64,000 nucleotides of DNA from Burkholderiales bacterium. Its GTDB lineage: Bacteria > Pseudomonadota > Gammaproteobacteria > Burkholderiales > Burkholderiaceae_C. The stretch spans positions 124,001-188,000 of the forward strand of contig RXJQ01000025.1 of NCBI GenBank assembly GCA_003963115.1, read 5' to 3'. The position numbers and the translations under genes are program-made. Below are positions 1 to 64,000 of the stretch, piece by piece (the first letter of the stretch is position 1; every line of letters starts with the position of its first letter). The notes below the pieces were generated by a model. It searched no databases and was not told the DNA's origin. It saw only the letters and a program-made list of their open reading frames with translations.

Positions 1-1134
1 TAAATGCTTGAGCGGAACTCCGTAGGCGATGGCCTCTTCATACATCTTGCGCAGGGGAATTTTGCTAAGCAAAAGATCGCGTGTTTCGCTTTTACCTCCT
101 TCATCAGGCCGATATCCCCCGCCTACGTTTGAGTGCGCGCCAGGTTAGACGATCTCCTGGGCGCCATCGGGCAGCTTGGCACCGTCCCATACTGTGTCCA
201 AAGGGAATGAGTTTCTGAACTCGTTCATCGCCATGAGGTGCAGGGTACGCGTCACGAGAGGCGGGATACGCAGGTTGCTGGCCCAGGAAGCATGGCCATC
301 GAACACGCCCGGGGTCGGGTCTGCGCCGGGCTTGTCGCCAAAGGCCAGCGTGTTGAGCCAGCTTCTGCGTTGCGCCATGGCCGTGTCCAGCGCCACCCAT
401 TTCTTGGCTGTGGCGAGTGAGCCCAAGCTGGTGCTCGCTGGCAAGCCCACTGATGCCACGGTATCAAACAAGCCCAGAAAGTAGATCTCGCAGGGGCGAT
501 GGATGCTCCTCAGCGTGCCTTGCCTGGAGCCGGCATCCCATGCGCATCGATCGTTGATGCGGCGTGCGAATGCCCGCGCGAGTGTGGCGCCGCGCGAAAA
601 ACCAAAGATGGCCAGATTGACCGATTCAATCTTGTCAGCAGGGTGCTTGGCGACGGTGGCATCGAACCATTTCATGGCCTGATCCAGGCGGGCATCGCCG
701 TATTTGCCAAAGGCCATGCCATCGTCATCACCGATGTCGCTAATTTCTTTGAAGTAGGTGCCCAGGCCTGGGATGTAATGCGCGTAGATGCCCTTCGCCA
801 CGTCTTCTCTGGGGTGAGCCTTGAACAATCGAGCGACGTTGCTGTGCTTGTCCGTGCCTTCGTCCGCGTCCAGATTGTTGCCGGTGCCATCAAAGAAGAA
901 TGAAATGCGCAGCGTCACTTTGCATGTGTGCGTAGCTGGTTGGCCGTCTAGGCGAGCACCCAGCGCTTGGGCGCGTTGCGCCAAGTCTGGCCCATCGATG
1001 GGGGCATGTGGTGGTGAGCACACAGGGGCAGACAGGGTTCGCGAAGCCGCCGCGCTGCTGCCGAGCGCTTCGTAGGGCTGGCGCGTGGCCGGGCCTGCTG
1101 TGGCTGTTTCAGTGGTCTTGCTGGAGTTGTTCAT
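1..1134 (-). pseudogene. DUF2235 / Tle1-like T6SS phospholipase effector, interrupted by an in-frame TAA; runs off the left edge
   Basis: N-terminal FFFDGTGNN and GFSRG (GxSxG) motifs; the ORF stops after ...PDGAQEIV but the same frame continues as PGAHSNVGGGYRPDEGGKSETRDLLLSKIPLRKMYEEAIAYGVPLKHL to base 1, collinear with the intact paralogue at 3138..4982 (FPGMHSDVGGGYSPQEQG...). Confidence 0.85.
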
Positions 1135-1732
1135 GGCTGCACGGGGGGAAATTGTTGGAAGCACCGGGGCGCTGTTCATCTGCTGTGATAGGCAACTTCA
1201 AGCGCGGAGGCGAGTAGCCGGGTGTCACGGCCGCTTCGACGTGGCCATCAGGAAAGAAGTGCACCTCCAGCGCAGCAGGCTCTTCGGTCTGCATGCGCTC
1301 GACCGGTACCTGCACTTCGCGGAAAAGGCTTTTGCGCCAAAAATGGGTTCCGCCGTACTTGTTGGTGGTGGAGTACATGCAGTAACTGGCTGACCACTTG
1401 ACGGTGACCCTGGCTGAACCCGCAGGATTGAAGCTGTAGCAACAAACCGACCCACCGCCGCCCGTCGTTGGACTGCTCACATAGATGTTGCCGCTGCCTG
1501 CACCATTCACGCTGAAGCTGTCGATGTAGTGGTCGGTGTAGTTGTAGCCCTGAATCAGTAGGCCCTTGGATTGTTCTTTGGTCTGCGTTTGCGGCGCTTT
1601 GTCTACGGCAGATGTTGGGGAGGCACAGGCTGAGATGCAGAGCCCCAAAGCTGCGCAGGCAAAGCAAGTCAGCCAGCGCGAAAGATCTCGATCCACGTGA
1701 TGCATATCAGTGGCCTTGCTGGAGTTGATCAT
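1109..1732 (-). CDS. DUF3304-type lipoprotein, putative lipase immunity protein (copy 2)
   Basis: Signal/lipobox-like CISAC; GLLIQGYNYTDHYIDSF...VCCYSFNP...HFFPDGHVEAAVTPGYSPPRLKLPITADEQRPGAS shared with the neighbouring ORF; the true start may be internal (MHHVDRD). Confidence 0.7.
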   Translation of the reverse strand: MINSSKATDMHHVDRDLSRWLTCFACAALGLCISACASPTSAVDKAPQTQTKEQSKGLLIQGYNYTDHYIDSFSVNGAGSGNIYVSSPTTGGGGSVCCYSFNPAGSARVTVKWSASYCMYSTTNKYGGTHFWRKSLFREVQVPVERMQTEEPAALEVHFFPDGHVEAAVTPGYSPPRLKLPITADEQRPGASNNFPPCSHEQLQQDH

Positions 1733-2312
1733 GGCTGCAGGGGGGGAAGTCGTAGGAGGCTCCGGGGCGTTGTTCGTCCGCCGTGATGGGCAGCCTCAGG
1801 CGTGGTGGCGAGTAGCCGGGCGTCACGGCGGCTTCGACGTGGCCATCAGGATAGAAGTGAACCTCCAGCGCCATGGCTGGCGTGGACACCTCACTCAAAG
1901 GCACAGAGGCCTCCTTCCATAGGGTTTTGCGTTCATCCACAAAGCGAGGCCCGAACGAGTAAGGGTTTGCTTTGTGTTCCATGCAGTAGGCCGCTGCCCA
2001 GCGAATTTTCAGCAGAATGGGGCGAGGCGCGCTGGGGTTGAAGCTATAACAGCAAGCTGACTTGCCGCCGCCTGTCGTTGGGCTGCTCACAAAGACGTTG
2101 CCGCCACCCGCGCCATCGACCGTGAAGCTGTCAATGAACATATTGGTGTAGTTGTAGCCCTGGATCAGCAGCCCTTGCGCTTGCGACCCTGAGGCATTCT
2201 GGGTAGTGGTCACCTGGCTATTGCCGCTGTCTGCCGAGTCGGGTGGCGAGGCCACACACCCCGTCGTGCTGAGGCATGCGCTGACGCAAACCGTCAAGAG
2301 TTGTCGATTCAT
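1707..2312 (-). CDS. DUF3304-type lipoprotein, putative lipase immunity protein (copy 1)
   Basis: MNRQLLTVCVSACLSTTGC lipobox; near-identical C-terminal half to the 1109..1732 product; start overlaps the upstream stop (ATGA). Confidence 0.75.
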   Translation of the reverse strand: MNRQLLTVCVSACLSTTGCVASPPDSADSGNSQVTTTQNASGSQAQGLLIQGYNYTNMFIDSFTVDGAGGGNVFVSSPTTGGGKSACCYSFNPSAPRPILLKIRWAAAYCMEHKANPYSFGPRFVDERKTLWKEASVPLSEVSTPAMALEVHFYPDGHVEAAVTPGYSPPRLRLPITADEQRPGASYDFPPCSHDQLQQGH

Positions 2313-3016
2313 TTTTTGATGGCCTGTTCGATGGCTTGCAGCAGTGTCAACTGGCGCTGCTTGACTTTGACCATCAAGGACGCCCATTGTTCGCTGTTCT
2401 CAAAGCCGACGCCCAACTCCAATGTCAGCACACAGAACATCACGCGGTCGGCCAGAGCCTCCAGCGCAAACTGGTCTGCCACCTGTAAGGCACGCTTGGT
2501 GAATGCGGCTCTGTCTGCAATGGGCACGGCCATGAATGCGTCAGGTGATTCGCGCATCAATTCGGGCATGACCGTGTCCACCTCGGCTGCAGCAAGCAGT
2601 TGATCGGCCTGCGGCTGTGTCAATACCAAGGGCGCTTCAAAGGTGGCTGACGTACGCACAGGACTCAGGTCAATAACGCGAAAAGTTCGTGCGCGATCCA
2701 CATAAGCCCATTGGCCATCCAATGCCCAATAGCCTGCGGCCTGATCGGCTCGCAATACAGCTTGTATCTCAGGCAGGACGCGTGGGTCATAACACCTGAG
2801 CAACACACGGTAGTCATCAGGCAACACAGCCTTGGTGCGCTCGTTCAAGGCATGCGCAAGGGCAGGCGTCGGCAAGGAGCTGTGAAGCCAGGTGGCACAA
2901 GCGCTGCTGTTTGCCCACGCCATGGTGTTGCTAAAGTCGCGCTGGCCACGTGTATTGCGGTCGAGCGGCATGAGCCACGCGCTGGCGTGTTCAGCATCGG
3001 GGCGTTCATCGCCCAA
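2309..3016 (-). pseudogene. 5'-truncated DUF4123-family T6SS adaptor (Tap/TEC-like)
   Basis: CYDPRVLPEIQAVL...GYWALDGQWAYVDR resembles DUF4123 proteins and the full-length paralogue at 5531..6325; the N-terminal ~90 aa are missing and the upstream sequence is a vgrG fragment; only a TTG start is available in the ORF track. Confidence 0.6.
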
Positions 3017-3044
3017 GATGTTGCATGCTTGGCGGGCCTTGATG

Positions 3045-3117
3045 GCCGAGTTGGTCTGTGTGGAGCTCGTCGGTGCCGCTGGGATTCACGCCGCCATCGG
3101 GGCTCACAACGATGATG
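3045..3117 (-). pseudogene. vgrG relic fragment
   Basis: Plus-strand bases 3045-3117 align without gaps to vgrG 7801-7873 with about nine mismatches; the minus-strand reading IIVVSPDGGVNPSGTDELHTDQLG matches VgrG AIVVGPDGGVNPSGAYELHTDQLG. Confidence 0.9.
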
Positions 3118-3137
3118 CTCTCCAACCCTAGGCAAGA

Positions 3138-4982
3138 TCAGACAGCCGCTACACGAGGCTGATCTAAATTGGGTTTCCCTTGTGCAACTGATGCAGCACC
3201 AGTCGATGAATCTGGTGGTTTGCTTGGGTCATTGCGAACTATTTGCACGTTATCCCCTTCGTAGCGACGACGCCATCGGAAATAGCCTTCGGGCTCCCAC
3301 GAGCCAGGCACAGGATCCCAGCCAAAGATCTTGATCTGATCAAACGGACGGAAACCCGCATAGGAATCGTGACAATAGTCTGCGAACAAGGTAGCGGCGG
3401 CTGCATCAACTGCCGACATGCTTTGCAACCGATTGAAAATGTCAAGAGCCTCTTCCTTCATGCTACGCACGCGGCTTTCGGCATTCTGCTGTATGACGGA
3501 CTTGTAGTCGTCGTTGTCCCAATTCGTGGTCGACACTGGATGCAGATGAAGGTTCAACGCATCGACGTCCTGAAGCAACAGCTGATTCGCACCGGAGAGG
3601 TCGTCCCTGTCAGATGGACTGGCACGATGGAACCAGGGAAGCGACATGTATTGGTTACGAACCTGATAGCGCCAGGCCAGATACTCGAACAACCAATCGC
3701 GCATTTGGCGCGGCTTCTGGCGAGGAGTCATGAAAGCGTTGAAAGCATCGACGGTAGCGTCCGCGATCTCGAAGCAATCATATGCGCCATCAGCCGCAAG
3801 GTTTTTATCCAATGGAACCAACGCCTTGCGAGAGGCAAGGTACATGGCGTTCAAGGCCATCTGGGAGAGCTTTTCGTCGTTCTTGCCGTGAGGCCCCCGC
3901 CCTTGCTCCTGAGGTGAATAGCCGCCACCAACGTCCGAGTGCATGCCCGGGAACATGAACTCATGGCAGTTGTCTGGGATATGGCCATCTTGCTGGATCA
4001 ACTCGACAGGGAATGAGCCTCTGTTCTCGTGCATGGCAACAAAGTGAACACAGTTTTTGACCTGAGGTGAAATACGCAACCGCTCCGGCTGCGCCCAGGA
4101 CCGATGTCCGTTTTGACCCATGCCAAAGGAAGCGGGCAAACCAACCGATGCCACAGTATCGAACAAGCCAAGAAAGCGGATCTTGGCAGGCACACCACAC
4201 AGGGTGTCACCTTCAAAGAGCTCCAGCAACCAGTTGGTGAAGGTGCGGGCCTCTGCGGCGCCACGTGAAAACCCATAGACATCAAAGAATATCTCGATGA
4301 TTTTTGGCTTGGCCACCTCAGCCATCCGTACTTGAATGTCTTTGCATGCACGTTTGAAAAAAGCCAGACGGTGCGACGACTTGGCAGCGAAGTCGTCAAG
4401 CAGCAGACCGCCGCAGGTGTCCATGTTCACCCGTCGCAAGGCGGGCTCATCTTCATAGGATGCCAAAGGACTGCGTTGCGGGACACCTCCGCGTCCAACT
4501 GTTGTGCTGCGCTTGCCGTTGCGGCACAAAGCCTTGACTGTGTCGTCGGGTGCATACAGTCGTTTGTTGGGCGAGATGCTCAAATAGATCGAGTTGATGA
4601 CTTGAAGCAATCCAAAATTGATCCGGCCGTCTCCACCAGCGCCAAAGGCAGCCCCCAGCGACGCTGGCTTCTCTTCTCCAATTTTTGGAAACGGGGTTCC
4701 TACCCCCGGGACGTAAATTGGAAAATAGCCATTCCAGTCTTCATCTCGATAGGCACGAAAGAGGCGCGCAACGTTGCTGTCTTTCTGGCGTTGCAACTGG
4801 GTTTGTGCCTTTCCAGGCTCCACCCAGTTTTGGTTGTTTCCTGTGCCATCAAAGAACACCCCAATGCTCAAGGCCATCTCGCATTGGTGTGCCTGTGGCG
4901 CTCTCTGCGGATAAACAGGCTTAATGCCTGGAGTTGGCCCAAGAGGGTGGGCCGCCACCATGGTCTCATTGCTGTTGTTCAT
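3138..4982 (-). CDS. DUF2235 / Tle1-like T6SS phospholipase effector
   Basis: GVFFDGTGNN, VYGFSRGAAEARTF (GxSxG), FLGLFDTVASVGLP, FPGMHSDVGGGY; adjacent to adaptor and vgrG. Confidence 0.88.
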   Translation of the reverse strand: MNNSNETMVAAHPLGPTPGIKPVYPQRAPQAHQCEMALSIGVFFDGTGNNQNWVEPGKAQTQLQRQKDSNVARLFRAYRDEDWNGYFPIYVPGVGTPFPKIGEEKPASLGAAFGAGGDGRINFGLLQVINSIYLSISPNKRLYAPDDTVKALCRNGKRSTTVGRGGVPQRSPLASYEDEPALRRVNMDTCGGLLLDDFAAKSSHRLAFFKRACKDIQVRMAEVAKPKIIEIFFDVYGFSRGAAEARTFTNWLLELFEGDTLCGVPAKIRFLGLFDTVASVGLPASFGMGQNGHRSWAQPERLRISPQVKNCVHFVAMHENRGSFPVELIQQDGHIPDNCHEFMFPGMHSDVGGGYSPQEQGRGPHGKNDEKLSQMALNAMYLASRKALVPLDKNLAADGAYDCFEIADATVDAFNAFMTPRQKPRQMRDWLFEYLAWRYQVRNQYMSLPWFHRASPSDRDDLSGANQLLLQDVDALNLHLHPVSTTNWDNDDYKSVIQQNAESRVRSMKEEALDIFNRLQSMSAVDAAAATLFADYCHDSYAGFRPFDQIKIFGWDPVPGSWEPEGYFRWRRRYEGDNVQIVRNDPSKPPDSSTGAASVAQGKPNLDQPRVAAV

Positions 4983-5472
4983 CTGGATCTCGGAATGGGT
5001 TGTTTGGGGTCACCTTTCTGGGCCATGGATATGTCTGCCACGGATGTTTGTGGGGAATTGGATCGTGTGTACCAGGGTAGGTCGGACTACTTGGCGACTC
5101 GTTGGCAAGGGTGATGCGAACCTGTCCGTTGGCCAGGAAATGAACAAACATGCGACCGACTTCGTCATAGCGGTCAACGGGCACATCTGCTTCGTATTCC
5201 TGACTCGTACGCTCTTTCCAGTTCGTCACGTGCCACACAACGTGCACCTTCAAGCCTGGCGTCCATGTCTTGGGAACGACAACACAGCAAACGAGTCGCC
5301 CCCCTGTCCCTGCCTGAGCCCCGTTGTAGCCATTCACCCAGAAATTCTGCACGCTGAGGTCTTCCCGCAGATGGTCAATGCCGGTGAGGCCAACACCGTC
5401 GCTCTCATCCTTGGCGCCAATCACATTGCAGGCAGTCAGCCCGATCATCAACACGATGAGCATCAGGCGCAT
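4966..5472 (-). CDS. DUF3304-like lipoprotein, putative immunity protein
   Basis: MRLMLIVLMIGLTAC lipobox; LVCCVVVP and MFVHFLANGQVRITLA resemble VCCYSFNP and LEVHFYPDGHVEAAV of the other two copies; sits directly upstream of the lipase gene. Confidence 0.65.
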   Translation of the reverse strand: MRLMLIVLMIGLTACNVIGAKDESDGVGLTGIDHLREDLSVQNFWVNGYNGAQAGTGGRLVCCVVVPKTWTPGLKVHVVWHVTNWKERTSQEYEADVPVDRYDEVGRMFVHFLANGQVRITLANESPSSPTYPGTHDPIPHKHPWQTYPWPRKVTPNNPFRDPDEQQQ

Positions 5473-5530
5473 TGAATATTTTTTGAATGTAGGCACGAGG
5501 TTCACCTATCGACCGTTGCTTGAGCTTGAA

Positions 5531-6325
5531 TCAGGTACAGGCTTCGACGCCCGCTTGGTGGCTGGCGAAAAGGGCTTTGGACCATTGAGCGTCGTCCCAG
5601 TCTGGCCGCGTGTTGGTCAGCATCAGGGCCAGCATTGCCAACTGAACAGGATATCTTTCCTCTCGATGCTTGACGGCCCAGTCACATACCCTTTGAGCAC
5701 ATGCATGTCGTTGGTAAGGCGTCAATCCATGGCCAAGGCCAGGCTGTTGGTCGACGACCGAACTGAGCAGCAAATCTGGCAACGTGCGGTCAAGCAAATG
5801 GCCCAATTGCTGGTCGCTTAGCTTGAGTGGTCCCGTTGCGCCAAAGGAGGTGGCCACAGCCCTTTTTTCACCGACCTCGATGCTCTGCGCATGACCTTGT
5901 CGGTCAATGTAGAACCAGCGGTCAATGGGCCCGCAAAGCGCACGTTGTTGCGATTCGCTCAATACAGACCAAAGCGCCACAAGGCATCGACTGTCGGCAT
6001 AGCGAAGGAAATAGCGCTGGCCGTCCTGAGTATGCAGATAACACAATGTAGCGAGATGATGCTCCAGTGCATCGATGCCAACGTCGGTGTGCAACGTTGA
6101 GATGGCCCAGGCGCGGGCAACATCCGCTTGCAATGCCGCCACGATCGAGTCGGCCAAGGTACTCCGCCCAAGGAGGACTGGCCCAACCGATGCGGCCTGA
6201 TCGTCAGGGATGCGGTCATACAGCCAGCGAATCAGGGTCACTTGATGAAGCCCGTCGATTTCCGTTGGCGTCAGGCCACTGGCGTCCAGCAGCCAGTAGA
6301 CGTTTGAGGCCTTTACGTTGTTCAT
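5531..6325 (-). CDS. DUF4123 domain protein (T6SS effector adaptor)
   Basis: VYWLLDASGLTPTEIDGLHQ..., RYADSRCLVALWSVLSESQQRALCGPIDRWFYIDRQG; start overlaps the vgrG stop. Confidence 0.75.
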   Translation of the reverse strand: MNNVKASNVYWLLDASGLTPTEIDGLHQVTLIRWLYDRIPDDQAASVGPVLLGRSTLADSIVAALQADVARAWAISTLHTDVGIDALEHHLATLCYLHTQDGQRYFLRYADSRCLVALWSVLSESQQRALCGPIDRWFYIDRQGHAQSIEVGEKRAVATSFGATGPLKLSDQQLGHLLDRTLPDLLLSSVVDQQPGLGHGLTPYQRHACAQRVCDWAVKHREERYPVQLAMLALMLTNTRPDWDDAQWSKALFASHQAGVEACT

Positions 6326-9264
6326 GCAGGCACCAAGGGTGAGGCAGCTTTCGCCGCCCTCAAGAAGCAACTCAAGCAGAAGTCTGACTTGGGTAAATCT
6401 GGTGCCGGGGTTTCAGCGGTCGCTGGCCCCACCATCGACTTCTGCCCCGCCTGCACCGTGATCTTGCCCGGGCACTGCACAGTGAAGTTGCCGCCTTCAA
6501 TGGTGATGCTGGCCCCGCCTGACACGGCCAGCGTGACCTTCTTGGCCGCGGCGACGTTGACCACGCCGTTGGCGGTCTTGAGCTCCAGCGTCTGCTTGGC
6601 TGCAATCTGAGCCGCACCCGCTTGCGCCTGCATGTCCACCGGTCCTTGCGCGGCGATCATGGTCAGGCCTTTGCCTGCGGCATCCGTGCCCGGCTGGATC
6701 GCGCCGGCGAGGATGCCGATGGCCTGACCGGTCTGCATGCGGGCCTGCCCACCCACGGCGAAGTGGGTGTCTTGCCCGCTGGCGATCTGCGTGGTGTCTT
6801 GCGCACTGAGGTGTAGGTCTTGCCCTGCTGTGAGGCCGATGCCGGCTTTGCCCATCAGGGCGATGTTCGGGTCGGCCATGTGGGGCACTGTGCCCTGGCC
6901 GTTGGTGTTGACCATGCCCGAGAGGCTCTTGGTGAGCGCCGCGGCGGGTGCTGCCTCAGCATCGAGCACGCTTTGGTTGGGGCCCACGCTGCCGGCTGCG
7001 GTGGCCAGGCCAACGGTCTGGTGTGTGGTGGCTGCCTGGTGGAAGGTCTGCGCGAGTTGCTGGGCCTGTTTGGCCAGGGCCATGCCTGGTGCGTTGTCGC
7101 CGGCCGGCGTGACGGTCTGGGCCAGCCCGTTGTCCAGCCCGAAGGTGCTGAGCATCACGCCACGGGCCGCGCGCAGGCCGCCCCATGCGTCGGTGCGCAG
7201 TTCGAAGCCCTGACCTCTGAAGCTGCCTCGGTGGTTGTCGGCCTGGTGCAGCAGGTGGCCCATCTGCAGCCAGGTCTGGCCTTGTGTGGTGTGCAGCTGG
7301 GTGCGCAGTTGCTGGGGCGTGTCGTCGAACACCATCTGGTTGTGGCCGCTGCCGCCGAACTCTTTGCTCTTGATGCCACTGAGGGCGGCGGCATTGTTCT
7401 GGCCTTCGCTGCCATCGGTGGTGGCTGCCGGTGCGGCGCCGTGCCAGGCGGGACTGTTGCCACCGCTGCCCGAGCCCACCAGGTTCATCTGGCTGCTGGG
7501 GCTGTGGTCCGTGGATGCGGACAAGGCGCTGGTGTTGGCCCTGGCGCTGCTGTCGCCACCGGGTGTGCGAGGGATACCCGATTCGCCCCGGCCGTTGTAG
7601 AGGCTCTTGAACACGACGGGCCGGTCGATGTCGTTGTTCAGGAAGACGACCAGCACCTCTTGCCCGATGCGGGGGATGAACTGGTGGCCCATGCCGGGGC
7701 CGGCGAACTGCTGCACCACGCGCAGCCAGCAGCTGTGGTCGCTGTTGGCACGCTGTGGCGCATACGGATTGGCCTGCCAGTGGAACCTGATCTTCACGCG
7801 GCCGAGTTGGTCGGTGTGGAGCTCGTAGGCGCCGCTGGGGTTCACGCCGCCATCGGGGCCCACGACGATGGCGGTCTGCGGGCCCAGTGCGGTGGGCCGG
7901 GGGCGCGGGCGCAGGCCGGTGTCGTCCAGCAGGACGGCGCGCCAGGGCACGTCGCGGCGCAGGGCCTGGAACTGGACGGCGAAGCCCAGTGTCTGGGCCT
8001 GCTGGTAGAGCGCCTGCGAGTCCACATCCCAGTTGGCCTGTTGATCGGGCTGGGCGCTCAGCGAGGGCAGCTCGGCATCGCCCAGGGTCTTGGCGATGCG
8101 CTCGTGCAGGTCGCGCGGCAGGTTGTTGATGCCCACGGCGTGGCAGCGGGTGACGAAGAACGGCTTGCCTTGGTCGCTCAGGCCGAATGCCGCCAGCGGG
8201 TCCAGGGTGGATTGGCTCAAGGCAAACCAGGTGCCGGCGCGCAGTGTGCGGACCGTGCCTCGGCCCAGCCAGGTCTTGTAGCGGGCTTCGTGCGCTTCTT
8301 GCAGGCGGGTGGCGGCGAACTGGGCTTCGGTCTGGCTGCCGAAGATGAAGTCGCCCGTGGGGTCGTAGCTGCTGAGCCAGCTTTGCAGGCTGCTGGCTTC
8401 TTCGCCGGCCCATTGATGGCTGGTCGGGACTTCGGCGGTGACGGCGCCATGGGCCTTGTAGTCCCAGCCTTGCACGACCATGGCGGTGGGGCCGAGCTGG
8501 CGCACTGCGCCGAAGGATTGGATGGTGTCTTGTTCTTCCTGGCTGTGGCCCCGGTGGAAGCGGATGCCAGCGCCACCCAGGCTGCTGGCGCTGGTGGCAT
8601 CTTGCGGCTGAGCGCTGCTGTTGGCGAAGAACACGATCGTGTGCCCGCCCGCTGCGGCTTCGTCTTCCTCCACGCGCCAGCACAGGCCTTCTTCGGCCAG
8701 GAGGCGCTGCACGAAAGCGAGATCGGTTTCGCGGTACTGCACGCAGTAGGCGCGCTGGCCGCCATTGCGGGCGAACAGGCCTTCAGCCACGTAACGCGGG
8801 ACGTCTTCGTCCCAGCGCCAGGCGGCGATGGTGTCGTGGTCGGCGAACACGTCTTCCACGATCTCGATGATGGACTTGTCCTGCCAGACCCGGCTGTTCA
8901 GCGTGTGGCCCAGCAGCGCGATCCAGGGCTGCACCAGCAGGGCCTTGCGGGCAAAGCCGCCATCGGCATCAAGCGCGCGGGCCTCGGTCACATAGCCGCT
9001 GCGCCTGGCGCGGCTGCCGTCCGACAGCACAGCCTCCAGCGTGATGGGGCGGGCGTAGAGCTGCTTGAGCTCGACCTGCGCATTGAGCACCAGGGCGTTG
9101 ATGTAGAGCGAAAACGGCTCGGACACCGCTTCGCTGAGCACGAAGCTCTCGACCATGAGGTCGGCGGGCAGCGCACGCGCCTGGCTGGGGCAGCTGAGTG
9201 TGTAGAGGCGCGTGCCGCTGTCCCATGCTGACGCGAGCCCGCTGGGCAAAGATGGCAATGCCAT
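6322..9264 (-). CDS. vgrG: T6SS spike protein VgrG (TssI) with C-terminal DUF2345-type region
   Basis: LYALSCPSQARALPADLMVESF..., YCVQYRETDLAFVQRLLAEEGLCW, LGRVKIRFHWQ, CWLRVVQQFAGPGMGHQFIPRIGQEVLVVFLNNDIDRPVV. Confidence 0.96.
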   Translation of the reverse strand: MALPSLPSGLASAWDSGTRLYTLSCPSQARALPADLMVESFVLSEAVSEPFSLYINALVLNAQVELKQLYARPITLEAVLSDGSRARRSGYVTEARALDADGGFARKALLVQPWIALLGHTLNSRVWQDKSIIEIVEDVFADHDTIAAWRWDEDVPRYVAEGLFARNGGQRAYCVQYRETDLAFVQRLLAEEGLCWRVEEDEAAAGGHTIVFFANSSAQPQDATSASSLGGAGIRFHRGHSQEEQDTIQSFGAVRQLGPTAMVVQGWDYKAHGAVTAEVPTSHQWAGEEASSLQSWLSSYDPTGDFIFGSQTEAQFAATRLQEAHEARYKTWLGRGTVRTLRAGTWFALSQSTLDPLAAFGLSDQGKPFFVTRCHAVGINNLPRDLHERIAKTLGDAELPSLSAQPDQQANWDVDSQALYQQAQTLGFAVQFQALRRDVPWRAVLLDDTGLRPRPRPTALGPQTAIVVGPDGGVNPSGAYELHTDQLGRVKIRFHWQANPYAPQRANSDHSCWLRVVQQFAGPGMGHQFIPRIGQEVLVVFLNNDIDRPVVFKSLYNGRGESGIPRTPGGDSSARANTSALSASTDHSPSSQMNLVGSGSGGNSPAWHGAAPAATTDGSEGQNNAAALSGIKSKEFGGSGHNQMVFDDTPQQLRTQLHTTQGQTWLQMGHLLHQADNHRGSFRGQGFELRTDAWGGLRAARGVMLSTFGLDNGLAQTVTPAGDNAPGMALAKQAQQLAQTFHQAATTHQTVGLATAAGSVGPNQSVLDAEAAPAAALTKSLSGMVNTNGQGTVPHMADPNIALMGKAGIGLTAGQDLHLSAQDTTQIASGQDTHFAVGGQARMQTGQAIGILAGAIQPGTDAAGKGLTMIAAQGPVDMQAQAGAAQIAAKQTLELKTANGVVNVAAAKKVTLAVSGGASITIEGGNFTVQCPGKITVQAGQKSMVGPATAETPAPDLPKSDFCLSCFLRAAKAASPLVPA

Positions 9265-9382
9265 GTTCTTCCCTGAAATTGAATGAGGTTCAGGGCGGCA
9301 TTGTCGGCGTGGATGCGCGGATCAGGCGCCCTCTCTGGAGGGGGCTGTGCAACGAGCTGTAACCAGTGGCCTTGGTGGGGCC

Positions 9383-12300
9383 TCAGTTGTGGCAGACCGT
9401 CGGCGTCATCAGCTCAGCCAGGGGTTGGGGCTTGTGGATCAGGTAGCCCTGCGCGTGGTCCACACCGAGATGGCGCAAGGCCTGCAAGGCCGCATCGGTC
9501 TCCACGAACTCGGCGATCGTCTGGATGCCCAGCACGCGGGCGACTTCGCAGAAGCAGCGCACGGCGGCCTGGTCCAGCGGGTCGTGCACCACGTCCTTGA
9601 CGAACTGGCCGTCGATCTTGAGGTAGTCCACGGGCAGGGTCTTGAGGTAGCCGAAGGACGATGCACCGGAGCCGAAGTCGTCCAGCGCCATGCGCACGCC
9701 GCGTGCCCGCATGTCTTCGATGAAGGTGCCCGCCTCGGCCAGGTTGGTGATGGCGGCTGTCTCGGTGATCTCCAGACAGAGCTTGCGCACGTCCACCACA
9801 TGCTCGGCAAACAGCGCTTGCATGAAGCGGTGGAAGGTCGGGTCGCCGATGGACTGGCCCGACAGGTTGATGGCGATGGTGTCGATCTGATCGAGCGCTT
9901 CGCCTTGGCTGGCCAGCCAGTCGAACACATGCCTCACGACCCAGCGGTCGATGCGCGAAGCCAGGTTGAAGCGTTCGGCTGCGGGCAGGAAGGCGCCTGG
10001 TGGGATGATGAGGCCGTCTGCGTCACGCAGGCGCAGCAGCACCTCGCAGTGCAGGCCTTGGGCCTCGTGGTGGATGGGGGCGATGCGTTGGCCCCAGAGC
10101 ACAAAGCGGTCTTCGTCGAGGGCCTGCTCCAGCCGGCTGGCCCATTGCATCTCGCCTTTGCGGGCACGCATGGCCTGGTCGGTGTCGAACCAGGCGTGCA
10201 CGCGGTTGCGACCGGCTTCCTTGGCCGCGTAGCAGGAGGTGTCGGCGGCTTGCAGCAAGGTGGCGGTGCTGAGCCAGCGCTTGTCCAGCGGGACCAGGCC
10301 GATGCTGGTGCCAATGCGAAAGCGCCGGCCATCGTGGATGAAGCGAAACGCCTCCATCTGGTCGCAGATGTCCTGGGCCACGCGGTGGGCCTGGTCGACC
10401 GTGCAGTGCTCCAGGATGACGCCGAACTCGTCGCCCCCCAGGCGCGCCAGCGTGTCACGTGCGCGCACGCAGCCTTGCAGCAGGCTGGTGACCTGGCACA
10501 GCAACTGGTCGCCTACGCTGTGGCCGCAGGCATCGTTGACGAGCTTGAACTGGTCGAGGTCGATGTACATCAGCGCATGGCTGCTGTCGCGCTCGTGCGC
10601 CTCGCTGAGCACGCGCGAGAGGCGCTTGTCGAACTCGGCGCGGTTGACCAGGCCGGTGAGCTGATCATGCGTGGCTCGAAAGCGCATCTCGTGACCCATG
10701 CGGCGCTGCTCGGTCACGTCGTGGAAGACCAGTACCACGCCCAGCATCTGGCCGTCTTCATCGAGGATGGGGGCGGCGGAGTCTTCGATGCCGTATTCCT
10801 GCCCATCGCGCGAGATCAGCAAGGTGTGGTCGATGTGGTCGGCAAGGTCGACTGCATTGGTAGTGACCAGGCAGCGCTCGAAGGGGTTGGCTTCGGGCTC
10901 GCGCGTGAGTTCGCTGACGATGCGAAAGACCTCGGCCAGTGGCTGGTCGCGCGCGGCCTCGTTGTGCCAGCCCGTCATGCGTTCGGCCACGGGGTTGAGC
11001 CACTGCACGCGGCCATGGGCATCGGTGGTGATGACGGCGTCACCGATGGACTGCAGGGTCACGCGCAGCAGCTCGTGCTTTTCGGCGAGCTCGCGCTCCA
11101 TCTGCTTGCGTTCGGTCACATCGTAGTTGGCGCCCAGCACGCGGGTGGCGCGGCCCTTGGCATCGCGGAACACCGTGGCACGGCCATACACATAGCGTAC
11201 GGCGCCATTGGGGTGCAGCACGCGGAAGTCGAAGTCCAGCGGCTTGTGGCCCTTGATCGCGGCACCCAGCTCACGGCTGGTGTACTCGATGTCATCGGGG
11301 TGGATGCATTTGCGCCAATCGTCCAGGCTGCCCGTGAACTGCTCGCGCGGCAGGCCGAAGATGGTGTACATCATGTCGCTCCAGGTGAGCTTGCACTCTG
11401 GCAGCGTCAGCTCCCAGATGCCGATCTCGTTGGCCTGTGTGGCCAGCGTGAGGCGCTCCTGGTTGGCGTTCAGGGCCGCCTCGACGGCGTGCTTCTCGGT
11501 CACGTCTTCGAGGATGGCGAGGGAGCGCACGGGCTCGCCATTCTCATCGCGCTCCATGATGGCCGACAGCCGCACATCGATCAGTGTGCCGTTCTTGCGC
11601 ACCATCTGGTATTCGACGTTGTCGCAGCGACCGGTGAGCAGGTAGCGCGGCAGCACGATGTTGCGGGCGTATTCGTAAGACGAGGGCGCTAGGAAATCGG
11701 CCGATGAGCGCCCGATGACCTCTTCGCGGCTGTAGCCCATCTTGGCCAGCCAGGTGTCGCTCACGGTCAGCAGCACGCCATGCGCATCGATGGAATGCAG
11801 CATGGCCGGCGTGGACTCGTAGAGCGAGCGCAGGCGGGCCTTGCTGACCTGAAGCGACTCTTCCACGCGTTTGCGCTCGGTGATGTCACGCCCCACGGAG
11901 TGGATGCCGGTGACGCGGCCTTGCTGATCGTGGAAGACGCGGTTGGTCCAGGCCATCCAGCGCACGAGGCCATCGGCGGCGACGGTGCGGTTCTCATCCT
12001 GCAAGGGCTCTTGCGAGGACAGCACCCTGTGCAGATGTGCGCGGACCTGCGCATGCTCCGCCTCGGGCACGTAGTCGAACAGGCTGGTGCCCACGATGGC
12101 CTCGGCAGGCTTGTCGTACTTGCGGCAATAGGCCGCGTTCACGAAGGTGAGGAGGCCTTCGGGCGTGGCCAGGGAGATCAGCTCGGACTGGTCTTCGACG
12201 ATGGCGCGGTAGAGCGCCTCGTTCTGGGCGATCTCGCCGGCCAGGCCACGGCCCAGTTCGGTTGCGCGCTGCAAGGTCTTCTCGCGCAGGATCAGGCCTT

Positions 12301-12772
12301 GCGAGGCCGCCTTGGCCAGGGTCTCCAGCGCCAGGCGCTGCTTGCTGGAGAGCAGGCGAGGCTGGCGGTCGATCACGCACAGGGTGCCGATGTGCAGGCC
12401 CTCTGGCGTGGTGATGGGGGCGCCTGCGTAGAAGCGGATCTCGGGCGCGTCGGTGACGAGGGGGTTGTCGGCGAAGCGTTCGTCGTGGGTGGCGTCGGGC
12501 ACCTCCATGACCTCTTCCTGGAGGATGGTGTGGGCGCAGAACGCGATGTCGCGTGGCGTTTCACGGGGCCCATCCAGGCCCACGTGGGCCTTGAACCATT
12601 GCCGCTGCGCATCAACCAGGCAGACCAGGGCAATGGGGGTGCCGCAGATCTGGGCGGCCAGCTCGGCCAGGGTGTCGAACAGGGCCTCGGGCTCGGTGTC
12701 GAGAACGGCCAGTTCGCGCAGACGTGACAGACGCTGTGCTTCGTTGTCGGGCAGGGGCGCGGGCTGGGTCAT
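9383..12772 (-). CDS. GAF-multi-PAS-GGDEF-EAL c-di-GMP signalling protein
   Basis: N-terminal GAF (LFDTLAELAAQICGTPIALVCLVD), several PAS repeats, LARLGGDEFGVIL with upstream RARD I-site, EVLLR/ITETAAI/LDDFGSGASSFGYLK EAL residues. Confidence 0.93.
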   Translation of the reverse strand: MTQPAPLPDNEAQRLSRLRELAVLDTEPEALFDTLAELAAQICGTPIALVCLVDAQRQWFKAHVGLDGPRETPRDIAFCAHTILQEEVMEVPDATHDERFADNPLVTDAPEIRFYAGAPITTPEGLHIGTLCVIDRQPRLLSSKQRLALETLAKAASQGLILREKTLQRATELGRGLAGEIAQNEALYRAIVEDQSELISLATPEGLLTFVNAAYCRKYDKPAEAIVGTSLFDYVPEAEHAQVRAHLHRVLSSQEPLQDENRTVAADGLVRWMAWTNRVFHDQQGRVTGIHSVGRDITERKRVEESLQVSKARLRSLYESTPAMLHSIDAHGVLLTVSDTWLAKMGYSREEVIGRSSADFLAPSSYEYARNIVLPRYLLTGRCDNVEYQMVRKNGTLIDVRLSAIMERDENGEPVRSLAILEDVTEKHAVEAALNANQERLTLATQANEIGIWELTLPECKLTWSDMMYTIFGLPREQFTGSLDDWRKCIHPDDIEYTSRELGAAIKGHKPLDFDFRVLHPNGAVRYVYGRATVFRDAKGRATRVLGANYDVTERKQMERELAEKHELLRVTLQSIGDAVITTDAHGRVQWLNPVAERMTGWHNEAARDQPLAEVFRIVSELTREPEANPFERCLVTTNAVDLADHIDHTLLISRDGQEYGIEDSAAPILDEDGQMLGVVLVFHDVTEQRRMGHEMRFRATHDQLTGLVNRAEFDKRLSRVLSEAHERDSSHALMYIDLDQFKLVNDACGHSVGDQLLCQVTSLLQGCVRARDTLARLGGDEFGVILEHCTVDQAHRVAQDICDQMEAFRFIHDGRRFRIGTSIGLVPLDKRWLSTATLLQAADTSCYAAKEAGRNRVHAWFDTDQAMRARKGEMQWASRLEQALDEDRFVLWGQRIAPIHHEAQGLHCEVLLRLRDADGLIIPPGAFLPAAERFNLASRIDRWVVRHVFDWLASQGEALDQIDTIAINLSGQSIGDPTFHRFMQALFAEHVVDVRKLCLEITETAAITNLAEAGTFIEDMRARGVRMALDDFGSGASSFGYLKTLPVDYLKIDGQFVKDVVHDPLDQAAVRCFCEVARVLGIQTIAEFVETDAALQALRHLGVDHAQGYLIHKPQPLAELMTPTVCHN

Positions 12773-12913
12773 CGGGCGAGGCGTGGACGTCGATCGACAT
12801 GTCGATCAGGGAAGTGTCTGCCTCGGCGCCGATCCGGGATCCGGCGAAAGAGCCGCCATGTCACCGGTTTATGGCTTGATTGTGAGCCTGTCAGGCGCGC
12901 GTGTCAGCAAGTT

Positions 12914-14887
12914 TCAGCGCGTGGCCACTTCCTCGATGTGCACAAGTGCCGCGCCGTAACCCTGGTCGCAGGTTGAAACACCCTCGCACAGGGCCGGTGG
13001 TACGAAGGGGCTGCCTTCGCCCTTGTAGCTCGCCCAAAGTTGAGCGGCTTTGTCGACATCGAACTCCGGGATGGTGTCGCTGTTGCCCAGGCCCAACTTG
13101 CCGAGGTCACGCGGGAAGGGGGACACCATGGTCACGATGTGGTTGACACCCGCTGGGCCGCCAGCCGTGATATGCCAGCCCTTGCGCGGCAACTCGATCA
13201 GCTTGTTGGCCTCGATGCGGTTGTTCTTGTCGAGCGCGTTGGGGAAGAGCAGGTAGAAGTGGTGTTGGTCGGTGCCGGCCAGGTAGACGTAGAGGTAGCC
13301 GTCGATGCTGGAGTTGACCTGAAAGAGCAGCTTGTCCTTGCCGATGAGCAGCTGCGAGCGGTTGGTGATGGTGTTGACCGATTTGAGCGGGTCGGCATGG
13401 CGGACGATGTCTTCCAGCGCACCGACGATGGTGAAGGGGTCGCGTTGCGCGGGCATGGCGGGCGTGGTGGTGGGGGCCACGATGGCAGGTGCGCTGGCCG
13501 GTTGGACGGTGGCCGATACGGGCGCAGCCGCCGGTGCCGGCACCTCGTTGGTGGCCACGGTGGCAACCGACTTGGTCCGCTGGGTGGCGAACCAGGCCGC
13601 GCCGCCGCCGAGCAGCCCCAGGGCCGCCAGGCCGATCCACAGTTTGGCGCCCACGCCCGAGCCGGCCGAAGTGCCTGAGGTACTGGGCCCGCTGGGCGTG
13701 CCTGGTGATGCCTGAGGCGGGTTCATGGGCGGGTTCGTTGGCAGTGTGGCCGCGCCGTCGAGCCCGGCGCGCTGGTGCACCAGGGTCTGAGGGAACTGCG
13801 TGCCGTGCACCTGCGTGGGCGGGAATGCCGTCGCGACCTGTGTCTGCGCATGCTGGCGAGCCTGGGTGACCAGGGTGGCCGGATCGACACCAGCGGGTAT
13901 CAGCACGGTGCGGTCGCCATCGTCTGTGTCGGGTGTGGGCGGGCTTGGCGGCACATAGCCCGGCGGCAGCTCGGTGGCGAACAGGGCGGCACGCAGGGCC
14001 TGCATGTTCTGCAGACGATGCTCCGATCGCACGGTCAGGCCCATGTCGATGGCGGCCAGGAAGGGCGCGGAATAGCGGCCGGCGGCGGCCTGCGAGATCG
14101 GCACGAGTTCGTCACGCATCATGCGGCCCACTGAGGGCGGCGGTGCCTTGCCCATGATGACGGCGTACAGCACGGCACACAGGGCATAGACGTCGGTCCA
14201 GGGGCCTTGCTTCATGGCGCCGACTTCGGCGTACTGCTCGATGGGCGCGTACCCGGGCTTGAGGATGACGGTGAGCGCCTGGGTGGCATCGCCGATGACA
14301 CGCCTGGCCGCGCCGAAGTCCAGCAGCAGCGGCTTGCTGGGGCCCAGCAGGAGGATGTTGTCGGGGGCGATGTCGCGGTGGTAGCAGTGGTCGGCGTGGA
14401 TGACTTCCAGCGCGTCCATCAGCGGGCCCAGCATGGCCTTGAGCCAGGCTTCGTCGGGCGGCTTGGCTTGTTCACGCAGCCAGGCCTTGAGCGTGGGGCC
14501 CTGGTAGTAGGGCATCACCATGTAGGCGGTGCCGTTTTCTTCCCAGAATCGGTAGACCTTGATGAGGGCTGGGTGGTCGAACGAGGCCAGCAGCTTGGCT
14601 TCGTTGACGAAGCTGCGCATGCCCAAGGTGAAGGTCTCGCGCTGGCGTTCGGAGCGCACGGTCACGGCCAGATTGGGCGTGCGCGAGGCCAGCGAGGCGG
14701 GCATGTACTCCTTGATGGCCACCGTGCGTTCGAGCTGGGTGTCACGTGCCAGGTAGACGATGCCAAAGCCGCCCTCACCGATCAGGCCGGTGATCTCGAA
14801 CTCGTGCAGGCGGTGGCCGACGGGCAGGGCGTTGCCGCTGTGGTTGTCGGGGACAGGCATGGCGGGAGCGGATTCGGCTGGGCTCAT
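12914..14887 (-). CDS. Ser/Thr protein kinase with C-terminal DUF4384-like domain (T6SS-associated, PpkA-like)
   Basis: GEGGFGIVYLARD, VAIKEYMP, HRDIAPDNILLL, LLLDFGAARRV; one TM; C-terminal GYLYVYLAGTDQHHFYLLFPN. Confidence 0.88.
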   Translation of the reverse strand: MSPAESAPAMPVPDNHSGNALPVGHRLHEFEITGLIGEGGFGIVYLARDTQLERTVAIKEYMPASLASRTPNLAVTVRSERQRETFTLGMRSFVNEAKLLASFDHPALIKVYRFWEENGTAYMVMPYYQGPTLKAWLREQAKPPDEAWLKAMLGPLMDALEVIHADHCYHRDIAPDNILLLGPSKPLLLDFGAARRVIGDATQALTVILKPGYAPIEQYAEVGAMKQGPWTDVYALCAVLYAVIMGKAPPPSVGRMMRDELVPISQAAAGRYSAPFLAAIDMGLTVRSEHRLQNMQALRAALFATELPPGYVPPSPPTPDTDDGDRTVLIPAGVDPATLVTQARQHAQTQVATAFPPTQVHGTQFPQTLVHQRAGLDGAATLPTNPPMNPPQASPGTPSGPSTSGTSAGSGVGAKLWIGLAALGLLGGGAAWFATQRTKSVATVATNEVPAPAAAPVSATVQPASAPAIVAPTTTPAMPAQRDPFTIVGALEDIVRHADPLKSVNTITNRSQLLIGKDKLLFQVNSSIDGYLYVYLAGTDQHHFYLLFPNALDKNNRIEANKLIELPRKGWHITAGGPAGVNHIVTMVSPFPRDLGKLGLGNSDTIPEFDVDKAAQLWASYKGEGSPFVPPALCEGVSTCDQGYGAALVHIEEVATR

Positions 14888-14900
14888 GGGGTAGTGCAAG

Positions 14901-15599
14901 TTACCAACTGCCACGCAGCAGGTCGACGAAGTGGTCCGCGCCGGGCAGGCCGGGACCCATGCTCAGGCTACCACTGCCGTGGCCTGAATCGGGTAGCCAC
15001 CACAGACTTTGTCCCTGAGTCTGGTGGTGCAACTGCCTGTCGGCCACGCATTCCAGCCAGTGACTGAGCGAGGGGTGAGGCGTGCCCTGGTAGCGGTCGC
15101 GGCCCACGAGCCGGTGCAGCATCAGCTCGGAAGGCGGCGGCGCCGCTTCCCACACGGGGGCGGCCATCAACTGGGACTCGAAGGCGTCCACCGTGGCGCC
15201 AGGCTGCAGGGTGGACATCGCGGCCAGCGCCACATGGTTCATCCAGCGCTCCAGCGCGGTCTGGTCCTGGCCGGAGTCGGGCGCGTGCGTGCTGGCCTGC
15301 GCCACGATCAGCGGGAAGTAGCGGCCCACACTGTCCACACTGGGCATCATCACGCCCATCCACCACTGCGGCCCGGCGATGCCCGGGCTCCAGGCAAAGC
15401 GCCAGATGGGGGCCGTCAGGTAGGTGTTGAGCCAGTGTTCGCCCAGTTGCTGGCGGCTGGTCTGCACACCGCGCGAAAGCCACTCGTCACAGCGCGCGAC
15501 GAAGTCCTGCGGCAGCCGACGTGCACTGAAGTCGCCCAGTGAGGCGATCTTGCCGAACCAGCCGCAGGCGACTTCACTGCCGACGCCCAAGGTGCCCAT
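14901..15599 (-). CDS. tagF: T6SS-associated protein TagF (DUF2094)
   Basis: GWFGKIASLGDFSARRLPQDFVARCDEWLSRG...PIWRFAWSPG...WMGVMMPSVDSVGRYFPL; 4-bp overlap with tssM. Confidence 0.9.
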   Translation of the reverse strand: MGTLGVGSEVACGWFGKIASLGDFSARRLPQDFVARCDEWLSRGVQTSRQQLGEHWLNTYLTAPIWRFAWSPGIAGPQWWMGVMMPSVDSVGRYFPLIVAQASTHAPDSGQDQTALERWMNHVALAAMSTLQPGATVDAFESQLMAAPVWEAAPPPSELMLHRLVGRDRYQGTPHPSLSHWLECVADRQLHHQTQGQSLWWLPDSGHGSGSLSMGPGLPGADHFVDLLRGSW

Positions 15600-18500
15600 C
15601 ACAGGCCTCCCGGGCAGGAGAAGCTGCTGAGTTCGGGCAGGCGGAAGGGGTTCTGCACGCTGCTGGAGGTGACCGTGAAGGTGGCCTTGCGCCCACCTAC
15701 ATTGAAGACCACATTGAAGCGCTCGGGGGCGCCAGCGGGGCTCAGCGTCATGCGGTCGAAGAGACGGAACAGGGCCCAAGGGCCTTCGGTGACGATGGCG
15801 TTGTCGCCTGCGCCAGGCGGGGCGATCGAGGCGCGCACCAGCGAGCTGCCGCGCGGGCCGGGCCATTGCACCATGGCCGGGATCTGCGGGCCGTGGGCGT
15901 ACTTCACCAGCTGGCCGTCCACATCGAGCGTGAACTGGGTGATGGTGGCGTCCATCTCGAAGGGCTTGAAGTCCAGGCGCAGGCCCGGTGCATTGCCGCC
16001 GGCGCGGAAGAAGGTGTCGCGGATGGCGGCAGCACGCTGAAACTGCAGCAGCGTGCCGCTGTCCGTGCCCATGGTGGCGCCTTCGAGCTTGCGGAAGGAC
16101 CAGGGTCGTGTCGAGGTGTCGACGAAGCGCGCGAGCTGCTGCTGGAAGAAGCTGTCCATCAGGCCGCCTGGCGCGAACATGCGGGCGAAGTCGTCCTGCG
16201 TGACGTCACGGGCACTACCCCGGACGAAGGGGTAGCGGCCGGCGATGGCCTGCTGGCAGAACTCGCCGATCTGGGACTTGATGGCCTGGCCCAGGTTGGC
16301 ACGCGTGGCGTCCAGCGCAGCGGTCGTGCCGCTCACCGACAGGGTGTTGAGCAGCGAGCGCAGCGGCTCGGGCAGGCGCGCGGCCTCGGCCTTGACCTTG
16401 TTGGGCACGTCGCTGGGCGGGGGCACGTTGCCGCCTTGCACGGCGGTCTCGGTGGCGGTCAGCAGGGTGTAGACCTCATTGATCAGGCCGATGGTGGCGT
16501 CGATGGGCGGCGGGCTCTTGCCGTCGGGACTGGTGACCATCTCGCGCAAGGCATTGAAGCGGTCATCGACGATGGACTCGATCGGGCGGCCGTCGGCCAC
16601 GGCCTGGGGCGCGGGCTTGTCGCCAAAGAGCTTGGCGATCTGGTCGCGTGATTTGTCGAGCGCGCTTTCGGCCTTGTCCTGGGCCTTGTCGATCAGCGAT
16701 TTGCTTTGCGACAGGCTCAGCGTGGTCTCGTGCGACAGCGCCGTCATCAAAGGCTTCAAGGGCGACTCGGGGCTGGAGAGCACGCGTGCCATCTGCGAGG
16801 CCTTGGGCAGGCTGTCGGAAGGCAGCATGCGGATGTCGGCGATGAACTTCTCCCAGATCGTGGCGTACTCGGTGAGGTAGATCTGGCGCACGTCGTCGGT
16901 CAGGCGGCGCAGGGCGGTGGGGTCGCGCAGGGACTGCGAGCGGGCGCTGTCCTGCACGCCCAGCACCCAGCTCTCTTCTTCGCTGAGCTGCCTGGTGGCG
17001 ACATCGACCTGAGGCTGGAAGGCCTTGTGGTAGCCGTCGAAGGTGAAGAGGCCCGGCACGCCCTTGGTCAGCGGGTCGCCGCTGGCGCGCATGAAGACCA
17101 GGGCCGCGCTGTTGCCTGCCGCCTTGGCGATGGTGAACTCGGGGATGTCTTCCCCTACGCCTTGCTGCTTGAGGCGGTAGTACACGCGTTGCGCCAGCGG
17201 GATGGACACGAGCCGCGCGCGGGTGTCGGCCACCAGCTTGCGGTCCTCGGGCAGGGGCGAGACGGCGGGGCCTTGGGCCAGCAGGTCATCGAGGTAGCCG
17301 TTGAGTTCGGCGCGCTGGTCGGTGGTGACGCTGCGGGGCAGGTTCTGGTCCCAGTCGGCCATGAAGTAGGACTTGAGCGCCTTGGGATCGAAGTGGTTGG
17401 GGTCATGCAGCATCACGTAGGCCTTGAGGGCTTCGTACTGCAGCTCGGGGTTGTCGATGCTGGTCTTGACCTGGTCTTCCACGCGCAGGGCGATGCGAGG
17501 CAGCAGGGCGTCCACCAGCATGCGCTCGTAGGCCTGGCGCGAGGCGGAGTCCAGCTTGCGACCTTGGTACAGGCCCCAGCCCAGGGACCAGGGCACCTCG
17601 CGTTCGGCATCGCCCACGGCCAGGTCGCGTGTGGCCTTCAGGGCGGGCATCAGCACGAGGATGTCGGCCGAGGCGCGGTTGGGCGTGGTCTGCAAGAGCA
17701 AATGGACGGCCTGCTCGCGCTGGCTGACTTCGTTGACGTAGGCGCGGTTGTTGAAGTAGCTCACGCCCCAGGCGATCAGCATGGCGGTGGCGAGGATGCC
17801 GATGGTGGCATAGCCGGCAGCGGCCAGCAGGCCACGGCGGCGCTCCCATTTCAGGTCGGTGCCGCCCAGCTCGCTTTCGGCGAACACGACCTCGTGCAGC
17901 AGCTTTTCCAGGAAGAAGGCCTTGCCGCTGGCCTTGTTGGGCGGCAGCACGGTGCGCTCCAGCCGGTAGCTGCGGGCGATGCTGCCCAGCATGCGGTCCA
18001 GGGGTGTGCCCTCTTGCGTGCCGCTGATGAAGTAGACGCCGCGGATCAGTGGGTTCTGCTCGAATTGCGAAGGCGAGAACACATCGTCCACAAAGGACTT
18101 GAGCACATTGCGCAGGCCGCCGAACTGCTGCGGGAAGGCGTAGATGCGGGCGCGGCGGGCTGGGTCGTGTTCGAGTTGCAGGCGGTCGATCAGGCCATTG
18201 GTCAGGCGCTTTTCAAGCGCGTCGAACTCGGGCAGGAAGGCCGAGGCATCGGAGTGTTGCTGGCCGTCGAGCTTGAAGGTGAAGCCCCAGGGCGTCGCGC
18301 GCGCGTCGCGGTCCAGTTCGCCCAGGGTGTCCATGAAGCCCGAGAGCAGGTCGCACTTGGTCACCATCAGGTAGATGGGGAAACGCACGCCCAGCTGCTC
18401 ATGCAGCTCCTGAAGACGGGTGCGCACGGCGGCGGCCTGTGCGGCGCGTTCGGCGGCGGACTTGGTCAGCAAGTCGGGCACCGACACGGTCACCAGCACG

Positions 18501-19195
18501 CCATTGACGGGTTGGCGCGGGCGGCTGCGCTTGAGCAGTTGCAAAAAGCCGTTCCAGGCGGTCTGGTCTTCGGCCTGGTTGCTGTCTTGCGTGGTGTAGC
18601 GGCCGGCGGTGTCCAGCAGCACGGCCTGGTCGGTGAACCACCAGTCGCAGTTGCGCGTGCCGGCCACGCCGGGCAGGCCCTGCGCGTTGCTGCCGGGTGC
18701 GGCCAGCGGGAAGCGCAGGCCCGAGTTCAACAGAGCCGTGGTCTTGCCCGAGCCCGGTGCGCCGATGATGATGTACCAGGGCAACTCGTACAGATAGCGC
18801 TTGCCGGCGCGTGCCTTCAAGCCCGACCACACACCCTTGTGCGCCTCGAAGCGGGCGTTGCGCAGCGTTTCCATGCCCTTCTCGAAACGTTCGCGCAGCA
18901 GCTTGACCTCGGGGGACTCGGGTGGTGCATCGGCCCCTTTGGGCTGGGCCATCATCAGCTGGTTGACCACGGCCTGGTTGGCCCGCTTCGCGCGGATGGC
19001 GCCGATGAGCTTGACCAGGGCATAGATGCCCACGATCAGGCCGATGAGGATCAGGCGGGACCAGACCGATTCGAGCGGGCGCAAGGTGCCGATGGCAATG
19101 AGCGGCCCCACGATCCAGATGACCAGCGAGAGGGCCAGCAGCCCGATGATGGCCAGCACCGTGCCGTTGAAGAGGAAGGACAGCAGCTTTTTCAT
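15599..19195 (-). CDS. tssM: T6SS membrane subunit TssM (IcmF)
   Basis: YELPWYIIIGAPGSGKTTALLNSGL Walker A, NCDWWFTDQAVLLDTAGRYTTQD, FDGYHKAFQPQ, C-terminal WPGPRG. Confidence 0.97.
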   Translation of the reverse strand: MKKLLSFLFNGTVLAIIGLLALSLVIWIVGPLIAIGTLRPLESVWSRLILIGLIVGIYALVKLIGAIRAKRANQAVVNQLMMAQPKGADAPPESPEVKLLRERFEKGMETLRNARFEAHKGVWSGLKARAGKRYLYELPWYIIIGAPGSGKTTALLNSGLRFPLAAPGSNAQGLPGVAGTRNCDWWFTDQAVLLDTAGRYTTQDSNQAEDQTAWNGFLQLLKRSRPRQPVNGVLVTVSVPDLLTKSAAERAAQAAAVRTRLQELHEQLGVRFPIYLMVTKCDLLSGFMDTLGELDRDARATPWGFTFKLDGQQHSDASAFLPEFDALEKRLTNGLIDRLQLEHDPARRARIYAFPQQFGGLRNVLKSFVDDVFSPSQFEQNPLIRGVYFISGTQEGTPLDRMLGSIARSYRLERTVLPPNKASGKAFFLEKLLHEVVFAESELGGTDLKWERRRGLLAAAGYATIGILATAMLIAWGVSYFNNRAYVNEVSQREQAVHLLLQTTPNRASADILVLMPALKATRDLAVGDAEREVPWSLGWGLYQGRKLDSASRQAYERMLVDALLPRIALRVEDQVKTSIDNPELQYEALKAYVMLHDPNHFDPKALKSYFMADWDQNLPRSVTTDQRAELNGYLDDLLAQGPAVSPLPEDRKLVADTRARLVSIPLAQRVYYRLKQQGVGEDIPEFTIAKAAGNSAALVFMRASGDPLTKGVPGLFTFDGYHKAFQPQVDVATRQLSEEESWVLGVQDSARSQSLRDPTALRRLTDDVRQIYLTEYATIWEKFIADIRMLPSDSLPKASQMARVLSSPESPLKPLMTALSHETTLSLSQSKSLIDKAQDKAESALDKSRDQIAKLFGDKPAPQAVADGRPIESIVDDRFNALREMVTSPDGKSPPPIDATIGLINEVYTLLTATETAVQGGNVPPPSDVPNKVKAEAARLPEPLRSLLNTLSVSGTTAALDATRANLGQAIKSQIGEFCQQAIAGRYPFVRGSARDVTQDDFARMFAPGGLMDSFFQQQLARFVDTSTRPWSFRKLEGATMGTDSGTLLQFQRAAAIRDTFFRAGGNAPGLRLDFKPFEMDATITQFTLDVDGQLVKYAHGPQIPAMVQWPGPRGSSLVRASIAPPGAGDNAIVTEGPWALFRLFDRMTLSPAGAPERFNVVFNVGGRKATFTVTSSSVQNPFRLPELSSFSCPGGL

Positions 19196-20526
19196 GGTTT
19201 GGCCTCTTCACGGGCTTCGCGGGCGGCAAAGAGGATGATCTCGACGCGGCGGTTCAAGGCGCGGTTGGCGGGTGTGGTGTTGTCGACCACGGGTTCGCCA
19301 TCGGCGCGGCCTTCCGAACGGATGCGCTCCTTGGCCACGCCATTGGCCTGAAGGATGTCGCGCACGGTGTCGGCGCGCTCCTGCGAGAGGTGCCAGTTCG
19401 AGGGGAAGCGCATCGAGCGGATGGGCTGGTTGTCGGTGTGGCCGGTGATCAGGATGTTGCCCGGCACGTTCACCAGGGCCTGGGCGATGCGCTTCATGAT
19501 GGCTTCGCGGTTCTCGCTGAGCGAGGCGCTGCCAGCATCGAACAGGCCATCGCCGCGCAGGGTGATCACGCTGCGGTCGATCTCGTCGCGCACGGCCACC
19601 AGGCCCGAGCGCACATCGGCCTGGAGGAAATGGGCCAGACGCGGCTTGGCCGCCGGGATGGGCGTGGGCGGAATGGGCGGCGGCAGGCGCAGGCTCTGGA
19701 TCGCGCCGAACACCGGGTCGGAATAGCCGCTGAGCGCAAAACTCAGGCCGAAGTACACGGCCAGCAGCACCAGGGCTGTCACGGCGGCGGTCACCCACAG
19801 GGGCAGCCATGACAGCATCAGGCGGCGGGCCTGGGGCGCACCTTGCCAGTTCTGGGCCAGGGCGGCGGGGTAGTCGCCACGGGCCTGCTTGAGCAATTGG
19901 GCCAGGCGGTCACGCACGGTGTCCAACTGCGTCTTGCCGCCTTCGATCACGCGGTAGCGGCCTTCGAAGCCCATGGTGATCACGGCGTAGATCAGCTCCA
20001 GCAGATCACGGTTGGTGGGCACGTCTTCGGCCAGCTTGGCCATGAGCTGGAAGACCTTCTCGCCGCCATAGGCCTCGTTGTGGAAGGTGACCAGCAGGTT
20101 GTGGCGCGCCCATTGGCCCGAGCCGCCCCATGGTGTCGATGCGGCGGCTTCGTCCAGCAGCGTGCACAGGATGTAGCGGGCGGCCAGCACGCGCTCGCTG
20201 GCGATGCCGGCGGCGCGGGCCTTGGCTTCGAAGTCGCGCAGGCCGGCGGCCATGGACTCCTTGAGCGAAGCCGGGTCGGCCAGGTGCGTGGTCGAACGGA
20301 TCTGGGGTACCAGGGCCAGCAGCGGGTTGGCCAGGGCCACGAGGTTGTTCAGGCCTGTGTCGGGGGCGGCGAGGTCGGCGGCCACGTCGGCGCCTCGGGC
20401 CATGCTGTCAAAGGGCATGCCTGTGCCACTGGCCGGGCGCTGGCCGGGGGTGGGCATCACGAAAGTGCGGCCGGTGTCGATCGAGGCGAAGGGATCGATG
20501 GGCGGTTGTTGCGGGGGCTGGGTCAT
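19192..20526 (-). CDS. tssL: T6SS membrane subunit TssL (DotU) with C-terminal OmpA-like peptidoglycan-binding domain
   Basis: NNLVALANPLLALVPQIR...ILCTLLDEAAASTPWG; OmpA ILITGHTDNQPIRS...ANRALNRRVEIIL. Confidence 0.95.
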   Translation of the reverse strand: MTQPPQQPPIDPFASIDTGRTFVMPTPGQRPASGTGMPFDSMARGADVAADLAAPDTGLNNLVALANPLLALVPQIRSTTHLADPASLKESMAAGLRDFEAKARAAGIASERVLAARYILCTLLDEAAASTPWGGSGQWARHNLLVTFHNEAYGGEKVFQLMAKLAEDVPTNRDLLELIYAVITMGFEGRYRVIEGGKTQLDTVRDRLAQLLKQARGDYPAALAQNWQGAPQARRLMLSWLPLWVTAAVTALVLLAVYFGLSFALSGYSDPVFGAIQSLRLPPPIPPTPIPAAKPRLAHFLQADVRSGLVAVRDEIDRSVITLRGDGLFDAGSASLSENREAIMKRIAQALVNVPGNILITGHTDNQPIRSMRFPSNWHLSQERADTVRDILQANGVAKERIRSEGRADGEPVVDNTTPANRALNRRVEIILFAAREAREEAKP

Positions 20527-20552
20527 GCCGGTCTTTCAACAGGATTCAGAGG

Positions 20553-21896
20553 TCAGCGGCGGATGGCCCACAGCGCCAGTTCCAGGCCAGGGAAGTCGCC
20601 GGCCACATGCAGCGCGAGGTTGCCGCTGGCCTCGAACTTCTGCCACAGCTCGCCGCCGCGCTCCAGTTCGAAGTAGAAGAAGCCGGCATGGAAAGGCAGC
20701 TGGCGCGGCGCCACGGGCAGCGAACGCAAGGTGATGCCGGCCAGGTTGAAGTTGACGAGTTCCTTGATGCTCTCCACCGGGCCGACCTTGGTCTGGGCCG
20801 GAAAGCGTGTGCGCAACTGTTCGCCGGGGATCTGCGCGTTGACGGCCAGCACGAAGGTGGCGGAGCGGGCCATCTCCAGATCGGGCACGACGGCGGTGCG
20901 CACGCCGAACTTGCGGTCCACCAGCTCGATCTGCACGGCGTTGTCGTCCTCGACCACGGACAGCATGTCGCGGATGGCCTCGAACACGGGCGTGAAGCAG
21001 CCGCGCAGGTCGTCGTGCTTGTAGAGTGGGAAGTCGGGCGAGCGGCGCGCCGCCGTGTGGAAGGTCGAGAGCTCACCGGCCAGCTGCAGGCAGACGTGGA
21101 AGAGGTCTCGCGGGTGCACATTGGGCGCGCTGGCGAACTGGCGCAGCAGCGGCTCGTGGCGGTTGAGCAGTTGCAGGCGCAGGAACTGCGCGACCTCGGA
21201 CACGCCATGGCCCAACTGCCCCATCTTGCCCGCCAGGGTGTGGGCGCGCTGTCGCACCAGGCCGTGCAACAGGGTCAGGCTGGAAGACAGGTGCCCCGAG
21301 GCATCGCACACCACCTGCGGCGGGATGTAGCCGCGGTCCAGCAGCACGGCGTTGTCGCTGCGGCGCTCGGCCACCAGGGCGCAGCCCAGCACGGTGTAGG
21401 CGTCGGTCAGTTCCTTGGCGCGCAGCAGTCGCAGTCGCAGCCGGCCGGTCTGGATCTCTTCGGGCTCGGCCGTGGCATCGGTGTTGTCGCGCACGGTTTC
21501 GACCAAGGCGCCGAAGCGGGCCAGCTCGTCGTTCGAGCCGCCGGTGCCGTCGCCGAAATCGGCTTCGTTGAGGCCTTCACGTTGAACGGGCAGGGCCAGG
21601 TAGACGATCTCGTTTTTCAGATCGACCGGGATGTCCAAAGGCGCGGGTGCCGGATCCAGTTGAGGAATGGCAAAAGGCGTGCCGTCAGGCCAGATGCCGC
21701 TGGCGCGGGCGATGCCGACCCGGCCCAGGGCCAGCAGGCTGTCATCCAATTGCAGCTCGGCAAAGCCCCAGCCAAAGGGCGACAGCGCGCGCGCGCGGCT
21801 GTCGATCAGGCGCTCGGTGTAGCGGGCTTCCTGCTGGAAATGATGCGGTTGCAGGAACATGCCCTGCGACCAGACGACTTTGTTGCGCCAGCTCAT
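20553..21896 (-). CDS. tssK: T6SS baseplate subunit TssK
   Basis: MSWRNKVVWSQGMFLQPHHFQQEARYTERLI. Confidence 0.96.
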   Translation of the reverse strand: MSWRNKVVWSQGMFLQPHHFQQEARYTERLIDSRARALSPFGWGFAELQLDDSLLALGRVGIARASGIWPDGTPFAIPQLDPAPAPLDIPVDLKNEIVYLALPVQREGLNEADFGDGTGGSNDELARFGALVETVRDNTDATAEPEEIQTGRLRLRLLRAKELTDAYTVLGCALVAERRSDNAVLLDRGYIPPQVVCDASGHLSSSLTLLHGLVRQRAHTLAGKMGQLGHGVSEVAQFLRLQLLNRHEPLLRQFASAPNVHPRDLFHVCLQLAGELSTFHTAARRSPDFPLYKHDDLRGCFTPVFEAIRDMLSVVEDDNAVQIELVDRKFGVRTAVVPDLEMARSATFVLAVNAQIPGEQLRTRFPAQTKVGPVESIKELVNFNLAGITLRSLPVAPRQLPFHAGFFYFELERGGELWQKFEASGNLALHVAGDFPGLELALWAIRR

Positions 21897-21954
21897 CTTG
21901 TATTGGCCTTGTTTTGCTGCTTGTCCGAAACGACGCCCCAGGGCTGGCGTCGCC

Positions 21955-22509
21955 TCACTTGGGTGGGGCGGGCAGGATGGCCACGGTCAGCGGCTCGAGC
22001 TTGATCACCCATCGATTGGTCTTGTTGGCCTCGACCGCCGCGATCGCGCGCGAGCGGGACTTCTCCAGATCTCGAAAGCCCACCAGCACCGCCAGGAACT
22101 TGGTGTCGGGCTGGGTCTGCTTGTTGATGTCCTTGGTCTCGCCGGGTTTGAGCACGAACTCGTCACGCACGACCAGGTCGCCGCCCAGCACGTCCTTGTC
22201 GCGCTCGTACAGCGAGAGGAAATCAGCCGAGTCGAACTGGGCGCGGCTCTTGAGCTCGTACACGCGCACGACCACGGGCGAGGGGCGCTTGCGTGCGTCC
22301 GGGTTGACCGTGGTCGATGCCACCACCTTGGCCTCGACCACGGTGGGGTCCGGCTTCATGAAGGGCAGGGGCGTGTCGGCGCAACCGGACAGCAGCAGGC
22401 CGGCACCTGCGACGAGTGCAGCCAGGCCACGCGCCGCGACACGCAAATGGACGAGCAGACGAGCGCGCAGGTGGACGGGCAAATGAGGTTGGGGCAATTG
22501 AAAGCGCAT
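21955..22509 (-). CDS. tssJ: T6SS lipoprotein TssJ
   Basis: Lipobox LLLSGC; VVVRVYELKSRAQFDSADFLSLYERD...FVLKPGETKDI; start codon uncertain (ORF open to 22614). Confidence 0.88.
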   Translation of the reverse strand: MRFQLPQPHLPVHLRARLLVHLRVAARGLAALVAGAGLLLSGCADTPLPFMKPDPTVVEAKVVASTTVNPDARKRPSPVVVRVYELKSRAQFDSADFLSLYERDKDVLGGDLVVRDEFVLKPGETKDINKQTQPDTKFLAVLVGFRDLEKSRSRAIAAVEANKTNRWVIKLEPLTVAILPAPPK

Positions 22510-22647
22510 GCCAGACGATGGGTAGGTGACCATAGGAAGCAATAGCGCTTGAGAATAGCGGGCCCCCTGTGCGGGGCACGGTGACTTAGGTAACAAGGCT
22601 GCTGTCTTGACCAAGGTCAGTTGTCCCCCGATGAGGTGGGTTTCAAG

Positions 22648-24600
22648 ATGCGCCGCATGATGCGCAACCTCCAGACCTCATTGCCAAAGACACCCTGGGC
22701 CAAGGCCCTGGCCTTGGCCGCCTTGATGGCCCTGGGTGGCTGTGGCAGTGCGCCCAAGCTTGATCAAGCCGATCAGGGTACATCGGCCCCAACGACCCAG
22801 GTCAACGAGGCGGAGGCCGACGGCGCTGGCGCGGCCGCCCCGGGCAAGCTCGCAGGCCAGGACATCGCCACCCGCCACGCCCTGTTCAAGGTCAGCGCTT
22901 TCGAGAGCCTGCCGGGCTGGAAGCAGGACAACTTCACCGAGGCCTGGGCCGCCTTCAAGGAGTCCTGCAAGGTGCTGGAGCGCAAGCCCAATGCGGCCAC
23001 CTGGAAGCCGCTGTGCGCCCGCGTCAAGACAATCAAGGATGCCAAGGCCGCGCGTCAGTTCATGGAGCAGGAGTTCACCCTGCTGACCGTGCAGAACACC
23101 GACCGCAGCCGCGAAGGCGACATCACCGGCTACTACGAACCCCTGCTGCAAGGCCGCGCCCAGCGCGATGCCCAGTTCTCGGTGCCGGTCTACGGCGTGC
23201 CCAATGACCTCTACTTCCTGGACTGGAAGACCGTGCCGGTGGCGCAACGCAAGGCCGTGGCCAATGTCAAGCCCAATGGCCGCCTGCTGATGCCGGTGCC
23301 GGCCGGTCAATCTGGTGCCATCGCTGTGGACATGAAGCGCTTCACCCTCGACACCCTGGACCGTCGCCTGCGTGTGCGGCTGCAGGGCAACGAGGGCCTG
23401 CCCTACTACACCCGCGCCGACATCAACCGCGCAGGTGATCTCGATGCACCCGTGCTGGCCTGGGTGGACGACCCCATCGCGCTGTATGCCATGCAGGTCC
23501 AGGGCGCCGGCCGCATCCGCCTGCCCGATGGCAGTGTGCTGCGCGTGGCCTATGCGGACCAGAATGGCCACCCGTTCAAGCCCATGCAACTGGCTTCGTC
23601 GGGCAACGAGCGCGTGCAGACCCGGGGCGCGAAGGTCGATGGCGGCAATGTGGCCGATGAGGTCGAGCATTTCGACCTGGCTGATGCCTTGGCCGACGGC
23701 GCTGCCGATGCGCCGGAGCCCATGTCACCCACGCCAGACCCAGCCGCCTCAACGGGTGATGAGCCCCTGACCCGTGGCGCTCGCAAAACAACCGCGGCGA
23801 CCGCAGCGACGTCACCCGGCGATCCGGCTGTGTCGGATGCCGTCAGTGCCTTGCTGCCACCCGCCGGGAACGCAAGGCCGGCCGCGAAACCCGCGCCAGT
23901 GCCTGCTCAACCCACCGGGGCATCGGCCAAAGGCAGCTCACAGCAACTGGTCGATGATCTCCTGACGCAGGCGCAGACCCAGAAGGGTCAGAAGGGCCGG
24001 TCTGGCCAAGTGGCTGCCAAGGCTGCCAATGGCGGTGCGGCCAAGACACCCGCTGTTGCATCCGTTGCCGCTGCGCCCGCAACGGCCGCCGGCCTCAGTG
24101 CCAATCTGCTCAAGCAACGCAGCCAGGCGCTGGACAGCGACCCCAGCTATGTCTTCTTCCGCCCGGCCCCCGATCAGTCCACGCAGGCCGGCCCGGTCGG
24201 TGCGCTGGGTGTGCCCCTTACGGCCGGTCGTTCCCTGGCTGTTGATCCGCGCGTCCTGCCCCTGGGCTATCCGGTCTTCCTGGACGCGGCCACGGGTGAC
24301 AAACGCCAGACCCAGATGCAGCGCCTGATGTTCGCGCAGGACACGGGCGGCGCCATCCGGGGCGCGGTGCGGGCCGACTACTTCTGGGGTTTCGGCGCCG
24401 ATGCCGGCCGCCAGGCCCGCCGCACCAAGAACCGGGGGCGCATGTGGGTGCTGGTGCCCCATGCCGAGGTCGAAGCCCTGTTGTCGAGCAAGCTGGTGAC
24501 GCGTGGCGGCAAGGCCGATGCCGCCCAGCCCGAATGCCTGATCCCCGACGAGGATGTCTGCGACAGCACCGCGTCATCAGACGAAGACGCGCTCAAGTAA
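22648..24600 (+). CDS. mltA: Membrane-bound lytic murein transglycosylase A, with a long low-complexity insertion
   Basis: DITGYYEPLLQG, WVDDPIALYAMQVQGAGRIRLPDGSVLRVAYADQNGHPF, SYVFFRPAPD...GALGVPLTAGRSLAVDPRVLPLGYPVFLDA, DTGGAIRGAVRADYFWGFG; lipobox ALGGC. Confidence 0.92.
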   Translation: MRRMMRNLQTSLPKTPWAKALALAALMALGGCGSAPKLDQADQGTSAPTTQVNEAEADGAGAAAPGKLAGQDIATRHALFKVSAFESLPGWKQDNFTEAWAAFKESCKVLERKPNAATWKPLCARVKTIKDAKAARQFMEQEFTLLTVQNTDRSREGDITGYYEPLLQGRAQRDAQFSVPVYGVPNDLYFLDWKTVPVAQRKAVANVKPNGRLLMPVPAGQSGAIAVDMKRFTLDTLDRRLRVRLQGNEGLPYYTRADINRAGDLDAPVLAWVDDPIALYAMQVQGAGRIRLPDGSVLRVAYADQNGHPFKPMQLASSGNERVQTRGAKVDGGNVADEVEHFDLADALADGAADAPEPMSPTPDPAASTGDEPLTRGARKTTAATAATSPGDPAVSDAVSALLPPAGNARPAAKPAPVPAQPTGASAKGSSQQLVDDLLTQAQTQKGQKGRSGQVAAKAANGGAAKTPAVASVAAAPATAAGLSANLLKQRSQALDSDPSYVFFRPAPDQSTQAGPVGALGVPLTAGRSLAVDPRVLPLGYPVFLDAATGDKRQTQMQRLMFAQDTGGAIRGAVRADYFWGFGADAGRQARRTKNRGRMWVLVPHAEVEALLSSKLVTRGGKADAAQPECLIPDEDVCDSTASSDEDALK

Positions 24601-24660
24601 GGTTTTCGCCTGCCGATAAAAGCTGAATCACCACATTGGGCTGATTCAGCCCGCGCACGC

Positions 24661-25737
24661 GTGAAGCAGTACATTCAGGATCTTGTCAAAGCCTTGCTCG
24701 GGCGCGGCAGCACCACGGGTGTCTTCCTGGGCCTGCTGACCGTGGCGACGCTGATCGCCGGTGTGGCCCACCTGGCCTTCATCTTCCTGTTCGGCTCGGC
24801 CGGCGTGAACTGGATGGCGCGCGCCAATGTGGCCAGCGTGCTGATCTACGTGCTGTCTGCCTGGCTGATCTACCACGGGCGGCACTTCGTCGCCATGGGC
24901 CTGATCGTCGGGGAGATCCTGCTGCACGGCCTCCTGGCCGTGGTGGTGATAGGTTGGGACAGCGGCTTTCACTACTACATCGTCCTGGTCGTGCCGGTGG
25001 TCATCCTGAGCAATCTGCACACGACCTGGTTCAAGCTGCTGGCGGCCACGACCGTGGCCATGTTCTACATGGTGCTGGACTTTCTGTTCCGTGGCGTACA
25101 GCCCGTGCAGACGCTGGCGCCGGCCATGCTGCAGGGCCTGCATTACTTCAACCTGGCCAGCTCACTGCTGATGCTGGCCGTGCTGGCGTTTGCCTACTAC
25201 CGCCTGGTGGCCAATGCCGAAGCGAGCCTGCGTGACCAGGCCTGCACCGACCCGCTGACCCAGTTGCGCAACCGCCGCTTCGCGCTGGAAGTGGCGCAGC
25301 ATGAGGCGGCTGTCTTCGAGCGTGGTGGGCGGCCTCTTGCACTGGTGCTGGGCGACGTCGACCACTTCAAGCGCATCAACGACAGCCACGGCCACGAGAC
25401 TGGCGACAACGCACTCAAGGCCGTGGCCCAGGCCCTGCGCGAGGGCGTGCGCGAAATCGACCACGTGGCCCGCTGGGGCGGCGAGGAGTTCCTGGTGCTG
25501 TTGCCCTCCACCGACGAAGGCGAGGCCATGCGGGTGGCAGGGCGCCTGCGCGAGGCCGTCGAGCAATTGCGCCTGCGGCACAGTGAGCAGGCTGTTCCCC
25601 TGAGCATCACCCTGGGCGTGAGCCTGATGCAGGCCGGCGAAACCGTGACGCAAGCCCTGGCCCGTGCCGATCAGGCGCTCTACAAAGGCAAACTGGCTGG
25701 TCGCAACCGCGTTGTTCTGGCTGGACAAGCGTCCTAG
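24661..25737 (+). CDS. Membrane GGDEF diguanylate cyclase
   Basis: TM-rich N-terminus; REIDHVARWGGEEFLVLLP (RxxD I-site + GGEEF). Confidence 0.92.
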   Translation: MKQYIQDLVKALLGRGSTTGVFLGLLTVATLIAGVAHLAFIFLFGSAGVNWMARANVASVLIYVLSAWLIYHGRHFVAMGLIVGEILLHGLLAVVVIGWDSGFHYYIVLVVPVVILSNLHTTWFKLLAATTVAMFYMVLDFLFRGVQPVQTLAPAMLQGLHYFNLASSLLMLAVLAFAYYRLVANAEASLRDQACTDPLTQLRNRRFALEVAQHEAAVFERGGRPLALVLGDVDHFKRINDSHGHETGDNALKAVAQALREGVREIDHVARWGGEEFLVLLPSTDEGEAMRVAGRLREAVEQLRLRHSEQAVPLSITLGVSLMQAGETVTQALARADQALYKGKLAGRNRVVLAGQAS

Positions 25738-25749
25738 ACGATTTATACT
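25722..25749 (+). promoter_or_regulatory. Putative sigma-70 promoter of ahcY
   Basis: TGGACA -16 bp- TATACT immediately 5' of the riboswitch, within the end of the upstream CDS. Confidence 0.5.
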
Positions 25750-25757
25750 GCGCATGC

Positions 25758-25842
25758 TTTCGAGGAGCGTTGCAAGGCCGCCCTGTTTCATCAGGCAGCG
25801 CCCCAGGCTCGAAAGACCCGTTATTTGCAACCGCGCTCACCC
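25758..25842 (+). ncRNA. SAH (S-adenosylhomocysteine) riboswitch
   Basis: TTTCGAGGAGCGTTGCAA...CCCAGGCTCGAA...TTGCAACCGCGCTCACC: conserved SAH-riboswitch segments with GAGCG/CGCTC and GTTGCAA/TTGCAAC pairing, directly upstream of ahcY. Confidence 0.9.
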
Positions 25843-25922
25843 GCATGTGTCCCGCTGGGTGAGTTGTATCTGTCACGTTCCCCCCGGCAGCGCAGGCGGC
25901 TTCTTTTCTTAGGAGCTGAGTC

Positions 25923-27371
25923 ATGACCGCTGTTACCAAGTCCCTGATCACCGATCACAAAGGCGTCGAGTGCATCGTCGCCGACATGTCCCTGGCCGCC
26001 TGGGGCCGCAAGGAAATCAAGATCGCCGAGAGCGAGATGCCCGCGTTGATGGCCATCCGCAAGGAATACGCCGCCAGCCAGCCCCTCAAGGGCGCGCGCA
26101 TCACCGGCTCCCTGCACATGACCATCCAGACTGCCGTGCTGGTCGAGACCCTGCAAGCCCTGGGCGCCACCGTGCGCTGGGCCTCCTGCAACATCTTCTC
26201 GACGCAAGACCACGCCGCCGCTGCCCTGGTCGATGCCGGCACGCCCGTGTTCGCCTACAAGGGCGAGTCGCTGGAGGACTACTGGGACTACACCCACCGC
26301 ATCTTCGACTTCGGCGCCAAGGGCACCGAGGGCGAAGGCCCCAACATGATCCTGGACGACGGTGGTGATGCCACCTTGCTGATGCACCTGGGCAAGCGCG
26401 CCGAGAAGGATGCCAGCGTCCTGAACAACCCTGCCAGCGAAGAAGAGCGCATCCTCTACGCCGCGATCAAGGCCAAGCTGGCCGTGGACAACACCTGGTA
26501 CAGCCGCAAGGCCGCCCAGATCATCGGTGTGACCGAAGAGACGACCACCGGCGTGCACCGCCTCAACGAGATGAGCGCCAAGGGCCTGCTGCTGTTCCGT
26601 GCCATCAACGTCAACGATTCGGTGACCAAGTCCAAGTTCGACAACCTCTATGGCTGCCGTGAATCGCTGGTTGACGGCATCAAGCGCGCCACCGACGTGA
26701 TGGTCGCGGGCAAGGTCGCCGTGGTCGCTGGCTATGGCGATGTGGGCAAGGGCTCGGCCCAGGCCCTGCGCGCCCTGAGCGCCCAGGTGTGGGTCACCGA
26801 GATCGACCCCATCAACGCCCTACAGGCCGCCATGGAAGGCTACCGCGTCGTAACCATGGACTGGGCCGCCGACAAGGCCGACATCTTCGTGACCACCACC
26901 GGCAACCGCGACGTGATCACCTATGAGCACATGGCTGCGATGAAGAACAACGCCATCGTCTGCAACATCGGCCACTTCGACAACGAGATCCAGGTGGCCA
27001 AGCTGGAGCAGAACTGCCAGTGGGAAGAGATCAAGCCGCAGGTCGACCACGTTATCTTCAAGGATGGCAAGCGCATCATCCTGCTGGCCAAGGGCCGCCT
27101 GGTGAACCTGGGCTGCGGCACGGGCCACCCCAGCTATGTGATGTCGTCGAGCTTTGCCAACCAGACCCTGGCGCAGATCGAGCTGTTTGCCCACAGGGAC
27201 GCCTACGACATCGGCAAGGTCTATGTGCTGCCCAAGCACCTCGACGAGCGTGTGGCCCGACTGCAGCTGACGACGCTCAATGCCGAACTGACCACGTTGA
27301 CGGAAGAGCAGGCCGCGTACATCGGTGTGCCGGTTCAAGGCCCCTACAAGCCCGACACATATAGGTATTGA
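25923..27371 (+). CDS. ahcY: Adenosylhomocysteinase
   Basis: [49 protein letters not shown]-terminal YKPDTYRY. Confidence 0.98.
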
Positions 27372-27381
27372 CCACCCCCTA

Positions 27382-27447
27382 CGGCCTTCGGCCGCCCCCT
27401 TCGAGGGGGCACCGCCAGTGGACCGGCGAAGCCGGATCCACGGCGGT
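27382..27447. repeat. Three consecutive hairpins downstream of ahcY (REP-like / terminator-like array)
   Basis: CGGCCTTCGGCCG; GCCCCCTTCGAGGGGGC; ACCGCCAGTGGACCGGCGAAGCCGGATCCACGGCGGT. Confidence 0.7.
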
Positions 27448-27526
27448 CGCTGGATTTGTCGCGCACCTTCGGTGGCGCTCCATTTTGTGGCGTGCCCAAT
27501 GTGCCCAATGCCTTGATGCTTGTTGA

Positions 27527-28330
27527 ATGAACATCCTTCTTTCCCGCGCTGATCAGTTGATCCTCGAACGCGGCCTGGCGCCCACGCGCTCGGCGGCGCA
27601 GCGGCTCATCGAGCAAGGCGGCGTGCAGTGGAGCAGTCCCAACAGCCCTCACAGGGGCTGGGCCACCGTGCGCAAGGCAGGCGAAACGCTGCCCATCGAC
27701 TGCGTGTTCCAGATCCTGGACGATGCCGAAACCCGCTGGGTCTCGCGCGCCGGCCTCAAGCTTGAAGGTGCGCTGGCGCACTGCAAGGCCAAGAAGCCGC
27801 AGGTGACCTTGAAGGCCAAGTTCTGTCTGGACGTGGGCCAAAGCACGGGCGGCTTCACCGAGGTGCTGCTGTCGCAAGGGGCCAAGCGCGTGGTGGGTGT
27901 GGACGTGGGCCATGCCCAGGTGCACGCCAGCATCCGCGAGCACCCGCAGGTCGTGGTGATCGAAGGTGTCAATGCGCGCAACCTCAGCGAAGACGACCTG
28001 GGCGATGCCCTGCCCAAGGCCGGTTTCGCGCTGATCGTGGGCGACCTGTCCTTCATCTCCCTGACCCTGGTGCTGCCCGCCCTCGTGCCTTTGCTGGCCG
28101 ACAAGGGCGAGCTGCTCATGCTGGTCAAGCCACAGTTCGAGCTGCAACCCGGCCAGATCGGCAAAGGCGGCCTGGTCAAAGACCCGGCCAGCTATGCCGA
28201 GGTCGAGGCTCGCATTCGCCATTGCTGCGCAGATCTCGGCCTGGAGGTGCGCGACTACTTCGACAGCCCCATCGCCGGTGGCGACGGCAACCGTGAATTC
28301 TTCGTCCGGGCGCGCAAAGCCGCCGCCTGA
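27527..28330 (+). CDS. TlyA-family rRNA methyltransferase / S4-domain hemolysin-like protein
   Basis: RADQLILERGLAPTRSAAQRLIEQGGV; FCLDVGQSTGGFTEVLLSQGAKRVVGVDVGHAQ; KPQFEL. Confidence 0.92.
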   Translation: MNILLSRADQLILERGLAPTRSAAQRLIEQGGVQWSSPNSPHRGWATVRKAGETLPIDCVFQILDDAETRWVSRAGLKLEGALAHCKAKKPQVTLKAKFCLDVGQSTGGFTEVLLSQGAKRVVGVDVGHAQVHASIREHPQVVVIEGVNARNLSEDDLGDALPKAGFALIVGDLSFISLTLVLPALVPLLADKGELLMLVKPQFELQPGQIGKGGLVKDPASYAEVEARIRHCCADLGLEVRDYFDSPIAGGDGNREFFVRARKAAA

Positions 28331-28357
28331 GCAGACGACGCACAGAAAGCTTCTCAT

Positions 28358-29197
28358 ATGACGACCGCTCCGCGCCTGCCCATCAGTCTGGAGTTCTTCC
28401 CCCCCAAAACCCCCGAGGGCGTGGACAAGCTGGCCGCCGTGCGCCAGCAGCTCTACCCGCTGGGGCCCGAGTACTGCTCGGTGACCTATGGCGCGGGTGG
28501 CTCCACGCAAGACGGCACCATCCAGACCGTGCGCGCCATCCTCAGCGAAGGCTTTGACGCGGCGCCCCATTTCTCCTGCATCGGCGCCAGCAAGGCCTCG
28601 GTGCGCGAGCAGCTCGCCCAGTTCAAGGCTGACGGCATCAAGCGCCTGGTGGCCCTGCGCGGCGATCTGCCCAGCGGCTACGGCGGTTTTGGCGAGTTCC
28701 GCTACGCCAGCGAACTCGTGGCCTTCATCCGCGAGGAAACCGGCCCGCACTTCCACATCGAGGTGGGTGCCTATCCCGAGATGCACCCGCAGGCACGCAA
28801 TCCGCAGGCCGACCTGCAGGCCTATGTGGCCAAGGTCAAGGCTGGTGCCGATGTGGCCTTGACGCAGTACTTCTTCAACGCGGACGCCTATTTCCGTTTT
28901 GTCGAAGACGCGACCAAGGCGGGCGCCGCCATCCCGGTGATCCCTGGGATCATGCCCATCACCAACTCGACGCAGCTGATGCGCTTCTCGGACGCCTGTG
29001 GCGCCGAGATCCCGCGCTGGATCCGCACGCGCCTGGAAGGCTATGGCGATGACAAGGCCTCCATCCAGGCTTTCGGGCTGGACGTGGTCTCGGCCTTGTG
29101 CGAGCGCCTGCGTGAGGGCGGCGTACCTGGCCTGCACTTCTACACGATGAACCAGTCGGGTGCCGTGCTGGCCATCTGCCAGCGCCTGGGCTTGTGA
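28358..29197 (+). CDS. metF: Methylenetetrahydrofolate reductase
   Basis: ISLEFFPPKTPEG...CSVTYGAGGSTQDGT...VALRGDLP...GLHFYTMNQSG. Confidence 0.97.
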   Translation: MTTAPRLPISLEFFPPKTPEGVDKLAAVRQQLYPLGPEYCSVTYGAGGSTQDGTIQTVRAILSEGFDAAPHFSCIGASKASVREQLAQFKADGIKRLVALRGDLPSGYGGFGEFRYASELVAFIREETGPHFHIEVGAYPEMHPQARNPQADLQAYVAKVKAGADVALTQYFFNADAYFRFVEDATKAGAAIPVIPGIMPITNSTQLMRFSDACGAEIPRWIRTRLEGYGDDKASIQAFGLDVVSALCERLREGGVPGLHFYTMNQSGAVLAICQRLGL

Positions 29198-29396
29198 GGC
29201 ACGCGCTGTTGCCTGGCCGCATCGCGGACTTCTGATCTGGCGCAAACCCGGCCAGCTTTGGCACCGGGCGCTTGCCGCCGGCCTTGGCCGAGTTGATGCA
29301 GCACAAGTTTGGGCCAGGGTGATCTTGCTGGAATGGTTGCATGGAGGCCGTTTTGACGTGGCCTCTGCAACCTAGCCACAAGAAGGATCACCCATC

Positions 29397-30020
29397 ATGA
29401 ACGCCCTTTCCCTTCGCGCCCGCCTGATTGCCCTGGCCGCCTTGACTTGCGCGGTCGCTGTGCCGGCCCATGCCGGCGACTTCATGGTCCGCGCGCGTGC
29501 GCTCTACCTGGATCCGGCCAATGAAAGCACCGGCACGCTCGACGCGCTCGGCGGCGTCACGGTCAACAGCAAGTACATCTGGGAAGTGGATGCGTCCTAT
29601 TTCGTCACGCCCAATGTGGCCTTCGAGTTGATCGCCACCACGCCGCAAAAGCAGACCGTCTCGCTCAACGGCAGCAAGATCGGCACCCTGCGCCACCTGC
29701 CCCCGACCCTGACTGTGCAGTACCACTTCGCACCCAGCAACCCGACAGTGCGTCCATATATCGGTGCTGGGATCAACTACACGCACTTCTCGGGTGTCAA
29801 CCTGAGCCTGGGCGGCACGCCGCTGGAGATTGATCGCAACAGCTGGGGCACGGCCGTCCAGTTCGGCGCGGACTTCCCGATCAACAACAATCTGTACTTC
29901 AACGTTGACTTCAAGAAGATCGACATCCGCACCGACGTGACCCACCCCACGCTGGGCAATGTGGGCACCGTCAAGATCGACCCCGTTCTGTTCGGCATCG
30001 GGATTGGCTACCGCTTCTAA
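29397..30020 (+). CDS. OmpW-family outer membrane protein
   Basis: Signal peptide; ADFMVRARALYLDP, TPNVAFELIATTPQKQTV, LPPTLTVQYHF, VRPYIGAGINYTHF, C-terminal GIGYRF. Confidence 0.93.
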   Translation: MNALSLRARLIALAALTCAVAVPAHAGDFMVRARALYLDPANESTGTLDALGGVTVNSKYIWEVDASYFVTPNVAFELIATTPQKQTVSLNGSKIGTLRHLPPTLTVQYHFAPSNPTVRPYIGAGINYTHFSGVNLSLGGTPLEIDRNSWGTAVQFGADFPINNNLYFNVDFKKIDIRTDVTHPTLGNVGTVKIDPVLFGIGIGYRF

Positions 30021-30035
30021 GTGCGGCAACCAAAC

Positions 30036-30064
30036 AAAAGAGCTCCCCGCAGGGAGCTCTTTTT
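30036..30064 (+). terminator. Rho-independent terminator of the ompW-like gene
   Basis: AAAAGAGCTCCCCGCAGGGAGCTCTTTTT. Confidence 0.9.
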
Positions 30065-30088
30065 CATTGGCTTGATCGACGTATCGAC

Positions 30089-30775
30089 TCAGGCGGCCAT
30101 CTTGCGGCGAGCCGTCAGGGCGATGCCGACCAGGCCCAGACCCATCAGGGCGTAGGTGCCGGGCTCGGGAACGGCCGGGGTCACGGTACCGATATTCACC
30201 GACTTCACGATGCTGGCCACGAATGCCATACTGGTGGGGTCGACGCCGTTGTTGGTCAGGAAGGTCTGGAAAGCGTCAGACAGCACGAAGTTGCTTGCAG
30301 ACAGGTTCAGGGTGCGGGTGCTGGCCGAAGTGCTGACGTTGCCCAGTGCACTGCCACCGAAGTCACCGGCAACCGTCGTGGCTGTCAACAGGGACTGGTT
30401 GGTCAGGTTCAGCAGCAAGCCGGCGCTGATGTCGCCAAACAGGCTGTTGGTGGACGCGTCATAGGAGAAATTGAGCAGCTTGACGGTGGACAGTCCCTTC
30501 TTGAGCGACAGGCCAGCGCCAGAGGCGAAGGTGATGTCAATCGGACCGGGGCTGGTCGCCAGCGACACCGCCGACACGGGGTCGGTCAGCACGCCGGTCG
30601 AGCTGTTGTAGGTTGCGGAACCCACGTTGGAAACGGTGTAGCCATTGGTGGTCAGGTAGCTGGTGTCCAGCGTGACCGAGGCGCTCGTTGCCGTGAAAGG
30701 CTGATTCGTTGCGGCGGATGCAGCGGTGGCAGCCACGGCCAGGAACGCCATACTGAACTGCTTGAAATACTTCAT
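30089..30775 (-). CDS. PEP-CTERM sorting-domain protein
   Basis: Signal peptide MKYFKQFSMAFLAVAATAASA; C-terminal VPEPGTYALMGLGLVGIALTARRKMAA. Confidence 0.92.
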   Translation of the reverse strand: MKYFKQFSMAFLAVAATAASAATNQPFTATSASVTLDTSYLTTNGYTVSNVGSATYNSSTGVLTDPVSAVSLATSPGPIDITFASGAGLSLKKGLSTVKLLNFSYDASTNSLFGDISAGLLLNLTNQSLLTATTVAGDFGGSALGNVSTSASTRTLNLSASNFVLSDAFQTFLTNNGVDPTSMAFVASIVKSVNIGTVTPAVPEPGTYALMGLGLVGIALTARRKMAA

Positions 30776-30923
30776 GTTCACGTCCTTGTTTCGGTTGGTA
30801 TGTGGGGCACTGCTGATTAGCCCTCTTTTGAAGAGGCCCTTGTGGGCCATGGACGTGATGATGACGGCTATCCGGCGATTAACGCCTAGGGTTCCCTCTT
30901 GGTCCCCCCGAAACTGGGGGGCG

Positions 30924-31502
30924 TTAAGCGTCCCAGGTGTTGCTTTCTGTAAGGACGGCCATCAGCGGGATGTCGTGAGACTCGGGTTGAAGCAAGTTGG
31001 CGTCGATGCGCCCGGCGTCCCAGGCCACCCCGATGGCCGTGACCTCGGGATGCGCGGCCAGAAAGCGGTCGAAATAACCGCCGCCATAGCCCAGTCGCCA
31101 ACCCTCGGTGGTGAAGCCCACGCAAGGCACCAGCACCACGTCGGGCACGACGGGTTTGCCCGCTGAACTGGGGATGCCACATTCATCCCGCGTACCAGGC
31201 TCTTGGCCGTCCCATGCACGGAAATGCATCTGAGCCGGGCTTTTTTGGGCATGCGGCAGGGCGAGTTGGCAGGCGAATGCCGAACGCGCTGCCAAGGCCG
31301 CGTCCCTTGGGTTAAATTCGCCTTGCATAGGCCAGTACAACCCCAGGCAGTCGGGCTCCAGTTGAGCCAGTACGGCCATCACCCGTTCATGCAAGGCGGC
31401 TTGTGCCTGCGCGGCTTGCGGCGTGTCCATCCACGCCTTGCGGGCCGCCAGCAGGCGTTGTCGCCAGTCGGCGCGGGTGAGCGGCGGATTGTTCGAGGCC
31501 AT
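30924..31502 (-). CDS. 5-formyltetrahydrofolate cyclo-ligase
   Basis: VLVPCVGFTTEGWRLGYGGGYFDRFLA; N-terminal RQRLLAARKAW. Confidence 0.93.
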   Translation of the reverse strand: MASNNPPLTRADWRQRLLAARKAWMDTPQAAQAQAALHERVMAVLAQLEPDCLGLYWPMQGEFNPRDAALAARSAFACQLALPHAQKSPAQMHFRAWDGQEPGTRDECGIPSSAGKPVVPDVVLVPCVGFTTEGWRLGYGGGYFDRFLAAHPEVTAIGVAWDAGRIDANLLQPESHDIPLMAVLTESNTWDA

Positions 31503-31519
31503 AACAAAAGGTTACTCCA

Positions 31520-33790
31520 TTGCGAATCACGTACAAGTATGCGTCTTGGGGCGCGGCGGCCCTGTCCAGCTGGACTTTGGCGCTGGGAATGATGACGGCG
31601 CCGGCCTGTCACGCGGCGGCAGACGACAGCACCGTGCAGGACGCCCGCGAAGCGCTGCGGGTGAAGGACAAGGCCAGGCTCCTGGCTGACCGTGACGCTC
31701 TGATTGCCGCGCGCTACCCCTTGGCCCCTTGGGCCGACTACTGGTACTTCCAATTGCGCCTGATGGAAATCGGCCCGACCGAGGTCGATGACTTCCTGGC
31801 GCGCTGGCCCGACGCCTACGTGGCCGACCGGGCGCGCAACGACTGGTTGCTGGAGCTGGGCCATCGACAGGACTGGAAGACCTTCCTGCGCATCCAGCCC
31901 AGCTTTCGCATGAACGACGACCGCGAGGTGAGCTGCCTGGGCGTGCTGGCGCGCTACCAGACCAACGCGCCCATGGAGGGGCCGGGCGACTGGCGCGAAC
32001 AGGCCCGCCAGGCCTGGTGGACCCAGAAGGACGCCGATTTCGGCTGTGACGCCATGGCCCAGGCCCTGGTGGCCGGCCAGGTGCTGGAGCAGCCCGATGT
32101 GTGGCGCAAGCTGCGCCTGGCCATCGAGGCCGACAAGCCCCGCGCCGTGCAGCAAAGCGCCCGCCTGCTGGGGGATGCGCTGGCCCAGGCCGTGAACAAG
32201 CTGATGGGGCAGCCGCAGGCCTTTCTGATGCCGACCGAGAGCAAGAACGGCCTGGGGCCCTCCGGTGGCGACGACAAGCGTCGGGCGCCAGGTTCGTCCA
32301 TCGGGCCGGACGCGCGCAATGGCAAACACAAGGACAAGGGCAAGAACAGGCGCAAAGCCAAGGGCAAGCCAGACCTGACGCCCTTGCCCGTGGGCGTGCC
32401 GCTCGAAGCAGAGGGGCCGCTGAACCTGCTGGCCTTCATCCGCTGGGCGGGCATGGACCCGACTGCGGCGGCCGAGGCCATCGAGGTATCGGCCAATCGC
32501 AGCCGCTGGCGCTGGACGGCCGAGGAAACGGCCTGGGCCTGGGCACAACTGGGGCACGCGGCGGCCTGGCGCCTGTTGCCGGAGGCGTCCGACTATTTCG
32601 AGCGGGCCTTGACCGATCGTGCGCTGGCGGCCGGCACGGGCGAGTTGCGCCCGGGCGGTTCGCGTTTGACAGTGGCCTGGTCGCCCGAGACGCTGGCCTG
32701 GATGGCGCGTGCGGGTGTGCGCGCGGCTTCGGCGGGTAAAACAGAGCGCTGGACGCTGGTGGAGCAGGCCATCGACGTGATGGCACCTGATCAGCAGCAG
32801 GACACGGCCTGGTTGTACTGGAAGGCCAAGGCGCTGCAAGCGCGCGTGAAAGGTCAGACGAGCCCGGCAACGGAGCCCGTGCGCCAGCAGGCGCGCGAGC
32901 TGCTCATCCGCGTGGCCAACCCTCTGACCTTCTATGGCCAGCTGGCGTCCGAGGAACTGTCTGGCGCGCCGGCCAAATCGCTGCCCAAGCCCCCACCCGT
33001 GAGCGAGGCCGAACTGGCTGACGCGCGTGCCATGCCGGGCATCGATCGGGCTTTCCGCATGCTGGACCTGGGCTGGCGCGGCGAGGCCATCCGAGAGTGG
33101 AATTTCACCTTGTCCTATGCCAAGGTGGGCGGCCTGAGTGACCGTGAGCTGCTGGCCGTGGCCGAAGAGGCCTGCCGCCGTGAGGTCTGGGACCGCTGCA
33201 TCAATTCCAGCGAGCGCACGCGCCAGGAGATCAACCTCGACCAGCGCTACCCCACGCCCTTCAGGCAGGATGTGCTGACTGCGGCGCGCGAAGTCGGGCT
33301 GGACGCCGCCTACATGTATGGTCTGATCCGCCAGGAATCGCGCTTCATCGTGGCGGCCAAGTCCAGTGTGGGCGCCTCGGGCCTGATGCAGGTGATGCCT
33401 GCCACGGCGGCCTGGACGGCGCGCAAGCTGGGGATCGACTACAAGCCCGACCTCATCACCGACCGCATGACCAATCTGCGCATCGGCGCGGGCTACCTCA
33501 AGCTGGTGCTGGACGATTTCCAGGGCGCGCAGGCCATGGCGGCGGCGGCCTACAACGCGGGGCCGTCACGGCCACGTCGCTGGCGCGAGGGTCCGCGCAT
33601 CGACTCGGTGGCCTGGGTGGAGAACATCCCTTTCAACGAGACGCGTGACTACGTCAAGAAGGTGCTCGCCAACGCCACGGTCTACGCCAACGTGCTCAAT
33701 GGCAAGGCGTTGTCCGTGCGCAGCCGCCTGGGGGCGACCATCGGGCCACGCGCCTCGAACGCGCCACCCACCGAGGACGATCTGCCCTGA
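31520..33790 (+). CDS. Soluble lytic murein transglycosylase (Slt-like)
   Basis: MYGLIRQESRFIVAAKSSVGASGLMQVMPATAAWTAR...MAAAAYNAGPSRPRRWRE; superhelical N-terminal region. Confidence 0.93.
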   Translation: MRITYKYASWGAAALSSWTLALGMMTAPACHAAADDSTVQDAREALRVKDKARLLADRDALIAARYPLAPWADYWYFQLRLMEIGPTEVDDFLARWPDAYVADRARNDWLLELGHRQDWKTFLRIQPSFRMNDDREVSCLGVLARYQTNAPMEGPGDWREQARQAWWTQKDADFGCDAMAQALVAGQVLEQPDVWRKLRLAIEADKPRAVQQSARLLGDALAQAVNKLMGQPQAFLMPTESKNGLGPSGGDDKRRAPGSSIGPDARNGKHKDKGKNRRKAKGKPDLTPLPVGVPLEAEGPLNLLAFIRWAGMDPTAAAEAIEVSANRSRWRWTAEETAWAWAQLGHAAAWRLLPEASDYFERALTDRALAAGTGELRPGGSRLTVAWSPETLAWMARAGVRAASAGKTERWTLVEQAIDVMAPDQQQDTAWLYWKAKALQARVKGQTSPATEPVRQQARELLIRVANPLTFYGQLASEELSGAPAKSLPKPPPVSEAELADARAMPGIDRAFRMLDLGWRGEAIREWNFTLSYAKVGGLSDRELLAVAEEACRREVWDRCINSSERTRQEINLDQRYPTPFRQDVLTAAREVGLDAAYMYGLIRQESRFIVAAKSSVGASGLMQVMPATAAWTARKLGIDYKPDLITDRMTNLRIGAGYLKLVLDDFQGAQAMAAAAYNAGPSRPRRWREGPRIDSVAWVENIPFNETRDYVKKVLANATVYANVLNGKALSVRSRLGATIGPRASNAPPTEDDLP

Positions 33791-33792
33791 TG

Positions 33793-33830
33793 AAAGAAAA
33801 ACCGGGCTCGGTCACGAAGACCGGCCCGGT
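33793..33830 (-). terminator. Rho-independent terminator of the barstar-like gene
   Basis: Minus strand ACCGGGCCGGTCTTCGTGACCGAGCCCGGT followed by TTTTCTTTC. Confidence 0.75.
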
Positions 33831-33863
33831 CGGCTTGATGGCTTGCTTGAGGCTGGTGTCAGC

Positions 33864-34463
33864 TCAGGCGGCGGCCAGCAGCGCGGAAGTGTCGAACACG
33901 CTGCTCATGGGCGGCAGGTTCATGATCATCGGCTGCGGGGCATTCTTGGAGACCTTGGCGGGCTTGACGTTGGGGTCGTTCTGAGCGATTTCGGCCTTGT
34001 CCCAGTTGCCGGCCGATTCCTTGCCCGACACGGCGATCGAGTAGAACACGCGGAAAGCAACCTTGCGCTCAGCCCAGAAGTCGGCGGCGTCGCGGAAGGC
34101 ATCGAGCAGCAGCTCACGGGTTTCGCGGTCGCACTTGTTGCCATCGGGGATCAGCTCGAGCACCACGACGAAGCCCGGCTGCGGGCCCGACTTGTGGACC
34201 AAGTCGGTCATACAGTCGTACAGGGCGTCGAGGTTCTTGCCGAAGTGGTCCGGGAACAGGAAGTCACGGGCGATGATGTCCAACACGTCCTGCTTGTTCT
34301 GAGCGGCGCTCAGGTTGGTGTAGAGGAAGTGCTGGCCTGAGGCATTGGCCGCCTGTTGCAAATCTTCCGGGCGGAAAGCGCGGATGGATTGGACGATGTT
34401 GGGTCGAATGGATTGCAACAACATGATCGCTTGGGGCCCGGGGTGCATGGAGGAGGGCTTCAT
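33864..34463 (-). CDS. Barstar-family RNase inhibitor
   Basis: DIIARDFLFPDHFGKNLDALYDCMTDLVHK is barstar-like; C-terminal ~50 aa extension. Confidence 0.85.
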   Translation of the reverse strand: MKPSSMHPGPQAIMLLQSIRPNIVQSIRAFRPEDLQQAANASGQHFLYTNLSAAQNKQDVLDIIARDFLFPDHFGKNLDALYDCMTDLVHKSGPQPGFVVVLELIPDGNKCDRETRELLLDAFRDAADFWAERKVAFRVFYSIAVSGKESAGNWDKAEIAQNDPNVKPAKVSKNAPQPMIMNLPPMSSVFDTSALLAAA

Positions 34464-34523
34464 GTCCTTACGAGCATTAGTTAAGGTCAAAGAAAAAGAA
34501 CCTGGGGTGCGTGAAAAAATGCT

Positions 34524-35018
34524 TCAACGCTGTGGATCGATCTGTTGGAAACTCTGATAGTGATCCGCCGTGTAAAAACAAGTTTCAGGCCTTTGTAAAT
34601 CTTTACCTCCGCAAACAATGCGTCGCGCGCCGCGATCGCGTTCGCCTGGGGTAGCTACGGTGTATTCGTGATAAAAGCCGCGCGGCTGACGGGGCAGGAT
34701 GCGTTCCCGGTTGCCAAACACCACACCGTCCTTGGCATAGCGAAAGGGACCACCCGCAACAATACGGCGGTGGACGTCTTGGGCTTGCACAGGAAGGGCA
34801 GACAGTGCCACCGAAGACGAGGTGGCGTTTGTCTCTTGCGGTGCATGGCGACGGGCAAGGGCTTCTGCGGGAAGCCACGCGGTCACACAACTCAGGGCGA
34901 GACCAGTCAGGAAGGCGGCAGACCACGTTTTGGTGATTCTGGCGACCACGGCAGACGCCGCTGGTGTCAAGCCACAACCGCCTGACGAGGTTTCCCTATT
35001 GACTGTGCGGGGCACCAT
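34524..35018 (-). CDS. Secreted guanyl-specific ribonuclease (RNase Sa/barnase/T1 superfamily)
   Basis: Signal-like AAFLTGLALSCVTAWLPAEALA; GPFRYAKDGVVFGNRERILPRQPRGFYHEYTVATPGERDRGARRIVCGG...YTADHYQSFQQID matches the RNase Sa layout including catalytic Glu/Arg/His contexts. Confidence 0.9.
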   Translation of the reverse strand: MVPRTVNRETSSGGCGLTPAASAVVARITKTWSAAFLTGLALSCVTAWLPAEALARRHAPQETNATSSSVALSALPVQAQDVHRRIVAGGPFRYAKDGVVFGNRERILPRQPRGFYHEYTVATPGERDRGARRIVCGGKDLQRPETCFYTADHYQSFQQIDPQR

Positions 35019-35099
35019 GATGCTGTGTTTCCAGCCTTGATCTGTCAGCAATGCAGCTCTTCGTTAAAGACGTGATGCTATAGAAAAGTGCCAAAAAGC

Positions 35100-35141
35100 T
35101 CAAGGCCCCGGGCCTGCCAAAGCAGGCAGTCGGGGCCTTTG
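35100..35141. terminator. Strong bidirectional terminator-like hairpin downstream of maeB
   Basis: AAGGCCCCGGGCCTGCCAAAGCAGGCAGTCGGGGCCTTTGCG. Confidence 0.75.
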
Positions 35142-35220
35142 CGTGGGGGGTTGACAGATTGTGATATAAGCGCCCGCTGCATTTAGCGGGCAACATCAGC
35201 GGACAACATCAGCGAGCAGG

Positions 35221-37515
<2,295 letters not shown>

Positions 37516-37630
37516 GCAGGGCCTTTCGCGGGCAGGCCCTTGGCGCGATGGTGTTGCGCAGGCCTGCCCAGACCCTGCATTGTAGGAAGTTGCGTGGCAG
37601 GTGGACGTGTGGATGTCCGCAAGTGCTTAG

Positions 37631-37903
37631 GGCAATGCTGAATAAGTCCGCGCCGTGCGCGGCGGGATCTTTGCGGGATGAGCCGCCAGGCGCAAAACAG
37701 GGTTCGGGCTGGTGGCCCGCACCCTGTTTTGGAACGCAGGGGATCGCCCGCAAAGGCCCGCCCCCTTCGGGGTTCGGCCCAAATCGGGCGATTGGCTCAC
37801 CAAATCGCTTGCATGTGCCACCAGCACATGCCGCACGATGTTGGCAAGCCACTCATCCCGATTGGGGACGAACGCGCATGGCGGGGACTTATTCAGCATT
37901 GCC
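37631..37903. mobile_element. Candidate IS5-group MITE (273 bp, no transposase)
   Basis: Perfect 19-bp terminal inverted repeats GGCAATGCTGAATAAGTCC / GGACTTATTCAGCATTGCC, flanked by TTAG on both sides (YTAR-type 4-bp target duplication); internal nested hairpins. Confidence 0.9.
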
Positions 37904-39721
37904 TTAGTCTTGGGCTTCCAGACTGGCCGCGATGGCGGCCATGAGGGTGTCGGCGGCCACGGGTTTGTGCAGCACGGGCAGACCTGCGGCCTGGGCCTGT
38001 TTGAGGCGGTCGGGGGCGGTGTCGCCGGTGATGATGATGGCCGGCAGATTGGGGTAGCGCGCGCGCAACTGCTCGACGGCGTTGATGCCGCTTTCGGTGT
38101 TGCGCAGGCGCAAGTCGGCGAGCACGAGATCGGGCTGGCGCTCCATCGTGATGTGCAAGGCTTCATCCGTGCTGGCGGCCAGCATGACGACGCAGCCCAT
38201 GTGCTGGAGCAAGGCTTCCATGCCGGCGCGCACGGCGGCTTCGTCGTCGAGCACCAGCACCTGACACAAGGGCATGGAGGGTTGGGCCTCGCGTGCTTCG
38301 GGTTCGGGTAGGGCTTCCTGCACGCGGCCCGTGCCCTTGGGGATGGTCAGGGTGATGGCGGTGCCTTGGCCGGGTTCGGAGTCCAGCGCCAGTTCCAGAT
38401 AGAGCAAGGCGGCCAGGCGGCGCACGATGGACAGGCCCAGGCCCAGGCCACGGTTGCGATCGCGCTCGGGGTTGTCGACCTGGAAGAACTCCTCGAACAC
38501 CTGCTTGTGCAGGGCTGGAGGAATGCCGCAGCCGGTGTCGATGACGCGGACCTTGACGTGGCCGGCGTCTTCGAAGGCCTCGATGCTGACTTCGCCCTCC
38601 TGCGTGTACTTGACGGCATTGTCCAGCAGGTTGCGTAAGACGCGGCTGAGTTGCTCGATGTCGCTGTTGACGCGCAGCTCGTCGGCGCAAAGCAGGTGCA
38701 GGGCCAGGCCGCGCTGCTGGGCCACGGGTTGGTAGGTGCTGCGCAATTGGTGCAGCAGGGGCGGCAAGGCGAAGTTCTGCCACTCCAGCTTGACCATGCC
38801 GGCGTCGAGCTTGGACATGTCCAGCAGGGTGTTCATCTGCGATTGCAGGGCTGAGAGGGCCTGGTCGATGTGGTCCAGCAGCGTGATGTTGTCGGGTCGG
38901 GTGATCTGCAGGCGCAAGGTCGCGAAGAACAGCGACAGCGAATGCAGGGGCTGGCGCAGGTCATGGCTGGCCGAGGCCAGGAAGCGGGTCTTGGCGGCGT
39001 TGGCGCTTTCGGCCTGTTCCAGCGCGACGCGCAATTGCTGGTTGAGCAAGCCTTCGTTGAGCCGCTTGGCGATGGCCAGCCTGAAGGTGCGGAAGCTGCC
39101 GCGGGCCAGGGCCACCATGGTCACGGAAAACAGCAGCATCATGGGGACCATGGCCTTGCCCAGCCACTGTTCGCTGGAGGCCAACGGGGTCACACCCCAG
39201 GCCAGTGTCAGCGAGCCCATGACGGGCAGCATGTAGCTCATGTACAGCGGCATGTAGCCCGCCGAGGTGTTGATGCCGCCCGTGGTCAGGGCGGCCATGA
39301 TCAGCGTGAGGATGGTCTTGGCGGCATCGGACAGGTGCGGGAAGAAGAACACGGCGGTGGCGTTGGCCAGCCCCGGGATCAAGGGCAGCCAACGGGCGAT
39401 GCTGAGCCGACGGCGTGCCGAGACGCCGGTGCGGGGCAGCAGGCGCCAGCTCAGGTGTCGCACGATCAAGGCCAGCCAGTTGCCGGTGGCCCACATGATC
39501 ACCCAGCTGTGTGGCGTGGTGCTCCAGGCTACGGCCGAGAAGAACAGCACGACCAGGGCGATGGGGACGCTGGTGCGCAGCGACAGTGTTTCGTTTTGCG
39601 CCAGCAGCTCTTCGGCCACGGCTTCGTCGATTTGCTCGGGTGAGACGCTGGCGTGCGCAAGGTTGATGGAGGCGTCGGCTTGCATGGCGTGGGGCGCGGT
39701 GTCAGGAGGCCGGTTGAACAT
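37904..39721 (-). CDS. Membrane hybrid sensor histidine kinase with C-terminal receiver domain
   Basis: FLASASHDLRQPLHSLSLFFATL (H-box), NLLDNAVKYTQEG, DTGCGIPP, RGLGLGLSIVRRLA; receiver VLVLDDEAAVRAGMEALL...DLVLADLRLR. Confidence 0.93.
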   Translation of the reverse strand: MFNRPPDTAPHAMQADASINLAHASVSPEQIDEAVAEELLAQNETLSLRTSVPIALVVLFFSAVAWSTTPHSWVIMWATGNWLALIVRHLSWRLLPRTGVSARRRLSIARWLPLIPGLANATAVFFFPHLSDAAKTILTLIMAALTTGGINTSAGYMPLYMSYMLPVMGSLTLAWGVTPLASSEQWLGKAMVPMMLLFSVTMVALARGSFRTFRLAIAKRLNEGLLNQQLRVALEQAESANAAKTRFLASASHDLRQPLHSLSLFFATLRLQITRPDNITLLDHIDQALSALQSQMNTLLDMSKLDAGMVKLEWQNFALPPLLHQLRSTYQPVAQQRGLALHLLCADELRVNSDIEQLSRVLRNLLDNAVKYTQEGEVSIEAFEDAGHVKVRVIDTGCGIPPALHKQVFEEFFQVDNPERDRNRGLGLGLSIVRRLAALLYLELALDSEPGQGTAITLTIPKGTGRVQEALPEPEAREAQPSMPLCQVLVLDDEAAVRAGMEALLQHMGCVVMLAASTDEALHITMERQPDLVLADLRLRNTESGINAVEQLRARYPNLPAIIITGDTAPDRLKQAQAAGLPVLHKPVAADTLMAAIAASLEAQD

Positions 39722-41483
39722 AGAGGGTCACGATGTCCGACGTCCCCTGGTCAGGGACGGGTGCGGGGTGATGCGCCTGGGCTGAATCCGACAGCATAAA
39801 GCCCAGGCGTATGGGGTTTTCGGGGTCGAGCTGGCGCGGTGCGTCGATCAGCACGAAGCCATTGATGGGTGGGGCGAACCAGGTCTGGACGTTGCAGTGG
39901 TAGCGTGCGGGTGTGCCTGCATCGTCCGGCCAGTTGAAGTCGAAGGCGTCGGGGGTGAGGAAGTCGATGGGCCGCGCGTTGGCGAAGGGAAAGGGTGTGT
40001 ACAGGCCGGGCGTGTGGACCACGTGGATGCGCACCGTGTGCGCCGCACCTTCCTTGCGGATGTCGACGAAGCTGACACTGGCCAGGTGCTCGTCGCCCGA
40101 CAGCAGCACGACGTTGCGGCAGTCGTGCTCGTACAGATTGGCGAGCAGGCGGTGCATGGCGTGCGGGAAGCCGTCCCAGGCATCGGAGTGCAGGGCGCTG
40201 GCGGGCGTGGGGCCGACGGCCAGGCGCCGACGCGGCAGCAGCATGGTGGGGCAGGCCAGGAAGCGGGGTGTGGTGGGGTGTTGGCCGCTGCGCCGCAACC
40301 AGTCGCACAGGGCATCGAACTGCGTCGTGTCCATGATGTCGGCGGTATCGATGGTGCGGGTGTTGCGCAACTGGCGGCGCGTGCGGGTGTCGGCCATGAA
40401 GACCATTTCCGGATCTTCATGCGTGCCGACCAGGCGCCAGAGCTTGGGCCTGCTCAGGCCTTGGGGCGCATGTATCACGGGTCCTTGAAAGGTCAGGTAG
40501 CTGATCAGCCCCTTGGCCAGCAGGTCGCGGTTGTAGTGGTGCACGCTGGGGTGCGCGTCTTCGTCATGCCAGGATCGGGCTTGCGTGTGGACGGGCTCCC
40601 AGTTGTCGGTCAGCTCGTGGTCGTCCAGCATGGTGTGGACAGGCAGGCCGGCCAGCGCGCGCCGCACCATGGGGCGCCCCAGCCATTTCAGGTAAGGCGC
40701 GCCAAAGCGGTCGGCCAGCATGGCGGGGTCGAACAACCCGGCCGTGGCATCCAGGTAGACCTGGTCGCCCACCAGCAGCGCGAAGTCCAGAGGCGGTGCC
40801 GACGGCTGGTTGCGCAGGTCGTGGAGCAGGGCCATTGATTGGTCGGCCGCCGCGGGGCACCAGTCGCCCGGATACGGGGTTTCTTCCAGCATGCCGCCGG
40901 GGTAGAGGCAACTGCCCAGCACGAAGCGCGTGGTGGTGCGAGCGGGCTGGGGTGCCGGGGCAGACTGGGGTGAGAGGCCGGGAAGGTGGGGCACGACATC
41001 GCGCGCGCGTCCTTGCAGCAGGCGCATGGCGCGCCAGATGGCCCGGCACAGTGCGGGTCGACAGTCGTGGTGCGTGCTATCCGGCTCGAAATGGGCGAGG
41101 GCTTCTGGCAGCGGGGCAAAAGGTCGCAGCACGCCGGGTGTGATGTCTGGCAGTTGCAGCCCCGGAGGTTGGGCGTGCACCAGGAAGATCAAGCAGGGGC
41201 CGTCATGCTGGCGCAGCCCATCCTGATCGAAGGCCATGAGGCCGATGTTGGAGGTTTGCCTGCCAAAGGTCAGGGCATGCCAGGGTGTGAAGAGGGCCCG
41301 GCCTAGGTCACCGCCAAGGTGCGCACAAGCCAGCGGCAGCGCCCCGATCAGCAAAGGGCGGCCCAGGGCGTCGTCATGGCCGAGGCGGGCCATGGTGAGT
41401 TGGTCGAGCTTGCCGGCCACCATGGGGCCGATCGAGGGCGGTGCCAGGGTGATGTGTCGCAGCCTGAGGACCGTCTTGCTCAT
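39702..41483 (-). CDS. PhoD-like metallophosphatase / alkaline phosphatase D family protein
   Basis: FALLVGDQVYLDATAGLFD, MLDDHELTDNWEP, VVLLSGDEHLASVSFVDI; start overlaps the preceding gene (ATGA). Confidence 0.8.
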   Translation of the reverse strand: MSKTVLRLRHITLAPPSIGPMVAGKLDQLTMARLGHDDALGRPLLIGALPLACAHLGGDLGRALFTPWHALTFGRQTSNIGLMAFDQDGLRQHDGPCLIFLVHAQPPGLQLPDITPGVLRPFAPLPEALAHFEPDSTHHDCRPALCRAIWRAMRLLQGRARDVVPHLPGLSPQSAPAPQPARTTTRFVLGSCLYPGGMLEETPYPGDWCPAAADQSMALLHDLRNQPSAPPLDFALLVGDQVYLDATAGLFDPAMLADRFGAPYLKWLGRPMVRRALAGLPVHTMLDDHELTDNWEPVHTQARSWHDEDAHPSVHHYNRDLLAKGLISYLTFQGPVIHAPQGLSRPKLWRLVGTHEDPEMVFMADTRTRRQLRNTRTIDTADIMDTTQFDALCDWLRRSGQHPTTPRFLACPTMLLPRRRLAVGPTPASALHSDAWDGFPHAMHRLLANLYEHDCRNVVLLSGDEHLASVSFVDIRKEGAAHTVRIHVVHTPGLYTPFPFANARPIDFLTPDAFDFNWPDDAGTPARYHCNVQTWFAPPINGFVLIDAPRQLDPENPIRLGFMLSDSAQAHHPAPVPDQGTSDIVTLYVQPAS

Positions 41484-44400
41484 GTTGGCGGCTCGAAGAA
41501 GCTGGCGATGCGCGGGAAGACGGCGCCGGGGGCGTCCAGGTCTTCGCCGATCAGGCAGTCCTGGTGTCCCTTGTCGGGTATGGATGCGATCTGGTATTTG
41601 TCGCGGTAGCGGGGCCCCAGGTTGCGGACGTAGTGCGCAAAGGCATGCATGCCGCTGATGTCGGACAGACCGTTCTGCTCGCCGTGTATGGACATCATGG
41701 CCTGCATGGTGTCCATGGCATGTGCGAGGCGTTGCTGGTCGAGGTAGATGGCGCGCCCTGAGGCATCGGTCGGCGTTCGGCTGCGGGCCATGTGCAGGAC
41801 CTGCGACAGGGTGTTGAGGTTCATGGGGCCGAAGAAATCGTCGATCTGCTGCAGCACGCGTGAGGACATGCTCGAAAGATGGAATGCGCGGCCAAACAGC
41901 ATGTCCATGCGACGGCGCGTACGCGACCAGGGTGCGCGACGCCACGGCATGCCGCTGGGGTGCTCGATGTCCCACTCGGATTCAGGGTAGGGCAGCGTGG
42001 CCAGCAGCATGTCCATGAGGTCCGACAGCATGCGTTGCTGGCGCTGGCGGACGTCGGGCCGTTCAAAGTGATAGGGGCCCAGGGGCAGGAACTGGCGCAC
42101 ATAGCGCAGCACGAAAGCCCGCAGGATGTTGGCCTCGCTGAAGTGCACGATGGGCGCGACCTGGGACATGCACAGACGCCGGATCAGGCCGCCGCCTTGA
42201 AGGCCTTGCAAGCGTTGCAGTGCCTGCTGTGCCGTGGGGTGGGTCGACAAGGCCTGCAGGTCGGGCGCCAGCAAGGCCATCCACAGCATGGTCGAGCCCA
42301 TGCAGTGCGCCACGACGTCGATCTGGCCGGTGAGGCTGCGGTCGGCAATGTGGGTCAGCGCGATGGGGATGTCCTGCAGGGCCACATCCTCGAAAGTCCA
42401 GGCTTGGGTGGCGGTGTCTGGCAGGCCCGAACTGGTGCGCAGGTCCACGATCCAGATGTCGTGACCACGATCCCACAGATAGCTGGCCAGCCCAGGCCGC
42501 AGGCTCGGGTGGGCAAAACTGGTGCCGCTGGCACTGTAGCCATGCAGCATGACGATGGGCGCGCGGCGCGGTGCGTCGATCTGGGCCGGGTAGCGGGTCA
42601 GCTGGATGCGGGCGAGCCGGGCGGTGTCGTGTGGGGCGCTGGTGATGAGGCGTTCGATGCGCGGTGGTGGCAAGCCGGGCATGGCGCTGGGCAAACGACC
42701 ATAGGCCTCGGTAGGCGGGCCTTCGCGCAGGCTGCGATCACTGGGGCTGAACGACCAGATGTGGATGCGTGCCAGCAGGCGGGTGATCAGCAAGGCCAAC
42801 GAGATCAGGTCCATCAGCGTGGTTGGCAGATCGCGCTGGCGCACCACGCGCAAGAGAGGCACGCCCATGTCGGCGAGATGGGACAGGTGCAGGGTCAGCG
42901 TGCGCTCGGTGATGCCGTCCAGCGGCAGGCCCGGGAACTGCGTGAGCGCCATGGTCGTCAACTGGCGCCAGGGATTGGCGCGGCGGGCATAGGTGATGCG
43001 TTTGTGGCCATGGATGCGCTGCCCTTCCAGCGAGACCATGTCAGCCCACGGGCCGGCTTGCTGCGTCACACGTTCCAGGCGCAGATCGTAGTCGAACAGG
43101 CGCACTTCGCCGGCTTGGCTGGCGGTGTGATAGAGGCTGCTGAGCACGCGGCGCAGCCGAACGTCGTTGTGTCGGTGGCCTGATATCCAGCGGGCCAGAC
43201 CTTGGCTGACGTCGCGCATGCCACGGTTGCGCAGCCAGGCGGGCAGGGCCTGACGCACGCGCTCGGCATGGCTGCTGTCGTCGTCGTGCAGCGCGCACAG
43301 CGTCCCTGAGAGTTGCGCGGCCAGGAGCACCGGTGCCTGCTTGTTCCAGCTGTCGTGCGTGATCTCATCTGGTCGGGCGATGACCCGCAAGCGGCTGTAG
43401 CTGGCATCGAGTTCGAGCGTGCGCTTCATGGGGTGGGCGCGCAGCAGGTCACGCACGGCCACGGGCTTGAAACGCAAGCTCAGCTCGATGCCCACGGGAC
43501 CGACCCAGCCTCGCATCTGCTCAGTGATCTCGATGGTGGTGGGGATGTCTGGCGGCAAGCTGGGTGCAGGCAGCATGGGCCGCTCGCTGGGGGCGGCCTG
43601 ATCGGGCTGGCGTGTGCCCAGGTCTTGCCAGTCGGTATGGAGCAACTGGGTGATGGCCCGTTCGCTCAAGGTCGCGATGGTCAGAGCTGGGTTGATGCCC
43701 AAGGAACTGGGCACCATGGCGCCATCTAGCACCACCAGACCCTCATGTACCGCAGTGGTGGCGTCTGCGGCTGCGTCGAAGACCTGCCCAAGGTGGTTGA
43801 CCACGCCTTCGCGTCGGGTGTCACCCATGCGGCAGCCACCCAGAGGATGGGCGATCAGCAAGGGGCCACGGTGACTGCCACGCCCCATGGCACCGACGGG
43901 CGGGCGCCACAGCGGGTTGGGCATGACGGTACCGCCCGCTCCGGAGGCGTCGCACAGCGCCTGCAGCTCGTCGAGTTGCCGATCGAAGCGCGGGTCGTGA
44001 CGCAGGCCGGGCCATTCCACGATGAGGTTGCTGTCGCAGGCCAGTGAGGGGTGTTGGGGCGCAGGCCCGGTGTCAACCAAGCGAAGGCGGCCGGACGCGT
44101 CGTCGTGGCCCATCATGGCCAGAGGCAGGGTATGGCGCATATGGGCCGGGTTGATCGCGGCGGGGTCGTGGCGATCGGCGCTTTCTTCTGTGCCGCGAAG
44201 AGGGTCGGGCCGACCGATGTCGCCCACGGTTTTCGCGGTGAGCGTGGCTTCCTCGAACAGGCGCCTCAGGGCGCCGGGGATGGCCAGGTCCTGGATGACA
44301 TAGCCGCGGTGCAGGTCCTGCCGGGTGCTGGCGGGCTGGCGCCGGTCCAGCATGCCGGTGATGGTCGGTCCGATGTCACGGTGTGCAGGGGGCATGGTTT

Positions 44401-45502
44401 CATCGGCCATGGCTTGGGCTGCGGCCTCCTGCCGATAGGCCGCCATGAGCAGATCGCCATTGCCTGAGAAGCCCTCGCCCAGTTGCCTGGACAGGCTCAT
44501 GCGCGGCGAGCGTGAGCGCATCAGGATGCCGGTGGAACCCAGTGAGCCGGCGGCCAGCACAACGCGGCGGGCATGCAGCACGATGGGCTCGCCCTCCCGC
44601 CATTGGGCTTGCTCGTCGGTGTGCTGCACATGAACGCGCCAGCCGGGGGCGCCATCCATCGGCTCGATGCGCATGACCGTGGCGCCGGTGAACAGGCGCA
44701 CCCCACGGCGTGCAGCGGCATGCAGCAGGTTGGTGTCCAGCGAGATCTTGGCGCCGTGGTTGCAGCCCGTGGCGCAGTCGCCGCAGCGCAGGCAGGCGCG
44801 CAGCCCCATCCCATCCGAGCTGCGATCGCCTTCACGCATGGCCACGGTGATGGGCAGGGGCTGGAAGGCGGCGGCAGGTGTTCCGCTGGCCATGCGGTGC
44901 AGCGCATCCAGCTTGATGGTGCTCACCTTTTGTCGCCCGACGGTGTTGTCCTGCCCATCGGCCAAGGCCGCACCCAGGCGCTGCTTCATCCGCTCCGACT
45001 GCTGCCGCAGCGCCGCGCGATCATGGCGGATTTCTGCAGGCCAGGGCGACTGGTCGAACACCTCGTCTTGCGGCCAGGCCATCACGCCGGCATTGATCAG
45101 TGAGCCACCACCCAGCCCATTGGCCAGGATCACGCCTGCGTCATGGCTTACACGCATGTCGAACAGCCCGCTGCGCCGGCCCGCCGTGCAGGGCGAGTTT
45201 GGCGTGTTGAAGCGTGCATGCCCGGCAAGATCGGCCAGTTGCGACGGGAACTGGCCGGGCAGATGGTGCAGCCCCCGTTCGAACAGCCAGATGCGGTGCT
45301 GGGGTGCGTTGGGCTGGAGGGTTTCGCTCAGCGCGGCGGCGCTCACGGCGCCACCGTAGCCGCTGCCGATAATCAAGACATCGCAGTGATAGGGATGTGC
45401 GCAGGAGGGGCTGACGGCCGGCTCATCGCGCCGAATCCGGTAGAGCAGGTCACAGAAGGATTCGGCCAGCCTGTCTGCGTGGGGTACAGCTTGGGTGTGC
45501 AT
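41480..45502 (-). CDS. GMC-family (cholesterol-oxidase-like) oxidoreductase fused to a C-terminal alpha/beta hydrolase
   Basis: CDVLIIGSGYGGAVSAAALSE (FAD Rossmann), ILANGLGGGSLINAGVMAWP, GLRACLRCGDCATGCNHGAK Cys motif; C-terminal PIVMLHGYSASGTSF...DIWIVDLRTSSG...DVVAHCMGSTMLWMALL (nucleophile elbow GxSxG variant HCMGS). Confidence 0.88.
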   Translation of the reverse strand: MHTQAVPHADRLAESFCDLLYRIRRDEPAVSPSCAHPYHCDVLIIGSGYGGAVSAAALSETLQPNAPQHRIWLFERGLHHLPGQFPSQLADLAGHARFNTPNSPCTAGRRSGLFDMRVSHDAGVILANGLGGGSLINAGVMAWPQDEVFDQSPWPAEIRHDRAALRQQSERMKQRLGAALADGQDNTVGRQKVSTIKLDALHRMASGTPAAAFQPLPITVAMREGDRSSDGMGLRACLRCGDCATGCNHGAKISLDTNLLHAAARRGVRLFTGATVMRIEPMDGAPGWRVHVQHTDEQAQWREGEPIVLHARRVVLAAGSLGSTGILMRSRSPRMSLSRQLGEGFSGNGDLLMAAYRQEAAAQAMADETMPPAHRDIGPTITGMLDRRQPASTRQDLHRGYVIQDLAIPGALRRLFEEATLTAKTVGDIGRPDPLRGTEESADRHDPAAINPAHMRHTLPLAMMGHDDASGRLRLVDTGPAPQHPSLACDSNLIVEWPGLRHDPRFDRQLDELQALCDASGAGGTVMPNPLWRPPVGAMGRGSHRGPLLIAHPLGGCRMGDTRREGVVNHLGQVFDAAADATTAVHEGLVVLDGAMVPSSLGINPALTIATLSERAITQLLHTDWQDLGTRQPDQAAPSERPMLPAPSLPPDIPTTIEITEQMRGWVGPVGIELSLRFKPVAVRDLLRAHPMKRTLELDASYSRLRVIARPDEITHDSWNKQAPVLLAAQLSGTLCALHDDDSSHAERVRQALPAWLRNRGMRDVSQGLARWISGHRHNDVRLRRVLSSLYHTASQAGEVRLFDYDLRLERVTQQAGPWADMVSLEGQRIHGHKRITYARRANPWRQLTTMALTQFPGLPLDGITERTLTLHLSHLADMGVPLLRVVRQRDLPTTLMDLISLALLITRLLARIHIWSFSPSDRSLREGPPTEAYGRLPSAMPGLPPPRIERLITSAPHDTARLARIQLTRYPAQIDAPRRAPIVMLHGYSASGTSFAHPSLRPGLASYLWDRGHDIWIVDLRTSSGLPDTATQAWTFEDVALQDIPIALTHIADRSLTGQIDVVAHCMGSTMLWMALLAPDLQALSTHPTAQQALQRLQGLQGGGLIRRLCMSQVAPIVHFSEANILRAFVLRYVRQFLPLGPYHFERPDVRQRQQRMLSDLMDMLLATLPYPESEWDIEHPSGMPWRRAPWSRTRRRMDMLFGRAFHLSSMSSRVLQQIDDFFGPMNLNTLSQVLHMARSRTPTDASGRAIYLDQQRLAHAMDTMQAMMSIHGEQNGLSDISGMHAFAHYVRNLGPRYRDKYQIASIPDKGHQDCLIGEDLDAPGAVFPRIASFFEPPT

Positions 45503-45563
45503 GCAAGGTCCAGTCCGGTCGGCGCGATGCACGGGCGCCAAATGGGTACGCAAGGTGCGCTGG

Positions 45564-46286
45564 TCAGAGGGTGCCGGGCGAGTTGGTGGAGGCGGGTTTG
45601 AGGACACCAAAGAGCCGCAGTTCGTGAGCGCGGTACATGGCCTGTGCCCGGCTGTTGACACCCAGGAGCTGGTAGACCGCCCACAGGTGCGCCTTCACCG
45701 TCCCTTCCGCGATGCCGATCTCTCGGGCAATGACCTTGTTGGGCTTGCCTTGCAGCAGGCAGCGCAGCACCGCCAACTGCCTGGGGCTGAGCTCATGCGG
45801 CCAGTTCTGCTCGACCTCGGGCGTGGCAGAGGAGGCACCCGCCGGTGCATGGCGAACCGTCGTGTGTGAGTGCAGCTCGGTGTGCTGCTGGATGGCCGCA
45901 GGCGGCAGGTAGGTGCCTTGCGCCAGCACGAGCCGCAGCGCATGGGTGGTCACGCCCGGGTCCGTGCTCTTGGGCACATAGCCTGCCGCCCCATGCTGGA
46001 TGGCCTGCTTGATCGTGGCCGGAGACTCATCGCCCGATACGATCACGACGGCCGACTCGTCGAACATGGTCTTGACCTGATGCAAAGCCTCCATCCCATA
46101 GGTGCCCGGCATCTGTAGATCCAGCAGGACCAGGTCGAACGGCTGCCCCTGGAACTGCTGGGCCTCGCTGACCGAGGCCGCCTGTTGCACATTGACAGCA
46201 GGATCGAGCCCCACCAGCAAGCCTTTGAGCCCCTCGCGAAAGAGGGGGTGGTCATCAATGATCAGTACGCGTACACCCGGATTCAT
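45564..46286 (-). CDS. NarL/LuxR-family response regulator
   Basis: VRVLIIDDHPLFREGLKGLL; C-terminal HTH LSPRQLAVLRCLLQGKPNKVIAREIGIAEGTVKAHLWAVYQLLGVNSRAQA. Confidence 0.95.
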   Translation of the reverse strand: MNPGVRVLIIDDHPLFREGLKGLLVGLDPAVNVQQAASVSEAQQFQGQPFDLVLLDLQMPGTYGMEALHQVKTMFDESAVVIVSGDESPATIKQAIQHGAAGYVPKSTDPGVTTHALRLVLAQGTYLPPAAIQQHTELHSHTTVRHAPAGASSATPEVEQNWPHELSPRQLAVLRCLLQGKPNKVIAREIGIAEGTVKAHLWAVYQLLGVNSRAQAMYRAHELRLFGVLKPASTNSPGTL

Positions 46287-46521
46287 GGGGCAGATGGTAT
46301 CGAGTAATCCTGGCCGAGGCGCCGGTTTAAACGTTGGTTTAGACGTGAGATGAGGGGCTTGAGCCCACCTCGATGCTATCGTTGCACCCACACAATTAAA
46401 GGCATTTGCTCAGGGGGGTCCATCAGGAAAATGGACCGAAGTCGGGGCCACCCACGATCGGTTCGTTGGGTGGCCTTTGACGTTTGGGCGGGCCCGTGGC
46501 CAAAGGCGAGACAATGTCGCC

Positions 46522-47535
46522 ATGAGCCTGAGCGAATTCGAGCTGATCGACACCTTCTTTCGTCGCGCGGACCACGTAGGGCCGCGTCGTGCCGTCGTGC
46601 GCAACGGTGATGATTGCGCGGTGATCGCACCGGCACCAGGCATGCAACTGGCGCTGTCCACCGACACCTTGGTCGAGGGCCGTCACTTTCTGTCCACCGT
46701 CAGCCCGGCCAGGCTGGGCCACAAGGCATTGGCGGTCAACCTGTCGGACCTGGCCGCATGCGGTGCCGAGCCCATGGCCTTCACACTGGCCCTGACCTTG
46801 CCGCGTGTGGACGAGTCCTGGCTCAAAGGCTTTGCCAAGGGCCTGTTCGACCTGGCCGATGAGCACAACTGCGAACTGATCGGCGGCGACACCACGGCCG
46901 GGCCTTTGAGCATCGGCATCACGGCGATGGGCGAGGTGCCAGCAGGCCAGGCCTTGCTGCGCGGTGGCGCCAGGCCGGACGACGATATCTGGGTGAGCGG
47001 TTTCCCCGGTGTGGCGCGATTGGCACTGGAGGCTTTTCGCGGCAGCCTGCACCCGCCCTTGAGCGCCGAGGCCTTCGAAGAGGCCCGTTTGGTGCTGGAG
47101 CGCCCCGACCCGCGCGTGGCCCTGGGCGTGGGCCTGCGGGGTTTGGCGAGCGCGGCCATCGACGTGTCGGACGGCCTGCTGGGCGACCTCGGGCACGTGC
47201 TGCAACGCAGTGGGGTTGGCGCCTCGCTCTACCTTGACGCCTTGCCGGTGAGCCCCTGGTTGCAGGATCGCCCCGAGGCGGTGCAACTGGACTGCATCCT
47301 TGCTGGCGGCGACGACTACGAGCTGGTTTTCACGGCCCCTGCTGCCCGACGCGCCGATGTCCAGGCGCTCGGCGCCAGCCTGGGCCTCGTGCTCAGCCGC
47401 GTCGGCCGCATCGAAGCGCAAGCTGGCCTGCACCTGTGGCGCGGCGAGCTCGATCCCTGGCCCGATGACCCCGCACGCCTGGCCGTGCCCAATCGCTGGA
47501 CCTCCTTCGACCACTTCAAGGGAGACGCCACATGA
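46522..47535 (+). CDS. thiL: Thiamine-monophosphate kinase
   Basis: MSLSEFELIDTFF...GDDCAVIAPAPGMQLALSTDTLVEGRHF...AAIDVSDGLLGDLGHVL. Confidence 0.96.
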   Translation: MSLSEFELIDTFFRRADHVGPRRAVVRNGDDCAVIAPAPGMQLALSTDTLVEGRHFLSTVSPARLGHKALAVNLSDLAACGAEPMAFTLALTLPRVDESWLKGFAKGLFDLADEHNCELIGGDTTAGPLSIGITAMGEVPAGQALLRGGARPDDDIWVSGFPGVARLALEAFRGSLHPPLSAEAFEEARLVLERPDPRVALGVGLRGLASAAIDVSDGLLGDLGHVLQRSGVGASLYLDALPVSPWLQDRPEAVQLDCILAGGDDYELVFTAPAARRADVQALGASLGLVLSRVGRIEAQAGLHLWRGELDPWPDDPARLAVPNRWTSFDHFKGDAT

Positions 47536-48101
47536 ACGAGGCACCGCGACGCGCCACCGTGGGCCTGCTGCTCACGCACCCGGCGCACTTCATTGCGCTG
47601 GGCGCGGGCAGCGGCTTGAGCCCCAAGGCGCCAGGCACGGTCGGCACCTTGTGGGGCTGGCTGAGTTTCATCGCTTTGCAAAAGGCGCTGGGCAGCGATC
47701 TGCATGCCGATCTGGTCTGGGCGGGCATCCTGGTGGCCGGCTGGTTCATCGGGTGGTGGGCCTGCACCTTCACCGCGCGCAGCTTGAGGGTGGCCGATCC
47801 AGGCGCCGTCGTCTGGGACGAGATCTGGGCCTTCTGGCTCATGCTGTGGCTCATCGGTCCGGTGGACTGGCGCGGCCAGCTTCTGGCCTTCCTGACCTTC
47901 CGCTTCTTCGATGCCCTCAAGCCAGGCCCTGTGGCCTGGGCGGACCAGCTGTTCAAGCTCAAGCCGGGCGAGTCCATCGGCTGGGCCCAGGGTCTGGGCA
48001 TCATGTTCGATGACCTCGTTGCCGCGCTGTGTGCCTTGGTGGTGCTGGCGCTGGCCGTGGCGGTGCGTCAGGGCGGCGTCGGGGCCGGCCTGATGGGCTG
48101 A
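47532..48101 (+). CDS. pgpA: Phosphatidylglycerophosphatase A
   Basis: [17 protein letters not shown]...[12 protein letters not shown]...[16 protein letters not shown]. Confidence 0.95.
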
Positions 48102-48142
48102 TCTGGCCGATCCCTCAATCGCCAACCAGGAGCCTCACCACC

Positions 48143-48640
48143 ATGGACACACTCGCCACGCTGCCCCTCGTGCAGCAGCTTGCCGAGCGGCTCACGGCGC
48201 AAGGCTTGACCTTGGCCACAGCCGAGTCCTGTACCGGCGGCCTGATCGCGGCGGCCTGCACCGAGTTGTCGGGCTCCAGCATCTGGTTCGAGCGCGGCTT
48301 CGTGACCTACAGCAACGAGGCCAAGACCGCGCTGCTGGGGGTGGATCCGGCCTTGATTGCGGCCCATGGTGCGGTCAGCGAACTGGTGGCCAAGGCCATG
48401 GCCAGCGGGGCCCTGAACCGGGCTGGGGTGGACCTGGCCGTGGCTGTGACCGGCATTGCCGGGCCAACGGGCGGCACGCCAGAAAAGCCCGTGGGGACGG
48501 TCTGGCTGGCCTGGGCTGTCAAGCATGGCGAGGTGCGTGCCGTGCACCACCTGTTCGCTGGAGACCGTGCGGGTGTGCGCCAGCAGACCTGCGAAGTCGC
48601 CCTGCAAGGCCTGCTCGACGCCATCCCGGCAAGGACCTGA
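48143..48640 (+). CDS. CinA C-terminal family nicotinamide-nucleotide amidase
   Basis: [46 protein letters not shown]...[24 protein letters not shown]. Confidence 0.95.
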
Positions 48641-48664
48641 GCGCCCACCTTAGCGGGGCGCCTG

Positions 48665-49039
48665 TCAGGCATCGGGCGGCATCACCCTGCGTCGTCCCAT
48701 CAGACGCTCCAGCGCCACATCAATGACCAGCCCCCACAGGCTGTAGAGTACCGAGCCCAGCAGGGCATGCCAAAATCCTTCCACCTGAAAGCCCGTTAGC
48801 ATGCGCGAAGCCAGCTGGAAGGTGAAGGCATTGATCACGAACAGGAACAGGCCCATGGTCAGCACCGTGACTGGCAGGGTCAGCACGATCAGCAGCGGAC
48901 GCACAAAGGCGTTGAGCAGGCCGATCACGAAGGCTGCCCACATGGCCGAGCCGAAGTTCTTGATTTGAATGGCCGGATCCATCTGGGTCAGCAAGACCAG
49001 CGCACAGGACAGCAGCAGCCAGCGGGCGATCAATTTCAT
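48665..49039 (-). CDS. Small integral membrane protein, phage-holin family 4 type
   Basis: IKNFGSAMWAAFVIGLLNAFVRPLLIVLTLPVTVLTMGLFLFVINAFTFQLAS; four TM segments. Confidence 0.88.
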   Translation of the reverse strand: MKLIARWLLLSCALVLLTQMDPAIQIKNFGSAMWAAFVIGLLNAFVRPLLIVLTLPVTVLTMGLFLFVINAFTFQLASRMLTGFQVEGFWHALLGSVLYSLWGLVIDVALERLMGRRRVMPPDA

Positions 49040-49147
49040 GGGTTCAGCTTAGCGCAAGGATGGCCTGGGGAGACAAGCGGGGGCATTGTGCCTTCAGATC
49101 CGCGTTGTTTGTGCCGATAACGCCGGGATCCTGTCCCTCGCCTTTGG

Positions 49148-50302
49148 ATGGCACCAATGCAACTGTTTCTGGAGCGCTTCATCGTCAGTTCCACCCCCTC
49201 GTGGCGGGTGCTGCTGGCGGTGTTTGCCTCCACGCCCTTTTTCCTGGTGGTGCTGGTTGGCCATGGCCTGGCCCTCAATACGCCGGGCATGCAGGAGGCG
49301 CTCAATCCCTGGGCCTTGTGGCCGCTGGAAGGCTGGCTTGCCCTGGCCACCCTGGTCAACTTGATCACGGCCTGGCGTCTGTGGCCTCACCGGGATTTGC
49401 CCGATGCCGTGCCGCAGGCCACGCTGCTGGTCTGCCTGGCCATCGGTCCCAGCTTCACCTTGATCGCCATCCTCGCGGGCACCTTCACCACCGCCCTCAA
49501 CCTTGTCTTGCTCGGCGTGCTGGCCATCGGCCTGCTGCTGTTCGAGCGTCGGCCCATGCTGATCGCCTATGGCACCTGTGTGGCCATCATCTCCGCGCAC
49601 GATCTGGGTGTGATCCTGGGCTGGTGGGTTTATGCACCGGCCTTCAAGGGCCAGGTGATGCAGGGGCGCGAACCAGTCTGGTGGTTCCACATCTGGCGCC
49701 AGTTCGCCTTTGTCGCCAGTGGCGTGGTCATGCTGGGCCTGCTCGGGCTGTTGTTCGATCGGCTGGACCAGGTACACGCCAAGCTGCGCCGCCTGTCCTA
49801 CACCGATGGGCTCACGGGCCTGGCCAACCGCCGCCGCGCCATGGAAGTGCTGCACAACGAAGTGGCCCGCCAGGCGCGAACGGGCCAGCCTCTGTCCCTG
49901 GTGCTGATCGACGCAGACCACTTCAAGCAGGTCAACGACCAGCACGGCCATGATGTGGGCGACCAGGTCTTGCGCACCCTGGGCAGCTTGCTGCTGGCCT
50001 GTGTGCGCAGCCCTACCGATGTGGCCTGCCGCCTGGGTGGCGAGGAGTTTGCGCTGATCCTGCCAGATACCAGGCTTGACCAGGTCGAGGCGGTGTGCGA
50101 GCGCTTGCGCCAGCAACTGGCTCGACGCAGCTTTGGCCATGGCGATGCGGCCTTCAAGGTCACGCTCAGCATGGGCGCGGTGGAAGGACGAGGGCAGGAT
50201 GTCGAGTCCTTGCTGCAACAGGCCGACCAGCAGCTGTACCGTGCCAAATCCACGGGCCGTGACCGCCTGTGCATGGCGGGCACATCGGTGGAGCCGGCAT
50301 GA
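49148..50302 (+). CDS. Membrane GGDEF diguanylate cyclase (I-site degenerate)
   Basis: YTDGLTGLANRRRAMEVL...DADHFKQVNDQHGHDVGD...RSPTDVACRLGGEEFALILP. Confidence 0.93.
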   Translation: MAPMQLFLERFIVSSTPSWRVLLAVFASTPFFLVVLVGHGLALNTPGMQEALNPWALWPLEGWLALATLVNLITAWRLWPHRDLPDAVPQATLLVCLAIGPSFTLIAILAGTFTTALNLVLLGVLAIGLLLFERRPMLIAYGTCVAIISAHDLGVILGWWVYAPAFKGQVMQGREPVWWFHIWRQFAFVASGVVMLGLLGLLFDRLDQVHAKLRRLSYTDGLTGLANRRRAMEVLHNEVARQARTGQPLSLVLIDADHFKQVNDQHGHDVGDQVLRTLGSLLLACVRSPTDVACRLGGEEFALILPDTRLDQVEAVCERLRQQLARRSFGHGDAAFKVTLSMGAVEGRGQDVESLLQQADQQLYRAKSTGRDRLCMAGTSVEPA

Positions 50303-51480
50303 AGGTCAAGCGCTTCATCCAAGGTGCCTTGCGGCAACTGGAGACCCGCATCGTCGAGCGTCACGACAGCGGCAGCGCCCTGGTGCTGCTGGCCAGTGCG
50401 CTGCCTGTCTTCCTGCTGCTGTTTGGCCTGCAGGCCGTCGGCTGTTGCTGGGCCCAGGTGCGGGCGCTCTACAACCCCCACTGGCTGTGGCCCTCTTTGT
50501 GGCTGCAGGGGGCGCTGATCCTGTGGTTGTCGGGTATGGCCGTGGTGGCCTGGCGAGACCGCCGCCTGACAGCGCAGCGACCCTGGTTCGTGCAGATGGC
50601 GTTGATACCCAGCATCCTGGGCCTGACGCTGTTGTCCATCGCGCATGGCTTGAAGGACACACCCATGGACCAGGTCCTGCTGGCCCAGTTCGTGTTTGCG
50701 CGTGCCCTGTTCACGCTGCGGGCCCTGCGCTGGTCCCTGCTGCTGGCGCTGCTGACCATCTTGCTGAGCGAATGGCTCATGGCCACGGGCCGCCTGCCTT
50801 ATGCCCCTTTGCTGGCCATGCCGATCTACACGGGGGGCGATCTGCATCCGTGGTGGGCGCTGTGGGTACGCGTGGTCTTCGATTCGGGTGCCTTGCCCGT
50901 TTCCGGCGCCTTGTTCTTCCTGGCCGGCACCTTGCATCGCCATCGTCTGGCCCTGGAGGCCCTGGTGCGCACCGACATGCTCACCGGCCTGGCCAATCGC
51001 CGCGAATTCATGACCCGCCTGGAGCGCGAAGCCCACCGCCAGGCGCGCAGCGGCCGGCCGCTCTCGGTGGTCATGTTCGATGTGGACCACTTCAAGCGCG
51101 TCAACGACACCTGGGGCCATCCCGCTGGCGACGAAGTCCTGGCGCGGGTGGGGGAGATCCTGCGTTCCCACACCCGCGAGCAGGTGGATACTGCGGCCAG
51201 ATACGGTGGAGAGGAATTCGTCCTGCTTCTGCCGGAAACAGATCTGTCGGGGGCACAGCATGTGGCTGAGAAGATATCGGCCCGCTTGCGGGAGCACGCG
51301 TTCATCGTCAACGGGCAGACCTTTCAGGTTACCCAGAGCGTTGGCATTGCCCAGGTCGTGGAGGGCGATACCGGCTGGGCCCTCAAGGTGGCTGACCGCA
51401 ACCTCTACCAGGCCAAGCGGGATGGGCGCGACCGCATTGTGGCGTCCGTGGCGTTTGCCAATGCGGGTGTCCATGCCTGA
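50299..51480 (+). CDS. Membrane GGDEF diguanylate cyclase (I-site degenerate)
   Basis: RTDMLTGLANRREFMTRLERE...DVDHFKRVNDTWGHPAGDE...REQVDTAARYGGEEFVLLLPE; 4-bp overlap with the upstream gene. Confidence 0.93.
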   Translation: MKVKRFIQGALRQLETRIVERHDSGSALVLLASALPVFLLLFGLQAVGCCWAQVRALYNPHWLWPSLWLQGALILWLSGMAVVAWRDRRLTAQRPWFVQMALIPSILGLTLLSIAHGLKDTPMDQVLLAQFVFARALFTLRALRWSLLLALLTILLSEWLMATGRLPYAPLLAMPIYTGGDLHPWWALWVRVVFDSGALPVSGALFFLAGTLHRHRLALEALVRTDMLTGLANRREFMTRLEREAHRQARSGRPLSVVMFDVDHFKRVNDTWGHPAGDEVLARVGEILRSHTREQVDTAARYGGEEFVLLLPETDLSGAQHVAEKISARLREHAFIVNGQTFQVTQSVGIAQVVEGDTGWALKVADRNLYQAKRDGRDRIVASVAFANAGVHA

Positions 51481-51507
51481 GCACGAAGCAGGCAGCGGTG
51501 TCGCCCC

Positions 51508-54701
<3,194 letters not shown>

Positions 54702-54705
<4 letters not shown>

Positions 54706-55796
54706 GCACAGACAAGGAGACAAGGCCCACGGTGTTGGTGGTGGACGACGCGCCCGCCAATTTGAGTTTGCTGGCCGGTCTGCTCAACAAGGCGCACAGG
54801 GTGAAGCTGGCGCCCACCGGCGTCAAGGCCTTGGACCTGGCTCGGCGCAGCCTGCCTGACCTCATCTTGCTCGATGTGATGATGCCGGAGATGGACGGCT
54901 ACGAAGTCTGCCGTCAGCTCAAGCAAGACCCGCTCACCAGGCACATCCCCGTGCTGTTCCTGACGGCCATGAGCCAGCCCGAAGACGAGGCACGTGGCTT
55001 CGAAGTGGGCGCGGCCGACTTCATCCAAAAGCCCATCAGTCCGGCCATCGTCCAGGCCCGTGTGCGCACGCACTTGCAGATCAAGGCCTATCAAGACCAG
55101 CTCAACCAGCACAACCTGCAACTGCGCGCCGAGCTGGAACAACGCATGGGCCAGGTCGATCAACTGCGCGAGGCCACGCTGCACGTGATGGTGTCGTTCG
55201 CCGAGTTCCGCGACGAAGAGACAGGCAACCACGTCAAGCGCACGCAGGAATACGTGCGCACGCTTGCCACGCATCTGTATGAGCGCGGTGCCCACCGGGA
55301 CATCCTCAACCCAGAGAGCATCGAGCACATCTCCAAGTCGGCACCCCTGCATGATGTGGGCAAGGTGGCCATTCCCGATCACATCCTGCTCAAGCCGGGT
55401 CGCCTGGATGGCGATGAGCTGGTCGTCATGCGCGAACACGCGATGTACGGCTGGGAAATGCTCAAGCGCGCCGCCACCCGCATGAACGACGAAGACGGCT
55501 TCCTGCGTCACGCCATGGACATCTCCCGTCACCACCATGAGAAGTGGGATGGCAATGGCTACCCCGACAAGCTGGCTGGCGAGCAGATTCCCTTGTCCGC
55601 GCGATTGATGGCCGTGGCCGATGTGTACGACGCCCTGATCAGCCGCCGCCCCTACAAGGACCCGATGGCGCATGAGCGTGCCGTCGACTACATCCGCAAC
55701 GGTTGTGGCACGCACTTCGATCCCGAGATCGTGCAGGCCTTCAACGACACGCTCGACCAATTCGTGCGCATCGCTGCCACCTGGGCAGATGAGTGA
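54702..55796 (+). CDS. Response regulator with HD-GYP c-di-GMP phosphodiesterase domain
   Basis: Receiver [47 protein letters not shown]...[44 protein letters not shown]. Confidence 0.95.
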
Positions 55797-55839
55797 GCAC
55801 ACGGCCTTGCGTCCCACACCACAAAGGACACCCACGGAG

Positions 55840-57126
55840 ATGAGATCCCCGCGCACAGCTTGTTTTGTCGCCATCCTGGGATGCGGCTTGGTGGCCACGC
55901 TGGCCGCACCGCTTGCTCATGCCGTGGACCTGAGCGCATCGGGTTTTGGCACGCTGGGCTATGCCGTGTCGGACCAGCCCTATCACTACCAGCGCTTCAT
56001 CGACGATCACGGCTCCTTCAAGCGCGACACCGTGCTGGGCGGGCAGGTGGATGCCAAGCTCAGCCCCGAGTGGTCGGCCACGGTGCAGGCCAAGGTCGCG
56101 CCTTCCTTGAACAACGATGAGGACTGGTCGCTGACGGCTTCGTGGGCCTTCGTCTCCTGGCGGCCCAACAACGACTGGCTGCTGCGCCTGGGCAAACAGC
56201 GCGTGCCCATGTACCTCAACTCCGAGAACCTGGACGTCGGGCAGACCTATGACTTCGCCCGCCTGCCGTTTGAGATGTATGGCCTGGCACCGACCACCGA
56301 CCTCACGGGGCTCTATGTCTCGCGCAACTGGATGCTCGATATCGGCGAGACCTCGCTGGATCTGTTCTCGGGTGGTGCCAATCTGAAGTCCCGCGCCTAT
56401 TTGCGTGATGCGGGCGCCGTGTTCCTGCCGGTGCACACCAAAGAGACGGGTGCCGTGCTGACCTTGCGCCGGGATACTTCGACATGGCGTTTGAGCTTGC
56501 ACCACACCACGACACGGCTGCGCAACGGCGACGATTTTCCCAGTCACTATCCCTATGTGGAAGGGGGCGGTGTCGCGTATTACAGGGTGAGCAATAACAT
56601 GCCTGGGTTGGAGCCGGTTGGCACCACCGACTACATCGTCAACGACATCATCACCCTGGCCGGCGACATTGAATTGGCGCCCAACTGGCGGTTGGTGAGC
56701 GAGCTGGCGCGCAATATTCAGATGCGCACCGAAAATGGCGCCAACACGGCAGGTGGCTATGTGGCCGTGCTGCACAAGGTGGGCGATTTCACGCCCTATG
56801 TGAGCTATGCGCGCTTGCGCTCGATGGGCGTGTCGGTGCAAGTGGCCAATGCCTTGAATGCTGTGCAGTCGCCAGCCTTGAACTTCTTCGACCCAAGACT
56901 GAATGCATCACAACGTCAGGCCTCCGACGCCATCCTGGTTTTCGACCAGGACACGGTGGCCCTCGGCACCTCCTACGCCCTGACCTCGCAGAGCAAGCTC
57001 AAAGCCGAGTGGGCCCGCACCCGCATCGGCAACCGCTCGGCCACCGTCGATTCACCGGCCGGTGAAGACGTGATCCGCAGGCAGCGCATCAACGTGCTGT
57101 CCCTCAGCTACAGCTTTGTCTTCTGA
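55840..57126 (+). CDS. Outer-membrane beta-barrel (porin-like) protein
   Basis: Signal peptide MRSPRTACFVAILGCGLVATLAAPLAHAVD; alternating strands; C-terminal LSYSFVF aromatic end. Confidence 0.8.
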   Translation: MRSPRTACFVAILGCGLVATLAAPLAHAVDLSASGFGTLGYAVSDQPYHYQRFIDDHGSFKRDTVLGGQVDAKLSPEWSATVQAKVAPSLNNDEDWSLTASWAFVSWRPNNDWLLRLGKQRVPMYLNSENLDVGQTYDFARLPFEMYGLAPTTDLTGLYVSRNWMLDIGETSLDLFSGGANLKSRAYLRDAGAVFLPVHTKETGAVLTLRRDTSTWRLSLHHTTTRLRNGDDFPSHYPYVEGGGVAYYRVSNNMPGLEPVGTTDYIVNDIITLAGDIELAPNWRLVSELARNIQMRTENGANTAGGYVAVLHKVGDFTPYVSYARLRSMGVSVQVANALNAVQSPALNFFDPRLNASQRQASDAILVFDQDTVALGTSYALTSQSKLKAEWARTRIGNRSATVDSPAGEDVIRRQRINVLSLSYSFVF

Positions 57127-57135
57127 GGGCCGGCC

Positions 57136-57564
57136 ATGAAACGCATTCCAAGCAAGATCATGCGCCCGGCCTGGCTGTTGCTGAACCTGGCCCTCATGGC
57201 GCTGCCCTCCTGGGCTGGCGTGGTCGTGGTTGCGCATGCCAACGTCCACAAGCTGGACATGCCCACGCTGCAACGCATCTACACGGGCAAGGTCATCGAG
57301 GTCGGCGGGGTCTCGGTGGCGCCGGTCAACCTGCAGGCCGGCCAACCCCTGCGCCAGAAATTCCTGAGCGACTACCTCCAGCAAACCGACGATGCCTACG
57401 TGGCCTACTGGACGGTGCGCCGCTACGTGGGCAAGGGTGCCCCACCGCGCGAACTGAGCAGCGTGGCCGACGTCATCAGCTATGTGCAAAGCACACCGGG
57501 CGCCATCGCCTACCTGGACGAAGCCGATGTGCCTGTCTCCATGAATGTGGTGCTGCGCAAGTGA
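57136..57564 (+). CDS. Short PstS-like (phosphate substrate-binding-like) periplasmic protein
   Basis: Signal peptide; LDMPTLQRIYTGKVIEVGG...LRQKFLSDYL...AYWTVRRYVGKGAPPREL...VISYVQSTPGAIAYLDEADV. Confidence 0.82.
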   Translation: MKRIPSKIMRPAWLLLNLALMALPSWAGVVVVAHANVHKLDMPTLQRIYTGKVIEVGGVSVAPVNLQAGQPLRQKFLSDYLQQTDDAYVAYWTVRRYVGKGAPPRELSSVADVISYVQSTPGAIAYLDEADVPVSMNVVLRK

Positions 57565-57591
57565 GCGCTCGCTGCGCTCAGGACGTGATGA

Positions 57592-58017
57592 TCAGGACGT
57601 CACCAGACGGTAGAGCAGCACCCACCAGATCAGCGAGATGACCACATTGCTGACCGCGAACAGGCCCAGGCGGTGCATCACCTTGTTGTAGGTGAGGTGC
57701 ACCATCGAATGCCCGATGCGCAGCGCCAGGTAGACCCAGGCCAGGCCCATGATCAGTGCATCCACGTTGTGCGTCAGGAAGGCCGTGAAGCCCGCCACGT
57801 AGAACAACACGGGCACCTCCAGCAGGTTCATGAAATTGCGGTTGGGCAGGCGCACGTCGTCGGGGACGCGCCCAGATTCTCCATAGCGAAAATCCTCGGC
57901 CGTGACCTGACCCTGCCTGCCTGCGCGAATGCGGGCAAACGGGATCAGCAGCAGAACATGCATCGTCCACAGCGCCAGGATCGCCATGGGCAGGAAGATG
58001 GGTGAATACGTGTGCAT
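57592..58017 (-). CDS. MAPEG-family integral membrane protein
   Basis: RNFMNLLEVPVLFYVAGFTAFLT...AWVYLALRIGHSMVHLTYNKVMHRLGLFAVSNVVI. Confidence 0.85.
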   Translation of the reverse strand: MHTYSPIFLPMAILALWTMHVLLLIPFARIRAGRQGQVTAEDFRYGESGRVPDDVRLPNRNFMNLLEVPVLFYVAGFTAFLTHNVDALIMGLAWVYLALRIGHSMVHLTYNKVMHRLGLFAVSNVVISLIWWVLLYRLVTS

Positions 58018-58140
58018 TGGCAGAATGCTCCTCTGAATGGGGGTCTGTTTTGGCGAGACAAGCAGGGCCTTGGCGGCTAACATCCAAATCAGATCATCTC
58101 ATTGCACGGGCCACACCCTGGCGTTTCCCGGATACCTCGC

Positions 58141-58434
58141 ATGGGCGTCGACAAGCTGTTCTCCATTTTCGTGGCCGCCGTCTGCGTGGTCATGCTCATC
58201 CGCCTGGCCTTGGGCGATGCGCGGCGGGCCCGCTTTGACCGCGCATTTTTGCAGACATGGGCCCGTGTGCACCGTCAGTCGCTGGCGATCTGGCACTGGC
58301 GTCGCAAACGCAAGTCGGCGGCCGAAGCGAGGCAGGTGGCGCAAGAGGTCATCAACCGTGTTCGCCACCGCGTTGAAAAAGAAGGCAATGTGCTGACGCC
58401 CGACGCCTTCAAGGAGCCCCGCAAGCCCCACTGA
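58141..58434 (+). CDS. Small hypothetical membrane-anchored protein
   Basis: One N-terminal TM, basic C-terminal region; competing ORFs on the other strand. Confidence 0.55.
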   Translation: MGVDKLFSIFVAAVCVVMLIRLALGDARRARFDRAFLQTWARVHRQSLAIWHWRRKRKSAAEARQVAQEVINRVRHRVEKEGNVLTPDAFKEPRKPH

Positions 58435-58443
58435 GGCCCGCGC

Positions 58444-59694
58444 TCATTGCACCTTGCGAGCGGCCACCCCTTGGCCCACCAGGCCAGCGGACATGACCCC
58501 CAGCACCAGGGTCAGTGCTGCGCCATAGAAGACCTGGTTGGGCGCGCCATGGTCCATCAAGGCGCCAAAAATCGGCGCAGCGATCGCAAAACCCAGATCC
58601 AGCCCGGAATACACCGTCCCGTAGACACGGCCCGTGGCCCCCGGCGGCGCGGCGCGCTTGATCAGCATGTCACGCGAGGGCCCCGCGAGACCGGTGCCAA
58701 AGCCCGCGAGCGAGACCACACCGGCCGCCGCCACACCCGGCAGCCAGCCCAGCCCACCCAGCACGAGCAGCGCGGCGGCCAACATCATGGCCGCCGCGAT
58801 CGTACGCTCCAGCCGCTCGATGCGGGCCACCAGAAAGCCGCCCAGCACCATGCCCACGGCACCACAGATCATGTAGCCCGTGACCACGAAGGCCGTTGCC
58901 GACATGGGCAAGCCATAGAGCTTGCTCAGCGCCGGGCTGGCAAAACCCTGGATGGCGCTCAAGGCCGCAGTGCTGAACAGAAAGAAGGAAAAACACAACC
59001 AGACCGAAGGCAGCTTCAGGAAGGCCATCGGGTGCTCGTCCTGCACCTGCTGGCCTGGTGCGTGGAGAGCGTGTGCCTGGTGATGGTCGTCGATGGCCTC
59101 CCGATAGGTGGCCAGCAGCGCGATCACGGTCAGCCCAAGGAGGGCTGTGCACAGGTAGGCCACGCGCCAGCTGCCCGTGGCCTGGTGCAGACCGATCAGG
59201 AAGACCGGCGCAGCGGCCCAGCCCAGATTGCCGCTGATGCCATGGATGGAAAACGCATGCCCCAGGCGAGCCATCGACACCCGCTTGTTCAGGATGGTGA
59301 AATCCACCGGGTGGAAGGACGCATTGCCCAGGCCGGCCAGGCCCGAAGCCAACATCAGGCCCCCATAACCCTGTGCCGAAGCCGCCGCCAGCGATGCCAT
59401 CACGAAGCAGCCCAGGGCCGCGAACAGCACGGGCCGAGCCCCGATGCGGTCCACGACAAAACCGGCCAGCGCCTGCCCGATGCCCGAGATCACGAAAAAC
59501 ACGCTCACCAGCAAACCCAGCTCGGCATAGCTCAAGCCGAAATCCCGCATGAAAACGGGAAACAGCGGCGGCAAGAGCATGTGGTGGAAGTGGGAGGTGC
59601 CGTGCGCCAGACCGATCAAGCCGATGGTCGCGGCGTCCTGGCGCGCGGCCGGCGAACCCGGCGCAGGGAGAGTGGTGGTCGAGCTCGTTGTCAT
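58444..59694 (-). CDS. MFS transporter
   Basis: TM-rich; GLAHGTSHFHHMLLPPLFPVFMRDFGLSYAELGLLVSVFFVISGIGQALAGFVVDRIG; GLGNASFHPVDFTIL. Confidence 0.93.
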   Translation of the reverse strand: MTTSSTTTLPAPGSPAARQDAATIGLIGLAHGTSHFHHMLLPPLFPVFMRDFGLSYAELGLLVSVFFVISGIGQALAGFVVDRIGARPVLFAALGCFVMASLAAASAQGYGGLMLASGLAGLGNASFHPVDFTILNKRVSMARLGHAFSIHGISGNLGWAAAPVFLIGLHQATGSWRVAYLCTALLGLTVIALLATYREAIDDHHQAHALHAPGQQVQDEHPMAFLKLPSVWLCFSFFLFSTAALSAIQGFASPALSKLYGLPMSATAFVVTGYMICGAVGMVLGGFLVARIERLERTIAAAMMLAAALLVLGGLGWLPGVAAAGVVSLAGFGTGLAGPSRDMLIKRAAPPGATGRVYGTVYSGLDLGFAIAAPIFGALMDHGAPNQVFYGAALTLVLGVMSAGLVGQGVAARKVQ

Positions 59695-59840
59695 GGTGAT
59701 GACTGTGCCACACACCCTGATTGCGGGTCATAAATAAGGGCACGGCATCGCTGGTGGTGGTAGGCTGGCATGCCGCACCGAACAGTTGTCCAGCTCGGGC
59801 ATGCTCGCAGGTGAGGCATGACGCCTAGGAGCGAGAGATC

Positions 59841-60110
59841 ATGCCCAACCCTCACCCGCCGACGGAGTCCTTGTCCGCGGCCGCTCTCCTGCATGGCGGT
59901 CACGTCATGACCGCCTCGCGCACCGATATGTTGCGTGCCATGTTGCCGCACACGATGGATTGCCTCAAAGCCCGTCAGGCCAATCTGATCGGCGATGACC
60001 TGATCGAAGACTATGTTGCCCTGGACTGGCTGGAATGGGCCGGCGGGGGCTTGCGTCTGACCGAAGTCGGCCGTAACGTTTGCAATGGCATGACCCGCCG
60101 CTCGGGCTGA
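59841..60110 (+). CDS. Small hypothetical protein
   Basis: MPNPHPPTESLSAAALLHGGHVMTASRTDMLRAMLPHTMDCLKARQANLIGDDLIEDYVALDWLEWAGGGLRLTEVGRNVCNGM. Confidence 0.55.
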   Translation: MPNPHPPTESLSAAALLHGGHVMTASRTDMLRAMLPHTMDCLKARQANLIGDDLIEDYVALDWLEWAGGGLRLTEVGRNVCNGMTRRSG

Positions 60111-60304
60111 CCGACAAAGCCCCGTGCCAGCATCGTCAGGCGGGGCGTGTTAAAGTGCTCAGTTACAGGGCGCAACGGCTTCGCTCCAGTAGCGAAACAT
60201 GGCCCGAACATGGCTGTTGCGCACCCTCTCGGTATCGTCCGCTGCGAGGAGGGACGGCATCGCACTGAGACACTTATACACCATCCCGCTGCTGGAGTTG
60301 GCCC

Positions 60305-60562
60305 ATGGCCAAGGAAGAACTCATCGAAATGAATGGCGTGGTCGACGAAGTCCTGCCGGACTCGCGTTTCCGCGTCACGCTGGAAAACGGCCACCAGCTC
60401 GTGGCGTATTCGTCAGGCCGGATGAAAAAGAACCACATCCGCATCCTCGCTGGCGACAAGGTGTCTTTGGAAATGTCGCCCTACGACCTGAGCAAGGGTC
60501 GGATCACCTTCCGCCACATTGAGCGCGGTGCCTACCAGGCGCCCCCGCGCAAGACGCACTGA
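60305..60562 (+). CDS. infA: Translation initiation factor IF-1 (probable paralogue, outside a ribosomal operon)
   Basis: [71 protein letters not shown]. Confidence 0.95.
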
Positions 60563-60574
60563 GCGCACTGATTT

Positions 60575-61054
60575 TCATTTCGTCGTCTTTACCAAGGCCA
60601 TGCTGGGGTTGGTCGCCACGCTTTCCAGGAAAGCGTCGTTGATCTGGCCGCTGGCGTCGGACGCGCACTGAAGCTTGCGCACCGACTGACTCAGGCCATC
60701 AATGCGAGCGACGGGCACCCACCCATCGCTTTCGCTTTTCTTCTCCAGCACGATCTGCTGCACCACGAAGGTCTCGCCATCGCTGGCGCGTTCGTGCCGG
60801 CCGTCCTTGTCGACGGCGATCAGGCAGACATAAGCCCAACGATCTGAAGCCCACATCTGGTGGATGTCGAGCGTATGACCTTGCAGGGGCGGGCCGAGCG
60901 TGGCGTCGTGACGGATGGCTTCGACCAGTTCCTTGCGGACGGGTGCGTTGGGGGCGGGTTTGGTGGCTTGGGCCGGGGGGAACGTCAACAGCAGCGACAG
61001 GAGCAGGGCTGGTGTGGCCGCCCGGTACAAGTGGCTGGATGCGGGGTTTGGCAT
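60575..61054 (-). CDS. Secreted hypothetical protein
   Basis: Signal peptide ATPALLLSLLLTFPPAQA; WASDRWAYVCLIAVDKDGR...ETFVVQQIVLEKKSDG-type pattern. Confidence 0.65.
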   Translation of the reverse strand: MPNPASSHLYRAATPALLLSLLLTFPPAQATKPAPNAPVRKELVEAIRHDATLGPPLQGHTLDIHQMWASDRWAYVCLIAVDKDGRHERASDGETFVVQQIVLEKKSESDGWVPVARIDGLSQSVRKLQCASDASGQINDAFLESVATNPSMALVKTTK

Positions 61055-61104
61055 GAGGTGGTGCTGTTGAAGTTCGAGGCGGTCGAGTGTAGGCAGCTAA
61101 CGCA

Positions 61105-61758
61105 CTATTTGGGCAGGTTTGGCTGCATCAGCTTCTGGCACGCGGGGGGCAAGTAAGCCAGGTCGAATTCGGTGCGAGGTTCAAGCGCGTACTGAAAGTC
61201 AAGGCTTGCTAATCTGCAGTCACTATTTTCCCCGTCGAGATTCAACGGCCACTTCCTGAACGAGAGCTTGTTCACGATGCGCCAGCCTTGCGGCAGACTT
61301 TTTAAGAAAAAGACAACCCGACCATTATTTTGGTGGGTGTCCGGTAACTTGCCCTTGGGGGCATCGGCTGAACCAAACAAGATGTCGACTTGAGCCTGAT
61401 TGCCATTGACCTTGATGGACTGGATGAAGGGGATGGGCGCGGCGTCACCGTTCTCGTTTACCAACTGTTCTACCGGGGTTCCGGCTGGATCGGGTGGAAA
61501 GCGTGATTGCTTATAGCGACAGTCAGGCGTGTCGAATTTATTGAGAATAGGCCCATCAAAGAATTGCCGGGCAAGCGCGCAGCTCTTCTTGTCGTTGCGT
61601 CGCCCATCAAACTCACCGTAATCAAACATGTCTACGGGATAGGCATACATACGCTTCAGCATCTGCCCGATGGCTATCGCCGGATTTGCCTCCGCATGCG
61701 CTAGAGGCACGATCAGCAGCGATGCCAAAGCACACTTTAGACTGTTAGCAACCCTCAT
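61105..61758 (-). CDS. Periplasmic hypothetical protein, putative immunity for the adjacent peptidoglycan-hydrolase effector
   Basis: Signal peptide CALASLLIVPLAHA; 4-bp overlap with the upstream effector gene; ...VEQLVNENGDAAPIPFIQSIKVNGNQAQVDILFG...QGWRIVNKLSFRKWPL. Confidence 0.65.
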   Translation of the reverse strand: MRVANSLKCALASLLIVPLAHAEANPAIAIGQMLKRMYAYPVDMFDYGEFDGRRNDKKSCALARQFFDGPILNKFDTPDCRYKQSRFPPDPAGTPVEQLVNENGDAAPIPFIQSIKVNGNQAQVDILFGSADAPKGKLPDTHQNNGRVVFFLKSLPQGWRIVNKLSFRKWPLNLDGENSDCRLASLDFQYALEPRTEFDLAYLPPACQKLMQPNLPK

Positions 61759-63698
61759 TCGGCGATTCCAAACTTTCCAAGCTCAACAGAGAGAAATCGA
61801 GCGTAAATGCTTCGCAGATAGGTCATGTCCATTGGCTTGCCGTCAACGGTCTTGCGGCCATGATTTTGCGCGGCTCCTGGTAGGCTGGTCCAGGTACTCA
61901 AGAGTGCCTTGACCGCTGAGTCAAGATCGCCCTTGCGTACGGCGGGCAAGGCCCCCTTTTCTTCCATCAGCATGACGGCCAATCGATCTTGAGCGGTGGG
62001 GGTGAAGAGATCTTGACCTTCAAGGTCGAACAACATGCGCTGCTTGATGAAGCCTTCGACCGTGTCAAGTGTGCATTGATAGGCGCCAGAAGCCGTGCTG
62101 GTGCCTTCGGGCCATGACGATTTTGGAAATTTGCTCCATGGGTGCGTTGCATAACTCCTGAAAGACTTCTGGTTTGACGCGCCAGGTAAGGGTGTATTGA
62201 GTGCTCTGTAGCGATCTGTATCGTTACGGATGGCTTGTGCTTCGTACTCACGCAGGCAGGCCAGGAAGGCACGAATTCGGCATGTAGGGCGTGGGTCGTA
62301 ATATTTGCGGTATATGTGGATATTGACGTAGCCGGGCTCAAAGCCTGTCTGGCTATCACTACTGGTGAGCTTCCACTCCGGGTGATCATGCGCTGGGATG
62401 AAGTCGCTGATGTATGTGCCCTCTGACCTGATATCAATGTGTCCGTGGTTGGGTGTATTTGTTCCGTATTTTTTCTTCCTTTTGGCCCACGTTGCCGCAG
62501 ACCACGAATACACAATGACGTCACCTGCGGCGGCCCAGCGTGCATCGGGTACTTCGTCAGTGACGTCCACGAAGCCTTTGTCCAGCAATGGCTGACCAGC
62601 CAAGCTGGCAGAGGCCTGTACAGATGCGGAAGATGTGTCAGCCAGAAAGCCATCGACGAAGCCTGCGCGTGTCAAAGCAATGCGTACGTATTGATAGCAA
62701 CGTCCTCTTGAGGCGTCGCTATCTTTTTCACCCGGCACATGTTTGAACTGCTTCTTGGCCATCTGCGCCACGACTGAAGCTGTGCCTTCCCCTTTGCCAT
62801 ATTCAAATTCGGTTTGCGCTTGCGCGAACTGGATCAAGGCTTGGACCTTGGGTAGCATGCTGGCGGAATAGGCCACTTTGCTTCCGTGACCAGTTGGTTT
62901 GAGTTCCGAGCTTTTGCTCACAGGTGTTTGTGTCGACCCACCATGTTGGGGCCATAGATTGAGTGTGGGCAGAGTCCAACTGTTCCACCAATCCAAAATG
63001 CGTGCTGTCAGCACAGCCATTGGAGCACCCTGAGGAGTTCGTCCCTTGGTTTGAGCAGACTGTCGTGCAAGAGGCGCATTGCTTCCACTGATTGTTGGCT
63101 GCTTGGCTGGTTTGATCGGGCTGGCCCGTGGGGCAGGCGCAGTGACGTTCGGTTTTGTTTTGGGTGTGGGGGCCTGCGTTGTCGGGGCGGTTGCCACATC
63201 TATGGCAGTCGATTGCTTTGCTTCGAGCACAGTCTCACTGGCTGTGCTCGGATCTTTGGGGAAATCCGGCTGGGGGCGATTGCCTTCGTCTGCTGACGAG
63301 GCTTTGGGTATGCTGCGTTCAATCTCACCTGAATTGCCTTCGTGCAATTCTGTTTCAGTCTCCAAAACCAATTGCGGGCTGATGTAGTTCCAGGTTGACT
63401 CATTGGCGGGCATGGGGGCTTCTTCAATCAGCTTGTAGCTACCGTCGAAGCGTTGAATGGCAATGCGCAGGCGCACTCCTGCGCTGGCTTGGATGTCATC
63501 GACCTTGCCTTCAGTGTCGGTGGTGTAGATCTTGTCCTGAGCCCCGATGGTGATGCGAACGTTAAGGCCAGGAAGAGGATCCATTGCCAGATCCAAAAAC
63601 TGAAGATGGAGCTTTGGCTTGGGTGGCGTTGGGGAAACCTGTTCCGGCGATTTGTCTGTGACAGTGGAAAGGTCTTGTTGGTCTTCGCTGATGGTCAT
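61755..63698 (-). CDS. Putative T6SS peptidoglycan effector: N-terminal carrier-like domain, NlpC/P60 or CHAP-like domain, C-terminal lambda-endolysin-like domain
   Basis: GRCYQYVRIALTRAGFVDG...NHGHIDIRSEGTYISDF (Cys...His); RIRAFLACLREYEAQ...STASGAYQCTLDTVEGF...FTPTAQDRLAVMLMEEKGALPAVRKGDLDSAVKALLSTWTSLPGA resembles phage lambda R endolysin. Confidence 0.78.
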   Translation of the reverse strand: MTISEDQQDLSTVTDKSPEQVSPTPPKPKLHLQFLDLAMDPLPGLNVRITIGAQDKIYTTDTEGKVDDIQASAGVRLRIAIQRFDGSYKLIEEAPMPANESTWNYISPQLVLETETELHEGNSGEIERSIPKASSADEGNRPQPDFPKDPSTASETVLEAKQSTAIDVATAPTTQAPTPKTKPNVTAPAPRASPIKPAKQPTISGSNAPLARQSAQTKGRTPQGAPMAVLTARILDWWNSWTLPTLNLWPQHGGSTQTPVSKSSELKPTGHGSKVAYSASMLPKVQALIQFAQAQTEFEYGKGEGTASVVAQMAKKQFKHVPGEKDSDASRGRCYQYVRIALTRAGFVDGFLADTSSASVQASASLAGQPLLDKGFVDVTDEVPDARWAAAGDVIVYSWSAATWAKRKKKYGTNTPNHGHIDIRSEGTYISDFIPAHDHPEWKLTSSDSQTGFEPGYVNIHIYRKYYDPRPTCRIRAFLACLREYEAQAIRNDTDRYRALNTPLPGASNQKSFRSYATHPWSKFPKSSWPEGTSTASGAYQCTLDTVEGFIKQRMLFDLEGQDLFTPTAQDRLAVMLMEEKGALPAVRKGDLDSAVKALLSTWTSLPGAAQNHGRKTVDGKPMDMTYLRSIYARFLSVELGKFGIAE

Positions 63699-63713
63699 GG
63701 ATGTCGTCTCATT

Positions 63714-64000
63714 TCACACGCTTCCGTGATTTGCATCGGCGCTGCGAATCCATGCACCGTCTCCAAGGGCGATGCGTATCTTCTCGGGCCGGTCTGTGTA
63801 GATCGGTTGGGTATTGCCATGGGTGTCAAGTCGACCTTGCGCCAATAGCTTGCCTGTTGAGTCGTATGCGCGATAGCTCAAGTCGGCTTTGATAGTCTGG
63901 TTGCTCGCTTGACGACCCAGTAGCGCGGCGACATTGATTGTTTGGCTGTAACGGCGAGGCGCGTTCAGCTCACTGGGTTGGGGCAACCTCAAGCCTTTGT
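63714..64000 (-). CDS. C-terminal part of an ORF entering from beyond the right edge (possibly a T6SS spike or carrier protein)
   Basis: Frame is open to base 64000 (KGLRLPQPSELNAPRRYSQTINVAALLG...YRAYDSTGKLLAQGRLDTHGNTQPIYTDRPEKIRIALGDGAW); transthyretin-like tail reminiscent of VgrG/PAAR extensions. Confidence 0.5.
   Translation of the reverse strand, partial: KGLRLPQPSELNAPRRYSQTINVAALLGRQASNQTIKADLSYRAYDSTGKLLAQGRLDTHGNTQPIYTDRPEKIRIALGDGAWIRSADANHGSV

Follow-up and report, generated by a model that had tools for sequence, protein, structure and literature searches.

Genes of the array and their setting

The array occupies the left end of the window, by which we mean the whole 64,000-nucleotide stretch of DNA that was analysed, in a draft 5.4-Mb genome of 108 contigs (G000, the window being C59:124001-188000) whose VgrG has its named close matches mostly in Aquabacterium MAGs. 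Read along the minus strand it comprises vgrG, DUF4123, DUF3304, a Tle1-like lipase, a vgrG relic, an N-truncated DUF4123, two successive DUF3304 genes and a second Tle1-like lipase (Table 1). Every part of the gene order given in an earlier note on this DNA was found, with curated Pfam matches (PF09994, Tle1-like, was formerly DUF2235). We refer to the unit next to vgrG as module 1, to the distal unit as module 2 and to the DUF3304 genes of the latter as 2a and 2b. To the right of the array lie T6SS genes for a Ser/Thr kinase, TssM (IcmF), TssL (DotU) and TssK, and to the left, beyond the window edge, are genes for an FHA protein, a TsiV-family protein and another VgrG, together with a probable phosphatase recognised by eye. 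A PAAR-like gene, a possible effector gene and a TsiV-family (PF11876) gene at L003:10474-13490, also left of the array, perhaps represent a second effector locus belonging to the same T6SS cluster. PADLOC returned no matches. The GC content is 68% in vgrG, 54-58% in module 1 and 57-60% in module 2, which does not date the modules because module 2 of kin genomes has the same low GC.

Table 1. Features of the array, with positions in the window
Feature	Position	Strand	Evidence
vgrG, intact, 980 aa; GPD, base V, T6SS_Vgr, DUF2345	6322..9264	-	Pfam
Module 1 adaptor, DUF4123 (Tla1-like)	5531..6370	-	Pfam E 9.5e-16; G014 homologue in same place, 55%
Module 1 immunity, DUF3304 (Tli1-like), apparent lipobox LTAC	4966..5505	-	Pfam E 5.6e-18; lipobox read from sequence
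Module 1 effector, Tle1-like lipase, 614 aa	3138..4982	-	PF09994 E 6.7e-31; PDB relatives 9j3f, 4o5p
Module 1 lipase motifs: GFSRG, HSDVGGGY, HDS-AGF near C-terminus	within 3138..4982	-	
vgrG relic, VgrG residues 458-489; 71-bp core 3044-3114	3042..3137	-	tblastn and nucleotide searches
Module 2 adaptor, DUF4123, ~42 N-terminal residues missing	2309..3016	-	Pfam; G037 comparison
Module 2 immunity 2a, DUF3304, central block type A	1707..2312	-	Pfam; block typing
2a open frame, start taken at 2312 (MNRQLL...), apparent lipobox TTGC	2387-1707	-	
Module 2 immunity 2b, DUF3304, central block type B	1109..1732	-	Pfam; block typing
Module 2 effector, Tle1-like lipase, one in-frame TAA at 147-145	1..1179	-	PF09994 match 1179-145
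Island share inside window	1..9400	.	whole island ~10.7-kb, to L003:18648

The module 1 lipase scores 108 bits against PF09994 and the N-terminal part of the module 2 lipase 69 bits (cut-off 27), the latter having been searched as two separate pieces, N and C of its stop codon, and both lipases carry the GFSRG serine motif and a C-terminal HDS motif. The earlier note was right that the second lipase contains a stop, a single in-frame TAA, but the gene does not end at 145: the frame runs on after the TAA, past the window edge, to L003:19185, and the C-terminal 271 aa beyond it are stop-free, leaving one point lesion in ~662 codons. A further ~0.8 kb outside the window should therefore be counted as part of the finding.

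The module 2 lipase clade reads HSNVGGGY where module 1, G012 and other Tle1-like proteins read HSDVGGGY, and the Asn is common to eight genomes (window 1-1179; L025, L027-L031, L033). The D of HSDVGGGY is presumably the triad Asp of Tle1-type lipases; if this position is indeed the catalytic Asp, the module 2 clade may use an altered triad. We rejected the Asp-to-Asn change as a sign of decay, as the Asn also occurs in intact homologues of the clade.

All three DUF3304 genes score above the Pfam cut-off, each is adjacent to a PF09994 gene, and apparent lipobox cysteines can be read in all of them (LTAC, TTGC, ISAC, of which TTGC is atypical). A structure of DUF3304 2a predicted from the three window proteins (pLDDT 44.5) was too low in confidence for use; a PDB sequence search with DUF3304 gave chance antibody hits only.

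Kin of the modules, the vgrG relic and the empty site

Comparison with related genomes, as the earlier note had proposed, showed each module standing singly elsewhere. Module 1 lies behind vgrG in G014 (76%) and G019 (65%). Module 2 lies behind vgrG, alone and intact, in G037, with one DUF3304 gene and an uninterrupted lipase of 81-83% identity, and module-2-type lipases accompanied by one to three DUF3304 genes are found in G034, G004, G041, G020, G012 and G008. Simpler precursor arrangements thus exist both for module 2 (G037 and others) and for module 1 (G014), at chromosomal sites different from that of G000. A first scan of the genome contigs with the module 1 lipase as query gave no match. 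A module-1-like lipase with two TGA stops lies behind vgrG and two DUF3304 genes in G012 (L056, 3848-5686).

Between the modules, the relic encodes its stretch of VgrG in frame (tblastn E 2.7e-7), and its 71-bp core shares 91.5% identity with this genome's own vgrG (E 3e-21 when the whole genome was searched, E 9e-24 in a second comparison), which bears out the vgrG homology that had been suspected at 3045-3117. Matches to the vgrG genes of relatives are weaker, reaching up to 79% in one comparison, among genes that could be aligned over most of the core, and mostly 78-82% across the same stretch in another. The relic joins the truncated DUF4123 gene out of frame; the match of the latter covers only Pfam positions 33-117 of 119, the residues missing being counted relative to the G037 homologue. 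The C-terminal 70 residues of the intact VgrG are 81-90% identical to those of the module 1 carriers G014 and G019 versus 59-65% for module 2 carriers, as expected if the tail matches the cargo. This difference does not place a crossover, and windowed identity along vgrG, used to look for a mosaic gene, gave no clear breakpoint.

In five relatives of the Aquabacterium group (G003, G038, G005, G027 and G002) the neighbouring genes stand in the G000 order and the island is missing. Homology to G000 breaks off where a GGDEF/EAL gene ends (window ~9400) and is picked up again at, or close to, the end of a reductase gene (L003:18648). The relatives have some 50-110 bp in this interval, so that G000 holds ~10.7 kb extra, including vgrG and both modules. 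In G003, G038 and G002 a common vgrG occupies another site, where G000 has the flank without vgrG, and the vgrG island is thus placed differently in close relatives. No direct repeats at the island edges were found among the 20 largest repeat families. At the distal end of the island (L003:18647-19009) there is a 120-aa ORF that has no Pfam match and for which 100 related genomes yielded no relative.

A parallel arrangement is seen in G007, which shares a chromosomal site with G037 (92% over 1.5 kb downstream). At this site G037 holds module 2 intact. In G007 the place next to vgrG is taken by a third module, which is followed by an open module-2-type DUF3304 gene and by a frameshifted wreck of the module 2 lipase, only ~113 residues long. 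G007 represents an independent, more advanced displacement.

The immunity pair and selection

The repeat period of 2a and 2b is ~600 bp and reaches into the lipase start codons: 2b opens MINSSKATD and the lipase MNNSSKTTE, similarity which indicates that the first codons of 2b were copied from the lipase start. The pair would have arisen by tandem duplication or insertion, one breakpoint falling within the first codons of the lipase. Later DUF3304 copies in G041 and G008 also have lipase-like starts (by eye). Vibrio cholerae Aux5 (TleV1/TliV1a/TliV1b; PMC6691524) has a DUF2235 lipase gene preceded by two DUF3304 genes that are separated by a lipase remnant, and TliV1b shows there that not every immunity copy protects (PMC6691524). 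The Aux5 layout (PMC6691524) is matched by G019, whose L055 (3182-4447) reads DUF3304, a 66-aa lipase fragment with a stop, DUF3304 and an intact lipase, whereas the scar here amounts to ~nine codons; the L055 layout is likely an intermediate of immunity-array growth in module 1.

Between 2a and 2b the flanks share 82% identity and a ~50-codon central block only 44%. The single DUF3304 genes of G037 and G007 show the same pattern (flanks 94%, block 51%, p = 5e-25, a descriptive value since flanks and block were delimited after the alignment had been seen), G037 having the block of the 2a type and G007 that of the 2b type. The simplest account of the aligned sequences is that the block was exchanged by recombination between tandem or incoming copies, and 2a and 2b may hold different immunity specificities, covering two lipase variants. 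In the published model of the Pseudomonas aeruginosa Tle1-Tli1a complex a DUF3304 loop contacts the lipase (PMC13133936). Tandem DUF3304 copies within a genome mostly cluster together (five loci), a pattern suggestive of duplication or homogenisation and contrary to that reported for the tandem immunity genes of V. cholerae (PMC5361080). Tentatively, DUF3304 in this genus might act as a recombining specificity library, in which tandem copies store alternative ~50-codon blocks, entire blocks pass between otherwise near-identical genes of different species, and protection outlasts a module's own lipase; if so, a cell would keep or change its protection against variant Tle1 lipases. The swapped block in any case offers a concrete, testable region for immunity specificity.

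The earlier note had seen in module 2 an old effector losing its function while selection held both DUF3304 genes open. The stop codon and the open frames are there, but the rates of change do not show such selection here. Compared with G037, dN/dS is 0.28 for vgrG, 0.14 for the truncated adaptor, 0.15-0.17 for 2a and lowest of the module in the lipase, at 0.097 before the stop and 0.053 after it, although these ratios are rough as dS is near saturation for several genes. Relative-rate tests with intact outgroups gave no sign that the lipase has changed faster on the G000 branch; the G007 wreck was unusable as third sequence, being the sister of G037 there. With dN/dS of 0.05-0.10 and no acceleration, the lipase was constrained until recently, and the stop is either recent or a sequence error.

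Whether selection keeps both immunity genes after lipase loss is, on balance, a nearly even question. The open frames of 2a and 2b and their dN/dS of ~0.15-0.2 speak for it, but the lipase is equally or more constrained, and at one lesion per 662 codons the two immunity genes (~400 codons in total) would show no lesion with a probability of ~0.55, so that, with too little time elapsed or a sequence error, clean frames are uninformative on selection here. G007 (L026) is a better case than G000 for immunity retention after effector loss: outside the block its orphan DUF3304 gene differs by 12 non-synonymous and 24 synonymous changes and the lipase wreck by ~18 and 12, fewer amino-acid changes in the immunity gene at p ~0.047, a marginal, uncorrected value from approximate counts derived from proportions.

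Probable displacement history

Our data suggest, with a probability of roughly 0.8, that two unrelated Tle1-type modules were stacked by sequential displacement in a vgrG island at the end of a T6SS cluster. The earlier note had likewise proposed stacking at the end of a T6SS operon with the distal unit the older, which the relic, the relatives with single modules and the G007 parallel corroborate. Module 2 would have been the earlier occupant behind vgrG, and module 1 DNA would then have recombined in through conserved vgrG sequence, landing directly behind vgrG and leaving, farther downstream, a vgrG scrap joined to what remained of the module 2 adaptor. Separated in this way from its vgrG and adaptor, the module 2 lipase would probably no longer be delivered and would later have acquired its stop. 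Genes 2a and 2b, if expressed, would still counter lipases of the module 2 type when relatives inject them. No relative was found to show, at the exact G000 site, the arrangement that immediately preceded displacement, and the five compared there are without any vgrG; module 2 may have arrived already displaced, and the relic could derive from the incoming DNA instead of the old vgrG. If displacement put an end to delivery, constraint on the lipase until very recently is hard to reconcile with a displacement long ago.

T6SS evolution of this kind is already known. In V. cholerae, T6SS effectors have been sequentially displaced and their immunity genes retained, for which homology-anchored illegitimate recombination was proposed (PMC5361080), and as there, a new module here would have been inserted behind a conserved vgrG, the old immunity genes being shifted downstream (PMC5361080). 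Unlike in V. cholerae, the old lipase is almost whole and the immunity genes lie ahead of it (PMC5361080); two stacked modules and a vgrG relic also differ from Aux5, a single effector module (PMC6691524). The P. aeruginosa vgrG4a-tla1-tli1-tle1 locus similarly brings together VgrG, a DUF4123 adaptor, a DUF3304 lipoprotein immunity protein and a Tle1 lipase (PMC13133936), and has two related immunity copies, one a proposed pseudogene (PMC13133936), but it is a single module with an intact lipase (PMC13133936). Sequential displacement would extend from Vibrio to an environmental betaproteobacterial genus, at an early stage in which the lipase is almost whole, the delivery genes are already cut and the immunity genes are untouched. 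G037 (before) and G007 (after) provide a natural series in which to ask whether immunity outlives the toxin by selection or by lag.

The island may instead have arrived as one pre-stacked block from another strain, the displacement having happened outside this lineage, an alternative we rate as somewhat short of an even chance. The site is empty in five relatives, three of which hold vgrG elsewhere, where G000 has the flank only, and whole-array transfer has also been described in V. cholerae (PMC5361080); displacement would still be needed somewhere, however, and the relic is closest to the island's own vgrG. It appears unlikely that the TAA was introduced in sequencing or assembly and that the module 2 lipase is in fact uninterrupted: the genome is a draft, with only one lesion in the lipase and strong constraint on either side of it, but the truncated adaptor and the vgrG relic, independent of the stop, leave the module damaged anyway. 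Recent tandem duplication of a single module, to which the identical gene order of the two units might point and which should not be read into the earlier note's two-generation tandem array, is refuted by the pairwise alignments that the note had called for, with identities of 31-42% for the Tle pieces, 28% for DUF4123 and 26% for DUF3304 (module 1 versus 2b), hence no recent common ancestry, and with each module nearer to modules in other genomes. The note's stacking and shared gene order stand, and each of the three module types found in the genus has the order vgrG, adaptor, immunity, lipase.

G038 has a different vgrG island (L073, 6193-11559) with a large ORF and, in tandem, three genes that resemble one another and begin like lipoprotein genes, possibly another immunity array.
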